Both the position numbers and the translations under genes were made by a program. Below the pieces are notes generated by a model. It was not told the DNA's origin. It ran no database searches and was given only the letters and a program-made list of their open reading frames with translations. A stretch of DNA of 64,000 bases from assembly GCA_947493265.1 (NCBI GenBank), contig CANLQL010000002.1:1-64000 (forward strand), written 5' to 3'. This document shows, in pieces, positions 1 through 64,000 of this stretch. The first letter of the stretch is position 1. Every line of letters begins with the position of its first letter. The DNA is from an uncultured Litoreibacter sp. (GTDB lineage Bacteria > Pseudomonadota > Alphaproteobacteria > Rhodobacterales > Rhodobacteraceae).

Positions 1-194
1 CGCGCAGCCCCTCACACCCCCGTGAGAAACCGATCACATCGCGTGAAAATCGCAGGGTTTTGGATGGGGTGGGAGGGAAGCGGCAAAATCCTAATGTCGC
101 GATTTCCATGCCAGCGGCCTGAAAATTCACAAAGCTTGCAATCGCCCGGTCTTGAGTCAAATGTGGCCGCGTTAACCGGAATTGGAATGACCAG

Positions 195-1409
195 ATGGCA
201 CAGATCGACACCACCCCCACCCAAGCGAGCTATGACGTCATTATCATCGGTGGCGCGATGCTTGGGTCTTCTGTGGCGTGGTTTCTCAGCGACAACCCCG
301 ATTTCGACGGATCGGTTCTGGTGGTGGAAAAAGACCCTAGCTACGAAAACAGCTCCACGGCGCATACCAATAGCTGCATGCGCCAGCAGTTTTCAGCGGA
401 GATCAATATCAAGATCTCCCAATTCGCGGCGGATTTCGTAAAGAACTTTCGGGACTACATGGGCGGCGATGAACGCGTGCCGCATCTAGCGCTGCAAAGC
501 TACGGCTACATGTACCTGGCCGATAACGAGGCTTTTGCCGATACACTTCGTGAAGGCCAGAAGATTCAGCAATCCCTCGGGGCGGGCACGAAATTCATGA
601 CCGCTGACGAAATTGCGCGGGATTATCCGTTCTACAATCTCGATGATATTGTCGGCGGCAATCACAATTTGATTGATGAAGGCTATTTCGACGGCAACAC
701 GCTTTTTGACTGGTGGAAGCGGTCGGCGCGGGAACGTGGCGTCGAATATATCTCCAATGAAGTTGTCGCGATGCGTAAGTCCGTAAACGGGCGGCGCGTC
801 GAAAGCGTGACATTGAAATCGGGGGAGGTTGTGTCTTGTGGGCAAGTTGTGAACGCCTCAGGCCCGCGCGCAGTCGTGACCTCCCGCATGGCGGGAATCG
901 ATATTCCGGTGGAGCCGCGCAAGCGCTATACGTTCATCTTTGATGCCGAAGATCCGCTGGATCGGGACTTGCCGCTGACGATTGATCCAAGTGGTGTCCA
1001 CATGCGGACAGATGGCACATATTACCTGGCCGGGTGCCCACCGGATGACGACCCGGCTGTGGACTATGATGATTTCGTGCAGGACTTTTCAATCTGGGAG
1101 GAAAAGGCCTGGCCCGCGATTGCCACGCGTATCCCTCAGTTCGAACGGATCAAGCTGATCAACTCATGGGCCGGGCATTATGCGTTCAACGTCTTTGATC
1201 AGAACGCCATTTTGGGACCGCATACGGAGGTCGAGAATTTCATATTTGTGAATGGCTTTTCCGGGCATGGGTTCCAGCAATCCCCCGCAATGGGTCGCGG
1301 CACTGCTGAGTGGTTGACCCATGGCGAATACCGGACGCTTGATCTAAGCCCGTTTTCCTATGCGCGGATTGCCAAGGGCGAACCGTTCGTCGAAAAAGCG
1401 GTCATCTAG
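195..1409 (+). CDS. FAD-dependent oxidoreductase, DAO/glycine oxidase family
   Basis: This 404-residue protein belongs to the D-amino-acid oxidase (DAO) superfamily, which oxidises amines or amino acids with FAD. A dinucleotide-binding strand lies near residues 14-25 (VIIIGGAMLGSS), followed by a VVEKD acidic strand end that would bind the ribose. The C-terminal family signature NGFSGHGFQQSPAMGRG is present. There is no signal peptide, so it is probably cytosolic. The ATG start is chosen because it begins just before the FAD-binding strand; the upstream Shine-Dalgarno is weak. The gene stands alone, convergent with the glutathione transferase one base downstream. The substrate cannot be read from the sequence. 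Confidence 0.85.
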   Translation: MAQIDTTPTQASYDVIIIGGAMLGSSVAWFLSDNPDFDGSVLVVEKDPSYENSSTAHTNSCMRQQFSAEINIKISQFAADFVKNFRDYMGGDERVPHLALQSYGYMYLADNEAFADTLREGQKIQQSLGAGTKFMTADEIARDYPFYNLDDIVGGNHNLIDEGYFDGNTLFDWWKRSARERGVEYISNEVVAMRKSVNGRRVESVTLKSGEVVSCGQVVNASGPRAVVTSRMAGIDIPVEPRKRYTFIFDAEDPLDRDLPLTIDPSGVHMRTDGTYYLAGCPPDDDPAVDYDDFVQDFSIWEEKAWPAIATRIPQFERIKLINSWAGHYAFNVFDQNAILGPHTEVENFIFVNGFSGHGFQQSPAMGRGTAEWLTHGEYRTLDLSPFSYARIAKGEPFVEKAVI

Positions 1410-1410
1410 A

Positions 1411-2043
1411 TCAAGTGCCGTCCGGGATAGGTCCCATGTCGCGCGGCACCTGATAGCCTTTCTGGACTGCAGGACGGTCGCGCAGCATTTGATACCAAGC
1501 CAAGACATTCGGGTAGTCGGTCAAATTGATCTGCTGCCATTCATAGCGCGATGCCCACGGCCAGATTGCCATATCAGCAATTGAATAGTCGCCCGCGACG
1601 TACTCATGCTTGCCCAACTGGGTGTTCAGGACAGAATAAAGCCGCTTGGCCTCACTGCCGAACCGCGCCTCGGCATAGTCAGAAGTGCCGGGATTGAACT
1701 TCAGGAAATGATGCGCCTGTCCCAGCATCGGGCCGAACCCACCCATTTGCCACATCAGCCATTCCATCACCTTAGCCCGACCTTCCGGATCTTTTGGCAG
1801 GAACTTCCCGGATTTTTCGGCCAGATAAACCATGATCGCACCCGATTCCATCAGGTGCAGACCGGTTTCGCGGTCGGTAATGGCCGGGATCTTGTTGTTC
1901 GGGCTGACCGCCAGAAATTCCGGGGCCATTTGTTCATCCTTGGTGATGTCGATGGCATGGGTTTCGTAGGGCAGGCCAAGCTCTTCCAGCAGGATAGAGA
2001 CCTTGCGGCCGTTCGGGGTGCTCCATGTGTAAAGATCGATCAT
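1411..2043 (-). CDS. Glutathione S-transferase family protein (YfcG/YghU-like)
   Basis: A 210-residue two-domain GST. The thioredoxin-like N-terminal domain begins MIDLYTWSTPNGRKVSILLEE and has the cis-proline region NNKIPAI followed by the glutathione-binding ESGAIMVYLAE. The C-terminal half is the usual all-helical domain. TxNGxK near the start resembles the nu-class enzymes YfcG and YghU of E. coli, which act as disulfide-bond oxidoreductases on glutathionylated substrates; that subclass is inference. The start at MIDLY is preferred over longer in-frame forms because the family begins there. It is divergent from the isomerase-like gene downstream on the other strand, with a gap of about 120 bp. 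Confidence 0.85.
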   Translation of the reverse strand: MIDLYTWSTPNGRKVSILLEELGLPYETHAIDITKDEQMAPEFLAVSPNNKIPAITDRETGLHLMESGAIMVYLAEKSGKFLPKDPEGRAKVMEWLMWQMGGFGPMLGQAHHFLKFNPGTSDYAEARFGSEAKRLYSVLNTQLGKHEYVAGDYSIADMAIWPWASRYEWQQINLTDYPNVLAWYQMLRDRPAVQKGYQVPRDMGPIPDGT

Positions 2044-2164
2044 CGGTGGCTCCTGAATTGCGTTGCGCAAGCTTGCAGTGATGCGGGCGGGCCTGCAAGG
2101 GGTCGGCTTGCGCCGGAGGACCGGGTTTGTCACAAAGGCGCGACCGAACTGCAAAGGATATCCG

Positions 2165-2926
2165 ATGCCACGTTTCTCTGCGAATTTGGGGTTTCTTTGG
2201 ACTGATCTTGGCTTGCCAGATGCGATCCGCGCAGCAAAAGCAGCGGGGTTTGAGGCGGTTGAATGTCACTGGCCCTATGCCTTCGCCACCACAGATGTCC
2301 AAGCCGCGTTGGCAGAAACAGGATTGCCAATGCTTGGGCTCAACACGCAGCGCGGCGATGTTGACGCAGGTGAAAACGGCGTCGCGGCGATCCCCGGGCG
2401 TGAGGCTGAGGCGCGGCGCTATATTGACGAGGCGATTGCCTATGCGCGCGCTATTGGTTGTGGCGCAGTCCACGTCATGCCCGGAAAAACGGACCGCTCA
2501 GACACGGCGGAGGCGGTGTTTCGACAGAATTTGCACTATGCCAGCGACCTGGCGCCGGAGTTGACGTTCCTGTTGGAGCCTTTGAACAATCGCGATGTGC
2601 CGGGCTATCATTTGACGGATATGGTTCATGCCTGTGCGACAATCGATGCGCTGGGGCGAAGCAATATCAAGGCGATGTTTGACTGCTACCATATCCAGAT
2701 CATGCAAGGTGATCTGACCAAACGGATCGAGGTGTGCTTGCCCTATATCGGGCATATCCAGATTGCCGCCGTTCCTGACCGCGGAGAGCCTGATGCAGGG
2801 GAGGTAAACTACCCAGCACTTCTTCGCGCGATCGATGATCTTGGGTGGGATGGGTTTATCGGGGCAGAGTATAAGCCAAGGACCGATACCGCGGCAGGGC
2901 TTGGCTGGATGGATGCCTATCGCTAG
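2165..2926 (+). CDS. Hydroxypyruvate isomerase family TIM-barrel protein
   Basis: A 253-residue xylose-isomerase-like TIM barrel of the Hyi/OtnI type. It begins MPRFSANLGFLW and carries the family segments EAVECHWPY, LLEPLNNRDVPGY, KAMFDCYHIQIMQGD and GFIGAEYKP. These hold the metal-binding Glu, Asp, His and Glu residues expected of the fold. Members interconvert hydroxypyruvate and tartronate semialdehyde or 2-oxo-tetronates. The ATG start matches the family N-terminus. The 3' end overlaps the convergent smc gene by 4 bp. No other glyoxylate-pathway gene is adjacent, so the exact substrate is open. Confidence 0.85.
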   Translation: MPRFSANLGFLWTDLGLPDAIRAAKAAGFEAVECHWPYAFATTDVQAALAETGLPMLGLNTQRGDVDAGENGVAAIPGREAEARRYIDEAIAYARAIGCGAVHVMPGKTDRSDTAEAVFRQNLHYASDLAPELTFLLEPLNNRDVPGYHLTDMVHACATIDALGRSNIKAMFDCYHIQIMQGDLTKRIEVCLPYIGHIQIAAVPDRGEPDAGEVNYPALLRAIDDLGWDGFIGAEYKPRTDTAAGLGWMDAYR

Positions 2927-5900
2927 GCGACCAACGCTTCGGCCTTCTTGAGGTCGACGGACACCAACTGACTGACGCCGAGTTCCCCCATTGTTACGCC
3001 AAACAGCCTATCCATACGCGCCATTGTCACTGCATGGTGGGTGATGATCAAAAAGCGCGTGTTCGTGCGACGGGTCATTTCATCCAGCAGATCACAGAAC
3101 CGCGTGACGTTCGCGTCATCCAGCGGCGCGTCGACCTCGTCCAGCACACAGATCGGGGCAGGGTTGGCCAGGAAAACCGCGAAGATCAGGGCCAGGGCGG
3201 TCAATGTCTGCTCTCCCCCTGATAGCAGGCTGAGGGTCGACAGTTTCTTGCCTGGCGGTTGGCACATGATTTCCAGACCGGCTTCCAGCGGGTCGTCGCT
3301 TTCGACCATGACCAGCTTGGCCTCACCACCACCGAACAGATGTTTGAAGAGGACACCAAAATTTGTGTTCACCTGTTCAAACGCAGTCAGAAGGCGTTCG
3401 CGGCCTTCTTTGTTAAGGCTGGCAATCCCTGTGCGCAGCTTTGCGATTGCCGCTTCAAGATCGGACTTTTCGCCAACCAGATTGTCATGTTCTTCCTGGA
3501 CTTCGCGCGCATCTTCCTCGGCACGCAAGTTTACCGCGCCCAAAGCGTCGCGTTGTCGCTTCAGTCGATTGACGTCGTTTTCAATCGCCTCGGCGCTGGG
3601 CATCTGGTCGGGCACGGCATCAAGCGTTTCCAACAGTTTTTCCGGCGTGGTTTCCTGTTCTTCCCGGATACGATCTGCTGCGGCGGTCGCACTTTCCTGC
3701 GCCGCATCAGACCGGGCTTCGGCACGGGCGCGCAACTCACGCGCCTCGGAGGCCACACGCTCCGCATCGCGCTCGGCCTGAATGGCGGCACGCTGCGCAG
3801 TTTCTGCGGTCGCAAGTGCATCTGCCGCCTCATTGCGACGGGTTTCCGCCTGCGAGATCGCTTCGACCAGTTCATCGCGCTTTTCCGCAAGTTGCGACGG
3901 AACCGACTGTGCTTCCTTCAATTCGTATTCGGAGGCTTCTTTGCGCTCCGTCAGCTCGGCAATGCGTTTTTCAGCGGTGGCAAGGCGATGCTTCCAGCCG
4001 CTGACTTCCGTGGTGATTTCCTGGGTGCGTTTCGTGCGTGCCTCGCCTTCGCGGCGCAATTCATCATGGGCGGAGCGTTTGGCCATCATGGTCATCCGCG
4101 CGGCCTCAACGGTCATCTTAATGTCTTCGACCTCTGCGCGCGCAGCCTCCAGATCGCCCAGATCCTTGACGCCAGCTTCCGCCTCGCGTTGGCGCTCGCG
4201 TGCGGCCATGGCTTCTTCTTCATAGCGGGTGACGGCCAGTTGCAGGCTTTCAACCCGACCCGCCGCAATCGACTGCTCCCCTTCGGCGCGGGACACAGCG
4301 CGGCTGGCATCGGCCATCAACCGGTCCGCTTCGCGGCGGGCATCCCGCGCAGCCTGATCGGCGCGGGTCAGGTCGGCCAATTCGCGGGTCAGCAATTCAT
4401 GGGCCTGTTTCGCGCCATCGGCGCGCGCGCCCGCTTCTTCAAGGTTTTGCTTCAACTCGCCCAAACGGTTGAGCTGCTGCAGGCGCAAAGCAGCCGCAGA
4501 TGGCGCATCCTCTGCCCCGGTCCTAAAGCCGTCCCAGCGCCACAGGTCGCCTTCCTTTGACACGAGCCGTTGGCCCGGAAGAAGTTCCGCCTGAAGTGCC
4601 GCGCCATCATCGGCATCTACCAGACCGACCTGGCTCATCCGGCGGGCCAGAACGCCCGGCACGGTGACGTAGCTGGTCAAAGCTGCGATACCTTCGGGCA
4701 AGGCTTGTGGCTTGGCGTAGCCGGGGAGTTGTGCCCAGCCGGTGATTTCATCGCGGTCAATCTCAGGCGCGCGCAGATCGTCGGCCAAGGCAGCGCCAAG
4801 GGCTTTTTCGTAGCCGGATTTGACCTGTACCACGTCCAGAAGCTGCGCCCCTTCGGCGGTATCGCGTTCCACCAGACGCGCCAGCGCCGTGGCTTCGGCC
4901 CGCAGCGCGTTGGCTTCCCCTTCCGCTTCTGAACGGTGCGCACGGGCGTCTGCTTCGCGGGCTTGCGCTTCGTTGCGCGCGTCATCGGCTGCGGCCAAGG
5001 CTGTGTCGGCATTTTGGGCGGCAGCCGTGGCCGCCGTCGCTGCCGCTTGTGCTGTTGTCAGCGCTTCATCAGCGGCTTGCGATTTTTCCTGCGCAAAGCT
5101 GACGGAACTGCGGGCTTTTTCGGCCTCCCCCTCATAGCGTTGGAACGTCTTTGTGGCGTCTTCCAACAACCGGTGCGCGGACTGGTGGCGCGCGGCAAGC
5201 CGGGCGACATCTTCGGTCATTTCGGACAATGCCGTTTCGCGATCTTGCAAAACAGTCGCGGCTTCACGCGCTTCGGTGGCGGCAGCATCCAGCGTTTCCG
5301 TATGCCCTTCGGCAGCCTTGGCCAATTGAGTCTGTTCCCATTCCAGACGCTCAATCGTTTCGCCGGCATCCTTGTTCAGGGACGCTTCACGCTCCATATC
5401 AAGCGCCATCTGCTCGATCCGGTTTTGCAGCGTTTCGATGGTTTGGACAGCCTGATTTTCCTGACCAGCCAACGTGTCACGCTGAACCAGAAGGCGCTGC
5501 AGGATCGCTGCTGCAACCGCTTCTTCTTCGCGCAGCGGCGGCAGTGCTTCATCGGCCTCTTCGCGCGCTTTTGCGCTGCTTCTGGCTTGCGTTTCGGCTT
5601 GGCCGGCCATTTTCGTGGCCTCGGTCAGCTCTGCGGCGGATTTAGCGCGGGTCTCGTCAGCCTCTTTCCAGCGACGATAAAGCAACATGCCCTCTGCACG
5701 CCTGAGATCGGTGCCGATTTCGCGGTAGCGCGCGGCTTGGCGGGCCTGACGGGCCAACTGCGCCAACTGGCTAGCCAATTGTTCGATCACATCATCAACG
5801 CGGGCCAAGTTGGTTTCGGCCCCGTTCAACTTTAACTCGGCCTCATGGCGACGTTGATAGAGCCCGGAAATACCGGCGGCCTCTTCCAGAATTCGGCGGC

Positions 5901-6378
5901 GGGCTTTTGGGCGGGCGTTGATCAGCTCGCTGATTTGCCCCTGACGGACCAAAGCCGGTGAATGCGCCCCAGTGGAGGCATCGGCAAACAACATCTGAAC
6001 GTCGCGCGCCCGCACATCCTTGCCGTTGGCCTTATAGGCCGACCCTGCGTCGCGGGTGATCCGACGGATCACGTCCAAGTTGTCGAGATCGTTGAACCCG
6101 GCTGGGGCCAGACGTTCGGAATTGTCGATTTGCAGCGACACTTCGGCGAAATTTCGCGCCGGACGGGAGGCCGCACCCGCAAAGATCACATCTTCCATGC
6201 CGGAGCCACGCATGGACTTCGCACGGTTTTCACCCATCACCCAACGCAGGGCTTCAAGAAGGTTCGACTTGCCACACCCGTTCGGGCCCACGACACCGGT
6301 CAGGCCATCGGCAATGATCAGCTCTGTGGGGTCCACAAAGCTCTTGAAGCCGTTCAGTCTGAGTTTCGAAAAGCGCAC
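2923..6378 (-). CDS. smc: Chromosome segregation protein SMC
   Basis: Full-length 1151-residue SMC ATPase, which compacts and segregates chromosomes with ScpA and ScpB. Walker A GPNGCGKSN lies at residues 31-39. Two long Ala/Glu/Arg-rich coiled coils flank a hinge at roughly residues 500-630. The C-terminal head has the ABC signature LSGGEQ and Walker B CVLDEVDAPLDD. The start codon is GTG; MRFSKLRLNGFKSF is the conserved SMC N-terminus, so the start is secure. ScpA and ScpB are not in this window. The gene stands alone, and its coiled-coil composition creates long spurious reading frames on the opposite strand. Confidence 0.97.
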   Translation of the reverse strand: MRFSKLRLNGFKSFVDPTELIIADGLTGVVGPNGCGKSNLLEALRWVMGENRAKSMRGSGMEDVIFAGAASRPARNFAEVSLQIDNSERLAPAGFNDLDNLDVIRRITRDAGSAYKANGKDVRARDVQMLFADASTGAHSPALVRQGQISELINARPKARRRILEEAAGISGLYQRRHEAELKLNGAETNLARVDDVIEQLASQLAQLARQARQAARYREIGTDLRRAEGMLLYRRWKEADETRAKSAAELTEATKMAGQAETQARSSAKAREEADEALPPLREEEAVAAAILQRLLVQRDTLAGQENQAVQTIETLQNRIEQMALDMEREASLNKDAGETIERLEWEQTQLAKAAEGHTETLDAAATEAREAATVLQDRETALSEMTEDVARLAARHQSAHRLLEDATKTFQRYEGEAEKARSSVSFAQEKSQAADEALTTAQAAATAATAAAQNADTALAAADDARNEAQAREADARAHRSEAEGEANALRAEATALARLVERDTAEGAQLLDVVQVKSGYEKALGAALADDLRAPEIDRDEITGWAQLPGYAKPQALPEGIAALTSYVTVPGVLARRMSQVGLVDADDGAALQAELLPGQRLVSKEGDLWRWDGFRTGAEDAPSAAALRLQQLNRLGELKQNLEEAGARADGAKQAHELLTRELADLTRADQAARDARREADRLMADASRAVSRAEGEQSIAAGRVESLQLAVTRYEEEAMAARERQREAEAGVKDLGDLEAARAEVEDIKMTVEAARMTMMAKRSAHDELRREGEARTKRTQEITTEVSGWKHRLATAEKRIAELTERKEASEYELKEAQSVPSQLAEKRDELVEAISQAETRRNEAADALATAETAQRAAIQAERDAERVASEARELRARAEARSDAAQESATAAADRIREEQETTPEKLLETLDAVPDQMPSAEAIENDVNRLKRQRDALGAVNLRAEEDAREVQEEHDNLVGEKSDLEAAIAKLRTGIASLNKEGRERLLTAFEQVNTNFGVLFKHLFGGGEAKLVMVESDDPLEAGLEIMCQPPGKKLSTLSLLSGGEQTLTALALIFAVFLANPAPICVLDEVDAPLDDANVTRFCDLLDEMTRRTNTRFLIITHHAVTMARMDRLFGVTMGELGVSQLVSVDLKKAEALVA

Positions 6379-6563
6379 GGGGGCGGGGCCTCACAGATTC
6401 GCGTCCGGGTTGTGCGATTGTTTGGAGGCGGCGGCCTCAAGTCAACGGCAAAACCCGCTATTTGGCGGCATGTTCAAGGTTATCCACAAGATGTTGCGAA
6501 AAATTGCCGAAACGTTGGGGCGCAAAAGCGGCGCGAAACCGGTCTCACATGTCGCAATCGCCC

Positions 6564-6593
6564 TTGACCATTTAGGGTGAGCCTGCGCACATT
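6564..6593 (+). promoter_or_regulatory. Candidate promoter of the cobalt/cobalamin operon
   Basis: TTGACC and CACATT are separated by 18 bases and placed just upstream of the riboswitch. This is a moderate match to the housekeeping sigma-70 pattern. It rests on sequence similarity and position only. Confidence 0.35.
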
Positions 6594-6624
6594 GATCCCA
6601 CTAAGGTTCCCTAAGCTGTGCAAA

Positions 6625-6805
6625 GCACACAGGGGATGAAATGGGAATGTGGAATAAGTGACCCAACCAGGGGCTTCAAACCACAGCCGCCCCCGCGACT
6701 GTAAGCGGTGAGCGCCCATCCAAAAGCCACTGAGACGCCGGGCAACCGGAAGATCGGGAAGGCGGATGAAGCGTTTTGACCCGCGAGCCAGGAGACCAGC
6801 CTTGG
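6625..6805 (+). promoter_or_regulatory. Cobalamin (B12) riboswitch
   Basis: The conserved elements of the adenosylcobalamin riboswitch occur in order: GCCGCCCCCGCGACTGTAAG, then GCCACTG, then CGGGAAGGCG, then the B12-box-like GCGAGCCAGGAGACCAGCC. It ends about 45 bases before the cbtB start codon. The intervening CCCCCTCCCGTCGGG segment could serve as the expression platform by pairing near the AAAGGAG ribosome-binding site. By analogy, cobalamin would repress the downstream cobalt-uptake and corrin genes. The 5' boundary is approximate. Confidence 0.92.
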
Positions 6806-6851
6806 ATGTGAAACCCCCTCCCGTCGGGTGTGACGGATAAAGGAGACGACA

Positions 6852-7040
6852 ATGGAAAAGAACGCAAAAGCGATCGCAGCGACACAAAGCCAAGCTTCTA
6901 CAAATGCCGATATCATGGGCGTTGCAGGTGCTGCTTTGATCGGACTGGCCCTTTTGTTTGCAGCAGGCTTTGCACAAGCTTCTGTTTTGCACGACACAGC
7001 ACACGACATGCGCCACGCCATGTCGTTCCCCTGCCACTAA
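6852..7040 (+). CDS. cbtB: Cobalt transporter subunit CbtB
   Basis: A 62-residue protein with one transmembrane helix (about residues 22-42) and a C-terminal histidine-rich tail, HDTAHDMRHAMSFPCH, which fits the CbtB family's metal-binding end. CbtB works with CbtA as a predicted cobalt importer controlled by B12 riboswitches. It is the first gene after the riboswitch and has a clear ribosome-binding site, AAAGGAG. It lies 3 bp upstream of cbtA, so the two are almost certainly cotranscribed. Confidence 0.9.
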   Translation: MEKNAKAIAATQSQASTNADIMGVAGAALIGLALLFAAGFAQASVLHDTAHDMRHAMSFPCH

Positions 7041-7043
7041 GCC

Positions 7044-7730
7044 ATGCTTAAAAAAATTGTGACCAGCGCGGTGTTCGCTGGTGTGGGAGCGGGCGTGCTT
7101 GCCGCCTTGCTGCAACTTGCGCTTGTGGTGCCGCTTATCATGGAGGCGGAGCTTTTTGAATCAGGTGCGCGTGTGCATTTCCCCGAAGGTGGCTCGCCGC
7201 AATCAGACCGTGGCGCACCGAGTGTCTGGGAAGAGCCTTTGCGCCATATCTACACGGTGGGGTTCTCGGCCGTGACCTTTACGGCTTACGCATTCTTGAT
7301 GATAGCTGGCTTTTTGCTGGCCGAACGGTTTGGTCATGAGGTTACCACGCGTCGCGGCCTTTTCTGGGGTCTGTGCGGCGGTCTTGCGGTCGTGATTGCC
7401 CCTGCCATCAGCATGCCGCCAGAACTGCCCGGGGCCATCGGTGCCGAGGTTGGTCCGCGCCAGGCGTGGTACCTGTCTTGTGTCGTGCTGACCCTGATTG
7501 GGCTCAGTCAGATCGGATTGGGCACACGCGCGCGCTACATGATGACGGCTCCGGTCTTCTTGCTGGCTCCGCATCTGATCGGCGCGCCACATCTTGATAC
7601 CTATTTCGGCGTCGCCCCGCCCGAACTTGCCAGCGAATTTGTGGCACGCGTCATGGGCGTCGCTTTGATTTCTTGGACTTTGTTGGGGCTGTTCGCTGCC
7701 TATTTCTGGACCCGCCCGGAGGAGACATAA
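7044..7730 (+). CDS. cbtA: Cobalt transporter subunit CbtA
   Basis: A 228-residue integral membrane protein with about five to six hydrophobic segments, matching the CbtA family. The first helix follows MLKKIVTSAVFAGVGAG. Conserved family features include ESG and GHEVTTRRGLFWGLCGG. It would form the permease of the CbtAB cobalt uptake system in the inner membrane. It sits between cbtB and cobW with no intergenic gap, and its role fits the riboswitch in front of the operon. Confidence 0.9.
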   Translation: MLKKIVTSAVFAGVGAGVLAALLQLALVVPLIMEAELFESGARVHFPEGGSPQSDRGAPSVWEEPLRHIYTVGFSAVTFTAYAFLMIAGFLLAERFGHEVTTRRGLFWGLCGGLAVVIAPAISMPPELPGAIGAEVGPRQAWYLSCVVLTLIGLSQIGLGTRARYMMTAPVFLLAPHLIGAPHLDTYFGVAPPELASEFVARVMGVALISWTLLGLFAAYFWTRPEET

Positions 7731-8804
7731 ATGCCTGCTAAAATTCCCGCCACCGTTGTTACAGGCTTCTTAGGAGCCGGAAAAACAACCCTGATCCGCC
7801 ATATGCTGCAAAATGCGGAGGGTAAGCGGATTGCGTTGATCATCAACGAGTTCGGCGATCTGGGTGTCGATGGTGACATTCTGAAAGGCTGCGGGGATGA
7901 GACCTGCATGGAAGACGATATCATGGAGCTGTCCAATGGCTGTATCTGCTGCACGGTCGCAGATGATTTCATCCCGACCATGGAAAAGCTGTTGGCCCGC
8001 GAGGACAAGCCCGATCATATCGTGATCGAAACCTCCGGACTGGCACTGCCGCAGCCATTGGTTCGTGCATTCAACTGGCCTGAAATATCAACGCAAGTGA
8101 CCGTCGACGGGGTTGTCACAGTGGTCGATGGCAAGGCTGTCAGCGACGGGCGGTTTGCCCATAACGTTGAAGCGGTTGATGCGCAGCGCAAGCTTGATGA
8201 AAACCTCGATCATGAAATGCCGTTGTCCGAGCTGTTTGAAGATCAGGTGGCCTGCGCCGATATGATCGTCGTCAACAAGTCGGACCTGCTGGGGGAAACG
8301 GAAATAGACACGCTGATGGGAACGCTCAAACAAGACAGCCGGGACGGTGTGCAGGTTGTACGCACGTCCATGGGACGGATGCCGGTTGACGTGCTGCTGG
8401 GCCAAGGCGTCGGTGCCGAGGCTGATCTGGACGCCCGCCACGAGGTCCATCACCACCATCTTGACCACGATGACGATGATCATCATGAGGACGATCACCA
8501 CCACCACCATCATGACCATGATGATTTTCAGAGCTTTGTCGTCACAAGGCCAGAAATTGATGACCCGAAAGCGTTCGCTGAACAGGTCGCCGATGTGATC
8601 CGCACCCATGATATTTTGCGGCTGAAAGGGTTCGCCGCCGTTGAGGGCAAACCAATGCGGTTGACGATACAGGCGGTTGGACCGCGCGTGGATACCTATT
8701 TCGACCGGGTGTTTACAGCTGACGAGACCCGCCAAACACGGCTGGTCGTCATCGGTCAGGCTGGGCTTGATGAGGCGGCAATCACAGCGGCGCTTTTGGC
8801 ATGA
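7731..8804 (+). CDS. cobW: CobW family cobalamin biosynthesis GTPase
   Basis: A 357-residue G3E-family GTPase. Walker A GFLGAGKTT lies at residues 12-20, the metal-binding CxCC motif is in SNGCICCTV, the guanine-specificity motif is NKSD, and a C-terminal CobW domain follows. An exceptionally His/Asp-rich linker at about residues 239-264 probably binds metal. CobW is thought to deliver cobalt to the CobNST chelatase. The start codon follows directly on cbtA, and the end overlaps the GNAT gene by 4 bp, so translation is likely coupled. Confidence 0.93.
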   Translation: MPAKIPATVVTGFLGAGKTTLIRHMLQNAEGKRIALIINEFGDLGVDGDILKGCGDETCMEDDIMELSNGCICCTVADDFIPTMEKLLAREDKPDHIVIETSGLALPQPLVRAFNWPEISTQVTVDGVVTVVDGKAVSDGRFAHNVEAVDAQRKLDENLDHEMPLSELFEDQVACADMIVVNKSDLLGETEIDTLMGTLKQDSRDGVQVVRTSMGRMPVDVLLGQGVGAEADLDARHEVHHHHLDHDDDDHHEDDHHHHHHDHDDFQSFVVTRPEIDDPKAFAEQVADVIRTHDILRLKGFAAVEGKPMRLTIQAVGPRVDTYFDRVFTADETRQTRLVVIGQAGLDEAAITAALLA

Positions 8805-9256
8805 CGCTTCAAGTGCGCAAGGCCGATCCAAAGGAACCCGGGGCAACCGCGCTATTGCAGGCAAGTCACGCGCTGATGACCTCCCTCTATCCGGCTGAGC
8901 ACAATCACTACCTGGAAATTGATGAACTCTGCACGCCAGACATCTCCTTCCTGATTGTCGAAGAAGACGGAGAGGCTTTGGGCTGTGGGGCGATGGCCAA
9001 CAAAGGCACCTATGGCGAATTGAAGTCGATCTTCACCGATCCAAAAGGGCGCGGCAAAGGTGTCGCGGCGCTGATCATGTCAGCCCTCGAAGCGGAAGCG
9101 ACCGCGCAGAACTTGCCTGTGTTGAAGCTGGAAACCGGCGATACGCTGGATGCAGCCCACAGGCTTTACGCCCGGTGTGGCTTCACCATTTGCGAAAAAT
9201 TCGGGGCCTATGATGACGGCCCTCACAGCGTTTTCATGGAAAAGCAGCTGACATGA
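8801..9256 (+). CDS. GNAT family N-acetyltransferase
   Basis: A 151-residue GNAT protein. The acetyl-CoA pyrophosphate-binding motif A is seen as SIFTDPKGRGKGVAALIM, and the C-terminal RLYARCGF motif is typical of the fold. The substrate is unknown. It overlaps cobW by 4 bp and is followed within 12 bp by cobN, so it is cotranscribed with cobalamin genes although the family is not a known corrin-pathway step. It may act on a small molecule or simply ride in the operon. Confidence 0.85.
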   Translation: MTLQVRKADPKEPGATALLQASHALMTSLYPAEHNHYLEIDELCTPDISFLIVEEDGEALGCGAMANKGTYGELKSIFTDPKGRGKGVAALIMSALEAEATAQNLPVLKLETGDTLDAAHRLYARCGFTICEKFGAYDDGPHSVFMEKQLT

Positions 9257-9268
9257 TCGGGCGCTGAG

Positions 9269-12200
9269 ATGCATCTGCTCGCAGCAACGCCGGGTGCGAT
9301 TGATGACGGCAAGGAACCCGTCGATCTGGGCCAGACCCCTGCAGATGTCGTGTTCATCTCAGCCGCCGATACAGAGCTTGCTGCCCTCTCAGCGGCACGT
9401 TCGGAAAGCCCGGAAGGCACATCGCTTCCCAGTTTGCGCCTTGCCAGCCTGATGCATCTGATGCACCCGATGTCAGTCGATTTGCATATCGATGACTGCG
9501 CGGCCCGTTCAAAACTGGTCGTTGCGCGGGTACTAGGTGGGTCCGGCTACTGGAAATACGGGCTGGAGCAATATGCCGCGCGATTGCACGAAGCGGGTGT
9601 GCCCTTCGCCGCGCTTCCGGGGGATGACAAGGACGATCCGGAGCTGCGCGGCTTGTCGACGGTTGCACCTGAAGATTACGACGCCCTGTGGTCATACCTC
9701 GTTGAAGGAGGCCCGCAAAATGCGGCTGGGCTCCTGGAATATTGCCAGGCAATGCTTGAGGGGGGAGAGAAGCCGCAAGCGGCCAGTCCCTTGCTGCGGG
9801 CCGGGCTTTACTGGCCCGGCAGCGGTGTAGCTGATCTTGAAACGTTGCGTGAGCATTGGACCGATGGCGCGCCGGTCGTCCCGCTGGTCTTCTACCGCGC
9901 GCTAGTCCAAGGCGCGGGCTTGCACCCGATCAACCGCCTGGTCAAAGCAGTTTTGCGTGAAGGCCTGAACCCGATGCCCATATTTGTGGCATCGCTCAAG
10001 GATGCGGTCAGCCAGGCGACGCTGGCGCGCCTGTTTGGCGCAGCTCCGCCCGATGTGATCCTGAACATGACCTCTTTTGCCGTGGGCTCCCCCCATAGCG
10101 ACGATCCGGAAGCGCAAAACCCGCTGGCCGCCGCGACCGCCAATGCCGCGCCGGTTTTTCAGGTGGTCTTGGCCTCCTCCACAGAACAGGCGTGGGACGA
10201 AGGGGCCACTGGTCTATCTGCGCGCGATATCGCGATGAATGTCGCCCTGCCAGAGGTCGATGGCCGCATCCTCAGCCGCGCAGTCAGCTTCAAGGGAGAA
10301 GCGTTCTTTGACGAGGCGACGCAATGCCCGATTGCCACCTATCGCGCACGCGGCGACCGGATCAGTTTTGTCGCTTCCCTTGCCGCCAATTGGGCGCGCC
10401 TGCGCAAAACTGAGGTCAAGGCTCGCAAAGTTGCACTGATCCTGGCAAATTACCCCAACAAAGACGGCCGACTTGCGAACGGGGTCGGTCTCGACACGCC
10501 AGCGGCCACGGTTCATGTGATGGACCTTTTGAAAAACGCAGGATTTGCATGCAGTGTTCCGGATGATGCCAAATCCTTGATGGACCAGATCATGGCCGGG
10601 CCGACCAATTGGCTGACAGATCGCGCCGAGACCGAGGGCGGGGAAATCCTGACCCTTGAAGACTACAAAGCGGCCTATGCCAAATTGCCCTATGACGTGC
10701 GCGCGCAAATCGAAGACCGCTGGGGTCCTCCCGAGAATGACCCATTCTTCTTGGCAAAAATACCTACTCCCACAGAGGCAAACGGCGCAGGTTTCAAGCT
10801 TTCCGTGCATCGTTTCGGACATGTAGTTGTGGGACTGCAACCCGCGCGCGGCTATAATATTGATCCGACCGAGACGTATCATTCCCCCGACCTCGTCCCG
10901 CCCCACAACTATCTGGCGTTCTATTTCTGGCTGCGGCATGCATTTGGGGCGCATGCGTTGGTCCATATGGGCAAACATGGCAATCTGGAATGGCTGCCCG
11001 GCAAGGCGCTGGCGCTCAGCGAGGCATGTCTGCCCGAAGCGGTGATGGGGCCCATGCCCCATATCTATCCGTTTATCGTTAACGATCCCGGCGAAGGCAC
11101 GCAGGCCAAGCGGCGCGCGCAGGCTGTGATTATCGACCATTTGACCCCGCCGCTGACACGCGCGGAAACCTATGGACCGCTGCGCGATCTCGAAGCGCTG
11201 GTTGATGAATATTACGAGGCCGCGGGTGTTGATCCCAGGCGCATCGATCTGCTGCGAAAAGAAATCCTCAGCCTGTCCGCGACAACTGGCCTGACCGAAG
11301 ATATCGGCATGACAGGGGCGGATGCTGACGGCGATCTGGCCAAGCTGGATGCATATCTGTGTGAGTTGAAAGAGGCGCAGATCCGGGACGGGTTGCACGT
11401 GTTCGGACAGTCCCCAAAGGATGATCTGGAACGCGACCTGGCGATAGCGCTGGTGCGGGTGCCGCGCGGTGACGGCAAGGGAGGTGATGCGTCGCTGATC
11501 CGCGCGCTGGCGCGTGATTGCGGCATCGGGCCGGAATTTGACCCGCTGGATTGCGACATGGCTGCTCCTTGGGACGGGCCGAGGCATAAGTTTCTGCAGG
11601 CTGCTGGTGGAGAAGATGATGTCTGGCGCAGCTGTGGTGATACGGTTGAGCGGTTGGAAAAACTGGCGCAATTGGCGCTTCAATGGTCAGAGACCCCTCA
11701 ATATTTCACCCATACCGCCGCGGTGCTGGAAGAAATACATGCACGCGTCCTACCGGCAGTCAGATCCTGTGGTCCGTCCGAGGGGGCGGGGCTTCTCACC
11801 GCCCTGTCAGGGCAATTCGTCGCCCCGGCACCTTCCGGTGCGCCGACCCGTGGGCGCTTGGATGTTCTGCCGACGGGGCGAAATTTCTATTCGGTCGACA
11901 GCCGTGCAGTCCCCACGCCAACTGCTTGGACCTTGGGTTGGAAATCTGCCAACCTCTTGATCGAAAAGCACCTGCAGACCCATGGTGACTGGCCGCGCAC
12001 CATGCTTTTGACCGCTTGGGGCACGGCAAATATGCGCACAGGTGGTGATGACATCGCGCAATGTCTTGCCCTGATGGGTGTTAAGCCGAAATGGGACAGC
12101 GCAAACCGCCGCGTCACCGGGTTTGAGATCTTGCCGCAGGGGGTTTTGGGGCGTCCACGCGTTGACGTCACTTTGCGCATATCCGGGTTCTTCCGTGATG

Positions 12201-13081
12201 CTTTCCCGCAGCAAATTGCACTCGTTGACAGTGCCGCGCGGGCGGTCATGGCCTTGGACGAGCCTGACGAGCTGAACCCGGCTGCAGTGCGTTTCCGATC
12301 AGAAGGGGACAGCGCGCGTGTCTATGGTTCCAAACCCGGGGCGTATGGTGCCGGTCTGCAAGCGATGATCGACGAACGGCTCTGGGCGGACAAGGCTGAC
12401 CTGGCCGAAGCCTATCTGGAATGGGGCAGCTACGCATACGGCAAAGACCATGAAGGCGACCAACGCAAAGACGCCTTCAAAACCCGCCTTGGACAAACCG
12501 AAGCAATTGTTCAAAACCAGGACAATCGCGAACATGATATCCTCGACAGCGATGACTACTACCAGTTTGAAGGCGGTGCAGCTGCGGCGGTGTCTACGCT
12601 GCAGGGTCAGGATCGAGTAGTTTATCACAACGACCATTCCCGACCCGAACGTCCCGTTATTCGCACCTTGGATGACGAGATCGGGCGCGTCGTGCGGTCG
12701 CGTGTGGTCAATCCCAAATGGATCGAGGGCGTCAAACGGCACGGCTACAAAGGCGCGTTCGAGATGGCCGCGACACTGGATTACCTATTCGCGTTTGCCG
12801 CGACGACCGGGGCTGTCAAAAACCACCATTTCGACCTCGTGCATCAAGCGTTTCTGGAAGACGAGGACACGCGCGCCTTTATCGAAGACAACAATGCGCC
12901 AGCCTTGCGGGAAATGGCGGAGCGCTTGAACGAGGCGATTGAGCGGGGCCTTTGGGTGCCGAAATCCAACTCAGCGCGCGCATTGCTTGATCAACTGCGC
13001 GACGGCGCGCCGCTTGCATCAAACCTGTCAGACGGGCAGGGTAATTCATCGACACATACGGGAGCAGACCATGAGCAATGA
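9269..13081 (+). CDS. cobN: Cobaltochelatase subunit CobN
   Basis: A 1270-residue CobN/magnesium-chelatase H-type subunit. It binds hydrogenobyrinate a,c-diamide and inserts cobalt with CobS and CobT in the aerobic B12 pathway. Family segments include HMGKHGNLEWLPGK, PHIYPFIVNDPGEG, TAWGTANMRTGGDD and RVDVTLRISGFFRDAFP. The length is normal for CobN. CobS and CobT are not in the window. The ATG start has only a weak Shine-Dalgarno. The end overlaps the start of cobO by 11 bp. Confidence 0.96.
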   Translation: MHLLAATPGAIDDGKEPVDLGQTPADVVFISAADTELAALSAARSESPEGTSLPSLRLASLMHLMHPMSVDLHIDDCAARSKLVVARVLGGSGYWKYGLEQYAARLHEAGVPFAALPGDDKDDPELRGLSTVAPEDYDALWSYLVEGGPQNAAGLLEYCQAMLEGGEKPQAASPLLRAGLYWPGSGVADLETLREHWTDGAPVVPLVFYRALVQGAGLHPINRLVKAVLREGLNPMPIFVASLKDAVSQATLARLFGAAPPDVILNMTSFAVGSPHSDDPEAQNPLAAATANAAPVFQVVLASSTEQAWDEGATGLSARDIAMNVALPEVDGRILSRAVSFKGEAFFDEATQCPIATYRARGDRISFVASLAANWARLRKTEVKARKVALILANYPNKDGRLANGVGLDTPAATVHVMDLLKNAGFACSVPDDAKSLMDQIMAGPTNWLTDRAETEGGEILTLEDYKAAYAKLPYDVRAQIEDRWGPPENDPFFLAKIPTPTEANGAGFKLSVHRFGHVVVGLQPARGYNIDPTETYHSPDLVPPHNYLAFYFWLRHAFGAHALVHMGKHGNLEWLPGKALALSEACLPEAVMGPMPHIYPFIVNDPGEGTQAKRRAQAVIIDHLTPPLTRAETYGPLRDLEALVDEYYEAAGVDPRRIDLLRKEILSLSATTGLTEDIGMTGADADGDLAKLDAYLCELKEAQIRDGLHVFGQSPKDDLERDLAIALVRVPRGDGKGGDASLIRALARDCGIGPEFDPLDCDMAAPWDGPRHKFLQAAGGEDDVWRSCGDTVERLEKLAQLALQWSETPQYFTHTAAVLEEIHARVLPAVRSCGPSEGAGLLTALSGQFVAPAPSGAPTRGRLDVLPTGRNFYSVDSRAVPTPTAWTLGWKSANLLIEKHLQTHGDWPRTMLLTAWGTANMRTGGDDIAQCLALMGVKPKWDSANRRVTGFEILPQGVLGRPRVDVTLRISGFFRDAFPQQIALVDSAARAVMALDEPDELNPAAVRFRSEGDSARVYGSKPGAYGAGLQAMIDERLWADKADLAEAYLEWGSYAYGKDHEGDQRKDAFKTRLGQTEAIVQNQDNREHDILDSDDYYQFEGGAAAAVSTLQGQDRVVYHNDHSRPERPVIRTLDDEIGRVVRSRVVNPKWIEGVKRHGYKGAFEMAATLDYLFAFAATTGAVKNHHFDLVHQAFLEDEDTRAFIEDNNAPALREMAERLNEAIERGLWVPKSNSARALLDQLRDGAPLASNLSDGQGNSSTHTGADHEQ

Positions 13082-13691
13082 GACCCCAGAGGATCTGGAT
13101 CGCCACGCCTCCAAAATGGCCAAGAAGAAGGCCGCGCGCGACAAGATCATGGCCACCAAGACTGAAAAACGCGGGCTGGTGATCGTCCATACCGGCAAAG
13201 GCAAAGGCAAAAGCTCTGCCGCGTTCGGGATGATTTTCCGTTGCATTGCCCATGACATGCAATGCGCCGTTGTACAGTTCATCAAAGGCGGGATGAGCAC
13301 CGGGGAACGCGACCTGATCCTTGGCAAGTTTCAGGACACCTGCAGTTTCTATACGATGGGCGAAGGCTTCACTTGGGAAACGCAGGACAAGTCCCGTGAT
13401 ATCGAAATGGCCTCGGCCGCGTGGGAGAAGGCGAAAGAGCTGATCCGAGACCCCGCAAATACCATGGTTTTGCTGGACGAGATCAACATCGCGCTGCGCT
13501 ACGATTATATCGGTATCAATGAAGTGGTCGCGTTTCTGGTCGAGGAAAAACCCGAAATGACCCATGTTGTTCTAACTGGTCGCAACGCCAAAGAAGAACT
13601 TATCGAGATCGCTGACCTTGTCACCGAGATGGAACTGGTCAAACATCCGTTCAGGTCCGGCATCAAAGCGCAGATTGGTGTGGAGTTCTGA
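13071..13691 (+). CDS. cobO: Corrinoid adenosyltransferase CobO
   Basis: A 206-residue CobO/BtuR-type ATP:cob(I)alamin (corrinoid) adenosyltransferase. The P-loop GKGKGKSS lies at residues 42-49 and is preceded by a basic helix (SKMAKKKAARDK). Further family segments are VQFIKGG, LLDEINIALRY and VVLTGRNAKEEL. The start at MSNETPED overlaps the cobN stop and has AGCAGACC in front, so translation is probably coupled. It completes the cobalt-uptake, chelation and adenosylation set of this operon. Confidence 0.95.
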   Translation: MSNETPEDLDRHASKMAKKKAARDKIMATKTEKRGLVIVHTGKGKGKSSAAFGMIFRCIAHDMQCAVVQFIKGGMSTGERDLILGKFQDTCSFYTMGEGFTWETQDKSRDIEMASAAWEKAKELIRDPANTMVLLDEINIALRYDYIGINEVVAFLVEEKPEMTHVVLTGRNAKEELIEIADLVTEMELVKHPFRSGIKAQIGVEF

Positions 13692-13712
13692 GACAAAAAC
13701 CGGGGGGATCAA

Positions 13713-15341
13713 ATGCAAGCGATGATGATGCACCGCAACATGAAAGTTGCGGATATACTGACCTTCGCTGCTGAAATTCATCCAACCGGGGAAATTGTGT
13801 CGCGCCGAACCGAAGGCGACCTGCACCGCACCACCTATGCAGATACCGCGAAACGGGTCGCGCAGCTGGCCCATGGGCTGGTGGCTCTGGGCATGACGCC
13901 GGGCGACCGGATCGCGACACTGGCCTGGAACGGCTACCGCCATTTTGAGTTGTATTACGCGATCTCCGGTGCCGGGGGTGTATGCCACACAATCAACCCG
14001 CGCCTGTCCCAGGAACAAATGCTTTATATTGTTGGGCATGCCGACGACAAAGTTCTGTTTGTTGATCTGACCTTCGTGCCCATGATTGAGGCCTTGGCCG
14101 ACCAACTGCCGCCTGATTTGCGGTTCGTTTTGATGACAGACAAGGCCCACATGCCGGATAGTGCGGTCGCGTTTCTGTGCTACGAGGACTTGCTGGACGG
14201 TCATCCAACCCAGTTCGAATGGCCTGATATCGACGAAAACGATGCAGCCGGTCTGTGCTATACGTCTGGGACGACGGGCAATCCCAAAGGGACGCTGTTT
14301 TCCCACCGCTCCATGGTTTTGCACGCGATGAGCGTGGCGATTGCCTTGCCAAAAGCTCTGAACCAGTCATCCCGTATCTTGCCGGTTGTGCCGTTGTTCC
14401 ACGTCAATGCCTGGGGTCTGCCCTATGCTGCACCACTGACGGGCGCGTCGCTGATTTTTCCGGGACCCGCCTTGGATGGTGAAAGCTTGTTCAACTTGAT
14501 GGACGCGGAAAAAGTCTACTCTGCGTGGGGTGTTCCAACGGTTTGGTTGGGTTTGCTTGGCCAGATAGAGGCCGAGGGTCGCATCCCTGATGGGTTGGGT
14601 GATGTGGTGATCGGCGGCTCTGCAGCGCCGCGGTCGATGATTGAGGCGTTTGAAGCCAAGGGCATCAATGTGTGCCACGCCTGGGGCATGACAGAGATGA
14701 GCCCGGTTGGCACGCAAGGCAACCTGACACCGCATCTGGAAGACTTGCCGCTGGAAGACCGGTTGAACATCAAATCCAAGCAAGGGCGGCGCATCTTCGG
14801 GGTTGATCTGAAAATCGTGGATGAGGCGGGCGTGGCGCTGCCCCATGACGGCCAAACCTCCGGGGAGCTTTACGTGCGCGGGAATACCATCGCGTCAGGC
14901 TATTTCAACAACCCGGACGCCACCGCTGACGCCTTGGACAGCGACGGTTGGTTTGGTACCGGGGACATGGCGACGATTGACGGGGATGGGTATTTGACGA
15001 TCACGGACCGGGCAAAGGATCTGATCAAGTCGGGTGGTGAATGGATCAGCTCCCTTGATCTTGAAAACGCGGCGATGGCGCATCCTTGCGTGGCGAATTG
15101 TGCGGTGATTGCCGTGCCACATGCCAAATGGGATGAGCGGCCGCTATTGGTCGTGGTTCCGGCCGACGGCCAGCAGGTCGACAAAGCGGAGCTTCTGGCG
15201 CTTCTGGGCAAGCAGTTTGCGAAGTGGCAAGTGCCGGATGACGTGGTTTTCACCGACGCGTTGCCGCTAACCGCGACGGGTAAAATCTCCAAACTGACAT
15301 TGCGGGCGATCTACGCAGATCACGTTCTGCCCGATGCCTAA
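13713..15341 (+). CDS. Acyl-CoA synthetase (AMP-forming, fatty-acyl/DmdB-like)
   Basis: A 542-residue ANL-superfamily ligase that activates a carboxylic acid with ATP and CoA. The phosphate-binding loop YTSGTTGNPKG is near residue 183. Other core motifs are GWFGTGDMA, DRAKDLIKSGGEW and the C-terminal catalytic lysine region LTATGKISK. The N-terminal region (REIVSRR-like, LAWNGYRHFELYYA, HTINPRL) resembles medium/short-chain and methylmercaptopropionate ligases of roseobacters; the acid itself cannot be told. The ribosome-binding site is GGGGGGAT. It leads a five-gene acyl-CoA operon and overlaps the next gene by 8 bp. Confidence 0.9.
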   Translation: MQAMMMHRNMKVADILTFAAEIHPTGEIVSRRTEGDLHRTTYADTAKRVAQLAHGLVALGMTPGDRIATLAWNGYRHFELYYAISGAGGVCHTINPRLSQEQMLYIVGHADDKVLFVDLTFVPMIEALADQLPPDLRFVLMTDKAHMPDSAVAFLCYEDLLDGHPTQFEWPDIDENDAAGLCYTSGTTGNPKGTLFSHRSMVLHAMSVAIALPKALNQSSRILPVVPLFHVNAWGLPYAAPLTGASLIFPGPALDGESLFNLMDAEKVYSAWGVPTVWLGLLGQIEAEGRIPDGLGDVVIGGSAAPRSMIEAFEAKGINVCHAWGMTEMSPVGTQGNLTPHLEDLPLEDRLNIKSKQGRRIFGVDLKIVDEAGVALPHDGQTSGELYVRGNTIASGYFNNPDATADALDSDGWFGTGDMATIDGDGYLTITDRAKDLIKSGGEWISSLDLENAAMAHPCVANCAVIAVPHAKWDERPLLVVVPADGQQVDKAELLALLGKQFAKWQVPDDVVFTDALPLTATGKISKLTLRAIYADHVLPDA

Positions 15342-15783
15342 GGCAACGCTTCAACCGGGCTTTGAAGCGGTTTCACGCTGGTTTGAGATCAGTCAGGCGC
15401 AGATCGATGCGTTTGCGGAGGTGACGCAAGATAAGCAGGCGTTGCATCTTGATCCCGACTACGCCGCACAGACGCCGTTTGGGGGTACGATTGCGCATGG
15501 GTTTTTGACGTTGTCGATGCTGTCCGCGATGGCCTACGACGCGATGCCTGACACGGTCGGGGACGAGCTTAGCGTGAATTACGGGTTCGATCGGATCAGG
15601 TTTTTGTCGCCGGTTCGGTCAGGCGCCCGCCTGCGGGGCAAATTTGTTTTGGACAGTCGCGACTGGGTGGACGAAACTACGGTCGCGCTGCTGTGGTCGG
15701 TCACAATAGATATCGACGGCCAGGACAAGCCCGCCTTGGTCGCGGCATGGCGCAACCGGTTATATTTTGAAGGGAAAGACTGA
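15334..15783 (+). CDS. MaoC-like (R)-specific enoyl-CoA hydratase
   Basis: A 149-residue hot-dog-fold MaoC/NodN-type protein. The hydratase motif is seen in HLDPDYAAQTPFGGTIAHGF, with the expected Asp and His. Members hydrate enoyl-CoA thioesters. It overlaps the ligase gene upstream and lies 2 bp before the acyl-CoA dehydrogenase. This places it in one pathway in which an acid is activated, transformed as a CoA ester and oxidised. Confidence 0.88.
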   Translation: MPKATLQPGFEAVSRWFEISQAQIDAFAEVTQDKQALHLDPDYAAQTPFGGTIAHGFLTLSMLSAMAYDAMPDTVGDELSVNYGFDRIRFLSPVRSGARLRGKFVLDSRDWVDETTVALLWSVTIDIDGQDKPALVAAWRNRLYFEGKD

Positions 15784-15785
15784 GC

Positions 15786-17021
15786 ATGGATTTAGGTGTC
15801 AGCGACAAGGTCAGACCTTTGATCGACAAGGTGCGCGAAATGGTGGAGACCGAGATCGCACCGCTTGACGCAGAATATGACAGCGAGGTTGGCAAGCACC
15901 CGTCCGGCGACAGGTTTCAGCACACTGATCGCCAGCTGGAGATTTTGAACGGGTTAAAGGATCTGGCGAAATCGCGGGGGCTTTGGAATTTCTGGCTGAC
16001 CGACAGCGACAAGGGTTATGGGCTTTCCACGGTTGAATACGCCTATTTGGCCGAAGAAATGGGCAAGGTCGGCATCGCGGCAGAGGTATTTAATTGCAAT
16101 GCGCCCGATACCGGCAACATGGAAGTGTTTGAGCGTTACGGCACACAAGCCCACAAAGACCGCTGGCTGGCGCGGCTATTGGAAGGCGAAATTCGTTCTG
16201 CCTACCTTATGACGGAGCCGCAAGTTGCGTCTTCGGATGCGACGAATATCGCGCTCAGCGCGGTGCGTGATGGGGATGACTGGGTGCTCAACGGGGAGAA
16301 ATGGTGGGCGTCAGGGGCGGGTGATCCGCGCTGCGCGGTCTACATCGTGATGACCTGCACAAACCCGGACGCAGACAAGCATGCGCGCCATTCAATGTTT
16401 GTCGTGGATGCCGCCAGCCCCGGCATTGACGTTTTGCGCCCGATGCATGTGTTTCACCATGATGATGCGCCACACGGGCATATGCATATTCGCTTCACCG
16501 ATGTGCGCGTGCCGGCTGCTGATCTGATCCTTGGGGAAGGTCGGGGTTTCGAAGTGGCACAGGGGCGTCTTGGACCGGGGCGTATCCATCACTGTATGCG
16601 TGCCATCGGTCAGGCCGAACGCGCCTTGGAATTGATGACAAAGCGCGCGCTTAGCCGGGAAGCTTTCGGTAAAAAGCTCGCCGATCTTGGCGCGAATTAC
16701 GACATCATCGCCAATGCCCGTATGGAGATTGAACAAGCCCGGCTTCTTTGCCTGAAAGCCGCGTGGATGATGGACACCAAGGGGGTCCGTGAAGCGCAGC
16801 CTTGGATCAGTCAGATCAAGGTCGTGGCCCCGTTGATGGCGTTGAAAGTCGTTGATGAAGCGATGCAAATGCATGGCGCGGGGGGCATCTCGCAAGACCA
16901 GCCTTTCGCGAAAATGTGGACCCATCTGCGTACGCTCAGGCTTGCGGATGGTCCTGATGCCGTGCACCGGCGCCAAGTTGCGCGGGCGGAGTTGCGAAAA
17001 TACTCCAATGAACGCAGATGA
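15786..17021 (+). CDS. Acyl-CoA dehydrogenase, ACAD10/11-like
   Basis: A 411-residue flavoprotein of the acyl-CoA dehydrogenase family. The FAD/substrate-contacting AYLMTEPQVASSDATNI, the middle-domain GEKWWASGAGDP and the C-terminal HGAGGISQDQPFAKMW followed by LRLADGPDAVH are characteristic of ACAD10/11-type members. It overlaps the APH-like kinase gene by 4 bp. ACAD10/11 and bacterial LvaC work with such kinases on 4-hydroxyacyl-CoA, which suggests the same here. Confidence 0.9.
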   Translation: MDLGVSDKVRPLIDKVREMVETEIAPLDAEYDSEVGKHPSGDRFQHTDRQLEILNGLKDLAKSRGLWNFWLTDSDKGYGLSTVEYAYLAEEMGKVGIAAEVFNCNAPDTGNMEVFERYGTQAHKDRWLARLLEGEIRSAYLMTEPQVASSDATNIALSAVRDGDDWVLNGEKWWASGAGDPRCAVYIVMTCTNPDADKHARHSMFVVDAASPGIDVLRPMHVFHHDDAPHGHMHIRFTDVRVPAADLILGEGRGFEVAQGRLGPGRIHHCMRAIGQAERALELMTKRALSREAFGKKLADLGANYDIIANARMEIEQARLLCLKAAWMMDTKGVREAQPWISQIKVVAPLMALKVVDEAMQMHGAGGISQDQPFAKMWTHLRTLRLADGPDAVHRRQVARAELRKYSNERR

Positions 17022-18043
17022 GCGTCGACGATCTGGATATTGATGCCGTCCGCAACTGGGTGGATGGTCGATTGGACGGGTTTGACACTGTCACCGGGGT
17101 TCACAAGTTTGACGTGGGCCAGTCAAACCCGACCTACAAGATCGAAACCCCGGCAGCGGTTTACGTCTTGCGGCGCAAACCGCCGGGCAAACTGTTGAAA
17201 TCTGCCCATGCCGTAGACCGGGAATTTCGGGTCCAGTCCGCTTTGGCCGATACCGATGTGCCCGTTTCACGAATGCATCTTCTGTGTGAAGAGGACGAGG
17301 TTATCGGTTCCGCCTTCTACATCATGGACTTTATCGACGGCGTGACTTTTCGTGACCCGGCTTTGCCGCAACTTTTGAAAGAGCAACGCTCGGTCATCAT
17401 GGATGAGATGAATCGGGTCCTATGCGCCATCCACCGGGTAAACATTCATGCCAACGGGTTGTCAGATTTCGGGGCACCCGGGGCCTATTACAAGCGCCAG
17501 TTGCTGAGGTGGACTAGTCAGTACCGATCCTCTGTGGATACAGAGATTGCGGATATGGAGGACTTGATCACCTGGCTGTCGGCCAATGTTCCGAAAGAAG
17601 ATGGGTTGCAAACGCTGGTTCACGGGGACTTCCGGATCGACAACCTGCTGTTTGATCCAGACAATTTGCGCTGCGTTGGCGTTCTGGATTGGGAATTGTC
17701 GACATTGGGTCATCCAAACGCTGATCTGGCCGGGCTGATTATGCAATGGCAATTGCCCGCAGGCGAAGAAGGGCGCGGATTGGCGGGCATTGACCGGGTT
17801 GCAAACGGCCTGATGTCGGATCGCAGTTTCATCGCCACGTATTGCGCACGAATGTCACAGCCCGGCATCCCGGATTTCCGCTTCTATCTGGCGTTTGCCT
17901 TCTTCCGGATGGCTGCCATCTTGCAAGGTGTGAAAGCCCGCGCGCTGCTTGGCAACGCCTCGAACCCTGCACAAGCACTTAAGCTGGGTGCCTATGTGCC
18001 GGTCTATGCGCGGCTTGGTCTGGACGCGATCCGCTATGGATAA
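17018..18043 (+). CDS. APH-like phosphotransferase family protein (LvaA/ACAD10 N-domain type)
   Basis: A 341-residue protein-kinase-like aminoglycoside-phosphotransferase fold. The glycine-poor N-lobe holds YVLRRKPPGKLLKSAH with the ATP-binding Lys. The catalytic loop HGDFRIDNLLFD is near residue 202, and the metal-binding GVLDWELSTLGHP follows. In eukaryotic ACAD10/11 this domain is fused to the dehydrogenase, and in Pseudomonas LvaA it phosphorylates 4-hydroxyacyl-CoA. The 4-bp overlap with the upstream dehydrogenase supports that role rather than antibiotic resistance. Confidence 0.88.
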   Translation: MSVDDLDIDAVRNWVDGRLDGFDTVTGVHKFDVGQSNPTYKIETPAAVYVLRRKPPGKLLKSAHAVDREFRVQSALADTDVPVSRMHLLCEEDEVIGSAFYIMDFIDGVTFRDPALPQLLKEQRSVIMDEMNRVLCAIHRVNIHANGLSDFGAPGAYYKRQLLRWTSQYRSSVDTEIADMEDLITWLSANVPKEDGLQTLVHGDFRIDNLLFDPDNLRCVGVLDWELSTLGHPNADLAGLIMQWQLPAGEEGRGLAGIDRVANGLMSDRSFIATYCARMSQPGIPDFRFYLAFAFFRMAAILQGVKARALLGNASNPAQALKLGAYVPVYARLGLDAIRYG

Positions 18044-18824
18044 AGGTGGGTTGCAAGGCAAAGTCGTTTTGATCACCGGAGCGGCCAGCGGCTTCGGCGC
18101 AGATGCCGCATGTCGATTTGCGAAACAAGGGGCGCGGCTTGCGCTTTGTGATCTCAAAGGCGACGCGCTTGCGGCGGTCTGCGCGCCATTGATCGAAGAT
18201 GGCACGCATGTTGAGTTTGCATTGGTTGATGTCAGCGACCCCGATCAGGTTGCGCAGTTTCACGAAAACGTCGTCTCTGCGTTTGGTCGCATCGATATCG
18301 CAATTAATAACGCCGGAGTCGCCCATGATCTGACGCCGTTGCCCGAGCTGTCCATTGCCGAGTTCGATCGGGTCTTTTCGGTCAATGCGCGGGGCGTCTT
18401 TCTTGGATTGAAGGCGCAAATCCCGATCATGGTGGCCCAGAAGGGCGGGGTGATCTTGAACATTGCTTCTGCCGCAGGTCTTGTTGGGGCAGGCCAGTTG
18501 TCAGCCTATGCAGCCTCCAAACACGCTGTGGTTGGTCTGACCCGCTCAGCCGCAGATGAATGCGCGCGACACGACATCAGGATCAACGCGCTTTGTCCCT
18601 CTTTCGCGCAAACGCCGCTTTTTGACGACATGGCAGAGCATTTTTCGAAACGACAGGATATTGATGCGTGCCAGGTTGAACGCAAAATAACGCAGCGCAG
18701 TCTGATGGGGCGTTTGGCGACCTCCCAAGAAGTGGTGGACGCGATGGTCTGGCTTTGCAGTCCGCAAAACAGCTTCATGACAGGGCAGGCGATTGCACTT
18801 GATGGCGGATTGACCGCGATCTGA
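18036..18824 (+). CDS. SDR family oxidoreductase
   Basis: A 262-residue classical short-chain dehydrogenase. The NAD(P) motif TGAASGFG is near residue 14, NNAG follows, and the catalytic Ser (NIASAAG) and YAASK are intact. The start ATG overlaps the kinase gene by 8 bp; longer in-frame forms would run inside that gene. It is the last gene of the acyl-CoA operon. In the levulinate-type pathway an SDR (LvaD) interconverts the keto and hydroxy acids, which would suit this position. It converges on tesB with a 1-bp gap. Confidence 0.9.
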   Translation: MDKGGLQGKVVLITGAASGFGADAACRFAKQGARLALCDLKGDALAAVCAPLIEDGTHVEFALVDVSDPDQVAQFHENVVSAFGRIDIAINNAGVAHDLTPLPELSIAEFDRVFSVNARGVFLGLKAQIPIMVAQKGGVILNIASAAGLVGAGQLSAYAASKHAVVGLTRSAADECARHDIRINALCPSFAQTPLFDDMAEHFSKRQDIDACQVERKITQRSLMGRLATSQEVVDAMVWLCSPQNSFMTGQAIALDGGLTAI

Positions 18825-18825
18825 C

Positions 18826-19689
18826 CTAAGATTTGATCGGCCGGATCAGTCCCTCCTGGGCGACGCTGGCAATCAAGTCTCCGGATTGGGAATAGATCAG
18901 ACCCCGGTTAAACCCTCGCGCGCCGCCAGCGAAAGGCGCGTCCATCGCATACAGGTGCCAATCGTCGAACTGCACCGGTTTGTGGAACCAAATCGCGTGA
19001 TCCAAACTGGCCGTCATCGTGTTGCCCGTGAACCAGCTTTCGCCATAAGGCCGCATCGCAGATCCAAGAAGATACATGTCAGACGCATAGGCCAGCAGGC
19101 ATTGATGCTTCCAGATCGGCACATCGACCTTGCGCCCGATGCGAAACCAGACCGCGTTTTCATCCGACGCTGTGCTGTCGTCAAATTTGTCGTATGGCGT
19201 CACCTCGCGCAGCTCAATTGCGGAGGGGCGCAGATATTCCTCGCGCCGGGCGGCTGGAACCTTGTCCACTTCCTTCAAGCGCTGGGCTGCACGGTCTGGC
19301 AACGCGTCTGGTTGGGGCACTTCCGGCGCGGGGTGTTGATGGGCCGGGCTTTCCTCATCGATATGAAACGACGCGGCGAGGTTGAAAATCTGGCGACCAT
19401 GCTGGATTGCCACCACGCGCCGGGTGGTGAAGCTGCCCCCATCGCGTGCGCGATCAACTTCATAAATCACCGGGATCGATGGATCGCCGGGGCGCAAGAA
19501 ATATGCGTGCAGGGAATGGCAGGCACGGCCATCGACTGTGTGATAGGCCGCCGCCAGCGCTTGAGCGACGACCTGACCGCCAAAAATGCGTCTGCTGGTC
19601 TCACCGCCGGTGCCGACACCGCGAAACAGGTTGTCTTCCAGAGGCTCGATATCAAGCAGGTCCAGAAGGACTTGTACCGGATCACTCAT
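18826..19689 (-). CDS. tesB: Acyl-CoA thioesterase II (TesB family)
   Basis: A 287-residue double hot-dog thioesterase that hydrolyses acyl-CoA esters. Family features include GGQVVAQALAAAYHTV, HSLHAYFLRPGD, the central TASLDHAIWFHKP and the C-terminal GLIYSQSGDLIASVAQEGLIR. The length is normal for TesB. Its ATG overlaps the stop of the upstream ThDP enzyme gene by 4 bp, so the two form a translationally coupled pair on the minus strand. Confidence 0.93.
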   Translation of the reverse strand: MSDPVQVLLDLLDIEPLEDNLFRGVGTGGETSRRIFGGQVVAQALAAAYHTVDGRACHSLHAYFLRPGDPSIPVIYEVDRARDGGSFTTRRVVAIQHGRQIFNLAASFHIDEESPAHQHPAPEVPQPDALPDRAAQRLKEVDKVPAARREEYLRPSAIELREVTPYDKFDDSTASDENAVWFRIGRKVDVPIWKHQCLLAYASDMYLLGSAMRPYGESWFTGNTMTASLDHAIWFHKPVQFDDWHLYAMDAPFAGGARGFNRGLIYSQSGDLIASVAQEGLIRPIKS

Positions 19690-21356
19690 GAAGTCTGGCC
19701 TTGTTCGCCCAACGCCCGTGTCTGGCTGACGGTCATGCCGGTCGACAGCACTTCGTCATCCAATGTCAGCTCAATCACCGCGAGTGTTCTTGCGTCTTTC
19801 GCGCGGGCAAAGGCGTCGGCAAAATCTTCGGTGCGGGTGACGGTTTCACCGTGCCCGCCATAGGCACGGGCAAGGGCGGCAAAATCAGGATTGGCCAACA
19901 TCGTGCCACTGACCCGACCGGGATAGATTTTTTCCTGGTGCATCCGGATGGTGCCGTATTTGCCGTTGTTGACGACGACAACTATCACCGCGGCATCATG
20001 TTGGATGGCGGTCGACATCTCGTTCAAGGTCATCTGAAAACAACCGTCGCCTGCAAGGCAGATAACGTCGCGATCCGGGTGGTGCAGCTTGGCGGATATC
20101 GCTGCCGGAAATCCATAACCCATACTGCCCGAGGTCGGGGCCAGCTGCGTGCCATGGCCTTTGTAGCGGAAGTAGCGATGCAGAAAGGCAGCGTAGTTTC
20201 CCGCCCCATTGGTCAGGATCGCGTCACTGGGCAGATTGTCCGACAGCCAAGGGACGATCTGTTCCATCTTCACAGGGCCGGGCGTTTCAACCGGCGTTTG
20301 CCAGTTTTCAAAGTCGCTGCGCGCTTGCCCCGTCCAGTCGTCCCAGGCAACGCCCGAAGGTTTGCTCAGCGCGCAAAGCTGTTCCAGCATGGAGGCACTG
20401 CTGGCAGCAATTGCCAGATCGGGGTGGTAGACATGGCCGGGTTCGTCCGGGTCGGGATGCACATGCAGAAGCGTTTTGTCATGGGCAGCGGGGTCGATCA
20501 GCTCGTACCCGCCGGTGGCGATATCGCCAAGCCGAGCGCCCAAGACCAACAGGCAATCTGCGTCCTGCAACCGCTGTGCCAGTTTCGGGTTCATGCCAAC
20601 GCTCAGATCGCCGGCATAATTCGGATGTGAATTGTCCAGATAATCCTGCCTGCGAAACGGAACTGTAACTGGCAGGTTGAACGTCTTGGCGAAAGTTCCT
20701 AGCGCGTCGGCGGCAGCTTGCGACCAGCCCGGTCCGCCTGCGATGACCAGCGGGCGGTCTGCTTTGCAAAGGCGTTTGGCAATCTCAAGCGCGTCGCGAT
20801 GCGTTGCGGTCTGGCTGGCAACGCGGGCTTTGGGCCGTTTCGGGGCATCGCTGCGCGCCGACAGCATATCTTCGGGCAAGGCCAACACGACCGGACCGGG
20901 GCGGCCAGATTGCGCGATCTGGAACGCCCGCGCGATATATTCCGGCAATCGGTCGGTCTCGTTGATTTCGGCCACCCATTTTGCCAAACCGCCAAACATC
21001 TGTCGGTAGTCGACTTCTTGAAAAGCTTCTCGGTCGCGGTGGCCGCGCGCGATCTGTCCCACGAACAGGATCATCGGCGTGCTGTCTTGATGGGCGATAT
21101 GAACCCCGGCAGAGGCATTGGTGGCCCCCGGGCCGCGCGTAACAAATGCCACACCGGGCCGACCGGTCAGCTTGCCATGCGCTTCGGCCATCATCGCGGC
21201 GCCGCCTTCCTGACGGCATACGATATTGGCAATGCCACTTTCATGAAGCCCGTCCAACGCCGCCAGAAAGCTTTCACCGGGAACAGAGAAGACCCGCTCA
21301 GCCCCCTCGGCCTTCAGCTGATCTGCGAGGATTTTTCCGCCATGTCTGTCGGCCAT
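19686..21356 (-). CDS. Thiamine diphosphate-dependent enzyme, acetolactate synthase-like
   Basis: A 556-residue ThDP enzyme with the three-domain layout of acetolactate synthase, oxalyl-CoA decarboxylase and similar enzymes. The catalytic Glu lies in CRQEGGAAMMAEA (about residue 50). The ThDP/Mg motif runs from GDGCFQMTLNEM to VVNNGKYGTI. The ATG at MADRHGG is chosen over an upstream TTG because a Shine-Dalgarno-like GAAGATAGGG precedes it. No small regulatory subunit is nearby, so a true biosynthetic IlvB is unlikely. The reaction is not determined. Confidence 0.85.
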   Translation of the reverse strand: MADRHGGKILADQLKAEGAERVFSVPGESFLAALDGLHESGIANIVCRQEGGAAMMAEAHGKLTGRPGVAFVTRGPGATNASAGVHIAHQDSTPMILFVGQIARGHRDREAFQEVDYRQMFGGLAKWVAEINETDRLPEYIARAFQIAQSGRPGPVVLALPEDMLSARSDAPKRPKARVASQTATHRDALEIAKRLCKADRPLVIAGGPGWSQAAADALGTFAKTFNLPVTVPFRRQDYLDNSHPNYAGDLSVGMNPKLAQRLQDADCLLVLGARLGDIATGGYELIDPAAHDKTLLHVHPDPDEPGHVYHPDLAIAASSASMLEQLCALSKPSGVAWDDWTGQARSDFENWQTPVETPGPVKMEQIVPWLSDNLPSDAILTNGAGNYAAFLHRYFRYKGHGTQLAPTSGSMGYGFPAAISAKLHHPDRDVICLAGDGCFQMTLNEMSTAIQHDAAVIVVVVNNGKYGTIRMHQEKIYPGRVSGTMLANPDFAALARAYGGHGETVTRTEDFADAFARAKDARTLAVIELTLDDEVLSTGMTVSQTRALGEQGQTS

Positions 21357-21457
21357 TGCCTGCCCTATCTTCTTGAATTGGTCGATCAAAGCCTATTCAT
21401 TCTACGTGGATGATCGCAATGCAATGGCAAAGCACATGCAGCAGGGGGCAGGCGGGA

Positions 21458-22255
21458 ATGACCGAGGCTAAATCCAAGACGCAAACCGTGCGTGAACGGC
21501 TCGATCCGTCGCGTGTCGACGCGCTCAATACGCTGTTGCATCTGGAAGATATCGCGCCACATCCCTTTGCCCATCAGGTCTATTTCTGGGACGTGCATCC
21601 GGCAAGCGCGTTGGGCCGGGATGGTCATCCGAAAACCGGCGGGCTTATCCCGGATATGGGTTTGCCGCGCCGCATGTGGGCAGGTGGGCGTCTGCGGTTT
21701 CACGCAGCGTTGCGACTGGGTGAGTTGGCTGAAAAGCGATCAAAACTTGGATCAGCAGAGCGGAAAGTGGGGCGATCCGGACCGTTGGCGTTGATCACGT
21801 TGATGCATGAGGTGCACCAGGACGGCCAGCTTATCGTGGAAGAGGAGCAAGACCTAGTTTATCTGCCTGATCCCGATCCGCAGGCTGAAAAGCCAAAGGC
21901 ACCCGCAGCACCCGATTTGGCGGATCATGTCACCGGGCGGCAGTTTTCCACGACAGATCTGTTTCGGTATTCGGCGCTGACATTCAACGGGCACCGGATT
22001 CACTATGATCGGGAGTATTCGCAACAGGTTGAGGGGTATCCAGGGCTTGTCGTCCATGGCCCGTTGCTGGCCCAGTGTCTGATGCTTCAGGCGGAAGAAA
22101 TACTTGGTGAATTGTGCGCTTTTGATTTTCGCGCCACGGCCCCACTGTTTGATTTTGAAACGGCTGAATTCTGTGCTCGCAAAGACGGTGCCGGTCTTGA
22201 GATGTGGGTGCGCGGTCCCGATGGGCGGCAGTGTATGCGGGCGCAGGCGCGCTAA
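21458..22255 (+). CDS. MaoC/FAS1-like acyl dehydratase (mesaconyl-C4-CoA hydratase/HTD2-like)
   Basis: A 265-residue protein with two hot-dog halves. The N-terminal half has the FAS1-type dehydratase look (GLIPDMGLPRRMWAGGRL). The C-terminal half carries the hydratase motif FRYSALTFNGHRIHYDREY and VVHGPLLAQCL. This layout is shared by mesaconyl-C4-CoA hydratases and HTD2-like 3-hydroxyacyl dehydratases. The ATG at MTEAKSK follows GGCAGGCGGGA. It lies head-to-head with the ThDP enzyme, and its stop overlaps the convergent oxidoreductase by 4 bp. Confidence 0.82.
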   Translation: MTEAKSKTQTVRERLDPSRVDALNTLLHLEDIAPHPFAHQVYFWDVHPASALGRDGHPKTGGLIPDMGLPRRMWAGGRLRFHAALRLGELAEKRSKLGSAERKVGRSGPLALITLMHEVHQDGQLIVEEEQDLVYLPDPDPQAEKPKAPAAPDLADHVTGRQFSTTDLFRYSALTFNGHRIHYDREYSQQVEGYPGLVVHGPLLAQCLMLQAEEILGELCAFDFRATAPLFDFETAEFCARKDGAGLEMWVRGPDGRQCMRAQAR

Positions 22256-23298
22256 CGCAACGAGGCTTCCACGCGGAAGCTTTCGGGGATGGCGTTGTGG
22301 CCTGTCAGGATCAGGTCCGCCATGACTTCCCCGACTTTTGGGGCCATCCCGAAGCCGATTTTGAACCCGCCATTCGCGATGAACATGTCCGGATTTTGGG
22401 GATGTGCGCCCAGCATTGGGGCGCGGCTGCGGGCACGGGGTCTGACACCGGCCCATCTACTCAAAATCTTGGCATTTTCCAAAACGGGGAAGGCGCGCAT
22501 CGCGCGGGCGTAGACTTCGTCAAGTTGAACATCTGTGCTGGTTGGGTCCTGCCACGTCGTTTCACTGGTTGATCCGACGGCGACCGTGCCGTCGCTGTGG
22601 GGCACGATATGTAGCGCATCTGCAAAAAGTTGCGGTGCGTTGCGCGCGTCATAGTCCAGCAGCAGCGCCTGTCCTTTCACACCGTTTCCGACCGGTTGAT
22701 CAAGTTCAGCGCTGAGCTTGCGCAATCCTTCATACCCGGTTGCGTCAACGACGATACCAGCACGGAGTGGGGTTTCCGTTGCAAATTCGCAGTCAGAGTT
22801 CTCAAGCGCTTTCGCAAGACACGTAACGGCCATCCGTGGATGGATGCGCGCGCTTAGTGTGTCATGAATCACTTGGCCGGTGGTTGATTTCGGACACCAT
22901 ACACCGTGTATGTCCGCATCTTCGATTGTCCAGTTGGCCTGTCCGGCCCAAAGGGTTTTCGCATTGTCAGTACGGGTTTTGGCCAGTTGAAGCGTCTTTT
23001 CGTCATTAATTGGCTGCAAGCGCCCGCTGCGCACATAGCCCGAAGGCTGGCCGGAGATCGCCTCCACCTCGTCCCAGAAAGACTGCGCCATCAGCAGGCT
23101 TTCGAACTGAAACTGCTTCTTGTCGTTCCAGTTTTCAGGCGTGTGCGGTGCCAGCGCGCCAACGATCCCACCGCTGGCCCCTGCGCCGATCTCGCGCGTT
23201 TCAACCACCGTGACCCGCGCGCCTTTGCGCAGGCAGGACCAGGCAACCGACAGGCCAAATATCCCGGCACCCAGTACGGTGATTTCAGGCGTAGACAA
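22252..23298 (-). CDS. FAD-dependent oxidoreductase, possible MnmC1-like partner of MnmD
   Basis: A 348-residue DAO-superfamily flavoprotein. The N-terminal FAD motif is VLGAGIFGLSVAWSC, followed by GAGASGGIVGALAPH. Near the C-terminus are RWAGVRPRARSRAPMLG and NGGFKIGFGMAPKVG. The start is TTG, supported by AAGGAG eight bases upstream. It is divergent from mnmD. In enterobacterial MnmC an FAD domain of this superfamily is fused to the methyltransferase, so it may oxidise carboxymethylaminomethyl-uridine in tRNA. A glycine-oxidase-like role is the alternative. Confidence 0.8.
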   Translation of the reverse strand: MSTPEITVLGAGIFGLSVAWSCLRKGARVTVVETREIGAGASGGIVGALAPHTPENWNDKKQFQFESLLMAQSFWDEVEAISGQPSGYVRSGRLQPINDEKTLQLAKTRTDNAKTLWAGQANWTIEDADIHGVWCPKSTTGQVIHDTLSARIHPRMAVTCLAKALENSDCEFATETPLRAGIVVDATGYEGLRKLSAELDQPVGNGVKGQALLLDYDARNAPQLFADALHIVPHSDGTVAVGSTSETTWQDPTSTDVQLDEVYARAMRAFPVLENAKILSRWAGVRPRARSRAPMLGAHPQNPDMFIANGGFKIGFGMAPKVGEVMADLILTGHNAIPESFRVEASLR

Positions 23299-23363
23299 AT
23301 GCGGACTCCTTGCTCAATGTCGCGCGGGACAGACGATCTTTCAGGTATGTAGGGCAAAGCCAA

Positions 23364-24029
23364 TTGGCAGACCAGCAAGCAGATATAGAATGGCGTGACG
23401 GCGGGACGCCGGTTTCGACCCGGTTTGACGATCCGTACTACTCGCTTGCCGGTGGTTTGGATGAAACACGGCATGTGTTTCTGGCGGGCAATGACCTGCC
23501 TGGGCGGTTCCGCGACGGGTTTCACATTGCAGAGCTTGGTTTTGGTACAGGTTTGAGCCTTCTGACCGCGCTGGACGCATTCCGGGTCAGTGGTGTCAGT
23601 GGGAAGTTAGTGTTTACCAGCTTTGAAGTCTTCCCAATGACATCTACAGAAATGGCCCGCGCCTTGGAGCCTTTCGCGCAATTGGATGCGGATTTTCTGA
23701 TTGACGGGATAGCACGCGGTGCGACGCAGATCGAAACAGATCAATTGCAATTCACGTTGATCACAGGTGATGCACGCCAAACCTTGCCTGTGTGGGAAGG
23801 CCAGGCGGATGCCTGGTTTCTGGACGGGTTCAGCCCGGCCAAGAATCCGGAACTTTGGGAGCCTGCATTGATGCAAGAGGTTGCGCGCCATACAGCGCCG
23901 GGGGGCAGTTTCGCGACCTATACTGCGGCTGGCTTTGTAAGGCGCGCTTTGCAGGAGGCCGGGTTCGAGGTCGCCCGGATCAAAGGCTTCGGGCGAAAGC
24001 GCCACATGAGCCACGGGTGGCTGCGATGA
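23364..24029 (+). CDS. mnmD: tRNA (mnm5s2U34)-methyltransferase MnmD
   Basis: A 221-residue SAM-dependent methyltransferase of the MnmD/MnmC2 family, which converts nm5s2U34 to mnm5s2U34 in tRNA. It begins with the family hallmark IEWRDGGTPVSTRFDDPYYS, has the SAM loop IAELGFGTGLSL, the catalytic-region DAWFLDGFSPAKNPELW and the terminal GFGRKRHMSHGWL. No ATG fits, and the TTG just before ADQQADIEW matches the usual N-terminus. An earlier TTG at 23310 is the alternative. The stop overlaps the transporter start by 4 bp. Confidence 0.92.
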   Translation: MADQQADIEWRDGGTPVSTRFDDPYYSLAGGLDETRHVFLAGNDLPGRFRDGFHIAELGFGTGLSLLTALDAFRVSGVSGKLVFTSFEVFPMTSTEMARALEPFAQLDADFLIDGIARGATQIETDQLQFTLITGDARQTLPVWEGQADAWFLDGFSPAKNPELWEPALMQEVARHTAPGGSFATYTAAGFVRRALQEAGFEVARIKGFGRKRHMSHGWLR

Positions 24030-24895
24030 CCCAGACCAACAATCGTGCAGGTATCTTGTTGATGGTCGCAACGACCTTCGTATTTGCGATGCAGGACGGG
24101 ATTTCCCGACATCTGGCGAGCGAATATAACGTGATGATGGTGGTGATGATCCGCTACTGGTTCTTTGCGGCATTCGTGATGGCTGTGGCCAGTCGCAAAG
24201 CCGGGGGCTTACGCGCCGCTGCGCGCACCAAACAACCGATCTTGCAATCCGTGCGTGGTGCACTTCTGGCGTTTGAAGTCTGCGTCATGGTTCTGGCGTT
24301 CACGCTGTTGGGCCTTGTGGAAAGCCTCGCGGTTTTTGCAGCTTACCCCCTGCTTGTGGCAGCCCTGTCTGGCCCGATATTGGGGGAGCAGGTCGGTTGG
24401 CGTCGCTGGGCGGCGATTGCGGTGGGCTTCATCGGCATTCTGGTGATTTTGCAACCGGGCTACGCGGTGTTTTCCCCCTATGCGCTGATCGCCGTCACGT
24501 CTGCGCTGATGTTCGCAGTCTATTCGCTTTTGACACGCTATGCGGCGCGGCTGGACAGCACGGCGACCAGCTTCTTCTGGACGGGCACCGTGGGCGCGGT
24601 TGTTATGACCTTGTCGGGCATTTGGTTTTGGGAACCTATGTCAGGCCCGGACAGTTTGTGGATGGCGGTGTTGTGCGTAACAGGCGCGATTGGCCATTGG
24701 CTGTTGATCCGCTGCTATGAGATCGCGGAGGCCAGTGTTGTCCAGCCCTTCGCTTATCTGCAATTGGTTTTCGGCACGGCGGTCGGGATTTTCGTGTTCG
24801 GGGAAGTCTTACAGCTTAATGTTGCCATCGGGGCCGCAATCGTCGTGGGCGCTGGCCTGTTTACCTTGTGGCGCGCGCGCCAGCTGGAGGATTAG
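24026..24895 (+). CDS. DMT-superfamily EamA transporter
   Basis: A 289-residue membrane protein with about ten hydrophobic segments arranged as two EamA repeats. Family features include ILLMVATTFVFAMQDG at the start, LGLVESLAVFAAYPL and PFAYLQLVFGTAVGIFVFGE. Such proteins export metabolites or amino acids. It overlaps mnmD by 4 bp and is probably cotranscribed. The 3' end overlaps the convergent transglycosylase by 4 bp. No substrate can be assigned. Confidence 0.88.
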   Translation: MTQTNNRAGILLMVATTFVFAMQDGISRHLASEYNVMMVVMIRYWFFAAFVMAVASRKAGGLRAAARTKQPILQSVRGALLAFEVCVMVLAFTLLGLVESLAVFAAYPLLVAALSGPILGEQVGWRRWAAIAVGFIGILVILQPGYAVFSPYALIAVTSALMFAVYSLLTRYAARLDSTATSFFWTGTVGAVVMTLSGIWFWEPMSGPDSLWMAVLCVTGAIGHWLLIRCYEIAEASVVQPFAYLQLVFGTAVGIFVFGEVLQLNVAIGAAIVVGAGLFTLWRARQLED

Positions 24896-26832
24896 CGTTT
24901 CAGTTCGGCCAACAGGTTCTGTGTGGGCACCACACCGCTTAGTCGAGCACGATAGGGACCGAAGCTTTCCGTGACCCGCATGACGTAATTCCGTGTCTCC
25001 CGAAACGGAATATGTTCGATCCAATCGATCACATCGACATTGCTTGCGCGCGGATCGCCGTATTCTCGCATCCAGCGGTCGGCGCGGCTTGGACCGGCAT
25101 TGTAAGCCACCGACATCAAAACCGGGTTGCCAGCATAACGCCGGGACAGTTCTGCCAAAAACGCGGTGCCGAGCGTTGCGTTATAGACCGGATCGGTCAA
25201 AAGCCTGCCGCGCGAATAGGTCAGGCCCACCGATTTCGCGGTTTCCTTCGCAGTGGCGGGCATCAATTGCATCAAGCCGCGTGCGCCAGCGCCTGACACG
25301 ACGATCGGGTCAAACTCGCTTTCCCGCCGGGCAATTGCCAAGGCAAATTCTTGGGCCACAGGGATGTTCATGCCAGCGGGTGTCGCAAGCGGGAAGTAGC
25401 TTTTGTAAATCTCATAACCTTGCCGCGCCGCTTGTTTGGAGATCATCAGCGCGATATGCGGCTCGTCCATATCAAGGGCCATCGTCGCCAATTGCCCGAG
25501 GCCTTGGCGGGTTTGCGTCTCGCCCAGATGGACAAGGAAACGTTCCGCCAGATTGGATTGCCCGGCCGCGTAAAGCTGCATCGCCGCTGAGAAGACAGAG
25601 CTTTTGGTGAAAGCAGCCTGTTTCCAGTCGCCAAATTGTTCTGTCCCGGTCATGGAACTGTCAGGCGACAGCCCGGCTTTTTGGGCTGCCAGTTGTCCGT
25701 AGAAGCTGGATTGGAACCGCGCGCCATAACCGTAGGCTTCTGCCGCTTTGTCAGTTTGCCCAGCCGCCTCGTAGGCGCGGCCCAGCCAGTAGCCGGCGCG
25801 TCCAAGGGATATTGGCGTCTCGACGGCGGCCAGGAACTTGTTGAAATGCTCAACCGCGGTGTCAGGTTGGTTCAATTTGCGCAGTGCAATAAAGCCCGAC
25901 AGCCATTCCAGATCAGCGTAGTTGGAGCCACTGGTCAGATGGTGGTTCGCGGCCAGCTCATAGGCCAGTTTTGGGCGGCGGTCGCGCATCATTTCGCGCG
26001 CCAAGGACCGCCTGCGATTGGACCATTCCTGCGGCTGGCCAAGCGTTTCAGCAGATTTCGATTGCGCCTGCAGTATTTCAAGCGCCCCAACCGTACGCCC
26101 CTTGCGGGACCGCCAGGCAAAGCGTTCATAGGCAAGACCAGGATCGTTCTTCAGGGCTGCAGGTACGGCCGCGATCAGGTCATCGACGCCTTTTTCATTA
26201 TTGCGAAGCGCCAAACGGGCTTCCGCCAATCTGTGCCAGCCTTTGTCTACCAGCGGGTACATGCGTTTCGCGGCGACGGCATTGCCACGCCACAAAAGCA
26301 TATCCAATCGGTCTTCGTGCAGGTCTTTGATCGTCAGGCCATTGCGCTGGGTAAAGGCGTTATGTTCCGCCTCGTTCATGTTGAAAGTCAGCCAGCCACG
26401 CTTGATCTCGCGGGCGGCCTCGACAGATCTGTCGGTGCGCAGATATGCCTCGGCCAGCCGAAGCGAGCCTGTGCCTGTACGCGGGATATAGCCGTCAAAG
26501 AACGCAAGAACTTGTCCGGAATTTGCACCGCGCGGGATCGTCGGTTCACAGTTTTGGCGCAACAGCGGCATTCCGGGCCAGTCATCATTGCGGGCAACGA
26601 AATCGCGGCATTCGCTGTAGCTGCCCTGTTTGCCCCGCAAGCGCATCCAATCGACCACATCGCGTGCCGCCTGATTGCTGATTTGGCTGCGCGCGGCACT
26701 GACCTTGGACCAATCTCGTGCACCGGCAGCAGAAATTGCCTCGTTCAAAGCGGCCGAATTGCCCCAAACAACTGTGGGCAATAGCAATACACATAGGGCG
26801 AGCGCCGCCCGAAGGGGTCGAAGAAATTCCAT
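24892..26832 (-). CDS. Soluble lytic murein transglycosylase (Slt family)
   Basis: A 646-residue periplasmic enzyme that cleaves peptidoglycan glycan strands with formation of 1,6-anhydromuropeptides. It has an N-terminal signal peptide ([15 protein letters not shown] region). A long alpha-helical superhelix follows, and then the C-terminal SLT domain with the catalytic Glu in ARRESEFDP at about residue 505. [14 protein letters not shown] and [11 protein letters not shown] complete the goose-lysozyme-type fold. The domain order matches E. coli Slt70. It is transcribed alone, divergent from dapA. Confidence 0.92.
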
Positions 26833-26981
26833 TGAACCTGCGTGTTATCGTTGTTTTGTGTCAATTTAATGCCGCGATTTGCAACAGCAAGACACAATCG
26901 ATTTACCCTTCCCCCTTGCAGCGAAAGCCTGCTGGCGGTATCCGCGCTGTGAGAATTGTTAAACCAAGAGGAGAACGTGTC

Positions 26982-27854
26982 ATGTTCAAGGGATCAATGC
27001 CCGCGCTGATCACACCAATGCGAAACGGTGCAGTGGATTTTGACGCGCTCAAACACTTGGTGGAATGGCATATTTCCGAGGGCAGCCACGGGCTGGTGCC
27101 GATGGGCACAACCGGCGAAAGCCCGACGCTAAGCCATGAAGAACATGACGAAGTTGTCGAAACGGTCGTAAAGGCTGTTGCCGGCCGTGTGCCTGTTATC
27201 GCCGGCGCAGGCTCAAACAACACAATTGAAACTGTGCGGCTTGTTGAACATGCCAAAGCGGTGGGTGCGGATGCCGCATTGGTTGTGACGCCGTATTATA
27301 ACAAGCCCACCCAACGCGGGCTCGTCGCCCATTATGAGGCCGCGGCGGAATGCGGGTTGCCAATTTTCATCTACAATATTCCGGGCCGCTCGGTCATTGA
27401 TATGTCGCCTGAAACGATGGGCGTATTGGCGAAAAACCCCAATATCGTCGGCGTCAAAGATGCGACGGCAGATATGGCGCGCGTATCCAAACAACGCGAA
27501 ACCTGCGGCAAAGATTTCATTCAGATGTCGGCCGAAGATCCATCCGCTTTGGGCCATATTGCCCATGGTGGGGTCGGCTGCATCTCGGTCACGGCAAATG
27601 TCGCCCCGAAACTTTGCGCCGAGTTCCAAGAGGCGATGTTGGACGGCGATTTCGCCAAGGCACTTGGCTATCAGGACAAACTTTTTGCGCTGCATGAAGC
27701 GATTTTCATGGAACCCGGCCTTGTGGGGGCAAAATACGGTGTCTCGCTGTTGGGCCATTGCTCGGACGAAGTCCGTTCCCCGCTGACAACGCTTGAAGAC
27801 AGCACCAAGCAGGCGATCAAAGACGCGATGCGATTTGCGGGCCTGATCAACTGA
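26982..27854 (+). CDS. dapA: 4-hydroxy-tetrahydrodipicolinate synthase DapA
   Basis: A 290-residue class I aldolase-type enzyme that condenses pyruvate with aspartate semialdehyde in lysine/DAP synthesis. GTTGESPTL and the proton-relay tyrosine in TPYYNKPTQ are present, and the Schiff-base lysine lies in IVGVKDAT at about residue 161. The ATG is preceded by AGAGGAG. It is followed by a GNAT gene and smpB. The proximity of lysC about 9 kb away is probably incidental. Confidence 0.96.
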
Positions 27855-27874
27855 GACAAATCCGTCCATACGGC

Positions 27875-28324
27875 TTGTTCGACCTTCCGGACCTGTTGAG
27901 GCTCTGGGAGGTCGCCACCCGCGGCGCGCATCCTTTCCTGTCGGAAAGTTTCATTAAGCGCCAGAAATACAACATCCCGAACGGCTATCTTCCGAACACG
28001 AAGACATGGGTCTACACGATCAATTCGCAAGTGGTCGGCTTCATTTCCATGTACGGCTCCGAAGTGGCGGGTCTGTTCGTCGATCCAGACTATCACGGGT
28101 TGCGTGTGGGCACGGGGCTGCTGGATTTCGTGCGGCCAAAATATGAAGAGCTTACATTGGAAGTCTTTGCGACAAACCAAAAGGCGCGGGATTTCTACTC
28201 AAATTACGGGTTTCGTCAGACCGACAGCCGCATCCACGAGGATGCCGGAGAAATATTGCTGTGTCTGACGCTGGACGATACCCATGCCGGACCCTTATAT
28301 GACGGTCATGGCCAAGAAACCTGA
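27875..28324 (+). CDS. GNAT family N-acetyltransferase
   Basis: A roughly 149-residue acetyltransferase. Motif A reads [20 protein letters not shown], and RDFYSNYGF is the typical C-terminal acetyl-CoA contact. A TTG is the best standard start found. The frame remains open up to the dapA stop with [12 protein letters not shown], so a slightly earlier non-standard start is possible. The end overlaps smpB by 17 bp. The substrate is unknown. Confidence 0.78.
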
Positions 28325-28784
28325 CAACAGCAATTACAAGATCGTCTCGGAAAACCGTCGCGCGCGTTACGACTACGCGATCGAGGAAGATATCGAGTGC
28401 GGGATCATGCTTGAAGGCTCAGAGGTCAAGTCTCTGCGCACCGGCAAAGCCCAGATCGCCGAAAGCTATGCGGCTGTCGAAGACGGGGAGCTGTGGCTGG
28501 TCAATTCCTATTTCCCGCCTTACGCGCAGGCCAAGACCTTCCAGCATGAAGAACGCCGCCGCCGCAAATTGCTGGTGTCCAAGCGTGAGTTGGCAAAACT
28601 GTGGAATGCGACGCAGCGCGAGGGGATGACGATTGTCCCTCTGGTGCTGTATTTCAATCACAAGGGACGGGCGAAAATCAAAGTCGGTGTCGCAAAAGGC
28701 AAGAAAAATCACGATAAACGGGCGACGGAAGCCAAACGTGATTGGCAACGTCAGAAGTCTCGGCTGATGAAAGACCACGGGTAG
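28308..28784 (+). CDS. smpB: SsrA-binding protein SmpB
   Basis: A 158-residue SmpB, the partner that carries tmRNA into stalled ribosomes for trans-translation. Conserved blocks include [32 protein letters not shown] and the basic tail [19 protein letters not shown], which enters the mRNA channel. The start at MAKKPDN fits the family. Two upstream ATGs in frame would add eight residues inside the preceding gene. The tmRNA gene was not seen in this window. Confidence 0.95.
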
Positions 28785-28788
28785 CATA

Positions 28789-29064
28789 ATGGAATTTTTC
28801 CTCGATAATGCAATTGTCCTTATTCTTGGACTTCTTCAGATCACGACCGCCAATCTTTTGGCCACGGTGGTCAAGTCGATGAATCTGGGTCTGTTCATGA
28901 ACTCTGTCATGGGGATCGTGGGTGGCACCATCGGCGTTTCTCTGGCGCGGTCGGTGACCAGTGGTCCCGGTGTCGGTTCCCTCGTAGTTTTTGGGGCTGC
29001 GATTGTTGGCGCAATCCTTGGCGTGGTTGCCGTTGGTTTGCTGCGCAACCGAATGGCGCGCTAG
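28789..29064 (+). CDS. Small integral membrane protein, unknown function
   Basis: A 91-residue protein with two to three hydrophobic segments (about residues 5-25, 33-52 and 63-85) and a Gly-rich middle, MNSVMGIVGGTIGVSLA. The end, LLRNRMAR, is basic. It begins 5 bp after smpB, so it is probably cotranscribed. It was not recognised as any characterised family. The coding frame is plausible from its start position, codon use and hydrophobic pattern. Confidence 0.65.
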   Translation: MEFFLDNAIVLILGLLQITTANLLATVVKSMNLGLFMNSVMGIVGGTIGVSLARSVTSGPGVGSLVVFGAAIVGAILGVVAVGLLRNRMAR

Positions 29065-29142
29065 CTATACCGGGTCTTGCGTCAAACATTGCAGAGGTCT
29101 ACCTGTGGGGCGACCCAATGACCAAAAGCCAATGGACCCGAC

Positions 29143-29988
29143 ATGGACGATCCCAAGACACTTGTAAGCACGGACTGGCTGGCGAAAAACATCAATAGTC
29201 CCGATCTGCGGATCATCGATGCCTCTTGGTATTTGCCGGATATGAACCGAAATCCGCGTGCGGAATATGACGCTGGCCACATCCCCGGCGCGCGCTTCTT
29301 TGATATCGACGAAATTTCGGACGGACGGTCCGCCTTGCCGCATATGGTGCCGCCGGTCGAAAAGTTCATGTCGCGGATGCGGGCGATGGGTGTGGGCGAC
29401 GGCCACCAAGTGGTTGTCTATGACGGGGCCGGGTTGTTTTCCGCCGCGCGCGTTTGGTGGCTGTTCCGACTAATGGGCAAGACCGATATCGCGGTTCTCG
29501 ATGGCGGCTACCCGAAATGGGTTGCAGAAGGCCGCGAGGTTGAAGACCTGCCACCCGTGCTGCGCGACCGCCATATCACTGTGCAACGTCAGGCAAATCT
29601 GGTGCGTGACGTCACGCAAGTGGCGGCGGCCTCCAAACTTGGCGATCATACGATCCTGGATGCCCGCGCACCTGCACGTTTCAAAGGCACAGACCCGGAG
29701 CCGCGTCCGGGATTGCGTTCGGGACATATCCCCGGCTCAAAGAATGTGTTCTTCCGCGACCTTTTGAAATCTGATGGTACGATGAAGCCTGTCGCGGAGC
29801 TGCGCGAGATTTTCAACGATGCCGGTGCGGACTTGTCGAAACCGGTGATCACCACCTGTGGGTCCGGGATCACCGCCGCTGTGCTGAGCCTTGCGTTGGA
29901 ACGTATCGGAAACCGCAACCATTCGCTTTATGACGGCTCATGGGCGGAATGGGGGCAATTTGACCAACTGGCCGTCGAAACCGGCTGA
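29143..29988 (+). CDS. sseA: 3-mercaptopyruvate sulfurtransferase SseA
   Basis: A 281-residue protein with two rhodanese domains. The N-terminal domain is inactive and has RIIDASWYLPD and EYDAGHIPGARFFDID. The C-terminal domain carries the catalytic loop CGSGITAA with Cys at about residue 239. The CG[S/T]G[V/I]T loop marks mercaptopyruvate rather than thiosulfate sulfurtransferases. It moves sulfur from 3-mercaptopyruvate to thiol acceptors. The next gene, an aminotransferase 17 bp downstream, could generate mercaptopyruvate from cysteine, so the pair may act together. Confidence 0.93.
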   Translation: MDDPKTLVSTDWLAKNINSPDLRIIDASWYLPDMNRNPRAEYDAGHIPGARFFDIDEISDGRSALPHMVPPVEKFMSRMRAMGVGDGHQVVVYDGAGLFSAARVWWLFRLMGKTDIAVLDGGYPKWVAEGREVEDLPPVLRDRHITVQRQANLVRDVTQVAAASKLGDHTILDARAPARFKGTDPEPRPGLRSGHIPGSKNVFFRDLLKSDGTMKPVAELREIFNDAGADLSKPVITTCGSGITAAVLSLALERIGNRNHSLYDGSWAEWGQFDQLAVETG

Positions 29989-30005
29989 ACTTTCGAAAGA
30001 CTTTC

Positions 30006-31190
30006 ATGTTTGAAAACCTGACCGCGCAGCCCGCCGACAAAATCCTGCAATTGATGCAGATGTTTCGGGAAGACCCACGCGACAACAAAATTGATCTGGG
30101 GGTTGGCGTTTACAAAAACGCTGATGGCCAAACCCCGGTGATGCGGGCCGTCAAAACGGCGGAGCGTAAGCTGTGGGAGCTTGAAGATACCAAAAGCTAC
30201 ACCGGACTGACAGGGGATACTGGGTTTCATGACGCGATGCGCGCGCTTATTCTTGGCGATGCAGTTGGTGCCGAAAATGTCGCCGCAGCGGCGACGCCCG
30301 GTGGGACAGGGGCCATTCGCCAAGGGTTGGAACTGATCAAAATGGCCAACCCGGAGGCCACGGTCTGGCTGTCGGCCCCAACTTGGCCCAACCATCCGTC
30401 GATTGTGAAATACCTTGGCATCCCGATGGCCGAATACCGGTATTTCGACGCGGAAACCCGTGCGGTTGATTGGGACGGAATGGTTGCAGACCTGGAAGCG
30501 GCAAAGGCTGGTGATGTCGTGCTTTTGCATGGTTGTTGCCACAATCCGACAGGCGCAAACCTGAACGAGGCGCAATGGCAGGCGGTGGCCGAGCTGTTGC
30601 TGCGCAAAGGCCTGATCCCCTTTGTCGATATTGCCTATCAAGGCTTTGGGGACGGTTTGGACGCGGACGCATATGGTGTCCGTCATCTTGCTTCGACCCA
30701 GCCGGAGATGCTTGTGGCCGCGAGTTGTTCAAAGAATTTCGGCGTGTACCGAGAACGCGCTGGGCTTTTGATGGCAGTGGCGCAAGACAGCAAGAAAACC
30801 CCGCTGGATCAGGCGACGCTTGCGTTCTTGAATCGGCAGAATTTCTCGTTTCCGCCAGACCATGGGACACGGCTTGTGACGCTGGTTCTCAATGACGCTG
30901 AATTGCGCGCTGACTGGCAGAGCGAATTGGAAGACGTGCGTTTGGGAATGCTGGGCCTGCGCCAGTCTTTGGCGTCCGCTCTTCAGGCGCGCACCGGGTC
31001 AGACCGGTTTGGATTTTTGGCCGATCACCGGGGCATGTTTTCCCGGCTGGGCGCGACGCCGGAACAGGTTTTACGGATGCGCGAAGATCACGGGATTTAC
31101 ATGGTGGGTGACAGCCGGATGAATATCGCGGGATTGAACGAAGCGTCGATCCCGATTCTGGCTGATGCCATCGTTGCAGTGGACGTCTGA
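30006..31190 (+). CDS. Aromatic/aspartate aminotransferase (class I, PLP-dependent)
   Basis: A 394-residue fold-type I aminotransferase of the AspC/TyrB branch. It opens with FENLTAQPADKILQLMQMF and DLGVGVYKN. Other motifs are HGCCHNPTGANL, DIAYQGFGDG and the PLP-lysine region ASCSKNFGVYRERAG at about residue 245, with a C-terminal arginine region MFSRLG. It transaminates aspartate, aromatic amino acids or cysteine with 2-oxoglutarate. Its location right after sseA hints at cysteine as a possible substrate, but that is inference. Confidence 0.9.
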   Translation: MFENLTAQPADKILQLMQMFREDPRDNKIDLGVGVYKNADGQTPVMRAVKTAERKLWELEDTKSYTGLTGDTGFHDAMRALILGDAVGAENVAAAATPGGTGAIRQGLELIKMANPEATVWLSAPTWPNHPSIVKYLGIPMAEYRYFDAETRAVDWDGMVADLEAAKAGDVVLLHGCCHNPTGANLNEAQWQAVAELLLRKGLIPFVDIAYQGFGDGLDADAYGVRHLASTQPEMLVAASCSKNFGVYRERAGLLMAVAQDSKKTPLDQATLAFLNRQNFSFPPDHGTRLVTLVLNDAELRADWQSELEDVRLGMLGLRQSLASALQARTGSDRFGFLADHRGMFSRLGATPEQVLRMREDHGIYMVGDSRMNIAGLNEASIPILADAIVAVDV

Positions 31191-31362
31191 TCCAATAGCG
31201 CGCCTTCGGCGCACTCTATCTATGTCCGCGTTTTGCCGGCTGGCCGCGCAGATTTCGGGCAATTTCGCGCTTGCGGCGCCGCGTGAACTGGCCTAAGCCG
31301 CAGCGTCCCTGATCGGTTCGGGGGCCGAGTTCTCCGCAACCTTGTCAAAACGGGCCATATTC

Positions 31363-31995
31363 ATGACCAAACTCTTCCCCGGCATTCTTGCCATGGCGGC
31401 CGTTGTCGTCGCTTCCAACATTCTTGTGCAATTCCTGTTGGGCGATTGGCTCACATGGGGGGCATTCACCTATCCAATCGCATTTCTTGTCACCGATGTG
31501 ATGAACCGCGTTTACGGCGTGGCGGCGGCCCGCCGCGTGGTGTTTGCAGGGTTCATTCTGGGGATCATCTGTTCGCTGATCGGATCGCAGATCATGCTGG
31601 AATTTGGTCCGGCCGTCGCCTTGCGTGTGGCTGTTGGATCGGCTGTCGCCTTCCTGACCGCGCAACTTCTTGATGTCGCCGTGTTTGACCGGTTTCGCGC
31701 AGGTGTCTGGTGGAAAGCGCCTTTGGCGTCGACCTTCGTCGGCTCAGCGGTTGATACGATCTTGTTTTTCACCATCGCGTTCTCTGCCAGTGTGACGTTC
31801 TTTGGCGCAGATGCCGATGCAGCGATTTCCTGGGCCTGGGAGGATGTGCCATTCCTGGGTGTTGGCGCGGTTGTACCGCTCTGGGTTTCGCTCGCATTTG
31901 CCGATTGGTGCGTCAAAATTCTGATCGCTTTACTGGCACTTGTGCCGTTTCGGATCATCGTTACGAAACTTTCACAGAGCCATTCGCAAATTTAA
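31363..31995 (+). CDS. Queuosine precursor transporter (YhhQ/VUT family)
   Basis: A 210-residue membrane protein of the VUT/DUF165 family with about six helices. The diagnostic segment TYPIAFLVTDVMNRVYG is complete. E. coli YhhQ imports the queuosine precursors preQ0 and preQ1. The ATG at MTKLFPG is preferred over an upstream TTG. About 170 bp of leader precede it, but no convincing preQ1 riboswitch core was recognised. Confidence 0.88.
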   Translation: MTKLFPGILAMAAVVVASNILVQFLLGDWLTWGAFTYPIAFLVTDVMNRVYGVAAARRVVFAGFILGIICSLIGSQIMLEFGPAVALRVAVGSAVAFLTAQLLDVAVFDRFRAGVWWKAPLASTFVGSAVDTILFFTIAFSASVTFFGADADAAISWAWEDVPFLGVGAVVPLWVSLAFADWCVKILIALLALVPFRIIVTKLSQSHSQI

Positions 31996-32002
31996 CTTGT
32001 TT

Positions 32003-32008
32003 TTGACA
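32003..32008 (+). promoter_or_regulatory. Candidate -35 element of the small-ORF transcript
   Basis: A consensus TTGACA hexamer lies about 50 bases upstream of the 18-codon ORF. No good -10 hexamer stands at the usual spacing, so the promoter call is weak and rests on position. Confidence 0.25.
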
Positions 32009-32058
32009 CAAGATGTGGCAGGCTCCGAGGGAACAGCAACCAGAGAAAGGAGGTGTCC

Positions 32059-32115
32059 ATGTCTAGAGTGATATTGGAGCGAGGTGTCAGGCAAGGTAAT
32101 GAGGTGCGCTTTTAG
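32059..32115 (+). CDS. 18-residue small ORF with strong Shine-Dalgarno
   Basis: An ATG-to-TAG frame encodes MSRVILERGVRQGNEVRF. AAAGGAGGTG lies four bases before the ATG, one of the strongest ribosome-binding sites in the window. The peptide is Arg-rich with no signal or membrane segment. The stop codon is part of a perfect 6-bp hairpin. The sequence GAGGTG occurs three times, at the Shine-Dalgarno and twice inside the ORF. It could be a leader peptide, a functional microprotein or a translated part of a regulatory RNA. Confidence 0.5.
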   Translation: MSRVILERGVRQGNEVRF

Positions 32116-32182
32116 GGGCAGCCCCCTACATTCACACCGAGGTACCGGTCAGTCCACCTGACCCCACCTCCACAGATCTCGG

Positions 32183-32217
32183 AAGGGTCACTGCGCTGTC
32201 GGTGACCCTTTCTTTTT
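32183..32217 (+). terminator. Intrinsic terminator of the small transcript
   Basis: A perfect 9-bp stem, AAGGGTCAC with GTGACCCTT, closes a 10-base loop and is followed by TCTTTTT. The T-run lies on the plus side, so it serves the small-ORF transcript rather than apt. Confidence 0.85.
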
Positions 32218-32235
32218 GGAAGAATGTGCTTTGGT

Positions 32236-32763
32236 CTATGCGCCGTCGAATTCGCAAAGGACATGGACATCCATGCCCATATCTTCAAGTTTCTTGCGAC
32301 CACCAAGTTCCGGCAAGTCGATGATAAACGCGCATCCGACAACGACCCCACCCAGTTTTTCAATCAGCGTGATCCCGGCCTCCGCCGTGCCGCCTGTCGC
32401 CAGCAGGTCATCGACCAGCAAAATCTTCTCACCGGGTTGAATGCTGTCGTCATGCAATTCCACTGTAGCCGTGCCATATTCCAGTTCATAATCCTGCGAA
32501 ATTACCTTTCCCGGAAGTTTGCCCGCTTTGCGAATGGGCACGAAGCCTGCGGAAAGTTGGTGCGCAACCGCCCCGCCCAATATGAAGCCGCGCGCCTCTA
32601 GCCCTGCGACCTTGTCAAAGCGCAGCCCGGCATAGGGTTGGACCAGTTGATCAACCGCCATGCGAAACCCGCGCGGGTCAAGAAACAGGGTCGTCACGTC
32701 GCGAAACATGATCCCTTCATGCGGGAAGTTGGGGATCGTGCGGATATAGTCTTGAACGTGCAT
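32236..32763 (-). CDS. apt: Adenine phosphoribosyltransferase
   Basis: A 175-residue type I phosphoribosyltransferase that converts adenine and PRPP to AMP. The PRPP-binding loop [17 protein letters not shown], the upstream EARGFILGG and the flexible-loop region [12 protein letters not shown] are all present. It pairs functionally with mtnP about 1.1 kb away on the same strand, since MtnP releases adenine from methylthioadenosine. The two are separated by an opposite-strand two-gene cassette. Confidence 0.95.
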
Positions 32764-32951
32764 GGAGGCTCCGGATTTGAGGTTTGAACGCAGGTTAGTT
32801 TCACTGTGACAGTGCGCAACCGCGTTTGAGTATTTGAGGCTGGATTCAGGTGCGAAATCTGTCGAAATTTCCGAATCCAGCGGTTTTGTGGTATTATCCC
32901 GTCATTTAGAGAAGACCTTTTTGAAGATTCACATATTTGAGGAGCATCATT

Positions 32952-33074
32952 ATGCGCTGTTTCCTAATCATATTATTGGCCTCCGCCAGTCCGCTGTTTG
33001 CGGACAATCATGAAGACACCAAATGCCCAGACACGCACTACGATTGCGGCAATGGCATCTGCTGTTCGCGGTAA
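32952..33074 (+). CDS. Small secreted cysteine-rich peptide (40 residues)
   Basis: An ATG frame preceded by GAGGAG encodes a 40-residue precursor. The first 17 residues, MRCFLIILLASASPLFA, look like a Sec signal peptide with an A-x-A-like cleavage site (LFA/DNH). The predicted mature part is about 23 residues and ends in KCPDTHYDCGNGICCSR. Its four cysteines are spaced C-x6-C-x4-C-C, compatible with two disulfides. Its stop lies 11 bp before the next ATG, so the two genes form one unit. No bacterial family was recognised. Confidence 0.6.
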   Translation: MRCFLIILLASASPLFADNHEDTKCPDTHYDCGNGICCSR

Positions 33075-33085
33075 AGGAGGATGTC

Positions 33086-33865
33086 ATGTGGAAATATATT
33101 GTCGGAGGATTCGTCTCCCTCGTTATAGCTGCGCTCATAATGTTCACGCTGATGAATATTCGTGTTCAAGATGTCGTCGCCTATAACCAAATTGAACGCC
33201 CGACCGGAACCGCACCGTTTCGCGCCGGTGATCTGGTCGAAATTTCTGCCGATGGTCAGATCCCTATAGGGAGGCTCGACTGTCGGATCGAGGAGCAGGA
33301 CGGATCAGTCAGCGATACACCTTTGGAGAAGGAGTATAAAAACGCTTTGCGTGAGTTCATGCCTCTCTTTGTGAATTTGGTAAATTGGGGCAAGGGTCTT
33401 TTTGTTGACGTTGATGAAACGCCTTCTCTTGACCCACAAACCCCGTCGCTGAATTTCGTTGGATATAAGTCTTTCCTGAATGCCGATACACCATCGCTTG
33501 GACCGGGTTGTGCCTGTGCAATCGCGCGCGTGGTCCTGCGACGAAACAAAGTTTGCACGGTTCAATCGTCCCTAGTCGAAAGCAAGATGGTGCATAGCGT
33601 CCCGCTTGATCCAACATCGCCCCTGCAATTGGTAGAGCGCACAATCGGCGTGTCCTATCGCCCTGAGGCCGTTTTTATCACTGATTTATCACGGCTTGCC
33701 TGCGAAGGTTTGAACACGGAAGCAATCCTGCCGTCTACACCGCCGAATTGTCCATCCGGCCCGCAATGGCCAATTGATGTCAAGCTGCGTGGCTTTCTGG
33801 GCGTAATCAGTGAGCAGGATCGAGAACTGATCGGACCGATCAATGTCGGCGCTGAGATAAACTAA
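33086..33865 (+). CDS. Membrane-anchored protein of unknown function
   Basis: A 259-residue protein with one N-terminal membrane helix (about residues 4-26) and a large presumably periplasmic domain. The ATG follows a strong AAAGGAGGAT. The middle carries three TPSL repeats (ETPSL, QTPSL, DTPSL) and several cysteines (LDCR, CAC, KVCTV, ACEG, NCPS) that could form disulfides. No family was recognised. It is coupled to the cysteine-rich peptide gene upstream. Its 3' end overlaps mtnP by 4 bp on the opposite strand. Base composition is visibly more AT-rich than in the flanking genes. Confidence 0.7.
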   Translation: MWKYIVGGFVSLVIAALIMFTLMNIRVQDVVAYNQIERPTGTAPFRAGDLVEISADGQIPIGRLDCRIEEQDGSVSDTPLEKEYKNALREFMPLFVNLVNWGKGLFVDVDETPSLDPQTPSLNFVGYKSFLNADTPSLGPGCACAIARVVLRRNKVCTVQSSLVESKMVHSVPLDPTSPLQLVERTIGVSYRPEAVFITDLSRLACEGLNTEAILPSTPPNCPSGPQWPIDVKLRGFLGVISEQDRELIGPINVGAEIN

Positions 33866-34734
33866 AGCACCCGTCCGGCCACCGCGTCCAGCTTTGCAAC
33901 CAGCTGGGCGTCGCGGTTGTCTGGTTGGGTGAGGACGGCGAATTCCAACGCGCGGTCGCAGCCGTGCGGGCAGGGATCGCGTTCGGTGCCCAGCAAATCC
34001 GGCAGGCCTGCGACCAGATTGCGGGCCTTGTCGGCATTGCCCATCAGGGTTGCGATGATTTGGGTGACGTCGACCTCGCCGTGGTCGGGGTGCCAGCTGT
34101 CATAGTCCGTGATCATTGCGACGGACGCGTAACACAACTCTGCCTCCCGGGCGAGTTTTGCTTCCGGCATATTGGTCATGCCGATCACGTCTGCGCCCCA
34201 AACCTCCCGGTACATCTTCGACTCCGCCAAAGTGGAAAATTGCGGGCCCTCCATGGCCAGATAAGTGCCGCCGTCATGCATGGTGATCCCAGCCGCTTTG
34301 CCAGCTGTCAGACAGGCTTCGCCCAGACGTGGGCAGGTCGGATGTGCAACCGATACATGGGCCACGCAGCCTGACCCAAAGAAGCTTTTCTCCCGCGCGA
34401 AGGTGCGGTCAATGAACTGATCTACAATGACAAAATCTCCTGGTGCCATTTCTTCACGGAACGAACCGCAAGCCGAAACCGAGATCACGTCCGTTACACC
34501 CAACCGTTTCAGCGCGTCGATATTTGCCCGGTAAGGGACCGTCGTCGGGCTATGGGTGTGGCCGCGTCCGTGGCGGGGCAGGAACGCCATTTTTACGCCC
34601 GCCAAACGGCCTGTAAGAATAGCATCAGATGGGGCGCCCCACGGGCTTTCCTGTGTCACCCAGTTTGCGTCTTCCAACCCGTCAATGTCGTAGACGCCTG
34701 AACCGCCAATCACCCCAAGTACTGTTTCCGTCAT
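33862..34734 (-). CDS. mtnP: S-methyl-5'-thioadenosine phosphorylase
   Basis: A 290-residue trimeric-type nucleoside phosphorylase that splits 5'-methylthioadenosine into adenine and methylthioribose-1-phosphate. Conserved stretches are VIGGSGVYDI, LPRHGRGHTHSPTTVPYRAN, SACGSFREE, YLAMEGPQFSTLAES and GMTNMPEAKLAREAELCYA. The start at MTETVLG is the usual family beginning; a 19-residue longer form is unlikely. It would feed adenine to Apt. Confidence 0.95.
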   Translation of the reverse strand: MTETVLGVIGGSGVYDIDGLEDANWVTQESPWGAPSDAILTGRLAGVKMAFLPRHGRGHTHSPTTVPYRANIDALKRLGVTDVISVSACGSFREEMAPGDFVIVDQFIDRTFAREKSFFGSGCVAHVSVAHPTCPRLGEACLTAGKAAGITMHDGGTYLAMEGPQFSTLAESKMYREVWGADVIGMTNMPEAKLAREAELCYASVAMITDYDSWHPDHGEVDVTQIIATLMGNADKARNLVAGLPDLLGTERDPCPHGCDRALEFAVLTQPDNRDAQLVAKLDAVAGRVL

Positions 34735-34940
34735 CGCCCATGCTCCGCGCCAAAATTTGTTAGCCGTCATATTGCCGGAGGATGAAGCCAATGGAAATGC
34801 TGCGCGCGCCGTAAACAGATCTTAATTTTCCTCGGGTATGCGCAAGAATACCGTGCATTCCCCGGTGGTTCTTGTTAGGTGGCGCTCAAATCTTACGACT
34901 TCTCACAAAAAATGAGGCCAGCAGCGTGAAACGCTCCTTG

Positions 34941-36557
34941 ATGGCGGCCCTCGCCAACAACCCACTTATTTCCGAAATGAGCCTTGGATCAGGCACCGAA
35001 ATGAACGCCACGAGATGGCGGATCGAAATCCTGTCCGGTTTGACTGTCGCGCTTGCCCTGGTGCCTGAAGCGGTGGCCTTTGCCTTCGTCGCAGGCGTGC
35101 ATCCCTTGGTCGGACTTTATGCGGCCTTCATCGTTGGCTTGATCACCGCGTTGATCGGCGGACGTCCGGGGATGATTTCGGGGGCAACCGGCGCGTTGGC
35201 TGTGGTGATGGTCGCGTTGGTGGCCCAGCACGGCGTTGAATACCTGTTCGCAACCGTTGTCTTGATGGGCATCTTGCAAATAATCTCGGGCGTTTTGAAG
35301 CTTGGGAAGTTTATCCGATTGGTGCCGCATCCGGTGATGCTTGGCTTTGTAAACGGGCTGGCGATCGTTATTTTCCTGGCCCAGCTAAGCCAATTTCAGG
35401 TTCCCGGAAGCGCGGATGCAGCGGGTCATGGGATGGCCAATGGCGAATGGATGACCGGCTGGCCGCTGGCAATTATGCTGGGGCTGACGGTCCTGACGAT
35501 GGCAATCATCTGGGCGACGCCGAAACTGACCAACGCGATTCCAGCGCCCTTGGCTGGCATTGGTATCGTGGCAATTCTGGTGATTGTGTTTGGAATTGAT
35601 GTGCCCCGGGTCGGTGATCTGGCCTCCATCGAGGGCGGTTTGCCCGCGTTCCATATCCCGATGGTGCCTCTGAACTACGAGACGTTTTTGATCATTCTGC
35701 CCTATGCGCTGATCCTGGCCGCAATTGGCTTGATTGAAAGCCTGCTGACATTGAACCTCGTGGGGGAGATCGTCAACAAACGTGGCGGAGCGTCTCAGGA
35801 ATGTATCGCCCAAGGTGTGGCCAACACCGTGACCGGGTTCTTTGGTGGCATGGGCGGGTGCGCGATGATCGGGCAGTCAATGATCAACGTGAAATCCGGG
35901 GGTCGGACGCGTATCGCGGGCATTGCTGCGGCGTTGTTCCTGCTGGCCTTTATCGTGGTTGCCGCGCCCTTGATTGAACAGATCCCACTGGCCGCGCTGG
36001 TTGGTGTGATGTTCATGGTCGTGATCGGGACATTTGCGTGGAATTCCTTCAATGTGATGCGTCGGGTCCCACGGATAGACGCGTTTGTGATCATCCTCGT
36101 GACTGTCACAACGGTGATGTATGACCTTGCCATTGCGGTTGTTGTGGGCGTGATCGTGTCGGCGTTGGCCTATGCATGGCAGAATGCGACGCGGATCAAT
36201 GCCAAGACCTACGTGACGCCAGAAGGGGCGAAGGTCTATCAGGTGCAGGGACCGCTGTTTTTCGGGTCTGCCGAAGGGTTTTCCGAGATGTTTACACCTG
36301 CAGATGACCCGTCATTGGTGGTGGTCGATTTCGCCGATAGCCGGGTGGCGGACCAGTCTGCGCTGCAAGCGATTGAGGCTTTGGCCGAGAAATACGAAAG
36401 CTTTGGAAAATCTGTGCAGCTGCGCCATCTCAGCCGCGATTGCCACCAGTTGTTGACCAAAGCAGGACAGTTGATCATCGATAGCGATGACGACCCGGAC
36501 TACGAGATCGCGGTGGATTACAGCGTTCAGACAGGCATTCTGGCGGGCGGGCACTAG
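34941..36557 (+). CDS. SulP family anion transporter with STAS domain
   Basis: About 538 residues. A multi-helix SLC26/SulP membrane domain begins RWRIEILSGLTVALALVPEAVAF and contains GLYAAFIVGLITALIGGRPG and SATGALAVV-type motifs. A C-terminal cytoplasmic STAS domain follows (about the last 110 residues; VVVDFADSRVADQSALQAIE). Such proteins import sulfate, bicarbonate or other anions. Several starts are possible (GTG at 34926 or later ATGs), so the N-terminus is uncertain. It converges on lysC. Confidence 0.88.
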   Translation: MAALANNPLISEMSLGSGTEMNATRWRIEILSGLTVALALVPEAVAFAFVAGVHPLVGLYAAFIVGLITALIGGRPGMISGATGALAVVMVALVAQHGVEYLFATVVLMGILQIISGVLKLGKFIRLVPHPVMLGFVNGLAIVIFLAQLSQFQVPGSADAAGHGMANGEWMTGWPLAIMLGLTVLTMAIIWATPKLTNAIPAPLAGIGIVAILVIVFGIDVPRVGDLASIEGGLPAFHIPMVPLNYETFLIILPYALILAAIGLIESLLTLNLVGEIVNKRGGASQECIAQGVANTVTGFFGGMGGCAMIGQSMINVKSGGRTRIAGIAAALFLLAFIVVAAPLIEQIPLAALVGVMFMVVIGTFAWNSFNVMRRVPRIDAFVIILVTVTTVMYDLAIAVVVGVIVSALAYAWQNATRINAKTYVTPEGAKVYQVQGPLFFGSAEGFSEMFTPADDPSLVVVDFADSRVADQSALQAIEALAEKYESFGKSVQLRHLSRDCHQLLTKAGQLIIDSDDDPDYEIAVDYSVQTGILAGGH

Positions 36558-36587
36558 CCGCCACGCCGACACAAGGGAAAAGCGGTG

Positions 36588-37826
36588 TTAGGCCGCTTTT
36601 TCCAGCTCAAACGCGTCATGCAAGGCTTGCACGGCCAGTTCCATGTATTTGCGGTCGATCAGTACCGAAATCTTGATCTCGGATGTAGTGATCACCTTGA
36701 TATTCACGCCTTCCGCCTGCAGCGCGGAGAACATCTTGGCCGCGACACCTGCATGGCTGCGCATACCGATGCCCACGACAGAGACCTTGGCCACGTCCGT
36801 ATCTGCGACCAGGTCATGGTAGTTGATGGACCCGCTTGATTTCGCAGCCTCCATCGCCTTTTCGGCGCGGGCAACCTCATCCACTGGGCAAGAGAAAGTC
36901 ATATCTGTGCGACCCTCTTCCGAGATGTTTTGCACGATCATGTCGACATTCACGCCCGCCTCGGCCAGCGGTCCAAAGATCGCCGCGGCGATGCCTGGGC
37001 GGTCGGCGACCGAGATCAGGGTCATTTTCGCTTCATCACGGGAATAGGCCACACCGGCCACGACATTGCTTTCCACGATATCCTCCTCGGCGCACACCAG
37101 CGTGCCTGCCTCATCACTCATTTCTTCAAAACTCGACAGCACGCGCAGCTTCACTCCGTAGCGCATCGCCAGTTCAACGGATCTTGTTTGCAAAACCTTC
37201 GCCCCGAGCGAGGCCAGTTCCAGCATTTCTTCAAATGCGATCCGGTCCAGCTTACGCGCTTTGGAGCTGATCCGCGGGTCGGTTGTGTAAACCCCGTCCA
37301 CATCGGTGTAGATGTCGCATCGCTCAGCCTCAAACGCGGCCGCAAATGCCACCGCTGTCGTGTCCGAGCCACCGCGCCCCAGCGTGGTGATCCGACCTTC
37401 GTCACTGATGCCCTGGAAACCGGCCACAACCGCGACTTTCATGCCCTCGGCAAATTTCGCGTCCAGATTGTCTGTGGGGATTTCTTCGATGCGGGCGGCC
37501 CCATGGGCAGATGTGGTTTTCAGCGGCACTTGCCAGCCTTGCCAACTGCGCGCTGGCACATCCATTTCCTGCAAGGTCAACGCCACTAGGCCTGCGGTGA
37601 CGTTTTCGCCCGAGCTGACGATCGCGTCATATTCACGCGCGTCGTAGAAATCCGACGTTTCCTTGACCCAGCCGACAAGCTCGTTGGTTTTTCCCGACAT
37701 GGCCGAGACGATCACGATCACCTCGTAGCCATTGGCCACTTCACGACCCACGCGCTTGGCGGCCCGCTTGATGCGGTCCAGCGAGGCGACCGAGGTGCCG
37801 CCGAATTTCATGACAAGCCTTGGCAT
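36588..37826 (-). CDS. lysC: Aspartate kinase
   Basis: A 412-residue aspartokinase, the first step of lysine, threonine and methionine synthesis. The N-terminal kinase signature VMKFGGTSVAS is at residue 5, and GFQGISDEGRITTLGRGGSDTTA and DGVYTTDPR follow. Two ACT domains occupy the last 150 residues (ISVADRPGIAAAIF, VSVVGIGMRSHAGVAA) and would give feedback inhibition. The start at MPRLVMKFGG is that of the family; an earlier ATG adds eight residues. Confidence 0.96.
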   Translation of the reverse strand: MPRLVMKFGGTSVASLDRIKRAAKRVGREVANGYEVIVIVSAMSGKTNELVGWVKETSDFYDAREYDAIVSSGENVTAGLVALTLQEMDVPARSWQGWQVPLKTTSAHGAARIEEIPTDNLDAKFAEGMKVAVVAGFQGISDEGRITTLGRGGSDTTAVAFAAAFEAERCDIYTDVDGVYTTDPRISSKARKLDRIAFEEMLELASLGAKVLQTRSVELAMRYGVKLRVLSSFEEMSDEAGTLVCAEEDIVESNVVAGVAYSRDEAKMTLISVADRPGIAAAIFGPLAEAGVNVDMIVQNISEEGRTDMTFSCPVDEVARAEKAMEAAKSSGSINYHDLVADTDVAKVSVVGIGMRSHAGVAAKMFSALQAEGVNIKVITTSEIKISVLIDRKYMELAVQALHDAFELEKAA

Positions 37827-37901
37827 CGCGCCGCTTACCCCTTTTCTCAAACCGACCGCTTCCTATGTCGCGGCGCACAAAAGGGCAAGCCCGCAGGTGG
37901 C

Positions 37902-38555
37902 TTAGTAGGGCATTGGATCGCCGTTCCACATCTCAAAACAGCCACTGGTGGCCAGAGACAGGTGATCAAAGCGCTCGATCAATCCGGCAGCCGCTTCTTC
38001 CACTGAAATATCGGCCATCGATCCGCCCATTTCGGTGCGCACCCAGCCGGGGTGGTAAATGCCCACTGAAATGCCGTCACTGCGCAAATCCATGGCCAGA
38101 TTGCGCCCTAGGTTGAGCGCCGCAGCCTTCGATGCGCGATAGATGTAAGAGCCACCGCTGGCCCGCTCGCTGGAGCCCATTTGGGACGAAATGATCGCGA
38201 CCTTACTCAGGCCTTCTGCGCGCAGATGTGGCAGCAATGCCTGGATGGTCAGGAAGACCCCTGTGACATTAGTGGCGAAGGTATCCGCCCAAAGGTCAGG
38301 CGCGTAGCCTGTGTCCAGATCCGCGCCTTTATCCAGATAAACACCGGCATTGCAGACCAGTAGGTCCACCGGCATACCGTCTAGATCATCGACCAGACCT
38401 TTCAATGAGGCCGGGTCGGTCACGTCGAATGGGACGAGGTCTGAATCGACGTCAGGTGTGCGCTCTGTCCCGGTGACAGCGTCACCGCGTGCGCTCAATT
38501 GTTCGTACATTGCTTGGCCAATCCCACGATTGGCCCCTGTGATAACGGCGTGCAT
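37902..38555 (-). CDS. SDR family oxidoreductase
   Basis: A 217-residue short-chain dehydrogenase of the shorter C-factor/CsgA-like type. The nucleotide motif TGANRGIG is at residues 7-14, CNAG replaces NNAG, and the active-site tyrosine and lysine are in YRASK with IISSQMGSS upstream. The C-terminus GWVRTEMGG is typical. The substrate is unknown. It lies just upstream of lysC on the same strand with a 75-bp gap. Confidence 0.88.
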   Translation of the reverse strand: MHAVITGANRGIGQAMYEQLSARGDAVTGTERTPDVDSDLVPFDVTDPASLKGLVDDLDGMPVDLLVCNAGVYLDKGADLDTGYAPDLWADTFATNVTGVFLTIQALLPHLRAEGLSKVAIISSQMGSSERASGGSYIYRASKAAALNLGRNLAMDLRSDGISVGIYHPGWVRTEMGGSMADISVEEAAAGLIERFDHLSLATSGCFEMWNGDPMPY

Positions 38556-38576
38556 GGTCGCTCCCCCAGCTGAGTG

Positions 38577-39026
38577 TCAGTTTGTTTTGCGCCCGGTTGA
38601 AAAGGGCAATGGCACGACGGGTATCCCGTCCTCGACCAATGATTTTGCGTCTTCCAGCTTCGCTTCACCGTAAATCGCGCGTTCCGGCACGGTGCCCTCA
38701 TGCATGGCGCGGGCTTCGGTTGCGAAATTTTCGCCAACATTTTCGGAATTGGCTTCTACCTTCGCGCGCAGCTCTGCCATCGCCTGTTCAGCCACGCTGG
38801 CTGGTGCGGACAATGGGCGATCTGGCATCGTGTCCGCAGGCGCATCCGGCTTTGTCTGATCGGATTTTGAAAGTCGCGGGGCCATGACGGTCTTGCGTAC
38901 ATCCGCACTGCCGCATACCGCGCAGCTCACATGTCCCGCTTTCGCAAGCGTGTCGTAAGCGGTTGCCGACTGGAACCAGCTTTCGAACTCATGTGATTTG
39001 TCGCAGATCAGCGCGTAGCGGATCAT
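38577..39026 (-). CDS. DUF1178 family protein
   Basis: A 149-residue protein that begins MIRYALICDKSHEFESWFQS and continues with a zinc-ribbon-like CAVCGSADVRKTVMAP. This is the DUF1178 pattern, common in alphaproteobacteria and without an established function. One conserved cysteine near the start (ICDK) plus the CxxC suggests metal binding. It sits 21 bp upstream of the SDR gene, so they may be cotranscribed. Confidence 0.88.
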   Translation of the reverse strand: MIRYALICDKSHEFESWFQSATAYDTLAKAGHVSCAVCGSADVRKTVMAPRLSKSDQTKPDAPADTMPDRPLSAPASVAEQAMAELRAKVEANSENVGENFATEARAMHEGTVPERAIYGEAKLEDAKSLVEDGIPVVPLPFSTGRKTN

Positions 39027-39086
39027 TCAGAACCCTCCGGAAAACTCTTTCAGAGATAGCGGAACCCGTGGCGGATTCAAGACGTA

Positions 39087-39608
39087 CTAGCGTTGCAGCA
39101 AGGCTGGGTCGAAATGCGTCAGAATCTTCTTCAATTCAGGCTCTCGCACCATTTTCGACGCTTTTTTCACGGAAAACCACTTTCGCCGACGCTCTTTCGC
39201 TTCGGGATAGTCATCGACAAGTTTTTTCACCTGAACCGGGAACACGGACACAGCGCAGGGCAACGGATCATCCTTGCCCATGAATTTCGTGTAGGAATAA
39301 AGCCCGACACAGATATTGGACGCTTTGCCCCGCACGCCAGCTTCCTCAAAAGCCTCGGTTGTGGCTGCCTGCGCAGGGGTTTCGCCCTCCATCGGCCAGC
39401 CTTTCGGCAAGATCCAACGCTTGGACGTGCGGCTTGTAATCAGCAAAACCTGCACCTCGTCCTTGTGCACCCTGTAGCAGAGCGCCGCGAACTGTGTGCG
39501 AACGTTTCTTTTTGAAAACGCCTCCAGCTTTAAAGGAGGCTGCTTGAATTTCATCAACATATTTTTCTGCCCAAGGACTTTGGGGTCTCTTTTAAGAACT
39601 CGGCCCAT
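39087..39608 (-). CDS. Nudix hydrolase (DIPP-like)
   Basis: A 173-residue Nudix protein. The box reads GWPMEGETPAQAATTEAFEE plus AGV. It matches the G-x5-E-x7-REUxEExGU pattern except that Thr replaces the usual Arg of REU. The position after ITSRTSKRWILPKGW is typical of diphosphoinositol-polyphosphate/diadenosine hydrolases. The first ATG is used because AAGGCGG stands upstream; later ATGs at 39560 and 39554 are possible. It is divergent from the HDAC-like gene over a near-CtrA box. Confidence 0.85.
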   Translation of the reverse strand: MGRVLKRDPKVLGQKNMLMKFKQPPLKLEAFSKRNVRTQFAALCYRVHKDEVQVLLITSRTSKRWILPKGWPMEGETPAQAATTEAFEEAGVRGKASNICVGLYSYTKFMGKDDPLPCAVSVFPVQVKKLVDDYPEAKERRRKWFSVKKASKMVREPELKKILTHFDPALLQR

Positions 39609-39623
39609 TTATGTCCCACCGCC

Positions 39624-39638
39624 TTAACTATATGCTAA
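39624..39638. promoter_or_regulatory. Near-consensus CtrA box
   Basis: TTAA-N7-CTAA, a 7-of-8 match to the CtrA pattern TTAA-N7-TTAA. It is located between the divergent Nudix and HDAC-like genes. It could be chance in this AT-rich spacer. Confidence 0.3.
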
Positions 39639-39713
39639 TTTCTTCCCAAAAAACAAGCAAATCAAGGGGTTTTCTGCTTGGCAGTGCTGTTTGGGACCCT
39701 AGATTGGGGCGTA

Positions 39714-40826
39714 ATGTCGGGTCAGCCAAGCTTCATCGGGTCAGAGATTTATCGCAAGTCGAGCTATGGTGGCTGGCATCCTTTGCGGGTCCCACGCGTG
39801 TCTACGGTGATCGATTTATCGCGGGCTTTGGGCTGGCTTGGGGCCGGTCAATATGTGCCATCGCCCAGGGCCAAACCAAAGGCGCTGCATATCTGGCATC
39901 AGCCCGATTATATCGAGGCCCTCCAACGGGCGGAACGGACCCAAACCGTCACCGCAGAAGACAAGGCGCGGTTCAATATCGGCACCCCAGCCAACCCGGT
40001 TTTCCCCGAAGTATTTCGCCGCCCCGCGACGGCGGCTGGCGGCTCCCTCCTGGCGGGGGAGCTGCTGCGTGGCCCTGGCGTCGTCTATAACCCGGCTGGC
40101 GGTACGCATCACGGAATGCCAGGTCAGGCGAACGGGTTTTGCTACCTCAACGATCCTGTTCTGGCGATGTTGTCATTGCGCAGACAGGGCGTGCGGCGCA
40201 TCGCTTACGTCGATATCGACGCCCATCACCCGGACGGCGTCGTGCACGGGTTTTCGGGCGACGCTGAGTGCAGAATGATCTCCGTTCACGAAGCCGGGCT
40301 TTGGCCACGCACGGGCGCACTTACGGATACTGGCGGCGGGTCCGTGTTCAACCTTCCCGTGCCGCGAGGTCTGAATGATGACGAAATGGCCCTCATCCGT
40401 GAGACGCTGATCTTGCCGTTGGTGGAGGGGTTCCAACCTGATGCGGTGGTTTTGCAATGTGGGGCTGATGCTGTGGAAGAGGACCCGCAAGCGCATTTAT
40501 CCCTGTCAAACAACGCCCATTGGCATATTTTGCGGGCCCTGCAAGGGACGGCCCCAAGGCTTCTGGTTCTGGGTGGCGGCGGGTACAATCCGTGGTCGGT
40601 CGGGCGGCTCTGGACGGGGGTTTGGGGTATTTTGAACGGGCATGAGATTCCGGAGGTCTTGCCCCCGGACGCCCAGCGGGTCCTGCGGGGGCTGCAGTTT
40701 GACGGCAATTCGCGGGGCCGAAACCCACCGGAGCATTGGTTCACCACGTTGCAGGATGCACCGCGATATGGCGCGATCCGTGACGAGGTGCGCGACGGGA
40801 TCAGAACGCTGCTCAAGCGGCAATGA
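39714..40826 (+). CDS. Histone-deacetylase-family (AcuC-like) hydrolase
   Basis: About 370 residues of the arginase/deacetylase fold. The paired active-site histidines are in GGTHHGMP. Zinc ligands are in YVDIDAHHPDGV and the later QCGADAVEED. The transition-state tyrosine is in GGGGYNPWSV. Bacterial members deacetylate lysines or small acetylated amines. The ATG at MSGQPSFIG is preferred, with GGGGCG upstream; an earlier TTG adds 12 residues. It is followed 84 bp later by modA. Confidence 0.9.
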   Translation: MSGQPSFIGSEIYRKSSYGGWHPLRVPRVSTVIDLSRALGWLGAGQYVPSPRAKPKALHIWHQPDYIEALQRAERTQTVTAEDKARFNIGTPANPVFPEVFRRPATAAGGSLLAGELLRGPGVVYNPAGGTHHGMPGQANGFCYLNDPVLAMLSLRRQGVRRIAYVDIDAHHPDGVVHGFSGDAECRMISVHEAGLWPRTGALTDTGGGSVFNLPVPRGLNDDEMALIRETLILPLVEGFQPDAVVLQCGADAVEEDPQAHLSLSNNAHWHILRALQGTAPRLLVLGGGGYNPWSVGRLWTGVWGILNGHEIPEVLPPDAQRVLRGLQFDGNSRGRNPPEHWFTTLQDAPRYGAIRDEVRDGIRTLLKRQ

Positions 40827-40910
40827 CAGGCCGCTCAGCGGTGTGTTTTCCGCTTGCACCGCACCTGAATTTCCCGCCACGGTGCTGTTTGACACCACGC
40901 AAGAGGTCCG

Positions 40911-41645
40911 ATGATCCCCGACCGTCGACAATTTCTTACCACCGGCATCGCGGCCAGCTGTTGCGCGGCGTTTCCCAGTGCGGCGGCGGCCCCGGTCACG
41001 GTATTTGCTGCGGCAAGCTTGAAGGCGGTCTTGGATGCGCTTGTAGCGGATGGCGGCGTTGCTGCACGGGTGGCCTATGGCGGCAGTGGCGCATTGGCCC
41101 GCCAGATCATTCAACGGGCCCCGGCCGAGCTTTATTTTTCCGCCCATCCCCAATGGATGGATGAGGTTGAAGCTAGCGGTCGCTTGGAGTCGGACACACG
41201 GGTCGATTTGCTGGCGAATAAATTGGTTCTGATCACGCCCAAAGGGGCACCTGAAACACAGATCAACGCGATCCCGGCTGAGGCAAAGATTTCAATGGGG
41301 TTTTTGCAAGCCGTTCCAGCCGGGCAATACGGGAAAGCGGCCTTTTCGGCGTTGGGTCTATGGGCGCGCTATGCGCCGCAGGTCGTGCAAAGCGATTCCG
41401 CACGTGCTGCTTTGGCACTTGTCGCACGCGGGGAGTTGCCTTTCGGTGTGGTCTACGCCACCGACGCGCTGGCGGAACCGAAAGTGCAGATTGCAGCAAC
41501 ATTTCCCGCACCCAGCCATCCTGCGATCCGCTACCCTTTGGCGTTGGTCAAAGGGCACAGCAATGAGGCCCGAAACTTCTATGATCATTTGCGCAGCCCG
41601 GCGGCAGCACAGGTTTTCACGCAGCACGGGTTTGAGGTGATTTAG
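40911..41645 (+). CDS. modA: Molybdate ABC transporter substrate-binding protein
   Basis: A 244-residue periplasmic binding protein. The N-terminus, RRQFLTTGIAASCCAAFPSA, resembles a twin-arginine-like signal. The mature start VTVFAAASLKAVLDAL is the classic ModA beginning. AYGGSGALARQI, YFSAHPQWMDEV and LALVARGELPFGVVYATDAL line the oxyanion pocket in the family. It is followed 3 bp later by modB, so modABC is an operon. No ModE gene or clear operator was seen nearby. Confidence 0.93.
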   Translation: MIPDRRQFLTTGIAASCCAAFPSAAAAPVTVFAAASLKAVLDALVADGGVAARVAYGGSGALARQIIQRAPAELYFSAHPQWMDEVEASGRLESDTRVDLLANKLVLITPKGAPETQINAIPAEAKISMGFLQAVPAGQYGKAAFSALGLWARYAPQVVQSDSARAALALVARGELPFGVVYATDALAEPKVQIAATFPAPSHPAIRYPLALVKGHSNEARNFYDHLRSPAAAQVFTQHGFEVI

Positions 41646-41648
41646 CGC

Positions 41649-42341
41649 ATGGGGCTCGGCGAACAGGAATGGTTGGCGGTGGCGCTTTCGTTGAAAGTGG
41701 CGTTTTGGGCGACGGTGCTCAGTTTGCCTTTGGGCATCTATGTGGCGCACCTGCTGGCCCGTCGGGACTTCTGGGGCAAGCAGCTTTTGAACGGGTTGGT
41801 CCACCTGCCATTGATCATGCCGCCGGTTGTCACCGGGTATTTGTTGCTACTGGCATTCGGGACGCAAGGCTGGATCGGAAAGGGCTTGGCTGATCTGGGC
41901 ATTGTTCTGGCCTTCCGTTGGACCGGGGCGGTTCTAGCGGCCGCGGTGATGGCCTTTCCGTTGATGGTCCGGGCTATTCGCCTGTCGATTGAGGCGGTTG
42001 ACCCTCGGCTGGAAAACACGGCGATGACACTGGGGGCGTCCCGCTGGAAGGTCTTTACCACGATCACCCTACCGCTCAGCCTGCCGGGGATCATTGCCGG
42101 AGCGGTGCTGGCGTTTGCCAAAGCGCTGGGCGAGTTTGGGGCCACGATCACGTTTGTGGCCTCGATCCCCGGTGAAACCCAAACGCTTCCATCCGCAATC
42201 TACGCTTTGTTGCAGGTCCCGGGTGGAGAAACGGCTGCGGCGAAACTGGTCATCATCTCCGTCGTGATCGCGATCGCGGCGGTTCTTGCGTCGGAAGTCC
42301 TTGCCCGCAAAGTGTCCAGCCGGATGGAGCCCCACAGGTGA
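41649..42341 (+). CDS. modB: Molybdate ABC transporter permease
   Basis: A 230-residue inner-membrane permease with about five helices. The permease-ATPase coupling loop is EAVDPRLENTAMTLGASRWK (EAA motif), followed by LPLSLPGIIAGAVLAFAKALGEFGAT. The stop overlaps the modC GTG start by 4 bp, so translation is probably coupled. It forms the channel for molybdate delivered by ModA. Confidence 0.95.
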   Translation: MGLGEQEWLAVALSLKVAFWATVLSLPLGIYVAHLLARRDFWGKQLLNGLVHLPLIMPPVVTGYLLLLAFGTQGWIGKGLADLGIVLAFRWTGAVLAAAVMAFPLMVRAIRLSIEAVDPRLENTAMTLGASRWKVFTTITLPLSLPGIIAGAVLAFAKALGEFGATITFVASIPGETQTLPSAIYALLQVPGGETAAAKLVIISVVIAIAAVLASEVLARKVSSRMEPHR

Positions 42342-43435
42342 GCTTGTCTGTCGAAATATCCCTGCGCCTTGGCGAGTTCACCCTTGCTGCGGACTTTGTC
42401 GCCGGTCCGGGGGTCACGGCTATTTTTGGCCCGTCAGGGTCGGGGAAAACCACGCTGATCAATGCGGTTGCGGGGCTGGTGCGCCCCGCCTCAGGACGGA
42501 TCGCTTTCGGGGATACGGTCTTGTTCGATGATGTCATGGGGATCGATCTGCCCTGCCACAAGCGCCGTATTGGCTATGTGTTTCAGGACGGACGCTTGTT
42601 TCCGCATCTCAGCGTGCGTGACAACCTGATCTACGGCCAGCAATTTGCCGAACAGATCCTGCCGGTTGATCCCGTTGTGGAGATGTTGGGACTGGGTGCG
42701 TTACTGTCGCGCAAGCCCGCAACCTTGTCCGGCGGGGAGAAACAGCGCGTGGCCATCGGGCGCGCGCTGCTGTCTGACCCACGGCTATTGCTGATGGACG
42801 AACCACTGGCGGCGCTTGATACAGCCCGCAAGGACGACATTCTGCCCTATCTGGAACGGTTGCGCGATGCCAACCGCTTGCCCATTCTTTACGTGTCCCA
42901 TGCGATGTCGGAAGTGGCGCGACTGGCCAATGATCTGGTTCTTCTCCGGGACGGGAAAATCACCCGAAAAGGACCGTTGGAAGATATTCTGGCGGACCCC
43001 TCAGCGGTGCGCGATGTCGGTGTGCGCGAAGCTGGCGCGTTGATCTTGGCGCGGATGGTCAAGCCAGATGCAGGCGATGGGCTAAGCGAGCTTGCCACAA
43101 GCGCTGGCAAACTGTTCCTGCCAAAAATTGATATGCCAGAGGGCGCATCGCTGCGTCTGCGTATTCAGGCCAGTGATGTCATCTTGTCCAAGGATCGCCC
43201 AGACGGGCTCAGCGCGTTGAACATTCTGCCTGCAACGGTTGGGTCGATCCATACGGGTGAGGGACCAGGGGCCGCGATTGCCTTGAACTCCGGCACGGAC
43301 CGAATTCTGGCGCGTGTCACTGCGCGTTCTGCCCGGGCACTCAAGTTGCGCGAGGGCAGCAAATGCTTTGCCATTCTGAAGACCGTTTCGGTTGCACCGC
43401 GCAACGTTGGTGCTCAGATTTCGAGCCAATCTTAA
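42338..43435 (+). CDS. modC: Molybdate ABC transporter ATP-binding protein
   Basis: A 365-residue ATPase starting at GTG. Walker A FGPSGSGKTTL, the signature LSGGEKQRVAIGRALL and Walker B LLLMDEPLAALD are intact. A C-terminal MOP/TOBE domain (about the last 75 residues, SLRLRIQASDVIL) binds molybdate and may sense it. The stop codon is part of a full CtrA box that lies before the Hint-domain gene. Confidence 0.95.
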   Translation: MSLSVEISLRLGEFTLAADFVAGPGVTAIFGPSGSGKTTLINAVAGLVRPASGRIAFGDTVLFDDVMGIDLPCHKRRIGYVFQDGRLFPHLSVRDNLIYGQQFAEQILPVDPVVEMLGLGALLSRKPATLSGGEKQRVAIGRALLSDPRLLLMDEPLAALDTARKDDILPYLERLRDANRLPILYVSHAMSEVARLANDLVLLRDGKITRKGPLEDILADPSAVRDVGVREAGALILARMVKPDAGDGLSELATSAGKLFLPKIDMPEGASLRLRIQASDVILSKDRPDGLSALNILPATVGSIHTGEGPGAAIALNSGTDRILARVTARSARALKLREGSKCFAILKTVSVAPRNVGAQISSQS

Positions 43436-43446
43436 CAAATCGTTAA
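43432..43446. promoter_or_regulatory. CtrA-binding site (TTAA-N7-TTAA)
   Basis: TTAACAAATCGTTAA is a perfect match to the alphaproteobacterial CtrA recognition sequence. It overlaps the modC stop and sits about 120 bp upstream of the Hint-domain gene start, where it could control that gene. Confidence 0.6.
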
Positions 43447-43566
43447 AAAATCTTGTCCGCGCGAATCACTTCATGCTAGAATCTTGCCTAAGGGAAAAAA
43501 TTCCCATCGAGCAGGTAATAATGGTTGGCCAATGTAGCTGACCCAATAAAATGGCAGGTAACAGGC

Positions 43567-44619
43567 ATGACGTCTCGCATTAAAGGTGCTTTCGTCCTTT
43601 CGTCACAGCAGACATTTCTTGATGGTTTGCCGTGCAAAGCAAATTCAATTCCACGCGTAGGACAGGTCTGGAGCTGGCAGGGCGAGGCTTTGCGGCTTGA
43701 CGGTCCGAACTCCACCTTGCTTCTCAACAATCCCATTGGTGAAGATGAATTGCATGCGCGGGCGCAGCGTTCCGTGCGCAAGAGCCTTGATCTAACGCCG
43801 CATGATGAACCGATGCTGGAATATGTCGACGATGCAAAGACCTGCTTCGTGATCTCGGACGGTGTCGAGGAATATTCGATGGTGCCGATTGTCACGCGCG
43901 TCAGCGATCACGCGCTTTACTGGTGCCAGGATGGCTTGCCGAAAGAGCGCAAGGTCTACACGGTTGTCCGCGCCACAGGCGAGGCGGATTTCTTCCGTCA
44001 GGATAACGACTATGGCGGGGATGTGATTTGCTTCACCTCCGGCACGGCCATTCGCACGCCGGATGGCGCAATCCCGGTGGAGCAGCTTTGCATCGGCGAC
44101 AAAGTACAAACCAAAGACAACGGCGCGCAGGATATCCTGTGGATCGGGCACCGCAAAATGACCGGCGCACGTCTTTATGCGATGCCGCAATTGCGACCTA
44201 TCCGGATCAAGGTAAACGCCCTGGACAGCGATATTCCGGATGCGGATTTGCTTGTGTCACCGGATCATCGGATTTTGTATGAAGGGCAGGCGGCGCAGCT
44301 TCTGTTCAATCAGCCCGAGGTCTTGATCACCGCGAAAGACCTGCTCAATGATCGGTCGGTTCTGGTCGACTATTCCATCCGTGAGGTGACGTACGTCCAT
44401 TTGCTGTTGGCAGATCACCAGATCCTTTGGGCCAATGGGGTGCAGACCGAAAGTTATCACCCTGCAAACACAACCTTGCAGACCATCGAGGAAAACCAGC
44501 GGGCGGGTCTTCTGGACCTGTTTCCAGATGTGGCCGATGATCCGTTAAGCTATGGACCCTATGCGCGCCGGAACCTGGATAAATCCGAGGCCGCAATATT
44601 GATGCATGATTTCGTGTAA
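43567..44619 (+). CDS. Hint (hedgehog/intein) domain-containing protein
   Basis: About 350 residues. The C-terminal half holds a Hint domain starting at Cys155 (ICFTSGTAIRTPDGAIPVEQ, then GDKV) and continuing LVSPDHRILYEG and VHLLLADHQILWANGVQTES, which match Hint blocks. Such proteins are numerous in Rhodobacteraceae and their role is unknown; autoproteolysis is possible. The N-terminal 150 residues were not recognised. The ATG at MTSRIKGAF follows CAGGTAACAGGC. A CtrA box is upstream. Confidence 0.82.
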   Translation: MTSRIKGAFVLSSQQTFLDGLPCKANSIPRVGQVWSWQGEALRLDGPNSTLLLNNPIGEDELHARAQRSVRKSLDLTPHDEPMLEYVDDAKTCFVISDGVEEYSMVPIVTRVSDHALYWCQDGLPKERKVYTVVRATGEADFFRQDNDYGGDVICFTSGTAIRTPDGAIPVEQLCIGDKVQTKDNGAQDILWIGHRKMTGARLYAMPQLRPIRIKVNALDSDIPDADLLVSPDHRILYEGQAAQLLFNQPEVLITAKDLLNDRSVLVDYSIREVTYVHLLLADHQILWANGVQTESYHPANTTLQTIEENQRAGLLDLFPDVADDPLSYGPYARRNLDKSEAAILMHDFV

Positions 44620-44638
44620 TCTGATCGCTTTGATCCCA

Positions 44639-44666
44639 TTGACAGCCGCAAATACCCTAGTATAAG
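44639..44666 (+). promoter_or_regulatory. rpsD promoter
   Basis: TTGACA and TATAAG are spaced 16 bp apart, a near-consensus housekeeping promoter and the strongest seen in the window. It would start transcription near 44673 and give a leader of about 100 nt. Confidence 0.75.
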
Positions 44667-44690
44667 CGCGCATTCATTGGTGTTGGTGGA

Positions 44691-44774
44691 CCCCGCAAGG
44701 GGAAGCCTGTCGCTTCGGCAAAATCCGAAGAAAGGACAACGCCCTTCGAAACCACATACGAAGGAGATCAGCGC
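44691..44774 (+). promoter_or_regulatory. Structured rpsD leader with sequestered ribosome-binding site
   Basis: Three successive perfect hairpins occur: CCCC-GCAA-GGGG (44691-44702), CTTCGG-CAAAAT-CCGAAG (44713-44730) and CCTTCG with CGAAGG (44743-44764). The last one includes the first bases of the AAGGAG ribosome-binding site. The CTTCG and CGAAG segments of the second and third hairpins can also pair with each other. S4 is a known translational autoregulator in other bacteria, so an autoregulatory role is plausible. Confidence 0.5.
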
Positions 44775-45395
44775 GTGACAAAACGTACAGCTGCCAAATA
44801 CAAAATTGACCGCCGGATGGGTGAAAACATCTGGGGTCGTCCGAAATCCCCGGTAAATCGTCGTGAATATGGCCCCGGTCAGCACGGTCAGCGCCGCAAA
44901 GGCAAACTGTCTGACTTCGGTCTGCAGTTGCGTGCCAAGCAGAAGCTGAAAGGCTACTACGGCGATCTGACAGAAAAGCAGTTCCGCCGCATCTACAAAG
45001 AAGCTGAGCGTGTCAAAGGCGATACTGGTGAAAACCTGATCGGTCTGCTGGAGCGTCGTCTGGACGCTGTTGTCTACCGTGCCAAATTCGTTCCGACAAT
45101 CTTCGCTGCGCGCCAGTTCGTGAACCACGGCCACGTCACTGTGAACGGCCAGAAGGTCAACATCCCGTCTTACCGCGTGAAAGAGGGCGACGTGATCGAA
45201 GTGCGTCAAAAGTCCAAGCAAATGGCGCTTGTGCTGGAAGCCGCTGGCCTGCCAGAGCGCGACGTGCCGGAATATCTGGACGTTGATCACTCCAAAATGG
45301 TGGCGACATTCGTTCGCATGCCAGGTCTTGGCGACGTGCCATATCCGGTGATGATGGAACCAAACCTCGTTATCGAATATTACGCACAGAACTAA
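44775..45395 (+). CDS. rpsD: 30S ribosomal protein S4
   Basis: A 206-residue S4 that starts translation at GTG after AAGGAG. The N-terminal [19 protein letters not shown] lacks the zinc-binding cysteines (C- form). The body has [20 protein letters not shown], and the S4 RNA-binding domain is [21 protein letters not shown]4 nucleates 30S assembly. The gene is monocistronic, between a strong promoter and a strong terminator, rather than in the alpha operon. Confidence 0.98.
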
Positions 45396-45420
45396 GACGT
45401 TCCCGCGTCAGAGAATTGCA

Positions 45421-45450
45421 AAAGCCGTACCCTCCGGGTGCGGCTTTTTT
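45421..45450 (+). terminator. Intrinsic terminator of rpsD
   Basis: A 12-bp stem, AAAGCCGTACCC with GGGTGCGGCTTT (one G-T pair), has a TCC loop and a TTTTTT end. It lies 25 bp after the stop codon. Confidence 0.93.
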
Positions 45451-45520
45451 GCATGCGACTTGCCTTGTTTGACGGGTGTGCCTATCTGAAGGCAGTCATT
45501 AAAATTTGGGGGCAGTTTCT

Positions 45521-46495
45521 TTGGAAATGATCGTATCGCTGGCGGTGCAAAACCTGCTGTCCCCCATCATTCTGAGTTTCGTACTTGGTGTCGCCGCAGC
45601 GCTCGCGCGGTCAGACCTGAGTTTCCCCGAGGCAGTGGCCAAGGGCATGTCCCTTTATCTGCTTTTTGCCATTGGCTTCAAAGGTGGTGTCGCGGTTGCT
45701 GACAATGGCGTGGATGGCACGCTTGTGGCCGCGCTTGTGGCCGCTGTGGTGTTGTCCGCACTTTTGCCTTTCGTGGCCTACGCATTGCTGCGTGGGATGA
45801 CCAAATTGTCGCCGCTGGACGCGGCGGCTGTGGCTGCGCATTACGGCTCCATCTCGATCGTGACCTTTGTTGCCGCGACCTCAGTTTTGCAGGCACAAGG
45901 TGTGGAGTTTGAAGGGTTCATGGTGGCTGTAGCGGCTGCGATGGAAGCCCCGGCAATCGTGTCTGCCTTGTGGCTTGTCTCTCGTTCGGGTGGGACGAAA
46001 GGCATGAATTCGGAACTGATGCGGGAAATTCTGTTAAACGGCTCCATCGTGTTGCTGCTGGGCGCGTTTGCCATTGGCTGGATAACCGGGGAAGGTGGAA
46101 AGGCCGAAATCGACGCCTTTATCACCGACCCGTTCAAAGGGGTCTTGTGCCTGTTCTTGCTGGATATGGGTCTTGTTGCAGGTCGCGGTTTGCGCAATGC
46201 GCGGGGCGCGGTCTCTCCAGCAGTTATCGGATTCGGTCTTGTGATGCCATTGATCGGCGCGGCGGCTGGCCTGCTTGCCGGTATGGCCTTGGGGCTGAGC
46301 GCGGGCGGCGTGGCGTTGATGATGACCTTGTCGGCATCGGCATCTTATATCGCCGTGCCGGCAGCGATGCGTGTGGCCCTGCCGGAAGCCAACCCGGCCG
46401 TGTCGCTGACCTTGTCGCTGGGCGTCACCTTCCCGTTCAACCTGACCTTGGGCATCCCGCTTTACATCGCAACCGCTGTGGCTTTGATTGGATAG
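45521..46495 (+). CDS. SbtA-type sodium-dependent bicarbonate transporter
   Basis: A membrane protein of about 324 residues with roughly ten helices in two inverted halves. It is recognised by SLAVQNLLSPIILSFVLG, FPEAVAKGMSLYLLFAIGFK and AAHYGSISIVTFVAA in the first half, and LFLLDMGLVAGR and TLSASASYIAVPAAMR in the second. SbtA imports bicarbonate with Na+ in cyanobacteria. The TTG start has GGGGGC upstream; the ATG at 45527 is the alternative. A PII-like gene follows 3 bp later, as in sbtAB. Confidence 0.88.
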   Translation: MEMIVSLAVQNLLSPIILSFVLGVAAALARSDLSFPEAVAKGMSLYLLFAIGFKGGVAVADNGVDGTLVAALVAAVVLSALLPFVAYALLRGMTKLSPLDAAAVAAHYGSISIVTFVAATSVLQAQGVEFEGFMVAVAAAMEAPAIVSALWLVSRSGGTKGMNSELMREILLNGSIVLLLGAFAIGWITGEGGKAEIDAFITDPFKGVLCLFLLDMGLVAGRGLRNARGAVSPAVIGFGLVMPLIGAAAGLLAGMALGLSAGGVALMMTLSASASYIAVPAAMRVALPEANPAVSLTLSLGVTFPFNLTLGIPLYIATAVALIG

Positions 46496-46498
46496 AGT

Positions 46499-46810
46499 AT
46501 GGAAATGCATGACGCAAAACGCATCGAAATCATTATCGAGCGGGTAATGGAAAAACGCCTGACCGCGGTGCTGACGGATGCCGGTGTTACGGGATTTTCC
46601 GTTTTACCTGTTTCCGGCGGCTCAGGTCGGTCCGGCAAATGGACCCGTGATGGCCAAATAGGCCGCGCAGACGGGATGAGCGCTGTGGTCTGCCTTATTG
46701 CGCCAGACAAGCTCGACACGCTGCTTGCCGCGATTTTCCCGGTGCTTGACCGCCATATCGGGGTGGTGAATATCACGGATGCCAAAATCCTGAGGGCCGA
46801 GCGGTTTTGA
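46499..46810 (+). CDS. PII-like regulator, SbtB type
   Basis: A 103-residue ferredoxin-like protein of the PII superfamily. It has RIEIIIERVMEKRLTAVLTD, the loop VLPVSGGSGRSGKWTRDGQI and ending VVNITDAKILRAERF. Cyanobacterial SbtB binds cAMP and other adenyl nucleotides and inhibits SbtA. The adjacent sbtA-like gene makes this role likely. The canonical PII T-loop tyrosine is absent. The stop overlaps the next gene's TTG start by 4 bp. Confidence 0.88.
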   Translation: MEMHDAKRIEIIIERVMEKRLTAVLTDAGVTGFSVLPVSGGSGRSGKWTRDGQIGRADGMSAVVCLIAPDKLDTLLAAIFPVLDRHIGVVNITDAKILRAERF

Positions 46811-48108
46811 CGAACACGGCGTCTCATGCCCCGTCGCTTTGGGCGGACCTCTCTGGCGCTGAGATGCAAAGCCCGACACTTGAAGACACCCACACGTGTG
46901 ATGCGTTGGTTATCGGGGCCGGTTTCACCGGATTGCGCGCCGCGCTGAGCCTGGCTGAGGCCGGGTCATCCGTAATAGTGCTGGATGCGGGGGATGTCGG
47001 ATGGGGCGCGTCCGGGCGCAATGGCGGGCAAGTGAACCCGATGTTGCCGGTCAACGGGCCTGCGCATCTTGAAAAGCTTGTAGGCTCAACCTTCGCAGAT
47101 AGGTTGACGGAGGCCTCTTTGGGTTCGGCAGATGCGCTGTTTTCGTTCATTCAGGACTACCAGATCGAATGTGGTGCCCGTCAGAACGGATGGCTTCGCG
47201 TAGATCATTGTGCCAAGGCGGCGGCGACCTCGCAGGCCAATGTTGCGGGGTGGATCAAGCATGGGGCTGATATGCAAATCGTCGAAGGAGATGAGTTGCG
47301 CAAGCTGACCGGATCAGACGCTTATGACAGCGGGGTTTTGACCACGCGCGGGGGCGCAGTGCAGCCGCTGGCACTGGCCAAAGGGATCGCCCGCGTCGCG
47401 CGCGCTGCAGGGGCCAAGATCTACGGCCAGTCAGAAGTTACCAAGCTGACCCGCAAAGACAGTCTATGGGAGGCTGCAACACCAAATGGCAGCGTGCGTG
47501 CACCTTGGGTCATCCTGGCCACGAACGGATATTCCGGATCATTGCTGCCGGGCCTGAAGCAGAGCTTTCTGCCGGTCACGCCCATTCAAATTGCAACCGA
47601 CCCGCTTCCCGACGCCCAGATTGAAGCGATATTGCCGGGCGGTCAGACGATTTCGGACACGCGCCGGGTGATCATGTATGCCCGCCGCGAACCTGACAAT
47701 CGCATGGTGTTTGGCGGGCATGGACGGGTACACGCAGATGGCAGCATTTCCGGCCATGACTGGTTGATGAAAGACGCCGCGCGTATTTTCCCGCAGATCA
47801 AGCGGGACGACTGGGTCTATCGCTGGGGTGGGCACATCGCGGTAACGCAAGACCGCTTGCCGCATCTGCATGAGCCTGAAAAAGGCCTGATCGCAGGATT
47901 TGGCTACAATGGTCGCGGCGTGGCGATGTCGCAGATCATGGGGCAGACCATGGCCGCAAGAGTGTTGGGGGCCGACCCAAGCACGCTTGTTTTTCCAACC
48001 ACCAAATTGCGAAACATGCCGTTCCGCCGCATCCAGATGATGGGCAAAAGCACCGCTGTCAGGTGGTGGAAATTGCGCGATGCCTGGGAGGCAGGACGTG
48101 TCAGTTGA
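46807..48108 (+). CDS. FAD-dependent oxidoreductase (DAO family)
   Basis: A 433-residue flavoprotein. The FAD motif is ALVIGAGFTGLRAALSLAEAG, then VLDAGDVGWGASGRNGGQVNP, a segment typical of gamma-glutamylputrescine oxidase-like and related amine oxidases. The C-terminus has AGFGYNGRGVAMSQIMGQ. The TTG start overlaps the SbtB stop, so it is coupled to the bicarbonate genes, although no functional link is known. The substrate is undetermined. Confidence 0.87.
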   Translation: MTNTASHAPSLWADLSGAEMQSPTLEDTHTCDALVIGAGFTGLRAALSLAEAGSSVIVLDAGDVGWGASGRNGGQVNPMLPVNGPAHLEKLVGSTFADRLTEASLGSADALFSFIQDYQIECGARQNGWLRVDHCAKAAATSQANVAGWIKHGADMQIVEGDELRKLTGSDAYDSGVLTTRGGAVQPLALAKGIARVARAAGAKIYGQSEVTKLTRKDSLWEAATPNGSVRAPWVILATNGYSGSLLPGLKQSFLPVTPIQIATDPLPDAQIEAILPGGQTISDTRRVIMYARREPDNRMVFGGHGRVHADGSISGHDWLMKDAARIFPQIKRDDWVYRWGGHIAVTQDRLPHLHEPEKGLIAGFGYNGRGVAMSQIMGQTMAARVLGADPSTLVFPTTKLRNMPFRRIQMMGKSTAVRWWKLRDAWEAGRVS

Positions 48109-48177
48109 CACATGACGATCTGTGATGTCACGCGTATTTCGCTCGCCAATCGGTGATATCAGGCGTAGATCAGATTT

Positions 48178-49425
48178 ATGATCCTCGGCGACAATATCAG
48201 GCGCGTTGGTCTTGAAGAGGCCAATAAGTTTCCGTTCTGGCGGCAACCGATTTTCTTTTTGTACCTGATGGCGTTCGCGATGCCGATCGCGTTTTCGACA
48301 TGGTCGGCGCTGCTCAATAATTTCGTGATCGAAGCTGCCGGGTTCACCGGCGTCGAGATCGGCTGGCTGCATTCGATCCGCGAAATTCCCGGATTTCTGG
48401 CCATCGGGGTAATCTTTCTGATCATCTTTGTGCGCGAACAAGTGCTTGGTCTGATTTCGCTGATTTTGCTGGGCGGGGCGACCGCGCTGACCGCGCAATT
48501 CCCGGAATTTCAGGGGATCATGATCCTGACGCTGCTCAGCTCTATCGGGTTTCATTACTACGAGACGGTCAATCAGTCGCTGCAATTGCAATGGATCGAC
48601 AAGGCGAAAGCGCCGCAAATGCTGGGTTGGATCACCGCTGTGGGGTCCTTTGCGTCGCTGCTGGCCTATGGATTGCTGGTTTTAACCTGGAAGACGCTGG
48701 GGCTGTCCTACAACTTCGTCTACATGGTGTCGGGCGGCATCACGGTGGCGATTGCGCTCTATTGCTTCTTTGCATTTCCGCAGTTTGAGGCCCCGAACCC
48801 GCAGCTGAAAACCATGGTGCTGCGCCGCCGCTATTGGCTGTACTACGCGTTGCAGTTCATGTCCGGCGCGCGTCGCCAGATTTTTCTGGTGTTCGCCGCG
48901 TTCATGATGGTGGAGCGGTTCGGATTTGAAGTGCATGAGGTCACGTCGCTATTTCTAATCAACTATGTTGCCAACATGATCTTCGCCCCCCTGATCGGTC
49001 GCGCCATCGGGCGCTACGGGGAACGCAACATGCTGACCATCGAATATGTGGGTCTGACCCTGGTATTTCTGGCCTATGGCGGGATCTACTATTTCGGCTG
49101 GGGCGTGGTGTTGGGGGCGGTCCTTTATGTGCTGAACCATTTGTTCTTCTCCATGGCGTTTGCGTTGAAGACGTATTTTCAGAAAATCGCCGATCCCGGT
49201 GATATTGCGCCAACTGCTGCTGTGGCATTTACGATTAACCATATCGCGGCCGTGTTCCTGCCGGCGCTGCTTGGCTACCTGTGGGTGACCTCGCAAACCG
49301 GAGTATTCGTCCTGGCGGCCGCGATGGCGATCACCTCGCTGATCTTGGCGCTGATGATCCCGCGCAACCCCGAAAAGGGCAATGAGACGATCTTCTCACG
49401 ATTTGTTGCGACCCCGGCAGAGTAG
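48178..49425 (+). CDS. MFS-type membrane transporter
   Basis: A 415-residue protein with about twelve hydrophobic segments in two halves (for example IFFLYLMAFAMPIAF and YWLYYALQFMSGARRQIFLV). The cytoplasmic segment PLIGRAIGRYGERNML resembles the loop motif between helices of major facilitator proteins. The ATG has only a weak ribosome-binding site. The substrate is unknown. It follows the FAD oxidoreductase after 69 bp. Confidence 0.82.
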   Translation: MILGDNIRRVGLEEANKFPFWRQPIFFLYLMAFAMPIAFSTWSALLNNFVIEAAGFTGVEIGWLHSIREIPGFLAIGVIFLIIFVREQVLGLISLILLGGATALTAQFPEFQGIMILTLLSSIGFHYYETVNQSLQLQWIDKAKAPQMLGWITAVGSFASLLAYGLLVLTWKTLGLSYNFVYMVSGGITVAIALYCFFAFPQFEAPNPQLKTMVLRRRYWLYYALQFMSGARRQIFLVFAAFMMVERFGFEVHEVTSLFLINYVANMIFAPLIGRAIGRYGERNMLTIEYVGLTLVFLAYGGIYYFGWGVVLGAVLYVLNHLFFSMAFALKTYFQKIADPGDIAPTAAVAFTINHIAAVFLPALLGYLWVTSQTGVFVLAAAMAITSLILALMIPRNPEKGNETIFSRFVATPAE

Positions 49426-49476
49426 CGGTTCTGAAAATCCACCCTATATTCAGACAAGCATTCAAGGAGGGTCCAG

Positions 49477-50127
49477 ATGTTTTCGTTCCAAAGAAAGAAA
49501 GTTGAAATGGTTCCGTCAGCTTCGGCTTTGCCCGGGCGCCCAACCCCCATCCCTACTGCAGATACACATTTTCTGTCCGGCAGACCGCTCACCGAGGACA
49601 TCCCGGCTGGAATGGAAGTGGCGATGTTCGGCATGGGTTGTTTCTGGGGTGTGGAGCGGATGTTCTGGAAGCTTGAGGGTGTCTATCTGACGATGGTGGG
49701 CTATGCGGGCGGCTACACGCCCAACGCCACCTATCAGGAGGTTTGCGGCGGTCAAACCGGCCATAATGAGGTCGTGCGCGTCGTCTATGATCCTGCGGTG
49801 ATCAGCTATGAAGCTTTGCTGCAAGTGTTTTGGGAAGGGCATGACCCGACCCAAGGAATGCGTCAGGGCAATGATATGGGCACCCAGTATCGTAGCGGTA
49901 TCTACACGTTTTCGGATGCGCAGAAAGAGGCGGCATTGGCCAGCAAGGCGTTGTTTCAGCCGCGATTGTCAGATGCCGGATTGGGAGCCATCACGACGGA
50001 AATCCTTGAGGCACCGACATTTTATTTTGCCGAAGACTATCACCAGCAATACCTAGCCAAAAACCCGAATGGCTATTGCGGGATTGGCGGCACGGGTGTG
50101 ACATGTCCGATCGGCGTGGGCGTCTGA
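49477..50127 (+). CDS. msrA: Peptide-methionine (S)-S-oxide reductase MsrA
   Basis: A 216-residue MsrA that reduces the S form of methionine sulfoxide. The catalytic cysteine is Cys55 in [35 protein letters not shown] and QYRSGIYTF are the substrate-binding blocks. A C-terminal [10 protein letters not shown] holds candidate recycling cysteines. The ATG follows AAGGAGGGT. No msrB is adjacent. Confidence 0.95.
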
Positions 50128-50137
50128 ATTGTCGGGG

Positions 50138-50187
50138 GCCGGGGGCGCTGCCCCTCGGCGCTTGCGCGCCTCCCCCCGAGGTATTTT
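50138..50187 (+). terminator. GC-rich hairpin terminator/intergenic repeat-like element
   Basis: GGGGGCGCTGCCCC is followed by CCTCGG and CCGAGG arms around a CGC/GCG-rich centre, ending in TATTTTTT. This composition is typical of the GC-rich intergenic hairpins common in roseobacter genomes and would terminate msrA transcription. Confidence 0.6.
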
Positions 50188-50270
50188 TTGCAAGAAGAAG
50201 CTTGGCTTGACGACAGGCCGGGCGCGGCCTACTCGGGCGATGAGAGAAACCAACGCCCGGGGACAGAGGC

Positions 50271-51146
50271 ATGCCAACTTTCACAGCATTGACAACATTG
50301 ATGGGCGAGGGACCGGCGCAGGCCTTGGGCGAGGCTTTGGAAACGCTTGACGTGCCGCCAACGGGCGTTGGTGTGTTCGAGGTTGAGGACGGGTCCGGCC
50401 TGTGGGAGGTCGGTGGCTATTTTCTTGAGATGCCCGATGATATTGCGCTGCGATTGCTGGCGGCCGCCCATGATGCGAAACCTTTTGTCGTGTCGGAAGT
50501 GCCGGATCAGGATTGGGTGGCCCATGTCAGGCGCGAGCTTGCCCCCGTGGAGGCGGGTCGGTTTTTTGTCTACGGCTCGCACGATGCGGATAAAGTTCCT
50601 GCCGACAAGATCCCGTTGTTGATCGAAGCCGCAATGGCGTTTGGGACCGGACATCACGGGACGACCCTGGGCTGTTTGCTGGCTTTGGGAGACTATATTT
50701 CCGAAGGGAATATCGCGTCCAATGTGGCCGATATCGGGTGTGGGACAGCCGTTTTGGCGATGGCGGCCGCGTCTGTTTGGGACAAGCCGGTTCTGGCTTC
50801 AGACATTGATCCGGTGGCGGTGGAGGTCGCTGAGGTTAATGCGCAGGCCAATCAACTGGCCGAGAAAGTCATTTGTCTGGAAGCGGCCGGGTTTGGCCAT
50901 GAGATATTGGCAAAGTCAGCGCCGTTCGATCTGGTGTTTGCGAATATCCTGAAAGGCCCGTTGCTGGAATTGGCCCCTGATATGGCCGCACATGTGGCCC
51001 CGGGTGGCACAGCGATCTTGTCGGGTTTGTTGATCGAACAGGCAGAGGGCATCACTGAGGCCTATATTGCAGAAGGGTTTTCGCTGGCGCATCGCCGGGA
51101 TATTGGCGAGTGGTCTGCCCTGAGGTTGTTGAGAAACAACACTTAA
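50271..51146 (+). CDS. prmA: Ribosomal protein L11 methyltransferase PrmA
   Basis: A 291-residue SAM methyltransferase that trimethylates L11. The N-terminal substrate domain is followed by the segment PLLIEAAMAFGTGHHGTTLG and motif I VADIGCGTAVLAMAAA at about residue 153. The catalytic-region DLVFANILKGPLLELAPD has the N-I-L form that PrmA uses. It precedes a small membrane-protein gene. Confidence 0.93.
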   Translation: MPTFTALTTLMGEGPAQALGEALETLDVPPTGVGVFEVEDGSGLWEVGGYFLEMPDDIALRLLAAAHDAKPFVVSEVPDQDWVAHVRRELAPVEAGRFFVYGSHDADKVPADKIPLLIEAAMAFGTGHHGTTLGCLLALGDYISEGNIASNVADIGCGTAVLAMAAASVWDKPVLASDIDPVAVEVAEVNAQANQLAEKVICLEAAGFGHEILAKSAPFDLVFANILKGPLLELAPDMAAHVAPGGTAILSGLLIEQAEGITEAYIAEGFSLAHRRDIGEWSALRLLRNNT

Positions 51147-51207
51147 TCTAGCCTGAACGCAGATTTTCTGATACGTATCTTGCTGGGGGGCAGATCGTGA
51201 GAGAGCT

Positions 51208-51555
51208 ATGGCTGATCCCAATCAAGACCGTTTTGAACAACGGCTTAAAGCAATAGGCACCAAACAGGCCCCTGGGCGGCGGGTGGAACAACGTGTCCAG
51301 AAAGACGGGCTTGTGGTGCAAGTGTCCAAGCGCGACCCGCGCGGATATATTCCCTACAAGACGATTTTGCTGATCTTGTTTCTGGCTTTGGTCACGAAAG
51401 GGGTTTTGCTGGCGCGCATCGGTGACGCGGAATACCAAGCAAGGTTGCAGACGTTGGAAAACGGCTCTGGGGTGGAGGCCGCAGCAGCGGTTTTGCTGGC
51501 GGCTGATCCGGTGACACAGCAAATTTCGAAACTTGTGAAACTTATCTTGCCTTAA
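51208..51555 (+). CDS. Hypothetical single-span membrane protein
   Basis: A 115-residue protein with a hydrophilic basic N-terminus, one transmembrane helix at about residues 49-68 (YKTILLILFLALVTKGVLL) and a C-terminal domain of about 45 residues rich in Ala. No family with a known role was recognised. The start lies 61 bp after prmA, so cotranscription is possible. It ends before a bidirectional terminator. Confidence 0.72.
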   Translation: MADPNQDRFEQRLKAIGTKQAPGRRVEQRVQKDGLVVQVSKRDPRGYIPYKTILLILFLALVTKGVLLARIGDAEYQARLQTLENGSGVEAAAAVLLAADPVTQQISKLVKLILP

Positions 51556-51570
51556 GTCCCCCGGAGACGA

Positions 51571-51600
51571 AAAAAGCCACGCGCAGATGGCGTGGCTTTC
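51571..51600. terminator. Bidirectional intrinsic terminator
   Basis: AAAGCCACGC and GCGTGGCTTT form a 10-bp stem around a seven-base CAGATG-containing loop, with A-rich and T-rich flanks. It lies between the convergent hypothetical gene and the DUF1127 gene and can serve both. Confidence 0.8.
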
Positions 51601-51627
51601 AACGAAATCTCGGGGTGTCCCGGGGTC

Positions 51628-51825
51628 TTACATATTTGCAAGATCGCCGCGGCTCAGGCCGATATCTTCCAGTTCGCGTGCGGACAATGCAGACAGGGCG
51701 TTGCGTGTGACGCGGCTGTCGTTCCATGCGATGATTTTAGCAAACAATGTTGCGATGAAGCCCCCGGAAGAAGCGCCGAAGCGGACGCCATCTACGGTTG
51801 GGCGGTTTGTGTCGAAAGTAGCCAT
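51628..51825 (-). CDS. DUF1127 domain protein
   Basis: A 65-residue protein whose C-terminal half, NALSALSARELEDIGLSRGDL, is the Arg-rich DUF1127/YjiS motif. DUF1127 proteins in alphaproteobacteria, such as CcaF1 of Rhodobacter, bind RNA or affect phosphate and stress responses. The N-terminal part is variable. Its upstream region contains direct repeats, an inverted repeat and a CtrA box, suggesting tight control. Confidence 0.85.
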   Translation of the reverse strand: MATFDTNRPTVDGVRFGASSGGFIATLFAKIIAWNDSRVTRNALSALSARELEDIGLSRGDLANM

Positions 51826-52153
51826 TTGAGTCGTCCTTCATTTTGTGCTCAGTGATTGAGCGTTTGTGTTGTTCTGATCGGCATCTAGTGCTGCAAATTC
51901 GTCCGAGCAACCCCGGTTTTTGCATGTCCTCTATGCGTTTTTTGCATAGGTCGATATCGTCGTTAAATCTTTGTTAAATAAGGAAAAATATGGACAGCGA
52001 AAATGTCGCAAATAGACTGGGAACAGGTCGAAAACAGGCCATTTTCACCGATTGCGATGAAATTTGTCACATTCCAATCGCAAACTGGATTCTTGGCAAA
52101 TGTTCGCGTTTCGTGCTAACCGTTGCGAAAGAACAATAATGATCAGGGCAGTC
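51826..52153. other. Regulatory spacer between the DUF1127 gene and ruvC
   Basis: This 328-bp AT-rich spacer holds no gene. It contains TTTTTGCAT twice in direct orientation 22 bp apart (51917 and 51939), the inverted repeat CTATGC/GCATAG (51931-51949) and a CtrA box (51963-51977). These would lie in the divergent promoters of the DUF1127 gene and ruvC. Confidence 0.55.
51963..51977. promoter_or_regulatory. CtrA-binding site (TTAA-N7-TTAA)
   Basis: TTAAATCTTTGTTAA matches the CtrA consensus exactly. It is 138 bp from the DUF1127 start and 177 bp from the ruvC start, in the divergent promoter region. Confidence 0.6.
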
Positions 52154-52660
52154 ATGCGCGTTTTGGGGATTGATCCCGGTTTGCGAAACCTCGGATGGGG
52201 CGTCATTGAGGCTTCGGGTTCGAAGGTTTCCCACGTCGCAAATGGTGTTTGTAAGTCCGAAGGTCAGACACTGGGTGCGCGGCTTTTGAGCCTGCATATT
52301 CAGCTTTCGGAGGTCCTGAAAAGTTTTCAACCGGACACTGCCGCTGTTGAGCAGACATTCGTCAACAAGGACGGGGCGGGCACGCTGAAATTGGGTCAGG
52401 CCCGCGGGATTGCCATGCTGGTGCCTGCGCAGGCGGGGCTGGAGATAGGGGAATACGCGCCCAACGCGATCAAGAAGACTGTCGTGGGCGTTGGACATGC
52501 CGACAAAACGCAAGTCGCGCATATGGTCCGGATGCAATTGCCGGGTGTCGTCTTGAACGGACCTGATGCGACGGATGCTTTGGCGATCGCATTGTGTCAC
52601 GCGGTTCATGCGCGCACGCAAAATCATCTGGAACTGGCCGTCAAAAGGGCGACCGCATGA
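52154..52660 (+). CDS. ruvC: Holliday junction resolvase RuvC
   Basis: A 168-residue RNase H-fold nuclease that cleaves Holliday junctions. Catalytic acids are Asp7 ([17 protein letters not shown]), Glu in AAVEQTFVN, and the C-terminal Asp pair in [15 protein letters not shown]. The start at MRVLGID is the family start, although the frame continues upstream. The stop overlaps ruvA by 4 bp. Confidence 0.96.
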
Positions 52661-53322
52661 TTGGCAAGCTGACCGGGCGTCTGGACCACCGCACAGCGGA
52701 TTATGTGATGATCGATGTGGGCGGCGTTGGCTACGTTGTACATTGCTCCGAAAGGACCTTGGCGAGCCTTCCTGGGCCCGGTGAAGCCGTGTCGCTTTAT
52801 ACGGACCTGTTGGTGCGCGAAGATCTGATGCAGCTTTTCGGCTTTACGACGCCGCTGGAAAAGGAATGGCATCGCTTGTTGATGAGCGTGCAGGGGATCG
52901 GCGCAAAAGCCTCCATGGCGATTTTGAACACGCTTGGCGCTGATGGCGTCAGCCGGGCGATTGCCTTGGGGGACTGGAACGCGGTGAAAGCAGCCAAAGG
53001 TTTGGGGCCGAAGACTGCACAGCGCGTGGTGATTGAATTGAAAGACAAAGCGCCCTCAGTGATGACATTGGGCGGCACGCTTGGGGCTGCAATGGGACAG
53101 CAACCGGCACAGGCCAGCGCTGATGATGCAGTGATCGAACCGATTGCCGTGTCGGATACATCCTCGGCGCAGGCAGAAGCGCTTTCGGCCTTGGTCAATC
53201 TTGGCTACAGCCACGGCGATGCGGCGGGCGCGATTGCGCAAGCGGCGGGCGAGATGGACGCGCCGTCGACGTCTGATCTGATCCGGGCCGCGCTGAAGCG
53301 CCTTGCCCCGGCGGAGCGGTAG
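52657..53322 (+). CDS. ruvA: Holliday junction branch migration protein RuvA
   Basis: A 221-residue RuvA that grips the junction and loads RuvB. It starts [20 protein letters not shown]. The OB domain is followed by helix-hairpin-helix segments ([35 protein letters not shown]) and the C-terminal RuvB-binding helices ([18 protein letters not shown]). It is directly adjacent to ruvB. Confidence 0.97.
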
Positions 53323-54351
53323 ATGAGCGAGCCTGACCCAACCTTGCGCCCGGACCGACGTCCAGAAGATGCAGATCGCGCGCTGCGCCCGCAGGCATTG
53401 TCGGAATTTATCGGCCAGGCAGAGGCGCGCGCCAACTTGGCCGTGTTCATCGAAAGTGCGCGTCAACGCGGCGAAGCGATGGACCACACGCTGTTTCATG
53501 GACCACCGGGTCTGGGCAAAACCACACTCGCGCAGATCATGGCGCGGGAGCTGGGGGTAAACTTCCGGATGACCTCGGGGCCGGTACTGGCCAAGGCTGG
53601 CGATTTGGCGGCGATCCTGACCAATCTGGAAGCGCGAGATGTTCTTTTCATTGACGAAATTCACCGGCTGAACCCGGTTGTGGAAGAAATTCTTTATCCC
53701 GCACTTGAGGATTTTGAGCTGGATTTGGTGATCGGCGAAGGGCCTGCCGCGCGGACCGTTCGGATCGAATTGCAACCGTTTACGTTGGTTGGGGCCACCA
53801 CCCGGCTTGGTTTGCTAACCACGCCGCTGCGTGATCGTTTTGGCATTCCGACCCGCCTGCAATTCTACACCGTTGAAGAGTTGCACGAGATCGTCACCCG
53901 TGGGGCGCGCCTTTTGGGCATCCATACCGACACGGACGGCGCGCGAGAAATAGCCAAACGCGCCCGTGGGACACCCCGTATCGCGGGCCGTTTGTTGCGT
54001 CGGGTGGTTGATTTTGCGCTGGTTGAGGGCGATGGGGCGATCAGCCAAGCGGTCGCAGATCACGCGCTGACCCGGTTGGGTGTCGATCATCTGGGGCTGG
54101 ACGGCGCGGACCGCCGTTATCTTAGCCTGATTGCAGAAAACTATGCGGGTGGGCCCGTTGGCGTGGAAACGATGTCTGCGGCCCTGTCGGAAAGCCGCGA
54201 CGCACTGGAAGAGGTGATCGAACCCTTCCTGCTGCAGCAAGGCCTGATCCAACGCACACCGCGTGGCCGGATGCTGGCCGCAAAGGCCTGGACGCATCTG
54301 GGTCTGACACCGCCCAAGCGTCCCGACCAGTCGGACATGTTCGAAGGTTAA
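53323..54351 (+). CDS. ruvB: Holliday junction branch migration ATPase RuvB
   Basis: A 342-residue AAA+ motor. Walker A is [12 protein letters not shown] at about residue 61, Walker B is [11 protein letters not shown], sensor I is in [11 protein letters not shown], and the arginine finger region is [14 protein letters not shown] winged helix is at the C-terminus. It completes the RuvABC resolvasome operon. Confidence 0.97.
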
Positions 54352-54392
54352 GCCCGCTTGAGCTTGCGTGTGTTGATTGCTAAAGCCCCGCC

Positions 54393-55025
54393 ATGACGCC
54401 TGAACAAATCTCCCGCTTCTTTACCCGGTCTGATGGCAGCTATCTGTTTGCCCGCTGGGGTCGCCCGATTGCCCCGGTTGTGTTCGGGGTGGAGGATCAG
54501 ACAATCTCTGTGCTGAAAGGCGCGCTGGAGGCTGTCGCGACACTTACTGGGCACGAAATCGCGGAAACTGATCCCGAGCTTGGCGCGAACTTCATGGTGT
54601 TTTTCATCCGCGATTGGCAGGAGTTGGTCGAAACCCCAAACCTGGACCGCATGATCCCCGAATTGGAGCCGTTGGTGGCCCGCTTGCAAGCCGCAGACGC
54701 CAATCAATACCGAATTTTCCGGTTTGATCCCGAAGGGGGCATAAAAGCCTGTTTCGTGTTCCTGAAAATGGACGAGGTGATGATGGAAATCCCGGCAGAT
54801 ACGCTGTGTCTGGGTCAGGTTGTACAGTCATTTCTGCTTTGGTCGGACGAGGCGTTTTTAGGGGCTTCGCCCTTGGCTTTGACGGGCAAGGATGTGGCCA
54901 TCCTCAGACCCGATGTCGCCGCGATTATCCGGGCAGGGTATGATGGGGTGATGCCGGTTTGCGCGGATGATCCCAGTCATGCACTGCGCTTGTCTGCGCG
55001 TGTTTCCGGGATGCTGGACAGCTAG
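54393..55025 (+). CDS. Conserved hypothetical protein downstream of ruvB
   Basis: A 210-residue soluble protein with mixed alpha/beta composition. Segments such as GRPIAPVVFGVEDQTISVLKG, ANFMVFFIRDWQEL and GGIKACFVFLKMDEVM have no catalytic signature I recognise. It has no signal peptide or membrane helix. It begins 41 bp after ruvB and probably belongs to that transcription unit. The imperfect inverted repeat that follows may end the unit. Confidence 0.78.
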   Translation: MTPEQISRFFTRSDGSYLFARWGRPIAPVVFGVEDQTISVLKGALEAVATLTGHEIAETDPELGANFMVFFIRDWQELVETPNLDRMIPELEPLVARLQAADANQYRIFRFDPEGGIKACFVFLKMDEVMMEIPADTLCLGQVVQSFLLWSDEAFLGASPLALTGKDVAILRPDVAAIIRAGYDGVMPVCADDPSHALRLSARVSGMLDS

Positions 55026-55030
55026 GAAAA

Positions 55031-55070
55031 AGCGCGCCGACCCTCAATTTGGGGAACCAGGGCCGGCGCT
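55031..55070 (+). terminator. Imperfect GC-rich inverted repeat, possible terminator
   Basis: AGCGCGCCGACCCT pairs with AGGGCCGGCGCT apart from two irregular positions. It is located just after the ruvB-linked gene. No T-run follows, so intrinsic termination is uncertain. Confidence 0.35.
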
Positions 55071-55129
55071 AGGCCAAAGCACGGGACACATGCTTCGACA
55101 GGGAGAGATCTTGCGACGCGTCTTGTGCG

Positions 55130-56341
55130 TCAGGCCTTCACAGGCTCGATACGCGACGCCCAGCCGCTGATAACTTCTTCACAGGTCTTGCGACCCCACC
55201 GTTTGCTTAGCAGTGCAGATAGCGGTGTGGCGATTGACCAAGGCAATTCAATCGGACCGGTGCTCAACCAATGCAACAGCGCAGTCTCAATGGTCTCGAC
55301 ATCGCCTTGATTGAAGGCTTCACGGACTTCCTGAACGCTGGCGTCGCTGGCCATGCACAAGCGGTCTGCCAATTGGTTTTGAACCGTCTGTAGCCGCTTC
55401 AGGCCCAACGCGTAGGCGCGTTCTGTGACGCCTGTTTCAAACCCTTCGGGCACGTTCATCGTCAGCGTCCTGTCTTCACTGTCATCTGCAAGGTGATCTT
55501 GCGACAGTTGATCAAGCCGGGTGCCGATCTCGCCGATCAGGGCCGGGACCTCCTGTGCTTTCAGCGATGGCATCGCGCGTTTGGCACGTTTCCAGGCTTG
55601 CAGCTCGCTGGTATCAGGGCGCAGTGCTGCGAGGCTGGATTTCGACCGACGCGCGATCTCCTGGGAGAAGCGGTGGTTCAACAGCATATTCGCGTCTTCG
55701 CAAAGGTGCGTCTCGTTGTGCCATTCTTCGGGGCATTGCCCGATATCGGACAGTTCCACGTAGCCCAGCTGCGAATGAAACGCGCGTTCCAGAGCAAGCT
55801 CCGCGAAGCAGCGGTTGAAGTGATAGATGATCCATTTGCGTGCCACGGCACGATCAGCCGCGGTGGACAGGCCCGCCTTGGTCAGCGCACGATCAATCCA
55901 GAACTCCCGCTTGAGAAAGGCGTTTGAAAACCCGTGCAGGATGATCTGCAATTTGGGATTGGCGCTGTGCAAGGCCAGCAGGAAGACACGGTAGTCATCA
56001 ACGATCCGGTTCAGACCGGCCCAGAAGGACGCGCCCAGAATACGGCTGATCGGATCACCGGGCTCGACGCTATCGAGCATCTGACCCAATTTTGGTCCCT
56101 CAAACATGCCGCAACCCGTGGCAGAGATGACGGCGAAATCAAAAGACTTCGCGGCCTCGATATGGGGCACAATCACCGCGTTGCCGTCGCTGAACCATTC
56201 CGGTTGCAGCGCAAGGACGCCATATTGGGCCTCCAGCCATTCGGTGGTGTCCCGCAGCTGCGCCGAAACCGTTCCAGCGCCGCGCGGTGTGTCATAGGGG
56301 CGGCCAAAAGCGCCCTTTGAGTTTTCAATGTAATCCAGCAT
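55130..56341 (-). CDS. Uncharacterised protein, possible degenerate SGNH-hydrolase fold
   Basis: About 403 residues from the ATG at MLDYIENSKG; GAGGGA lies eight bases upstream. A stretch resembling the central and C-terminal blocks of SGNH hydrolases is seen: NPKLQIILHGFSNAF, then GYVELSDIGQCPEEWHNETH followed by an HRFSQEIARR helix. The family's nucleophile motif (GDS) was not found, so catalysis is doubtful. The last 150 residues look helical. No signal peptide is seen. It lies downstream of the protease gene on the same strand, with a CtrA box in the spacer, so it may have its own promoter. Confidence 0.5.
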   Translation of the reverse strand: MLDYIENSKGAFGRPYDTPRGAGTVSAQLRDTTEWLEAQYGVLALQPEWFSDGNAVIVPHIEAAKSFDFAVISATGCGMFEGPKLGQMLDSVEPGDPISRILGASFWAGLNRIVDDYRVFLLALHSANPKLQIILHGFSNAFLKREFWIDRALTKAGLSTAADRAVARKWIIYHFNRCFAELALERAFHSQLGYVELSDIGQCPEEWHNETHLCEDANMLLNHRFSQEIARRSKSSLAALRPDTSELQAWKRAKRAMPSLKAQEVPALIGEIGTRLDQLSQDHLADDSEDRTLTMNVPEGFETGVTERAYALGLKRLQTVQNQLADRLCMASDASVQEVREAFNQGDVETIETALLHWLSTGPIELPWSIATPLSALLSKRWGRKTCEEVISGWASRIEPVKA

Positions 56342-56750
56342 CAGATCAATTCCCTCAGATTGCTGCGATTGAAATTCTGTGCGCAGAGGGCGGGCGCAGT
56401 CGGACCGAGTGGTGCGTAGGCACACTCTTTAAACAACGGGAAAAACCACCCGGTCCGTTTGCGAAGCATTGCTGACAATCCAGCCCCCTCACGTTGGGTC
56501 GAATACTCTTGAAAAAAACACGCGTTCATTTTCGACCCTCACCTTGTTGAGTTGGGCGGAATGCCGAACTCGTTAACGCTAGGTTAATTTCGGCCGCGTG
56601 AAAGAAGTGTGAATGAGCAAGGACTCGCTCAGGAGGAAAGCGTGAAAACTGCGCTTGAGGTCAGATTTTCTTGAAAAATATAGGGGAAAGCGCGTAAGTG
56701 TTTCCCCGTAAGCGACAAACCGCCAGCCCTGAAGCTGACGGCTGATTTGC
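56342..56750. other. Spacer in the accessory block, with CtrA box and possible mini-ORFs
   Basis: A 409-bp spacer without a normal gene. It contains a full CtrA box (56573-56587). On the plus strand there are two 10-codon frames linked by a shared GTGA, the second (GTG at 56642) after a strong AGGAGG. There are no recognisable transposon ends. Confidence 0.5.
56573..56587. promoter_or_regulatory. CtrA-binding site (TTAA-N7-TTAA)
   Basis: TTAACGCTAGGTTAA matches the CtrA consensus exactly. It lies 232 bp upstream of the SGNH-like gene on the minus strand, inside the accessory block. Confidence 0.6.
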
Positions 56751-58796
56751 TTATCGTTGCGATTCTAAATCGCGGCTTGGTCGGGACAAATCGCCATGTC
56801 CAAGACGTAGGATATCATGGTTCCCATCGAAAGGTGGGATGTCCTGCGGATGCAGGGTTTTGGGGTCCAGCGCGGTCCCCTGGAAGGCCTGCATCATCGC
56901 CCGTGACACTTGCGGTGCGGACACGCTGGTGCCGTTCATCGGCAAAACTGACCCGCTGCGGGATCCGCTGGACAAGATGCCCCCGATCACGCGCGATCTG
57001 TCACTGACAGCAGAATAGTCCGGATCCCGCATCCCCTTTGACGAAGAGGCCGCGTAGTAAGACGGGTTCTCGTCGCGATAGGTCACACCGCCCACCACCG
57101 TAATCCGCTCGCTGGTGGCCATCCCGTTCAGGGTTCCGCGCCGTTTGATCACGCTGGGGCCTGTGTCTTCCTGGTTGATGAACCCTTCGGGCGTATAGCG
57201 CTCGTAGGTGGCATCGTTGAAATAGGATTGCAGCCCGGGGCGCGAAAAGCCCAACGGGGCGTCGTCGCGAGGGATCCAGGCGTTGATCTCACCACCGTTC
57301 AGACGGGCCACGATTTGAACGTGCCACAAACCATTTGGTCCGGGCTTGCGATTTGTACTCGAAGGCATCGCACTGGGCGACAGCGCGATCAACACGCGTT
57401 TCTTTTCGGCTGCGGCAGGTGTCATGCCCTGCAAATCCACGCTGACGCGGGCCAAAACATCACCGGTTGCGTCATCGACCAGCAACATCGCTTGCCTGCG
57501 ATCCAGATCAGGAAGCGCGATTGGTGTGCCCCCGGGCCAGGCCACCGATAACGTGATGTCCTTGGTATCTTCCGGCACCCATATTTCGCAAAAGTTGGGC
57601 GTCAGATCTTCTGGCTGAACCCGCCAGGGTAGGTTTAGCTCAGTCATTGCGCCGACGACAGCGGGTGCATTGGCATGACCGCGCGCCAGATATCGATTGC
57701 CAGTCGGCAGAACAACTTGCACGCCAAATCGGGGCGGTACATCGTCAAATTTCTTCTCGATCCGCTCTATATGCGCGGCGACAAGCGTGTCGATTGCCGT
57801 TTCGATGATCGATGTGCCGTCATGGGGGCCGCCCGCGATCGCATAGCTGAAGTTCAGCACAACCGGGATCGGGAAGTTTTCGACCACAGACATCTCGTAG
57901 GCATGATCCAACATGCGCCCGATGCCTGCGACCACAAATGGGGCCAGCCGCGCGCCAGAAGTTTCAACGGTAACCAGTTCGGGCAGTTGCACCGCCATAA
58001 TCCGGCAATTGCGTGCCGCTTCCTCGCCGGTTTCAGGGTCAAAACCCGCGGCTGTATCCAGCACATGGGTGCCGTGGGACAATTGCCGCGCAAGGGACCA
58101 TGATCCGGGGCGCGTGAAATCCAGAAGGCCCAACGCCTGCAGGCGATCATCTTCGCTGAGCGCACTGTTGAGCAGGCCCTCAAGCTCCGCCTTGTCATGT
58201 TCGCGCCCGAAAACGACGGGCTCGGTCGCGCCGCGTGACACGCCATCCTGCACCCAGGCGAAATCGATCCGCGAGGTCACGCCCGTGGCGGTGTTCTGGG
58301 TAAAGCGCGCGTTGACGAGGTTGAAGTTGTTGTCGATGACACCAACAATGACCCCTGTTTTCGGATCCAGCCCCTGGGCCGAATAGCTCACGGTCGCGGG
58401 TTTCTTTTTGCCGATGGAATAGCTGCGCAGCGGGGCAGGGTAGCGCATCACCTGATAGCTGGCGCTGGCCTCATCTTCCGCGACCTCAGTGTCGGGTGTC
58501 AGGCACAAAGCAACTTCCGTGGACCGCACAACCCCTTCCTGATCCCGCTCGAAAGTTGAGCTGCTGATTTGTGGTTCAATAACCGGAATTTCATCCAAAG
58601 GTGCTTGCGCAGCGCCCGGTTTCACAGACACCTCCGTGTTTCGCAAAACCACCTGATAGGTGAAATCCTTGGGGTTTGTGATGGTTTGGGTATCCCGCAG
58701 GGAAAACCCGTCGCTGTAATTTAGGGCCCAAACCGAATAGGGGTCATAGCCCCGCCGCGGTCGGTTGGCCTCCTTCACCCAGGAAAAGCTTGGCAT
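56751..58796 (-). CDS. S8 family (subtilisin-like) serine protease
   Basis: A 681-residue subtilase with a complete triad: Asp155 (VIVGVIDNNFNL), His241 (QLSHGTHVLDTAAG) and Ser624 (MNGTSVSAPQVSRAM). The oxyanion asparagine is in LPTGNRYLARG. About 150 residues precede the Asp. No signal peptide or membrane segment is present, so export, if any, is unconventional. The ATG shares one base with the stop of the PAP2-fold gene and has GGAG nine bases upstream, indicating coupling. A longer in-frame start (58823) adds nine residues. A long insert of about 230 residues lies between Asn and Ser. Confidence 0.9.
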   Translation of the reverse strand: MPSFSWVKEANRPRRGYDPYSVWALNYSDGFSLRDTQTITNPKDFTYQVVLRNTEVSVKPGAAQAPLDEIPVIEPQISSSTFERDQEGVVRSTEVALCLTPDTEVAEDEASASYQVMRYPAPLRSYSIGKKKPATVSYSAQGLDPKTGVIVGVIDNNFNLVNARFTQNTATGVTSRIDFAWVQDGVSRGATEPVVFGREHDKAELEGLLNSALSEDDRLQALGLLDFTRPGSWSLARQLSHGTHVLDTAAGFDPETGEEAARNCRIMAVQLPELVTVETSGARLAPFVVAGIGRMLDHAYEMSVVENFPIPVVLNFSYAIAGGPHDGTSIIETAIDTLVAAHIERIEKKFDDVPPRFGVQVVLPTGNRYLARGHANAPAVVGAMTELNLPWRVQPEDLTPNFCEIWVPEDTKDITLSVAWPGGTPIALPDLDRRQAMLLVDDATGDVLARVSVDLQGMTPAAAEKKRVLIALSPSAMPSSTNRKPGPNGLWHVQIVARLNGGEINAWIPRDDAPLGFSRPGLQSYFNDATYERYTPEGFINQEDTGPSVIKRRGTLNGMATSERITVVGGVTYRDENPSYYAASSSKGMRDPDYSAVSDRSRVIGGILSSGSRSGSVLPMNGTSVSAPQVSRAMMQAFQGTALDPKTLHPQDIPPFDGNHDILRLGHGDLSRPSRDLESQR

Positions 58797-59989
58797 CAGA
58801 CATTGCTCCAGCTTGTCTTCCATTCGTCACGGGCCTTGTTCCAAAGCCAGTTGAGCAGATCAGAAGCCTGGATATTGCCGGTAATATCCGCCCCGACTTT
58901 GATGATGTCATTCCCATCGACGTTAAAGTCGATCAGCGTGGAGCCGTCGAAAGCGTCCTTTTGAAGGAAATCGGTCGCACCGATGCCTTCGCCGTTGAAG
59001 CTAGCTTGATGAACCGTTTGGCCTGCCGCGCCACAACGTGCACAGAAATAGGCCCCCATCGTCGCCCCCAAAGTGGCCCCAGCGAAAGTGTCTGCCGGGA
59101 AGTGCACGCCCGCGACAGTGCGGTTCACCGCAATCCGCGTCGCTTGAGCCATCAACAGCCGCTCCAGCCCGTCATATTCGATTTTGCCGTCCAGCAATGT
59201 CAGCAACAGGCGTGAGACGATATAAGCTTCCGTCGCATGGGCCGAGGGCAGGGCCCCGTGGCCCGGTGTCGGGATCATCGGCTGGATTTGGCCGGAATAG
59301 ACATCCGGGCGCAGGACGGCCAACGCGTTTTTGGCCTGCATGGCCACACTGGAGGCAAATAGCTGCGCCAGTGAGACAAGCTGGATCGTGTGCTTGTTGC
59401 GGGCAGGATGCAGCCCGATGATGGAGCTGAAGAACGGGGTCGGGAACCCAACCTGGTTCAGGATTTCCCCGGCCCGGTCTGGCCGCAGATCCGCGTAATT
59501 GTAGACCACTTGCGTTTGTGCGACGAAATCATCGTCTGTCGGGCGCACAAGATCGACGACCGGATGATAAGCCGCCGTCGGTGCCGTTGTGGCGTCGCCG
59601 CCTGTTGTGGACAGATGAAACAGGCCGACCGCATTGGAATTTTCCACGGCGAACGTGCCCACATGGGACAAAAGCTCTGTCTGCAGGATCAGTGCACGCA
59701 CCCAAGGGGACCATTCGCTCATATTGGCGACATCGCCCGAGGTCATCGGGTTCGGTTTCTTGGTTAACGGCGTCCAGGCTTCGACCAGACCATCCCGGTT
59801 TGTCATCAAGGAGGCCGCAAGAGACGGCGTTACACTGCCTGCTCCGCCGCCGACACCGCCAACGCCTCCCACGCCGCCGACACCTCCGACGCCACCAACA
59901 CCGCCGACGCCGCCGACACCACCAACGCCACCGACACCGCCAACGCCTCCAACGCCGCCGACACCGCCTGAAATGGAAGAAATTGACAT
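58796..59989 (-). CDS. PAP2/vanadium-haloperoxidase-fold protein with Gly-Gly-Val repeat N-terminus
   Basis: A 397-residue protein. Residues 8-46 are 13 exact GGV tripeptides, followed by GGGAGS. Residues about 200-310 carry the three PAP2/haloperoxidase motifs: K220-x6-R227-P, PSAH (248-251) and R290-x5-H296-x3-D300 (NRTVAGVHFPAD). These bind phosphate or vanadate in acid phosphatases and vanadium haloperoxidases; which reaction applies cannot be told. The C-terminus has LIDFNVDGNDIIKVGADITG. No signal peptide is seen. AGGAG lies seven bases before the ATG. It is between the regulator gene (24-bp gap) and the coupled protease. Confidence 0.85.
   Translation of the reverse strand: MSISSISGGVGGVGGVGGVGGVGGVGGVGGVGGVGGVGGVGGVGGVGGGAGSVTPSLAASLMTNRDGLVEAWTPLTKKPNPMTSGDVANMSEWSPWVRALILQTELLSHVGTFAVENSNAVGLFHLSTTGGDATTAPTAAYHPVVDLVRPTDDDFVAQTQVVYNYADLRPDRAGEILNQVGFPTPFFSSIIGLHPARNKHTIQLVSLAQLFASSVAMQAKNALAVLRPDVYSGQIQPMIPTPGHGALPSAHATEAYIVSRLLLTLLDGKIEYDGLERLLMAQATRIAVNRTVAGVHFPADTFAGATLGATMGAYFCARCGAAGQTVHQASFNGEGIGATDFLQKDAFDGSTLIDFNVDGNDIIKVGADITGNIQASDLLNWLWNKARDEWKTSWSNV
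59852..59968. repeat. Tandem 9-bp repeat (13 units) encoding Gly-Gly-Val
   Basis: Thirteen contiguous 9-bp units, read on the minus strand as Gly-Gly-Val, differ from one another almost only at third codon positions (GGC, GGT and GGA; GTC, GTT and GTG). Synonymous drift with an unchanged tripeptide indicates selection on the protein sequence. The plus strand would read as Thr-Pro-Pro repeats, which is a shadow. Confidence 0.95.
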
Positions 59990-60013
59990 GTGATTACTCC
60001 TGTTTGAAACGCG

Positions 60014-61708
60014 TTAAGATTTTGGAATTCCTGCGGCCTCCAAGGCGTCGGCCCAGGATTTGCCTGTGTTGAAATGTGCTGCTGGATGCTGGCTGAGATA
60101 ATTTGAAACGGTCAGGCCGGGCTCCTTGCGCATCAGCTCCTGCGCGGATGCACGAGCTTCCTCGGTTCTGCCAAGTCTCTGCAAAGCAACGGTTTTTGCC
60201 CGGATGGTTGATGTATGGCGCGCGTTCAGGGTCAGCGAACGTTCCGCGAAGAACAAAGCGTCTTCGTTTTCATCGTTGGACAGGCTGGCCGCGGCTGACA
60301 ATGTGTCAAAGAAATAACGGTGCGGATCAAGCGGCGACAATTTCCGGGCCCGGCTGGTAAATTGCACGGCCTTTTCGCCGTCATCCGTGAAGGCATGAAG
60401 CGCGCCTTTCAACAGCCAAGCCAGCGCGCAGTTCGGATCGTTTTCAACCGCTTCTTCGTAACGGTCCATCGCGGTGTCGACGCGGCGCAACAGGTTGTTG
60501 TTCACAAAGCCATCAATAGCCATGGAGAACGAACAGTCGGACGCCAAATCCAATGCACGCGCGGACAGGTCGGATGCGATGCGACCGTCAGCGCTGGCAT
60601 CCTGGCTCCAGCCTTGCACGACGCACAGGACATGCCATTTGGCCATCCAGCTTTGCAAGATGGAGTTGCGTGGGAAGCGTTCGATCAGTTCCTGAAGGTA
60701 GACGCGCGCGGTTGCAAAGCTGGCCTTACTTTGCCGGTGCATCAGCGACACAGCCGAGATCAGCAATGTATGGCTTTCCAGATCACCAACCTGCTTGAGA
60801 CGTGCGGCCTTGGCGGATTTTGCGATGATGCCGCGGGATAGCTCGTCACCGATGGCCAGCACCAGTTGATCGTCACCGGCCAGAAAACCGCGCTGACTGC
60901 CGGTGATGTCTTGCGTTGCCTCGATCCTTCCGGTGGAGGAATCCACAAGATCCATCTGGACGCGGATCTTGTCGCCCTCATGGCGGAAGCGGCCCCAGGC
61001 CACATAGTCAGCCGCGATCAGAGACCGAATTTCAGAGATATCGACGCTGCGCGGGTCGATGTTGCGGCATGACAAGTGCGAGATCACGTTCAGCAGCTCT
61101 GATCGGGACAGCAGCCGAGAGACTTCTTCGGCCAGCATGTCCCCGATGGGCTGCAATTCGGCAGCCCCGGGCGGGGCCACAAGCGGCAGTACCGCAACGG
61201 TAGGCTGCAGCTGGTCGTCGGTATGGACCACGACCGGGGCCACATCTTGTTGCAGTGTTTGCGGCACTGTCGCAATGCCCGCAATCATCACGTCAGGACG
61301 TTGCCGCTGTTCGCGCAGCCAGTCCTCAAATCCTTCTTCGGCGATGTCGATCCCCTCCAAAAACGCCCCTTCGGACGCGCTGCCAAGCACGCAGACGAAA
61401 TCGGGTCTCAGAGTAATGTCAGTGTTTGTGGCTTCAAAGATTGCATCGAAACGTTCGCCAAACAGCATCCGCAGATCGGCCACAGCGCGGCGTAAACTGG
61501 CGCGCCCGTGGGTCGGGCCGGACCGGGACCATAGCGCATCCTGCAACCAGGCGCGCGTGCGACGACCTTCCGGGGCCGTTGCCAGCATCGCCAGCAAAGC
61601 CCGTTGTTTGGCACTGCTAATACGGATGTCTTCCCCAGATGCCCAGCCTAGCGAAAAGGCTCCAAATAGCCGGATATGCAGCGTCACTTTGTGATCCCCA
61701 CGCAACAT
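60014..61708 (-). CDS. AfsR/SARP-like transcriptional regulator with TPR region
   Basis: A 564-residue regulator. Residues about 8-105 form an OmpR/SARP-type winged helix (HIRLFGAFSL, QRALLAMLA, ASLRRAVADLRMLFG). Residues about 165-310 resemble the TolB-N-like segment found in CyaB-type regulators (TVAVLPLV, IGDMLAEEVSRLLSR, DYVAWGRFRHEGDKIRVQM). The remainder is helical TPR-like repeats (NCALAWLLKGALHAF). No membrane helix is seen. AGGAGGG precedes the ATG. It leads the PAP2 and protease genes and probably controls them. The signal is unknown. Confidence 0.85.
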   Translation of the reverse strand: MLRGDHKVTLHIRLFGAFSLGWASGEDIRISSAKQRALLAMLATAPEGRRTRAWLQDALWSRSGPTHGRASLRRAVADLRMLFGERFDAIFEATNTDITLRPDFVCVLGSASEGAFLEGIDIAEEGFEDWLREQRQRPDVMIAGIATVPQTLQQDVAPVVVHTDDQLQPTVAVLPLVAPPGAAELQPIGDMLAEEVSRLLSRSELLNVISHLSCRNIDPRSVDISEIRSLIAADYVAWGRFRHEGDKIRVQMDLVDSSTGRIEATQDITGSQRGFLAGDDQLVLAIGDELSRGIIAKSAKAARLKQVGDLESHTLLISAVSLMHRQSKASFATARVYLQELIERFPRNSILQSWMAKWHVLCVVQGWSQDASADGRIASDLSARALDLASDCSFSMAIDGFVNNNLLRRVDTAMDRYEEAVENDPNCALAWLLKGALHAFTDDGEKAVQFTSRARKLSPLDPHRYFFDTLSAAASLSNDENEDALFFAERSLTLNARHTSTIRAKTVALQRLGRTEEARASAQELMRKEPGLTVSNYLSQHPAAHFNTGKSWADALEAAGIPKS

Positions 61709-61789
61709 AGACCGTTCCCTCCTTGATCACGTGAGCATGACGTAAGGGCAACGATCAGAAAAGCCACCGGAATTCGAATTCACACATTA

Positions 61790-61804
61790 TTAACGCGACG
61801 TTCA
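61790..61804. promoter_or_regulatory. Near-consensus CtrA box upstream of the SARP-like gene
   Basis: TTAA-N7-TTCA is one base from the CtrA consensus and lies 82 bp upstream of the regulator start. It shares the spacer with the divergent ybgC promoter. Confidence 0.35.
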
Positions 61805-62002
61805 CGAAATCGCTCAAACCAATTAAGAAATTCAGCGGCACAATAATTTAAGAGCCTTACGACTCCTCCCACGGGGCATGACACGCGGAAATGGCAAAAG
61901 AATCAAGCGGAATAGGGTCTTAGATGGTGGGAAAATTGCGGCAAATCGTTGCTTTTGCGCCGTTATTGCGCGAATTTGGCCGAAATTGCGGAGGCAAGGC
62001 CA

Positions 62003-62389
62003 ATGGTCCATCGGTTCAAACTGCGGGTGTATTACGAGGACACGGATCTGGCCGGGATCGTCTATTACGCGAATTATCTGAAGTTTATTGAGCGTGCGCG
62101 CAGTGAATGGGTGCGCGAAATCGGTGTCGATCAGGCGAAAATGAAGGCGGAAAATGACCTCGTTTTTGCCGTGCGGCGGGTGGAAGCGGACTATCTGATG
62201 CCTGCGAAATTTGATGATCTTCTGGAGGTCCAGACCAAGGTGGTGGACCTATCCGGCGCAAAGCTGGACCTGTCGCAGGAGGTCATGCGGGGCGATGACA
62301 CGCTTTTTGCCAGCAAAGTCACGCTGATTTGCCTGACCGGAACCGGGCGTCCGACACGTTTTCCGGCGGAAATTCGCCAGATCACGTAA
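62003..62389 (+). CDS. ybgC: Tol-Pal system-associated acyl-CoA thioesterase YbgC
   Basis: A 128-residue hot-dog thioesterase with the active-site pattern YYEDTDLAGIVYYANYLKF (Asp near residue 14) and RARSEWVREIG. The ATG at MVHRFKLRVY has GGAGGC upstream; the frame continues earlier but without family similarity. It starts the tol-pal cluster and is followed by tolQ after 118 bp. Confidence 0.94.
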   Translation: MVHRFKLRVYYEDTDLAGIVYYANYLKFIERARSEWVREIGVDQAKMKAENDLVFAVRRVEADYLMPAKFDDLLEVQTKVVDLSGAKLDLSQEVMRGDDTLFASKVTLICLTGTGRPTRFPAEIRQIT

Positions 62390-62507
62390 TTGCGAACGCA
62401 AATAAGGCGCGGCATTTTCACTGCCCCATAGCCAGACAGGCACAAAGCGACTAAACTGCCTGCAATCAAGCCACGCAAAAAGTGGTAACAAGAAGCGAGC
62501 AGGTAAT

Positions 62508-63203
62508 ATGGAAGCTGAAGCGATTGGGCTGGCCAGCGAAGTTGATTTTTCAATGACGGCGCTGTTCTGGCGGGCAAGTTTTACTGTAAAATTAGTGATG
62601 TTGATGCTGATCGCAGCCTCTTTCTGGGGCTGGGCCATCATCATTCAGAAATTTATCAACTACCGGATTGCACGCCGGGAAGCGGAAGAATTCGACCGCG
62701 CTTTCTGGTCTGGTGATCCCCTGGATGAGTTGTTTGACCGGATTGGCGAAAGCCCGAAAGGCTCTGCGCATCGGATATTTGCTGCGGGCATGTCGGAATG
62801 GCGCAGGTCTCATCGCGAAGATGGCCGGTTGATTGCCGGGGCCACGGCCCGGATCGACCGCTCCATGGATGTGGCGATTGCCAAGGAAGACGAGAAGCTG
62901 AACTACGGGCTTGGCTTTCTGGCAACCGTCGGTGCGACCGCACCGTTCATCGGATTGTTCGGCACCGTCTGGGGCATCAAGAACGCGTTTGAAGAAATCG
63001 CCATTTCGCAAAATACCAACCTTGCTGTTGTGGCCCCCGGTATTGCAGAGGCTCTGGTTGCGACGGCGCTGGGTCTTCTTGCTGCGATCCCGGCGGTGAT
63101 TTTCTACAACAAACTTAGCTCGGATGCGGACCGGATCGCGTCGGGCTACGAGGCGTTTGCGGACGAGTTTTCAACCATTCTGTCGCGCCAGCTGGACGCT
63201 TGA
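62508..63203 (+). CDS. tolQ: Tol-Pal system proton channel TolQ
   Basis: A 231-residue inner-membrane protein with three helices. The first is at about residues 25-45 (SFTVKLVMLMLIAASFWGWA). The large cytoplasmic loop is followed by LATVGATAPFIGLFGTVWGI and IAEALVATALGLLAAIPAVI, which are the TolQ/ExbB channel helices. With TolR it uses the proton gradient to energise TolA and outer-membrane constriction. Confidence 0.97.
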   Translation: MEAEAIGLASEVDFSMTALFWRASFTVKLVMLMLIAASFWGWAIIIQKFINYRIARREAEEFDRAFWSGDPLDELFDRIGESPKGSAHRIFAAGMSEWRRSHREDGRLIAGATARIDRSMDVAIAKEDEKLNYGLGFLATVGATAPFIGLFGTVWGIKNAFEEIAISQNTNLAVVAPGIAEALVATALGLLAAIPAVIFYNKLSSDADRIASGYEAFADEFSTILSRQLDA

Positions 63204-63206
63204 GCC

Positions 63207-63692
63207 ATGGTAGCGACAGTTTCCCAAGGCGCGTCGTCAGGTGGACGGCGCGGGCGCAGGCGTAAGTCAAAAGCCAAGCCCATGTCCGAGATCAACGTCA
63301 CCCCCTTTGTGGACGTGATGTTGGTTCTGCTGATCATCTTCATGGTGGCGGCCCCGCTTCTGACGGTTGGTATCCCGGTGGAATTGCCGAGAACTGCCGC
63401 CAATGCCCTGCCGACAGAGCAGGAAGAGCCGTTGACCATAACCGTAACGGCAGATGGCATCCTGATGATCCAGAACACCGAAATCAGCGGTTCCGATCTG
63501 GTACCGCGTTTGCGCGCAGTGGCCGCCGAACGCGCTGATAACAAGGTATTTTTGCGCGCTGACGGGGCGGTGCCTTATGAACGCGTGGTTCAGGTCATGG
63601 GCGCGCTGAACCGTGGTGGGTTCAACGACATTGGTCTGGTGACAGACACCGGCGGTCCGACCCTAGATGGCACGACGGAGTCCGACGGCTAG
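63207..63692 (+). CDS. tolR: Tol-Pal system protein TolR
   Basis: A 161-residue ExbD/TolR protein. The basic N-terminus GGRRGRRRKSKAKPM is followed by SEINVTPFVDVMLVLLIIFM, whose Asp in the membrane helix is needed for proton coupling. The periplasmic domain ends RGGFNDIGLVTDTG. It is 3 bp after tolQ and 1 bp before tolA. Confidence 0.96.
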   Translation: MVATVSQGASSGGRRGRRRKSKAKPMSEINVTPFVDVMLVLLIIFMVAAPLLTVGIPVELPRTAANALPTEQEEPLTITVTADGILMIQNTEISGSDLVPRLRAVAAERADNKVFLRADGAVPYERVVQVMGALNRGGFNDIGLVTDTGGPTLDGTTESDG

Positions 63693-63693
63693 G

Positions 63694-64000
63694 ATGCGCA
63701 AAGGGGCCTACATATCCGGGGCAGGCCATATGGGTCTGTTCCTCTGGGTGCTGATCGGCGGCTTTTTCGTGGCGCGTGATGATGCCGCCGAAATTGGCGT
63801 GACGGATGTGTCGATCATCTCCAGCGAGGATTTCGCGTTGCTTCAACCGCAATCCCCGTCGACCAGTGACGCGCCAGAATTGCCCGATGCGCCGGAACCC
63901 GAGCCCGCGCCCGAACCGGAACCTGTGCCTGAACCGACCCCGGAACCAGAACCTGCTCCTGAACCACCCGAGGCCCCGGAACAACCAGAACCTCCGGCAC
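63694..64000 (+). CDS. tolA: TolA, N-terminal part (cut by window end)
   Basis: The frame opens with MRKGAYISGAGHMGLFLWVL, a single membrane anchor, then a short acidic segment and a long Pro/Glu repeat (EPEPAPEPEPVPEP) of the TolA periplasmic stalk. Only about 102 residues are visible; the C-terminal globular domain lies outside. Position directly after tolR confirms the identity. Confidence 0.88.
   Translation, partial: MRKGAYISGAGHMGLFLWVLIGGFFVARDDAAEIGVTDVSIISSEDFALLQPQSPSTSDAPELPDAPEPEPAPEPEPVPEPTPEPEPAPEPPEAPEQPEPPA

Follow-up and report, generated by a model that had tools for sequence, protein, structure and literature searches.

A three-gene bacterial module in which the repeat unit of a PAP2-fold enzyme covaries with a TPR regulator

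RRNPPA receptors (Rap, Rgg, NprR, PlcR, PrgX and AimR) combine a TPR groove with an N-terminal output domain of HTH or Rap type. In Bacillales the cognate peptide sequence lies just 3' of the receptor gene, as a passage of PMC9765709 describes, and some Phr-type propeptides carry repeated peptide copies, up to eight being known according to a section of PMC11343458. A title in the reference list of the latter article attributes CSF production to subtilisin, Epr and Vpr. From the side of protein design, repeat proteins have been made that bind tripeptide repeats of four to six units by superhelical matching, with one unit per repeat (a part of PMC10115654). The locus described here resembles the RRNPPA systems in the domain layout of its regulator, in gene order and in its repeated peptide, and resembles the designed pairs in setting a repeat protein beside a homogeneous tripeptide repeat; the latter are man-made, whereas the pairing proposed here is drawn from covariation. 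Among the matches listed in searches of openly licensed PMC papers, none described this module or a tripeptide-repeat/TPR pair occurring in nature.

The window, a stretch of 64,000 nucleotides from an uncultured Litoreibacter sp. (Rhodobacteraceae), carries on its minus strand a regulator gene, termed REG (60014..61708, 564 aa), a gene for an enzyme of the PAP2/acid-phosphatase fold (58796..59989, 397 aa) and a gene for a Csp-like S8 subtilase, termed S8 (56751..58796, 681 aa). The ATG of S8 shares one base with the enzyme stop codon, an overlap noted in the sequence-only reading and confirmed here. That reading had placed the three genes in a four-gene accessory block and named conserved co-occurrence as its check. 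Using the enzyme alone to find loci, we collected 171 distinct enzymes from Alphaproteobacteria, Burkholderiales and a few other groups, 157 of them in loci longer than 7 kb. S8 adjoins the enzyme in all 157 of these loci and REG adjoins it in 156. The three-gene module of REG, PAP2-fold enzyme and S8 is strongly supported as a functional unit, and is carried by 100 of the 394 genomes of the window's family.

The block as first drawn did not survive in its other parts. Its fourth gene, described as SGNH-like (55130..56425, minus strand, 431 aa), lies outside the module, being present in 0/40 module loci and in 2/198 family genomes, the window's own genome counted. The ruvCAB/tol setting was rejected as functional context, with ruv genes in 1/40 module stretches of up to 18 kb each. 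No universal fourth gene emerged either, the best neighbour families reaching 8-10 of 147 loci. One of these families is probably an antisense ORF. A role as a defence module is unsupported: PADLOC models for anti-phage systems matched 0/4 window proteins, and a phage collection gave no match.

The enzyme is a member of the PAP2 superfamily. It matches Pfam PAP2 (PF01569) at 3.9e-11 with 43.3 bits against a gathering score of 27.2, and its catalytic residues (K-x6-RP, PSxH, which reads PSAH in the window, and R-x5-H-x3-D) are invariant in 32 aligned sequences. The predicted model reaches a pLDDT of at least 90 at 314/397 residues and finds acid-phosphatase/PAP2-fold matches in structure comparison. 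Compared with Class A acid phosphatases and the PAP2 superfamily, the enzyme has about 180 extra residues and a repeat tail but no evident signal peptide; structural similarity to vanadium-dependent haloperoxidases is lower, and the enzyme is shorter than those matched. The haloperoxidase activity considered in the sequence-only reading may or may not be present.

S8 is a subtilase with the Asp/His/Ser triad and oxyanion Asn in a subtilase fold; D164, H250, N376 and S633 are invariant in 22 aligned sequences. The window protein scores 19.6 in Pfam, just under the cutoff of 21.8, and 29 of the 37 sequences in the set match at E ≤0.001. Its best profile match is to the Csp germination proteases (CspA/B/C; CspB at 3.6e-18), and its model retrieves CspB in Foldseek with a TMt of 0.73 and an E value of 5e-24. 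CspB and pro-SleC are a protease and its zymogen substrate. Because the fold is that of Csp germination proteases, action of S8 on its coupled enzyme is plausible by analogy, with a PAP2 enzyme as the partner; the hosts of the module are not known to have a spore system. By the same analogy the tract could be a pro-segment that S8 cuts off to activate the enzyme, REG being merely transcriptional. The Csp likeness and the gene overlap in the window both fit such a zymogen, but a pro-segment leaves the homogeneous units and the covariation with the REG TPRs, both described below, unexplained, and S8 lies on the opposite strand in 23/157 loci; we consider a zymogen unlikely. A tripeptidyl-peptidase-like S8 was also considered and is weakened by repeat units of lengths other than three; the 50 Foldseek matches listed for S8 do not include TPP II, which proves nothing.

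A repeat tract, mostly of tripeptides, starts 168 of the 171 enzymes; these loci contain 2042 further ORFs of 200 aa or more, and 15 of those have a tract. The window tract, (GGV)13.7, covers aa 8-48 (59846..59968, minus strand); the 13 GGV copies first reported were counted again here, and homologues carry the tract with a varying unit. The enzyme model has a pLDDT below 50 over aa 1-50. Tracts begin a median of 7 residues past the first start codon and hold 3 to 20 copies, and units of 2, 4, 5 or 6 residues make up 22/169 tracts. Altogether 94 different units were found, GGV, SAY, TAM, LQS and NSF among them. Three enzymes fall below a tract score of 9: L058, an interrupted AAF tract that is included in the unit, period and codon counts (169 tracts); L150, which starts at a contig end; and L216, an open frame without a tract, for which a stop is reported inside the gene.

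Within a tract the codons differ while the residues hardly do: 14164 differences between units are synonymous and 131 are not (169 tracts), with 140 and 0, respectively, in the window. Between sister species, the unit is replaced across the entire tract. Among strains and species of Phaeobacter (4 to 6 NSF units), as well as between close species, whole units are gained or lost, as would be expected of a neutral minisatellite linker homogenized by replication slippage. Yet at 4-fold sites the tract diverges as much as the core or more in 19 of the 27 close pairs with a value, so the tract DNA is not freshly copied; together with the synonymous variation and the retention of the tract in nearly all homologues, this makes a neutral linker very improbable. 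Identical adjacent DNA units numbered 61/1394 against 69.2 expected, with no avoidance effect. Homogeneity combined with freedom of sequence could also arise if the tails of several enzyme copies packed together, which would require the units to be alike and leave their sequence free. At least two of G/A/S/N/T occur in 60 of 75 distinct tripeptide units, in keeping with such packing; polar, charged and proline-containing units (TSD, LEG, RAQ, TPH) speak against it, and it does not predict covariation with REG. We regard homotypic assembly as improbable.

REG consists of an N-terminal winged-helix output, a middle part and C-terminal TPR repeats. TPR matches in the window protein cover aa 407-462, and a weak Trans_reg_C match covers aa 32-85 (E 0.0064). 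Among 36 relatives, a cyclase domain was found in 14, Trans_reg_C in 6, FlgO in 6 and TPR_2 in 29; the output domain is either a Trans_reg_C-type winged helix or a cyclase of class III, and the middle part is FlgO/TolB-like in some relatives. SARP/AfsR regulators combine a winged helix with a BTAD domain. In REG, AfsR-type matches are weak and there is no BTAD match in Pfam.

To relate unit and regulator, 154 of the 171 enzymes were used, each with a tract score of 9 or more and with both neighbours found and scoring >150. How closely REG matches that of the window in identity separates these loci into clade I (95) and clade II (59). Helix-A positions of the TPR stretch (aa 397-512, 60173..60520, minus strand) covary with the repeat unit. 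Most prominent is F401 (codon 60506-60508, minus strand), present in 41/44 REG proteins paired with GG units and in 9/51 paired with others; GAF (6), TGW, SIA/SGA and one GAY unit go with F401, which is missing beside three GG units. When REG is left out of tree building, GG unit and F401 each change 16 times by parsimony, and a post hoc Pagel test gave LR 50.8 and p 2.5e-10. In the codirectional set, REG401 is the best tracker of the unit among 1177 columns of the three proteins by soft similarity (r +0.50), and it comes first, on its own or in a tie, in both tests over all 154 loci; enzyme column 48 (W96) lies slightly above it in the codirectional exact test (+0.20 versus +0.19). Across all three proteins, 16 of 1216 columns reach the floor p for the GG trait, including enzyme columns 134 and 48. 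The traits 'aromatic', 'has A' and 'aliphatic' gave a best p of 0.0025 with many columns tried; for aromatic units, 473, 504 and 469 recur, but REG552 ranks first.

When the 34 TPR positions are ranked, 8, 12 and 9 come highest. The position set 5, 8, 9 and 12, picked like the GG trait after inspection of clade I and without use of clade II, gave p 8.9e-5 (exact) and 0.0025 (soft) in clade II. With units simulated on trees, the set reached p=0.001, the floor, in both clades, where the simulation had a mean of 135 same-unit pairs against 166 seen in clade I and 28 against 17 in clade II. The textbook TPR groove positions are 2, 5, 9, 12 and 13; they performed more weakly (p 0.12, 0.016 or 0.008, depending on the stretch). 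Groove residues of REG differ from TPR to TPR. In close pairs, a unit switch is accompanied by extra REG divergence mainly in aa 361-564, at ratios of 1.5-2.2 against 0.67-1.23 in other windows; the excess extends to the very end of REG, and ratios of 1.8-1.9 also occur in two windows of the enzyme core. Linkage is a poor explanation, because REG aa 521-560, which in clade I adjoins the tract, gives negative partial correlations, and in clade II 55/59 REG genes run divergently to that of the enzyme.

Whole-protein tests were mixed: over all loci they gave a REG signal, the nearest-neighbour test was null, and the divergent set favoured S8. Of 65 nearest-relative comparisons for a shared unit, REG was better in 2 and the enzyme in 5, with 58 ties. 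A naive test on non-independent pairs favoured REG (p 0.0004), with S8 in the opposite direction. In the divergent set, S8 correlated with the unit (r 0.336, soft test) and REG did not (-0.051), and S8 supplies 20 of the 25 highest-ranking columns there. The case for covariation between unit and groove is carried by the segment and column tests. From these alignments, the putative peptide-binding groove of REG appears to have co-evolved with a species-specific tag.

The covariation also fits a multi-copy peptide signal, in which S8 would cut the tract into identical tripeptides that serve as ligand of the REG groove, the enzyme being carrier or target. Modelled on Firmicute RRNPPA systems with duplicated pheromones, this reading gains from the order of receptor gene, peptide-coding stretch and subtilase, from the receptor-like build of REG, from the multi-copy Phr propeptides and 3' pheromone genes cited above, and from the S8 columns that track the unit in the divergent clade. 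Against it, a secretion signal is not evident by eye, and wide conservation is not seen for any transporter gene: the most frequent neighbour family, which looks like an ABC ATPase, is near 10/147 loci. At the S8 substrate cleft, whose positions we assume by eye from subtilisin, covariation is absent in clade I (p 0.72) and weak in clade II (0.016). The module also departs from RRNPPA systems in its proteobacterial hosts, in a winged-helix or cyclase output, in its mostly three-residue units at 3 to 20 copies and in a protease gene of its own. Where those have a small exported propeptide, here the repeat sits near the enzyme start, fused to about 350 residues of PAP2 enzyme; where they have 5-9 peptide-binding TPRs, REG has TPRs whose peptide binding is suggested by covariation. 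We consider a multi-copy signal rather doubtful.

We instead favour a three-component regulatory module in which the TPR solenoid of REG would read the enzyme's repeat tail with S8 as switch, a model to which we give about an even chance of being right. The enzyme would bear a disordered N-terminal tail of identical short units, and successive units would lie along the helix-A faces of successive TPRs. REG would then relay the tail's state to its output domain, which in the window is a winged helix and in some relatives a nucleotidyl cyclase, and the Csp-like S8 would most likely trim or release the tail, thereby switching the complex. Any unit would be acceptable if all copies fit the groove, and unit and groove would therefore drift together. 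Tail binding by REG, the direction of action, the protease step and the enzyme substrate are what we infer here. More tentatively, the tract may be a lineage-specific identity code read by a natural TPR solenoid via superhelical matching, receptor and code having drifted through dozens of units; this we hold to be possible, if somewhat short of probable.

If the identity code is real and S8 releases it, the module would represent Gram-negative peptide-repeat signalling, parallel to RRNPPA systems and not descended from them. Should the regulatory model hold, the module would be a natural case of repeat protein and repeat peptide co-evolving unit by unit, and the 171 homologues with their 94 units would already offer material from which to learn the peptide choice of TPR grooves, an aid to peptide-binder design. 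The model makes testable why motif copies stay identical while the motif changes between sister species, and, if true, would add a type of regulation in about a quarter of the genomes of the window's family.

Between ruvCAB, with its linked gene, and the ybgC-tolQR-like genes the window carries four ORFs, all on the minus strand, as the sequence-only reading had described. The rightmost encodes the regulator REG (60014-61708) and is followed at a spacing of 24 bases by the gene of the PAP2-fold enzyme (58796-59989), then by the S8 subtilase (56751-58796), whose ATG was correctly seen to overlap the enzyme stop (TGATG), and leftmost by a gene of 431 aa (55130-56425). The proposed search for genomes with ybgC directly after ruvB found ybgC at most 1.3 kb from ruvB in 17 of 29 ruvB loci of relatives, and the block is therefore probably an addition at this site. 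The gene after ruvB (54393-55025, weak similarity to DUF2927) has a match in 23 of these 29 loci. The 431-aa gene is rare: it has matches in 2/198 family genomes, and the genome of the window, which is one of the two, carries another copy on contig C3 that is 29% identical.

Starting from the enzyme alone, we collected 40 loci from the family. The enzyme was adjoined by REG and S8 in 40/40 and by the 431-aa gene in 0/40, so that three members of the four-gene module claimed earlier stand together and the fourth drops out; the regulated oxidation or defence island envisaged for the ruv-tol site is replaced by a widespread three-gene module. GTDB genomes were scanned with two core peptide patterns, and the best 80 loci among the matches listed were taken. 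These come from Rhodobacterales, Hyphomicrobiales, Kiloniella, Nisaea, Burkholderiales and Chromatiales, and also from single MAGs labelled Planctomycetaceae and Anaerolineae; all three genes are present in 78, and contig ends truncate the remaining two (L088, L150). The pooled loci, made distinct, gave 171 enzymes, 157 of them in loci longer than 7 kb. There, S8 adjoins the enzyme in 157/157 and REG in 156/157, the sole exception being a 7.6-kb locus, and the strand is that of the enzyme for S8 in 134/157 and for REG in 100/156.

Across the family, the S8 profile matches in 100/394 genomes at E 1e-10, and eight of the weaker matches, when inspected, had no enzyme alongside. Enzyme matches at 1e-30, some partial, were found in 12/385 class and 19/398 phylum genomes. 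Plasmid records gave 35 matches, of which 21 were from Phaeobacter, and 12 of 13 fetched Phaeobacter records annotate a winged helix-turn-helix protein, a PAP2 phosphatase and an S8 peptidase. On the plasmid of Phaeobacter inhibens M647 (L257) all three genes are annotated shortened, with the repeat tract still in the enzyme gene. One genome (L065, G190:C42) has two neighbouring modules, one with (GS)n and the other with (SAY)n. A single ORF at L160:7598-9541 has a start resembling the REG winged helix and an S8-type score; no enzyme was seen near it, and the contig ends shortly beyond. Searches of openly licensed papers found no description of the three-gene module.

An animal-type haem peroxidase gene adjoins the module in some loci, which hints at oxidative chemistry in some hosts. 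Four of six scanned candidates match Pfam PF03098 (L032:3592-5169, L045:4022-5848, L234:5222-7000, L224:1112-2884). More distant relatives occur in L085, L062, L080, L081 and L034, those of L080 and L081 giving no Pfam match. A protein of ~500 aa adjoins the module in nine loci, mostly those with an opposite-strand S8 (L170:4452-6140, L218:1844-3454, L174:2679-4157 and six more); three scanned members (L170, L218, L071) had no Pfam match.

The window's 13 GGV triplets exemplify a general rule: almost all homologues carry a short N-terminal tandem repeat, but its unit varies (GGA, GVT, GGF, AGI, SAY, GWT, NAY, LQS, NAE, TPH, GYD, NSF and others). A tract score of at least 9 was reached by 168/171 pooled enzymes versus 15/2042 of the remaining ORFs (200 aa or longer) of these loci, and at least one of these 15 is an enzyme tract read in another frame. 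Of the three enzymes below this score, one has an interrupted tract, one is truncated at the end of its contig, and one lacks a tract and has a stop in its gene. The 169 tracts have periods of 3 (147 tracts), 4 (16), 6 (3), 2 (2) and 5 (1), with 94 distinct units (rotations collapsed), 3-20 copies and every amino acid but cysteine. Codon differences between units of the same tract are 14164 synonymous versus 131 other. Since only one third of single changes in Gly, Ala and Val codons is silent, some two replacements for each silent change would be expected under neutral drift. Detecting tracts by amino-acid periodicity biases this ratio, but too little to explain it, because almost all homologues carry a tract.

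Pairs of enzymes have the unit in common in 88/9142 cases at 30-40% core identity, 15/23 at 80-90% and 5/7 above 90%. In Microvirga the whole tract went from GGV to GGI at 91% core identity, with 12.7 copies each; a Roseibium/Labrenzia pair has GGI versus GGV (92%), Yoonia and Roseobacter CCS2 have SGF versus SGL (90%), and a Kiloniella pair SGV versus TGL (89%). In Phaeobacter (13 of 21 records fetched) NSF is invariant at 4 to 6 copies. Thus, whole-unit copies are gained and lost inside a genus, the unit switches from species to species, and the likeness of the copies is maintained by selection. The module is a widespread set of three genes with a hypervariable, homogeneous repeat tag.

Close pairs with (14) and without (21) a unit switch were compared. 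In switched pairs the excess of REG differences falls chiefly within aa 361-564, with ratios of 1.5 to 2.2 against 0.67 to 1.23 in the rest of REG; S8 segments gave 0.5 to 1.04, and two enzyme-core segments 1.8-1.9. With the overall divergence of all three proteins removed, partial correlation with unit similarity is positive for REG 401-440 in 8/8 analyses and for REG 441-480 in 7/8, the eighth being about zero; it is also positive for some S8 and enzyme segments. Where REG and enzyme share a strand (codirectional set), position 401 of REG (REG401) ranks first of 1177 columns when units are compared by similarity (+0.50) and second to enzyme W96 when they must be identical. It is first or tied in both all-loci tests; in the divergent set it is not among the top 25 columns, and S8 columns lead.

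REG columns 401/469, 405/439/473 and 470/504, each high in some test, are multiples of 34, the TPR period, apart and sit on helix A, the register being placed by W431, G435, A454 and P459 on the TPR consensus. The highest-ranked of the 34 TPR positions are 8, 12 and 9. Inspection by eye pairs Phe401 with GGX units, Leu or Met with A/S/T-G-X units, and Gln, His or Asn with many units that contain Asn or an aromatic residue. Residues at 473 are smaller with aromatic units. F401 accompanies 41/44 GG units versus 9/51 others. On a tree for which only the enzyme core and S8 were used, GG unit and F401 change 16 times each by parsimony, and Pagel's test gave LR 50.8. Mutual information is highest for REG401 among 1216 columns, although 16 of them reach the floor p. 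From these sequence comparisons, REG appears to read the repeat tag.

With the loci split into two clades by REG identity to the window, clade I was used to pick positions 5, 8, 9 and 12 (REG aa 397-498). Clade II, in which REG is divergent at 55 of 59 loci, then served as the test and gave p 8.9e-5 for exact units and 0.0025 for soft similarity. In 1000 simulations of units along the clade trees, this set had p 0.001 for each clade (some five standard deviations); in clades I and II, REG401 gave 0.001 and 0.005 and the S8 cleft 0.72 and 0.016. It is unlikely that the 3' end of REG hitchhikes with the adjoining tract, because partial correlations of REG 521-560 are negative in sets holding clade I and because in clade II mostly the opposite REG end faces the tract; however, the raw REG excess in close pairs extends to the REG end. 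Two results speak against REG as the reader: a nearest-neighbour test was null, and in the divergent set whole-protein covariation is seen for S8. S8 may also meet the repeat.

The simplest account would be that the TPR groove of REG holds the repeat tail of the enzyme. Binding of a tripeptide repeat in PPII form, one unit per helical repeat, is physically sound, and designed examples are described (PMC10115654). A repeat ligand in which all registers are equivalent would account for the homogeneous units and for the tolerance of varying copy number. On this account, REG would relay information on the tailed enzyme by way of DNA binding or a cyclic nucleotide, and S8, the Csp-like protease adjoining every enzyme in the longer loci, would cut the tail.
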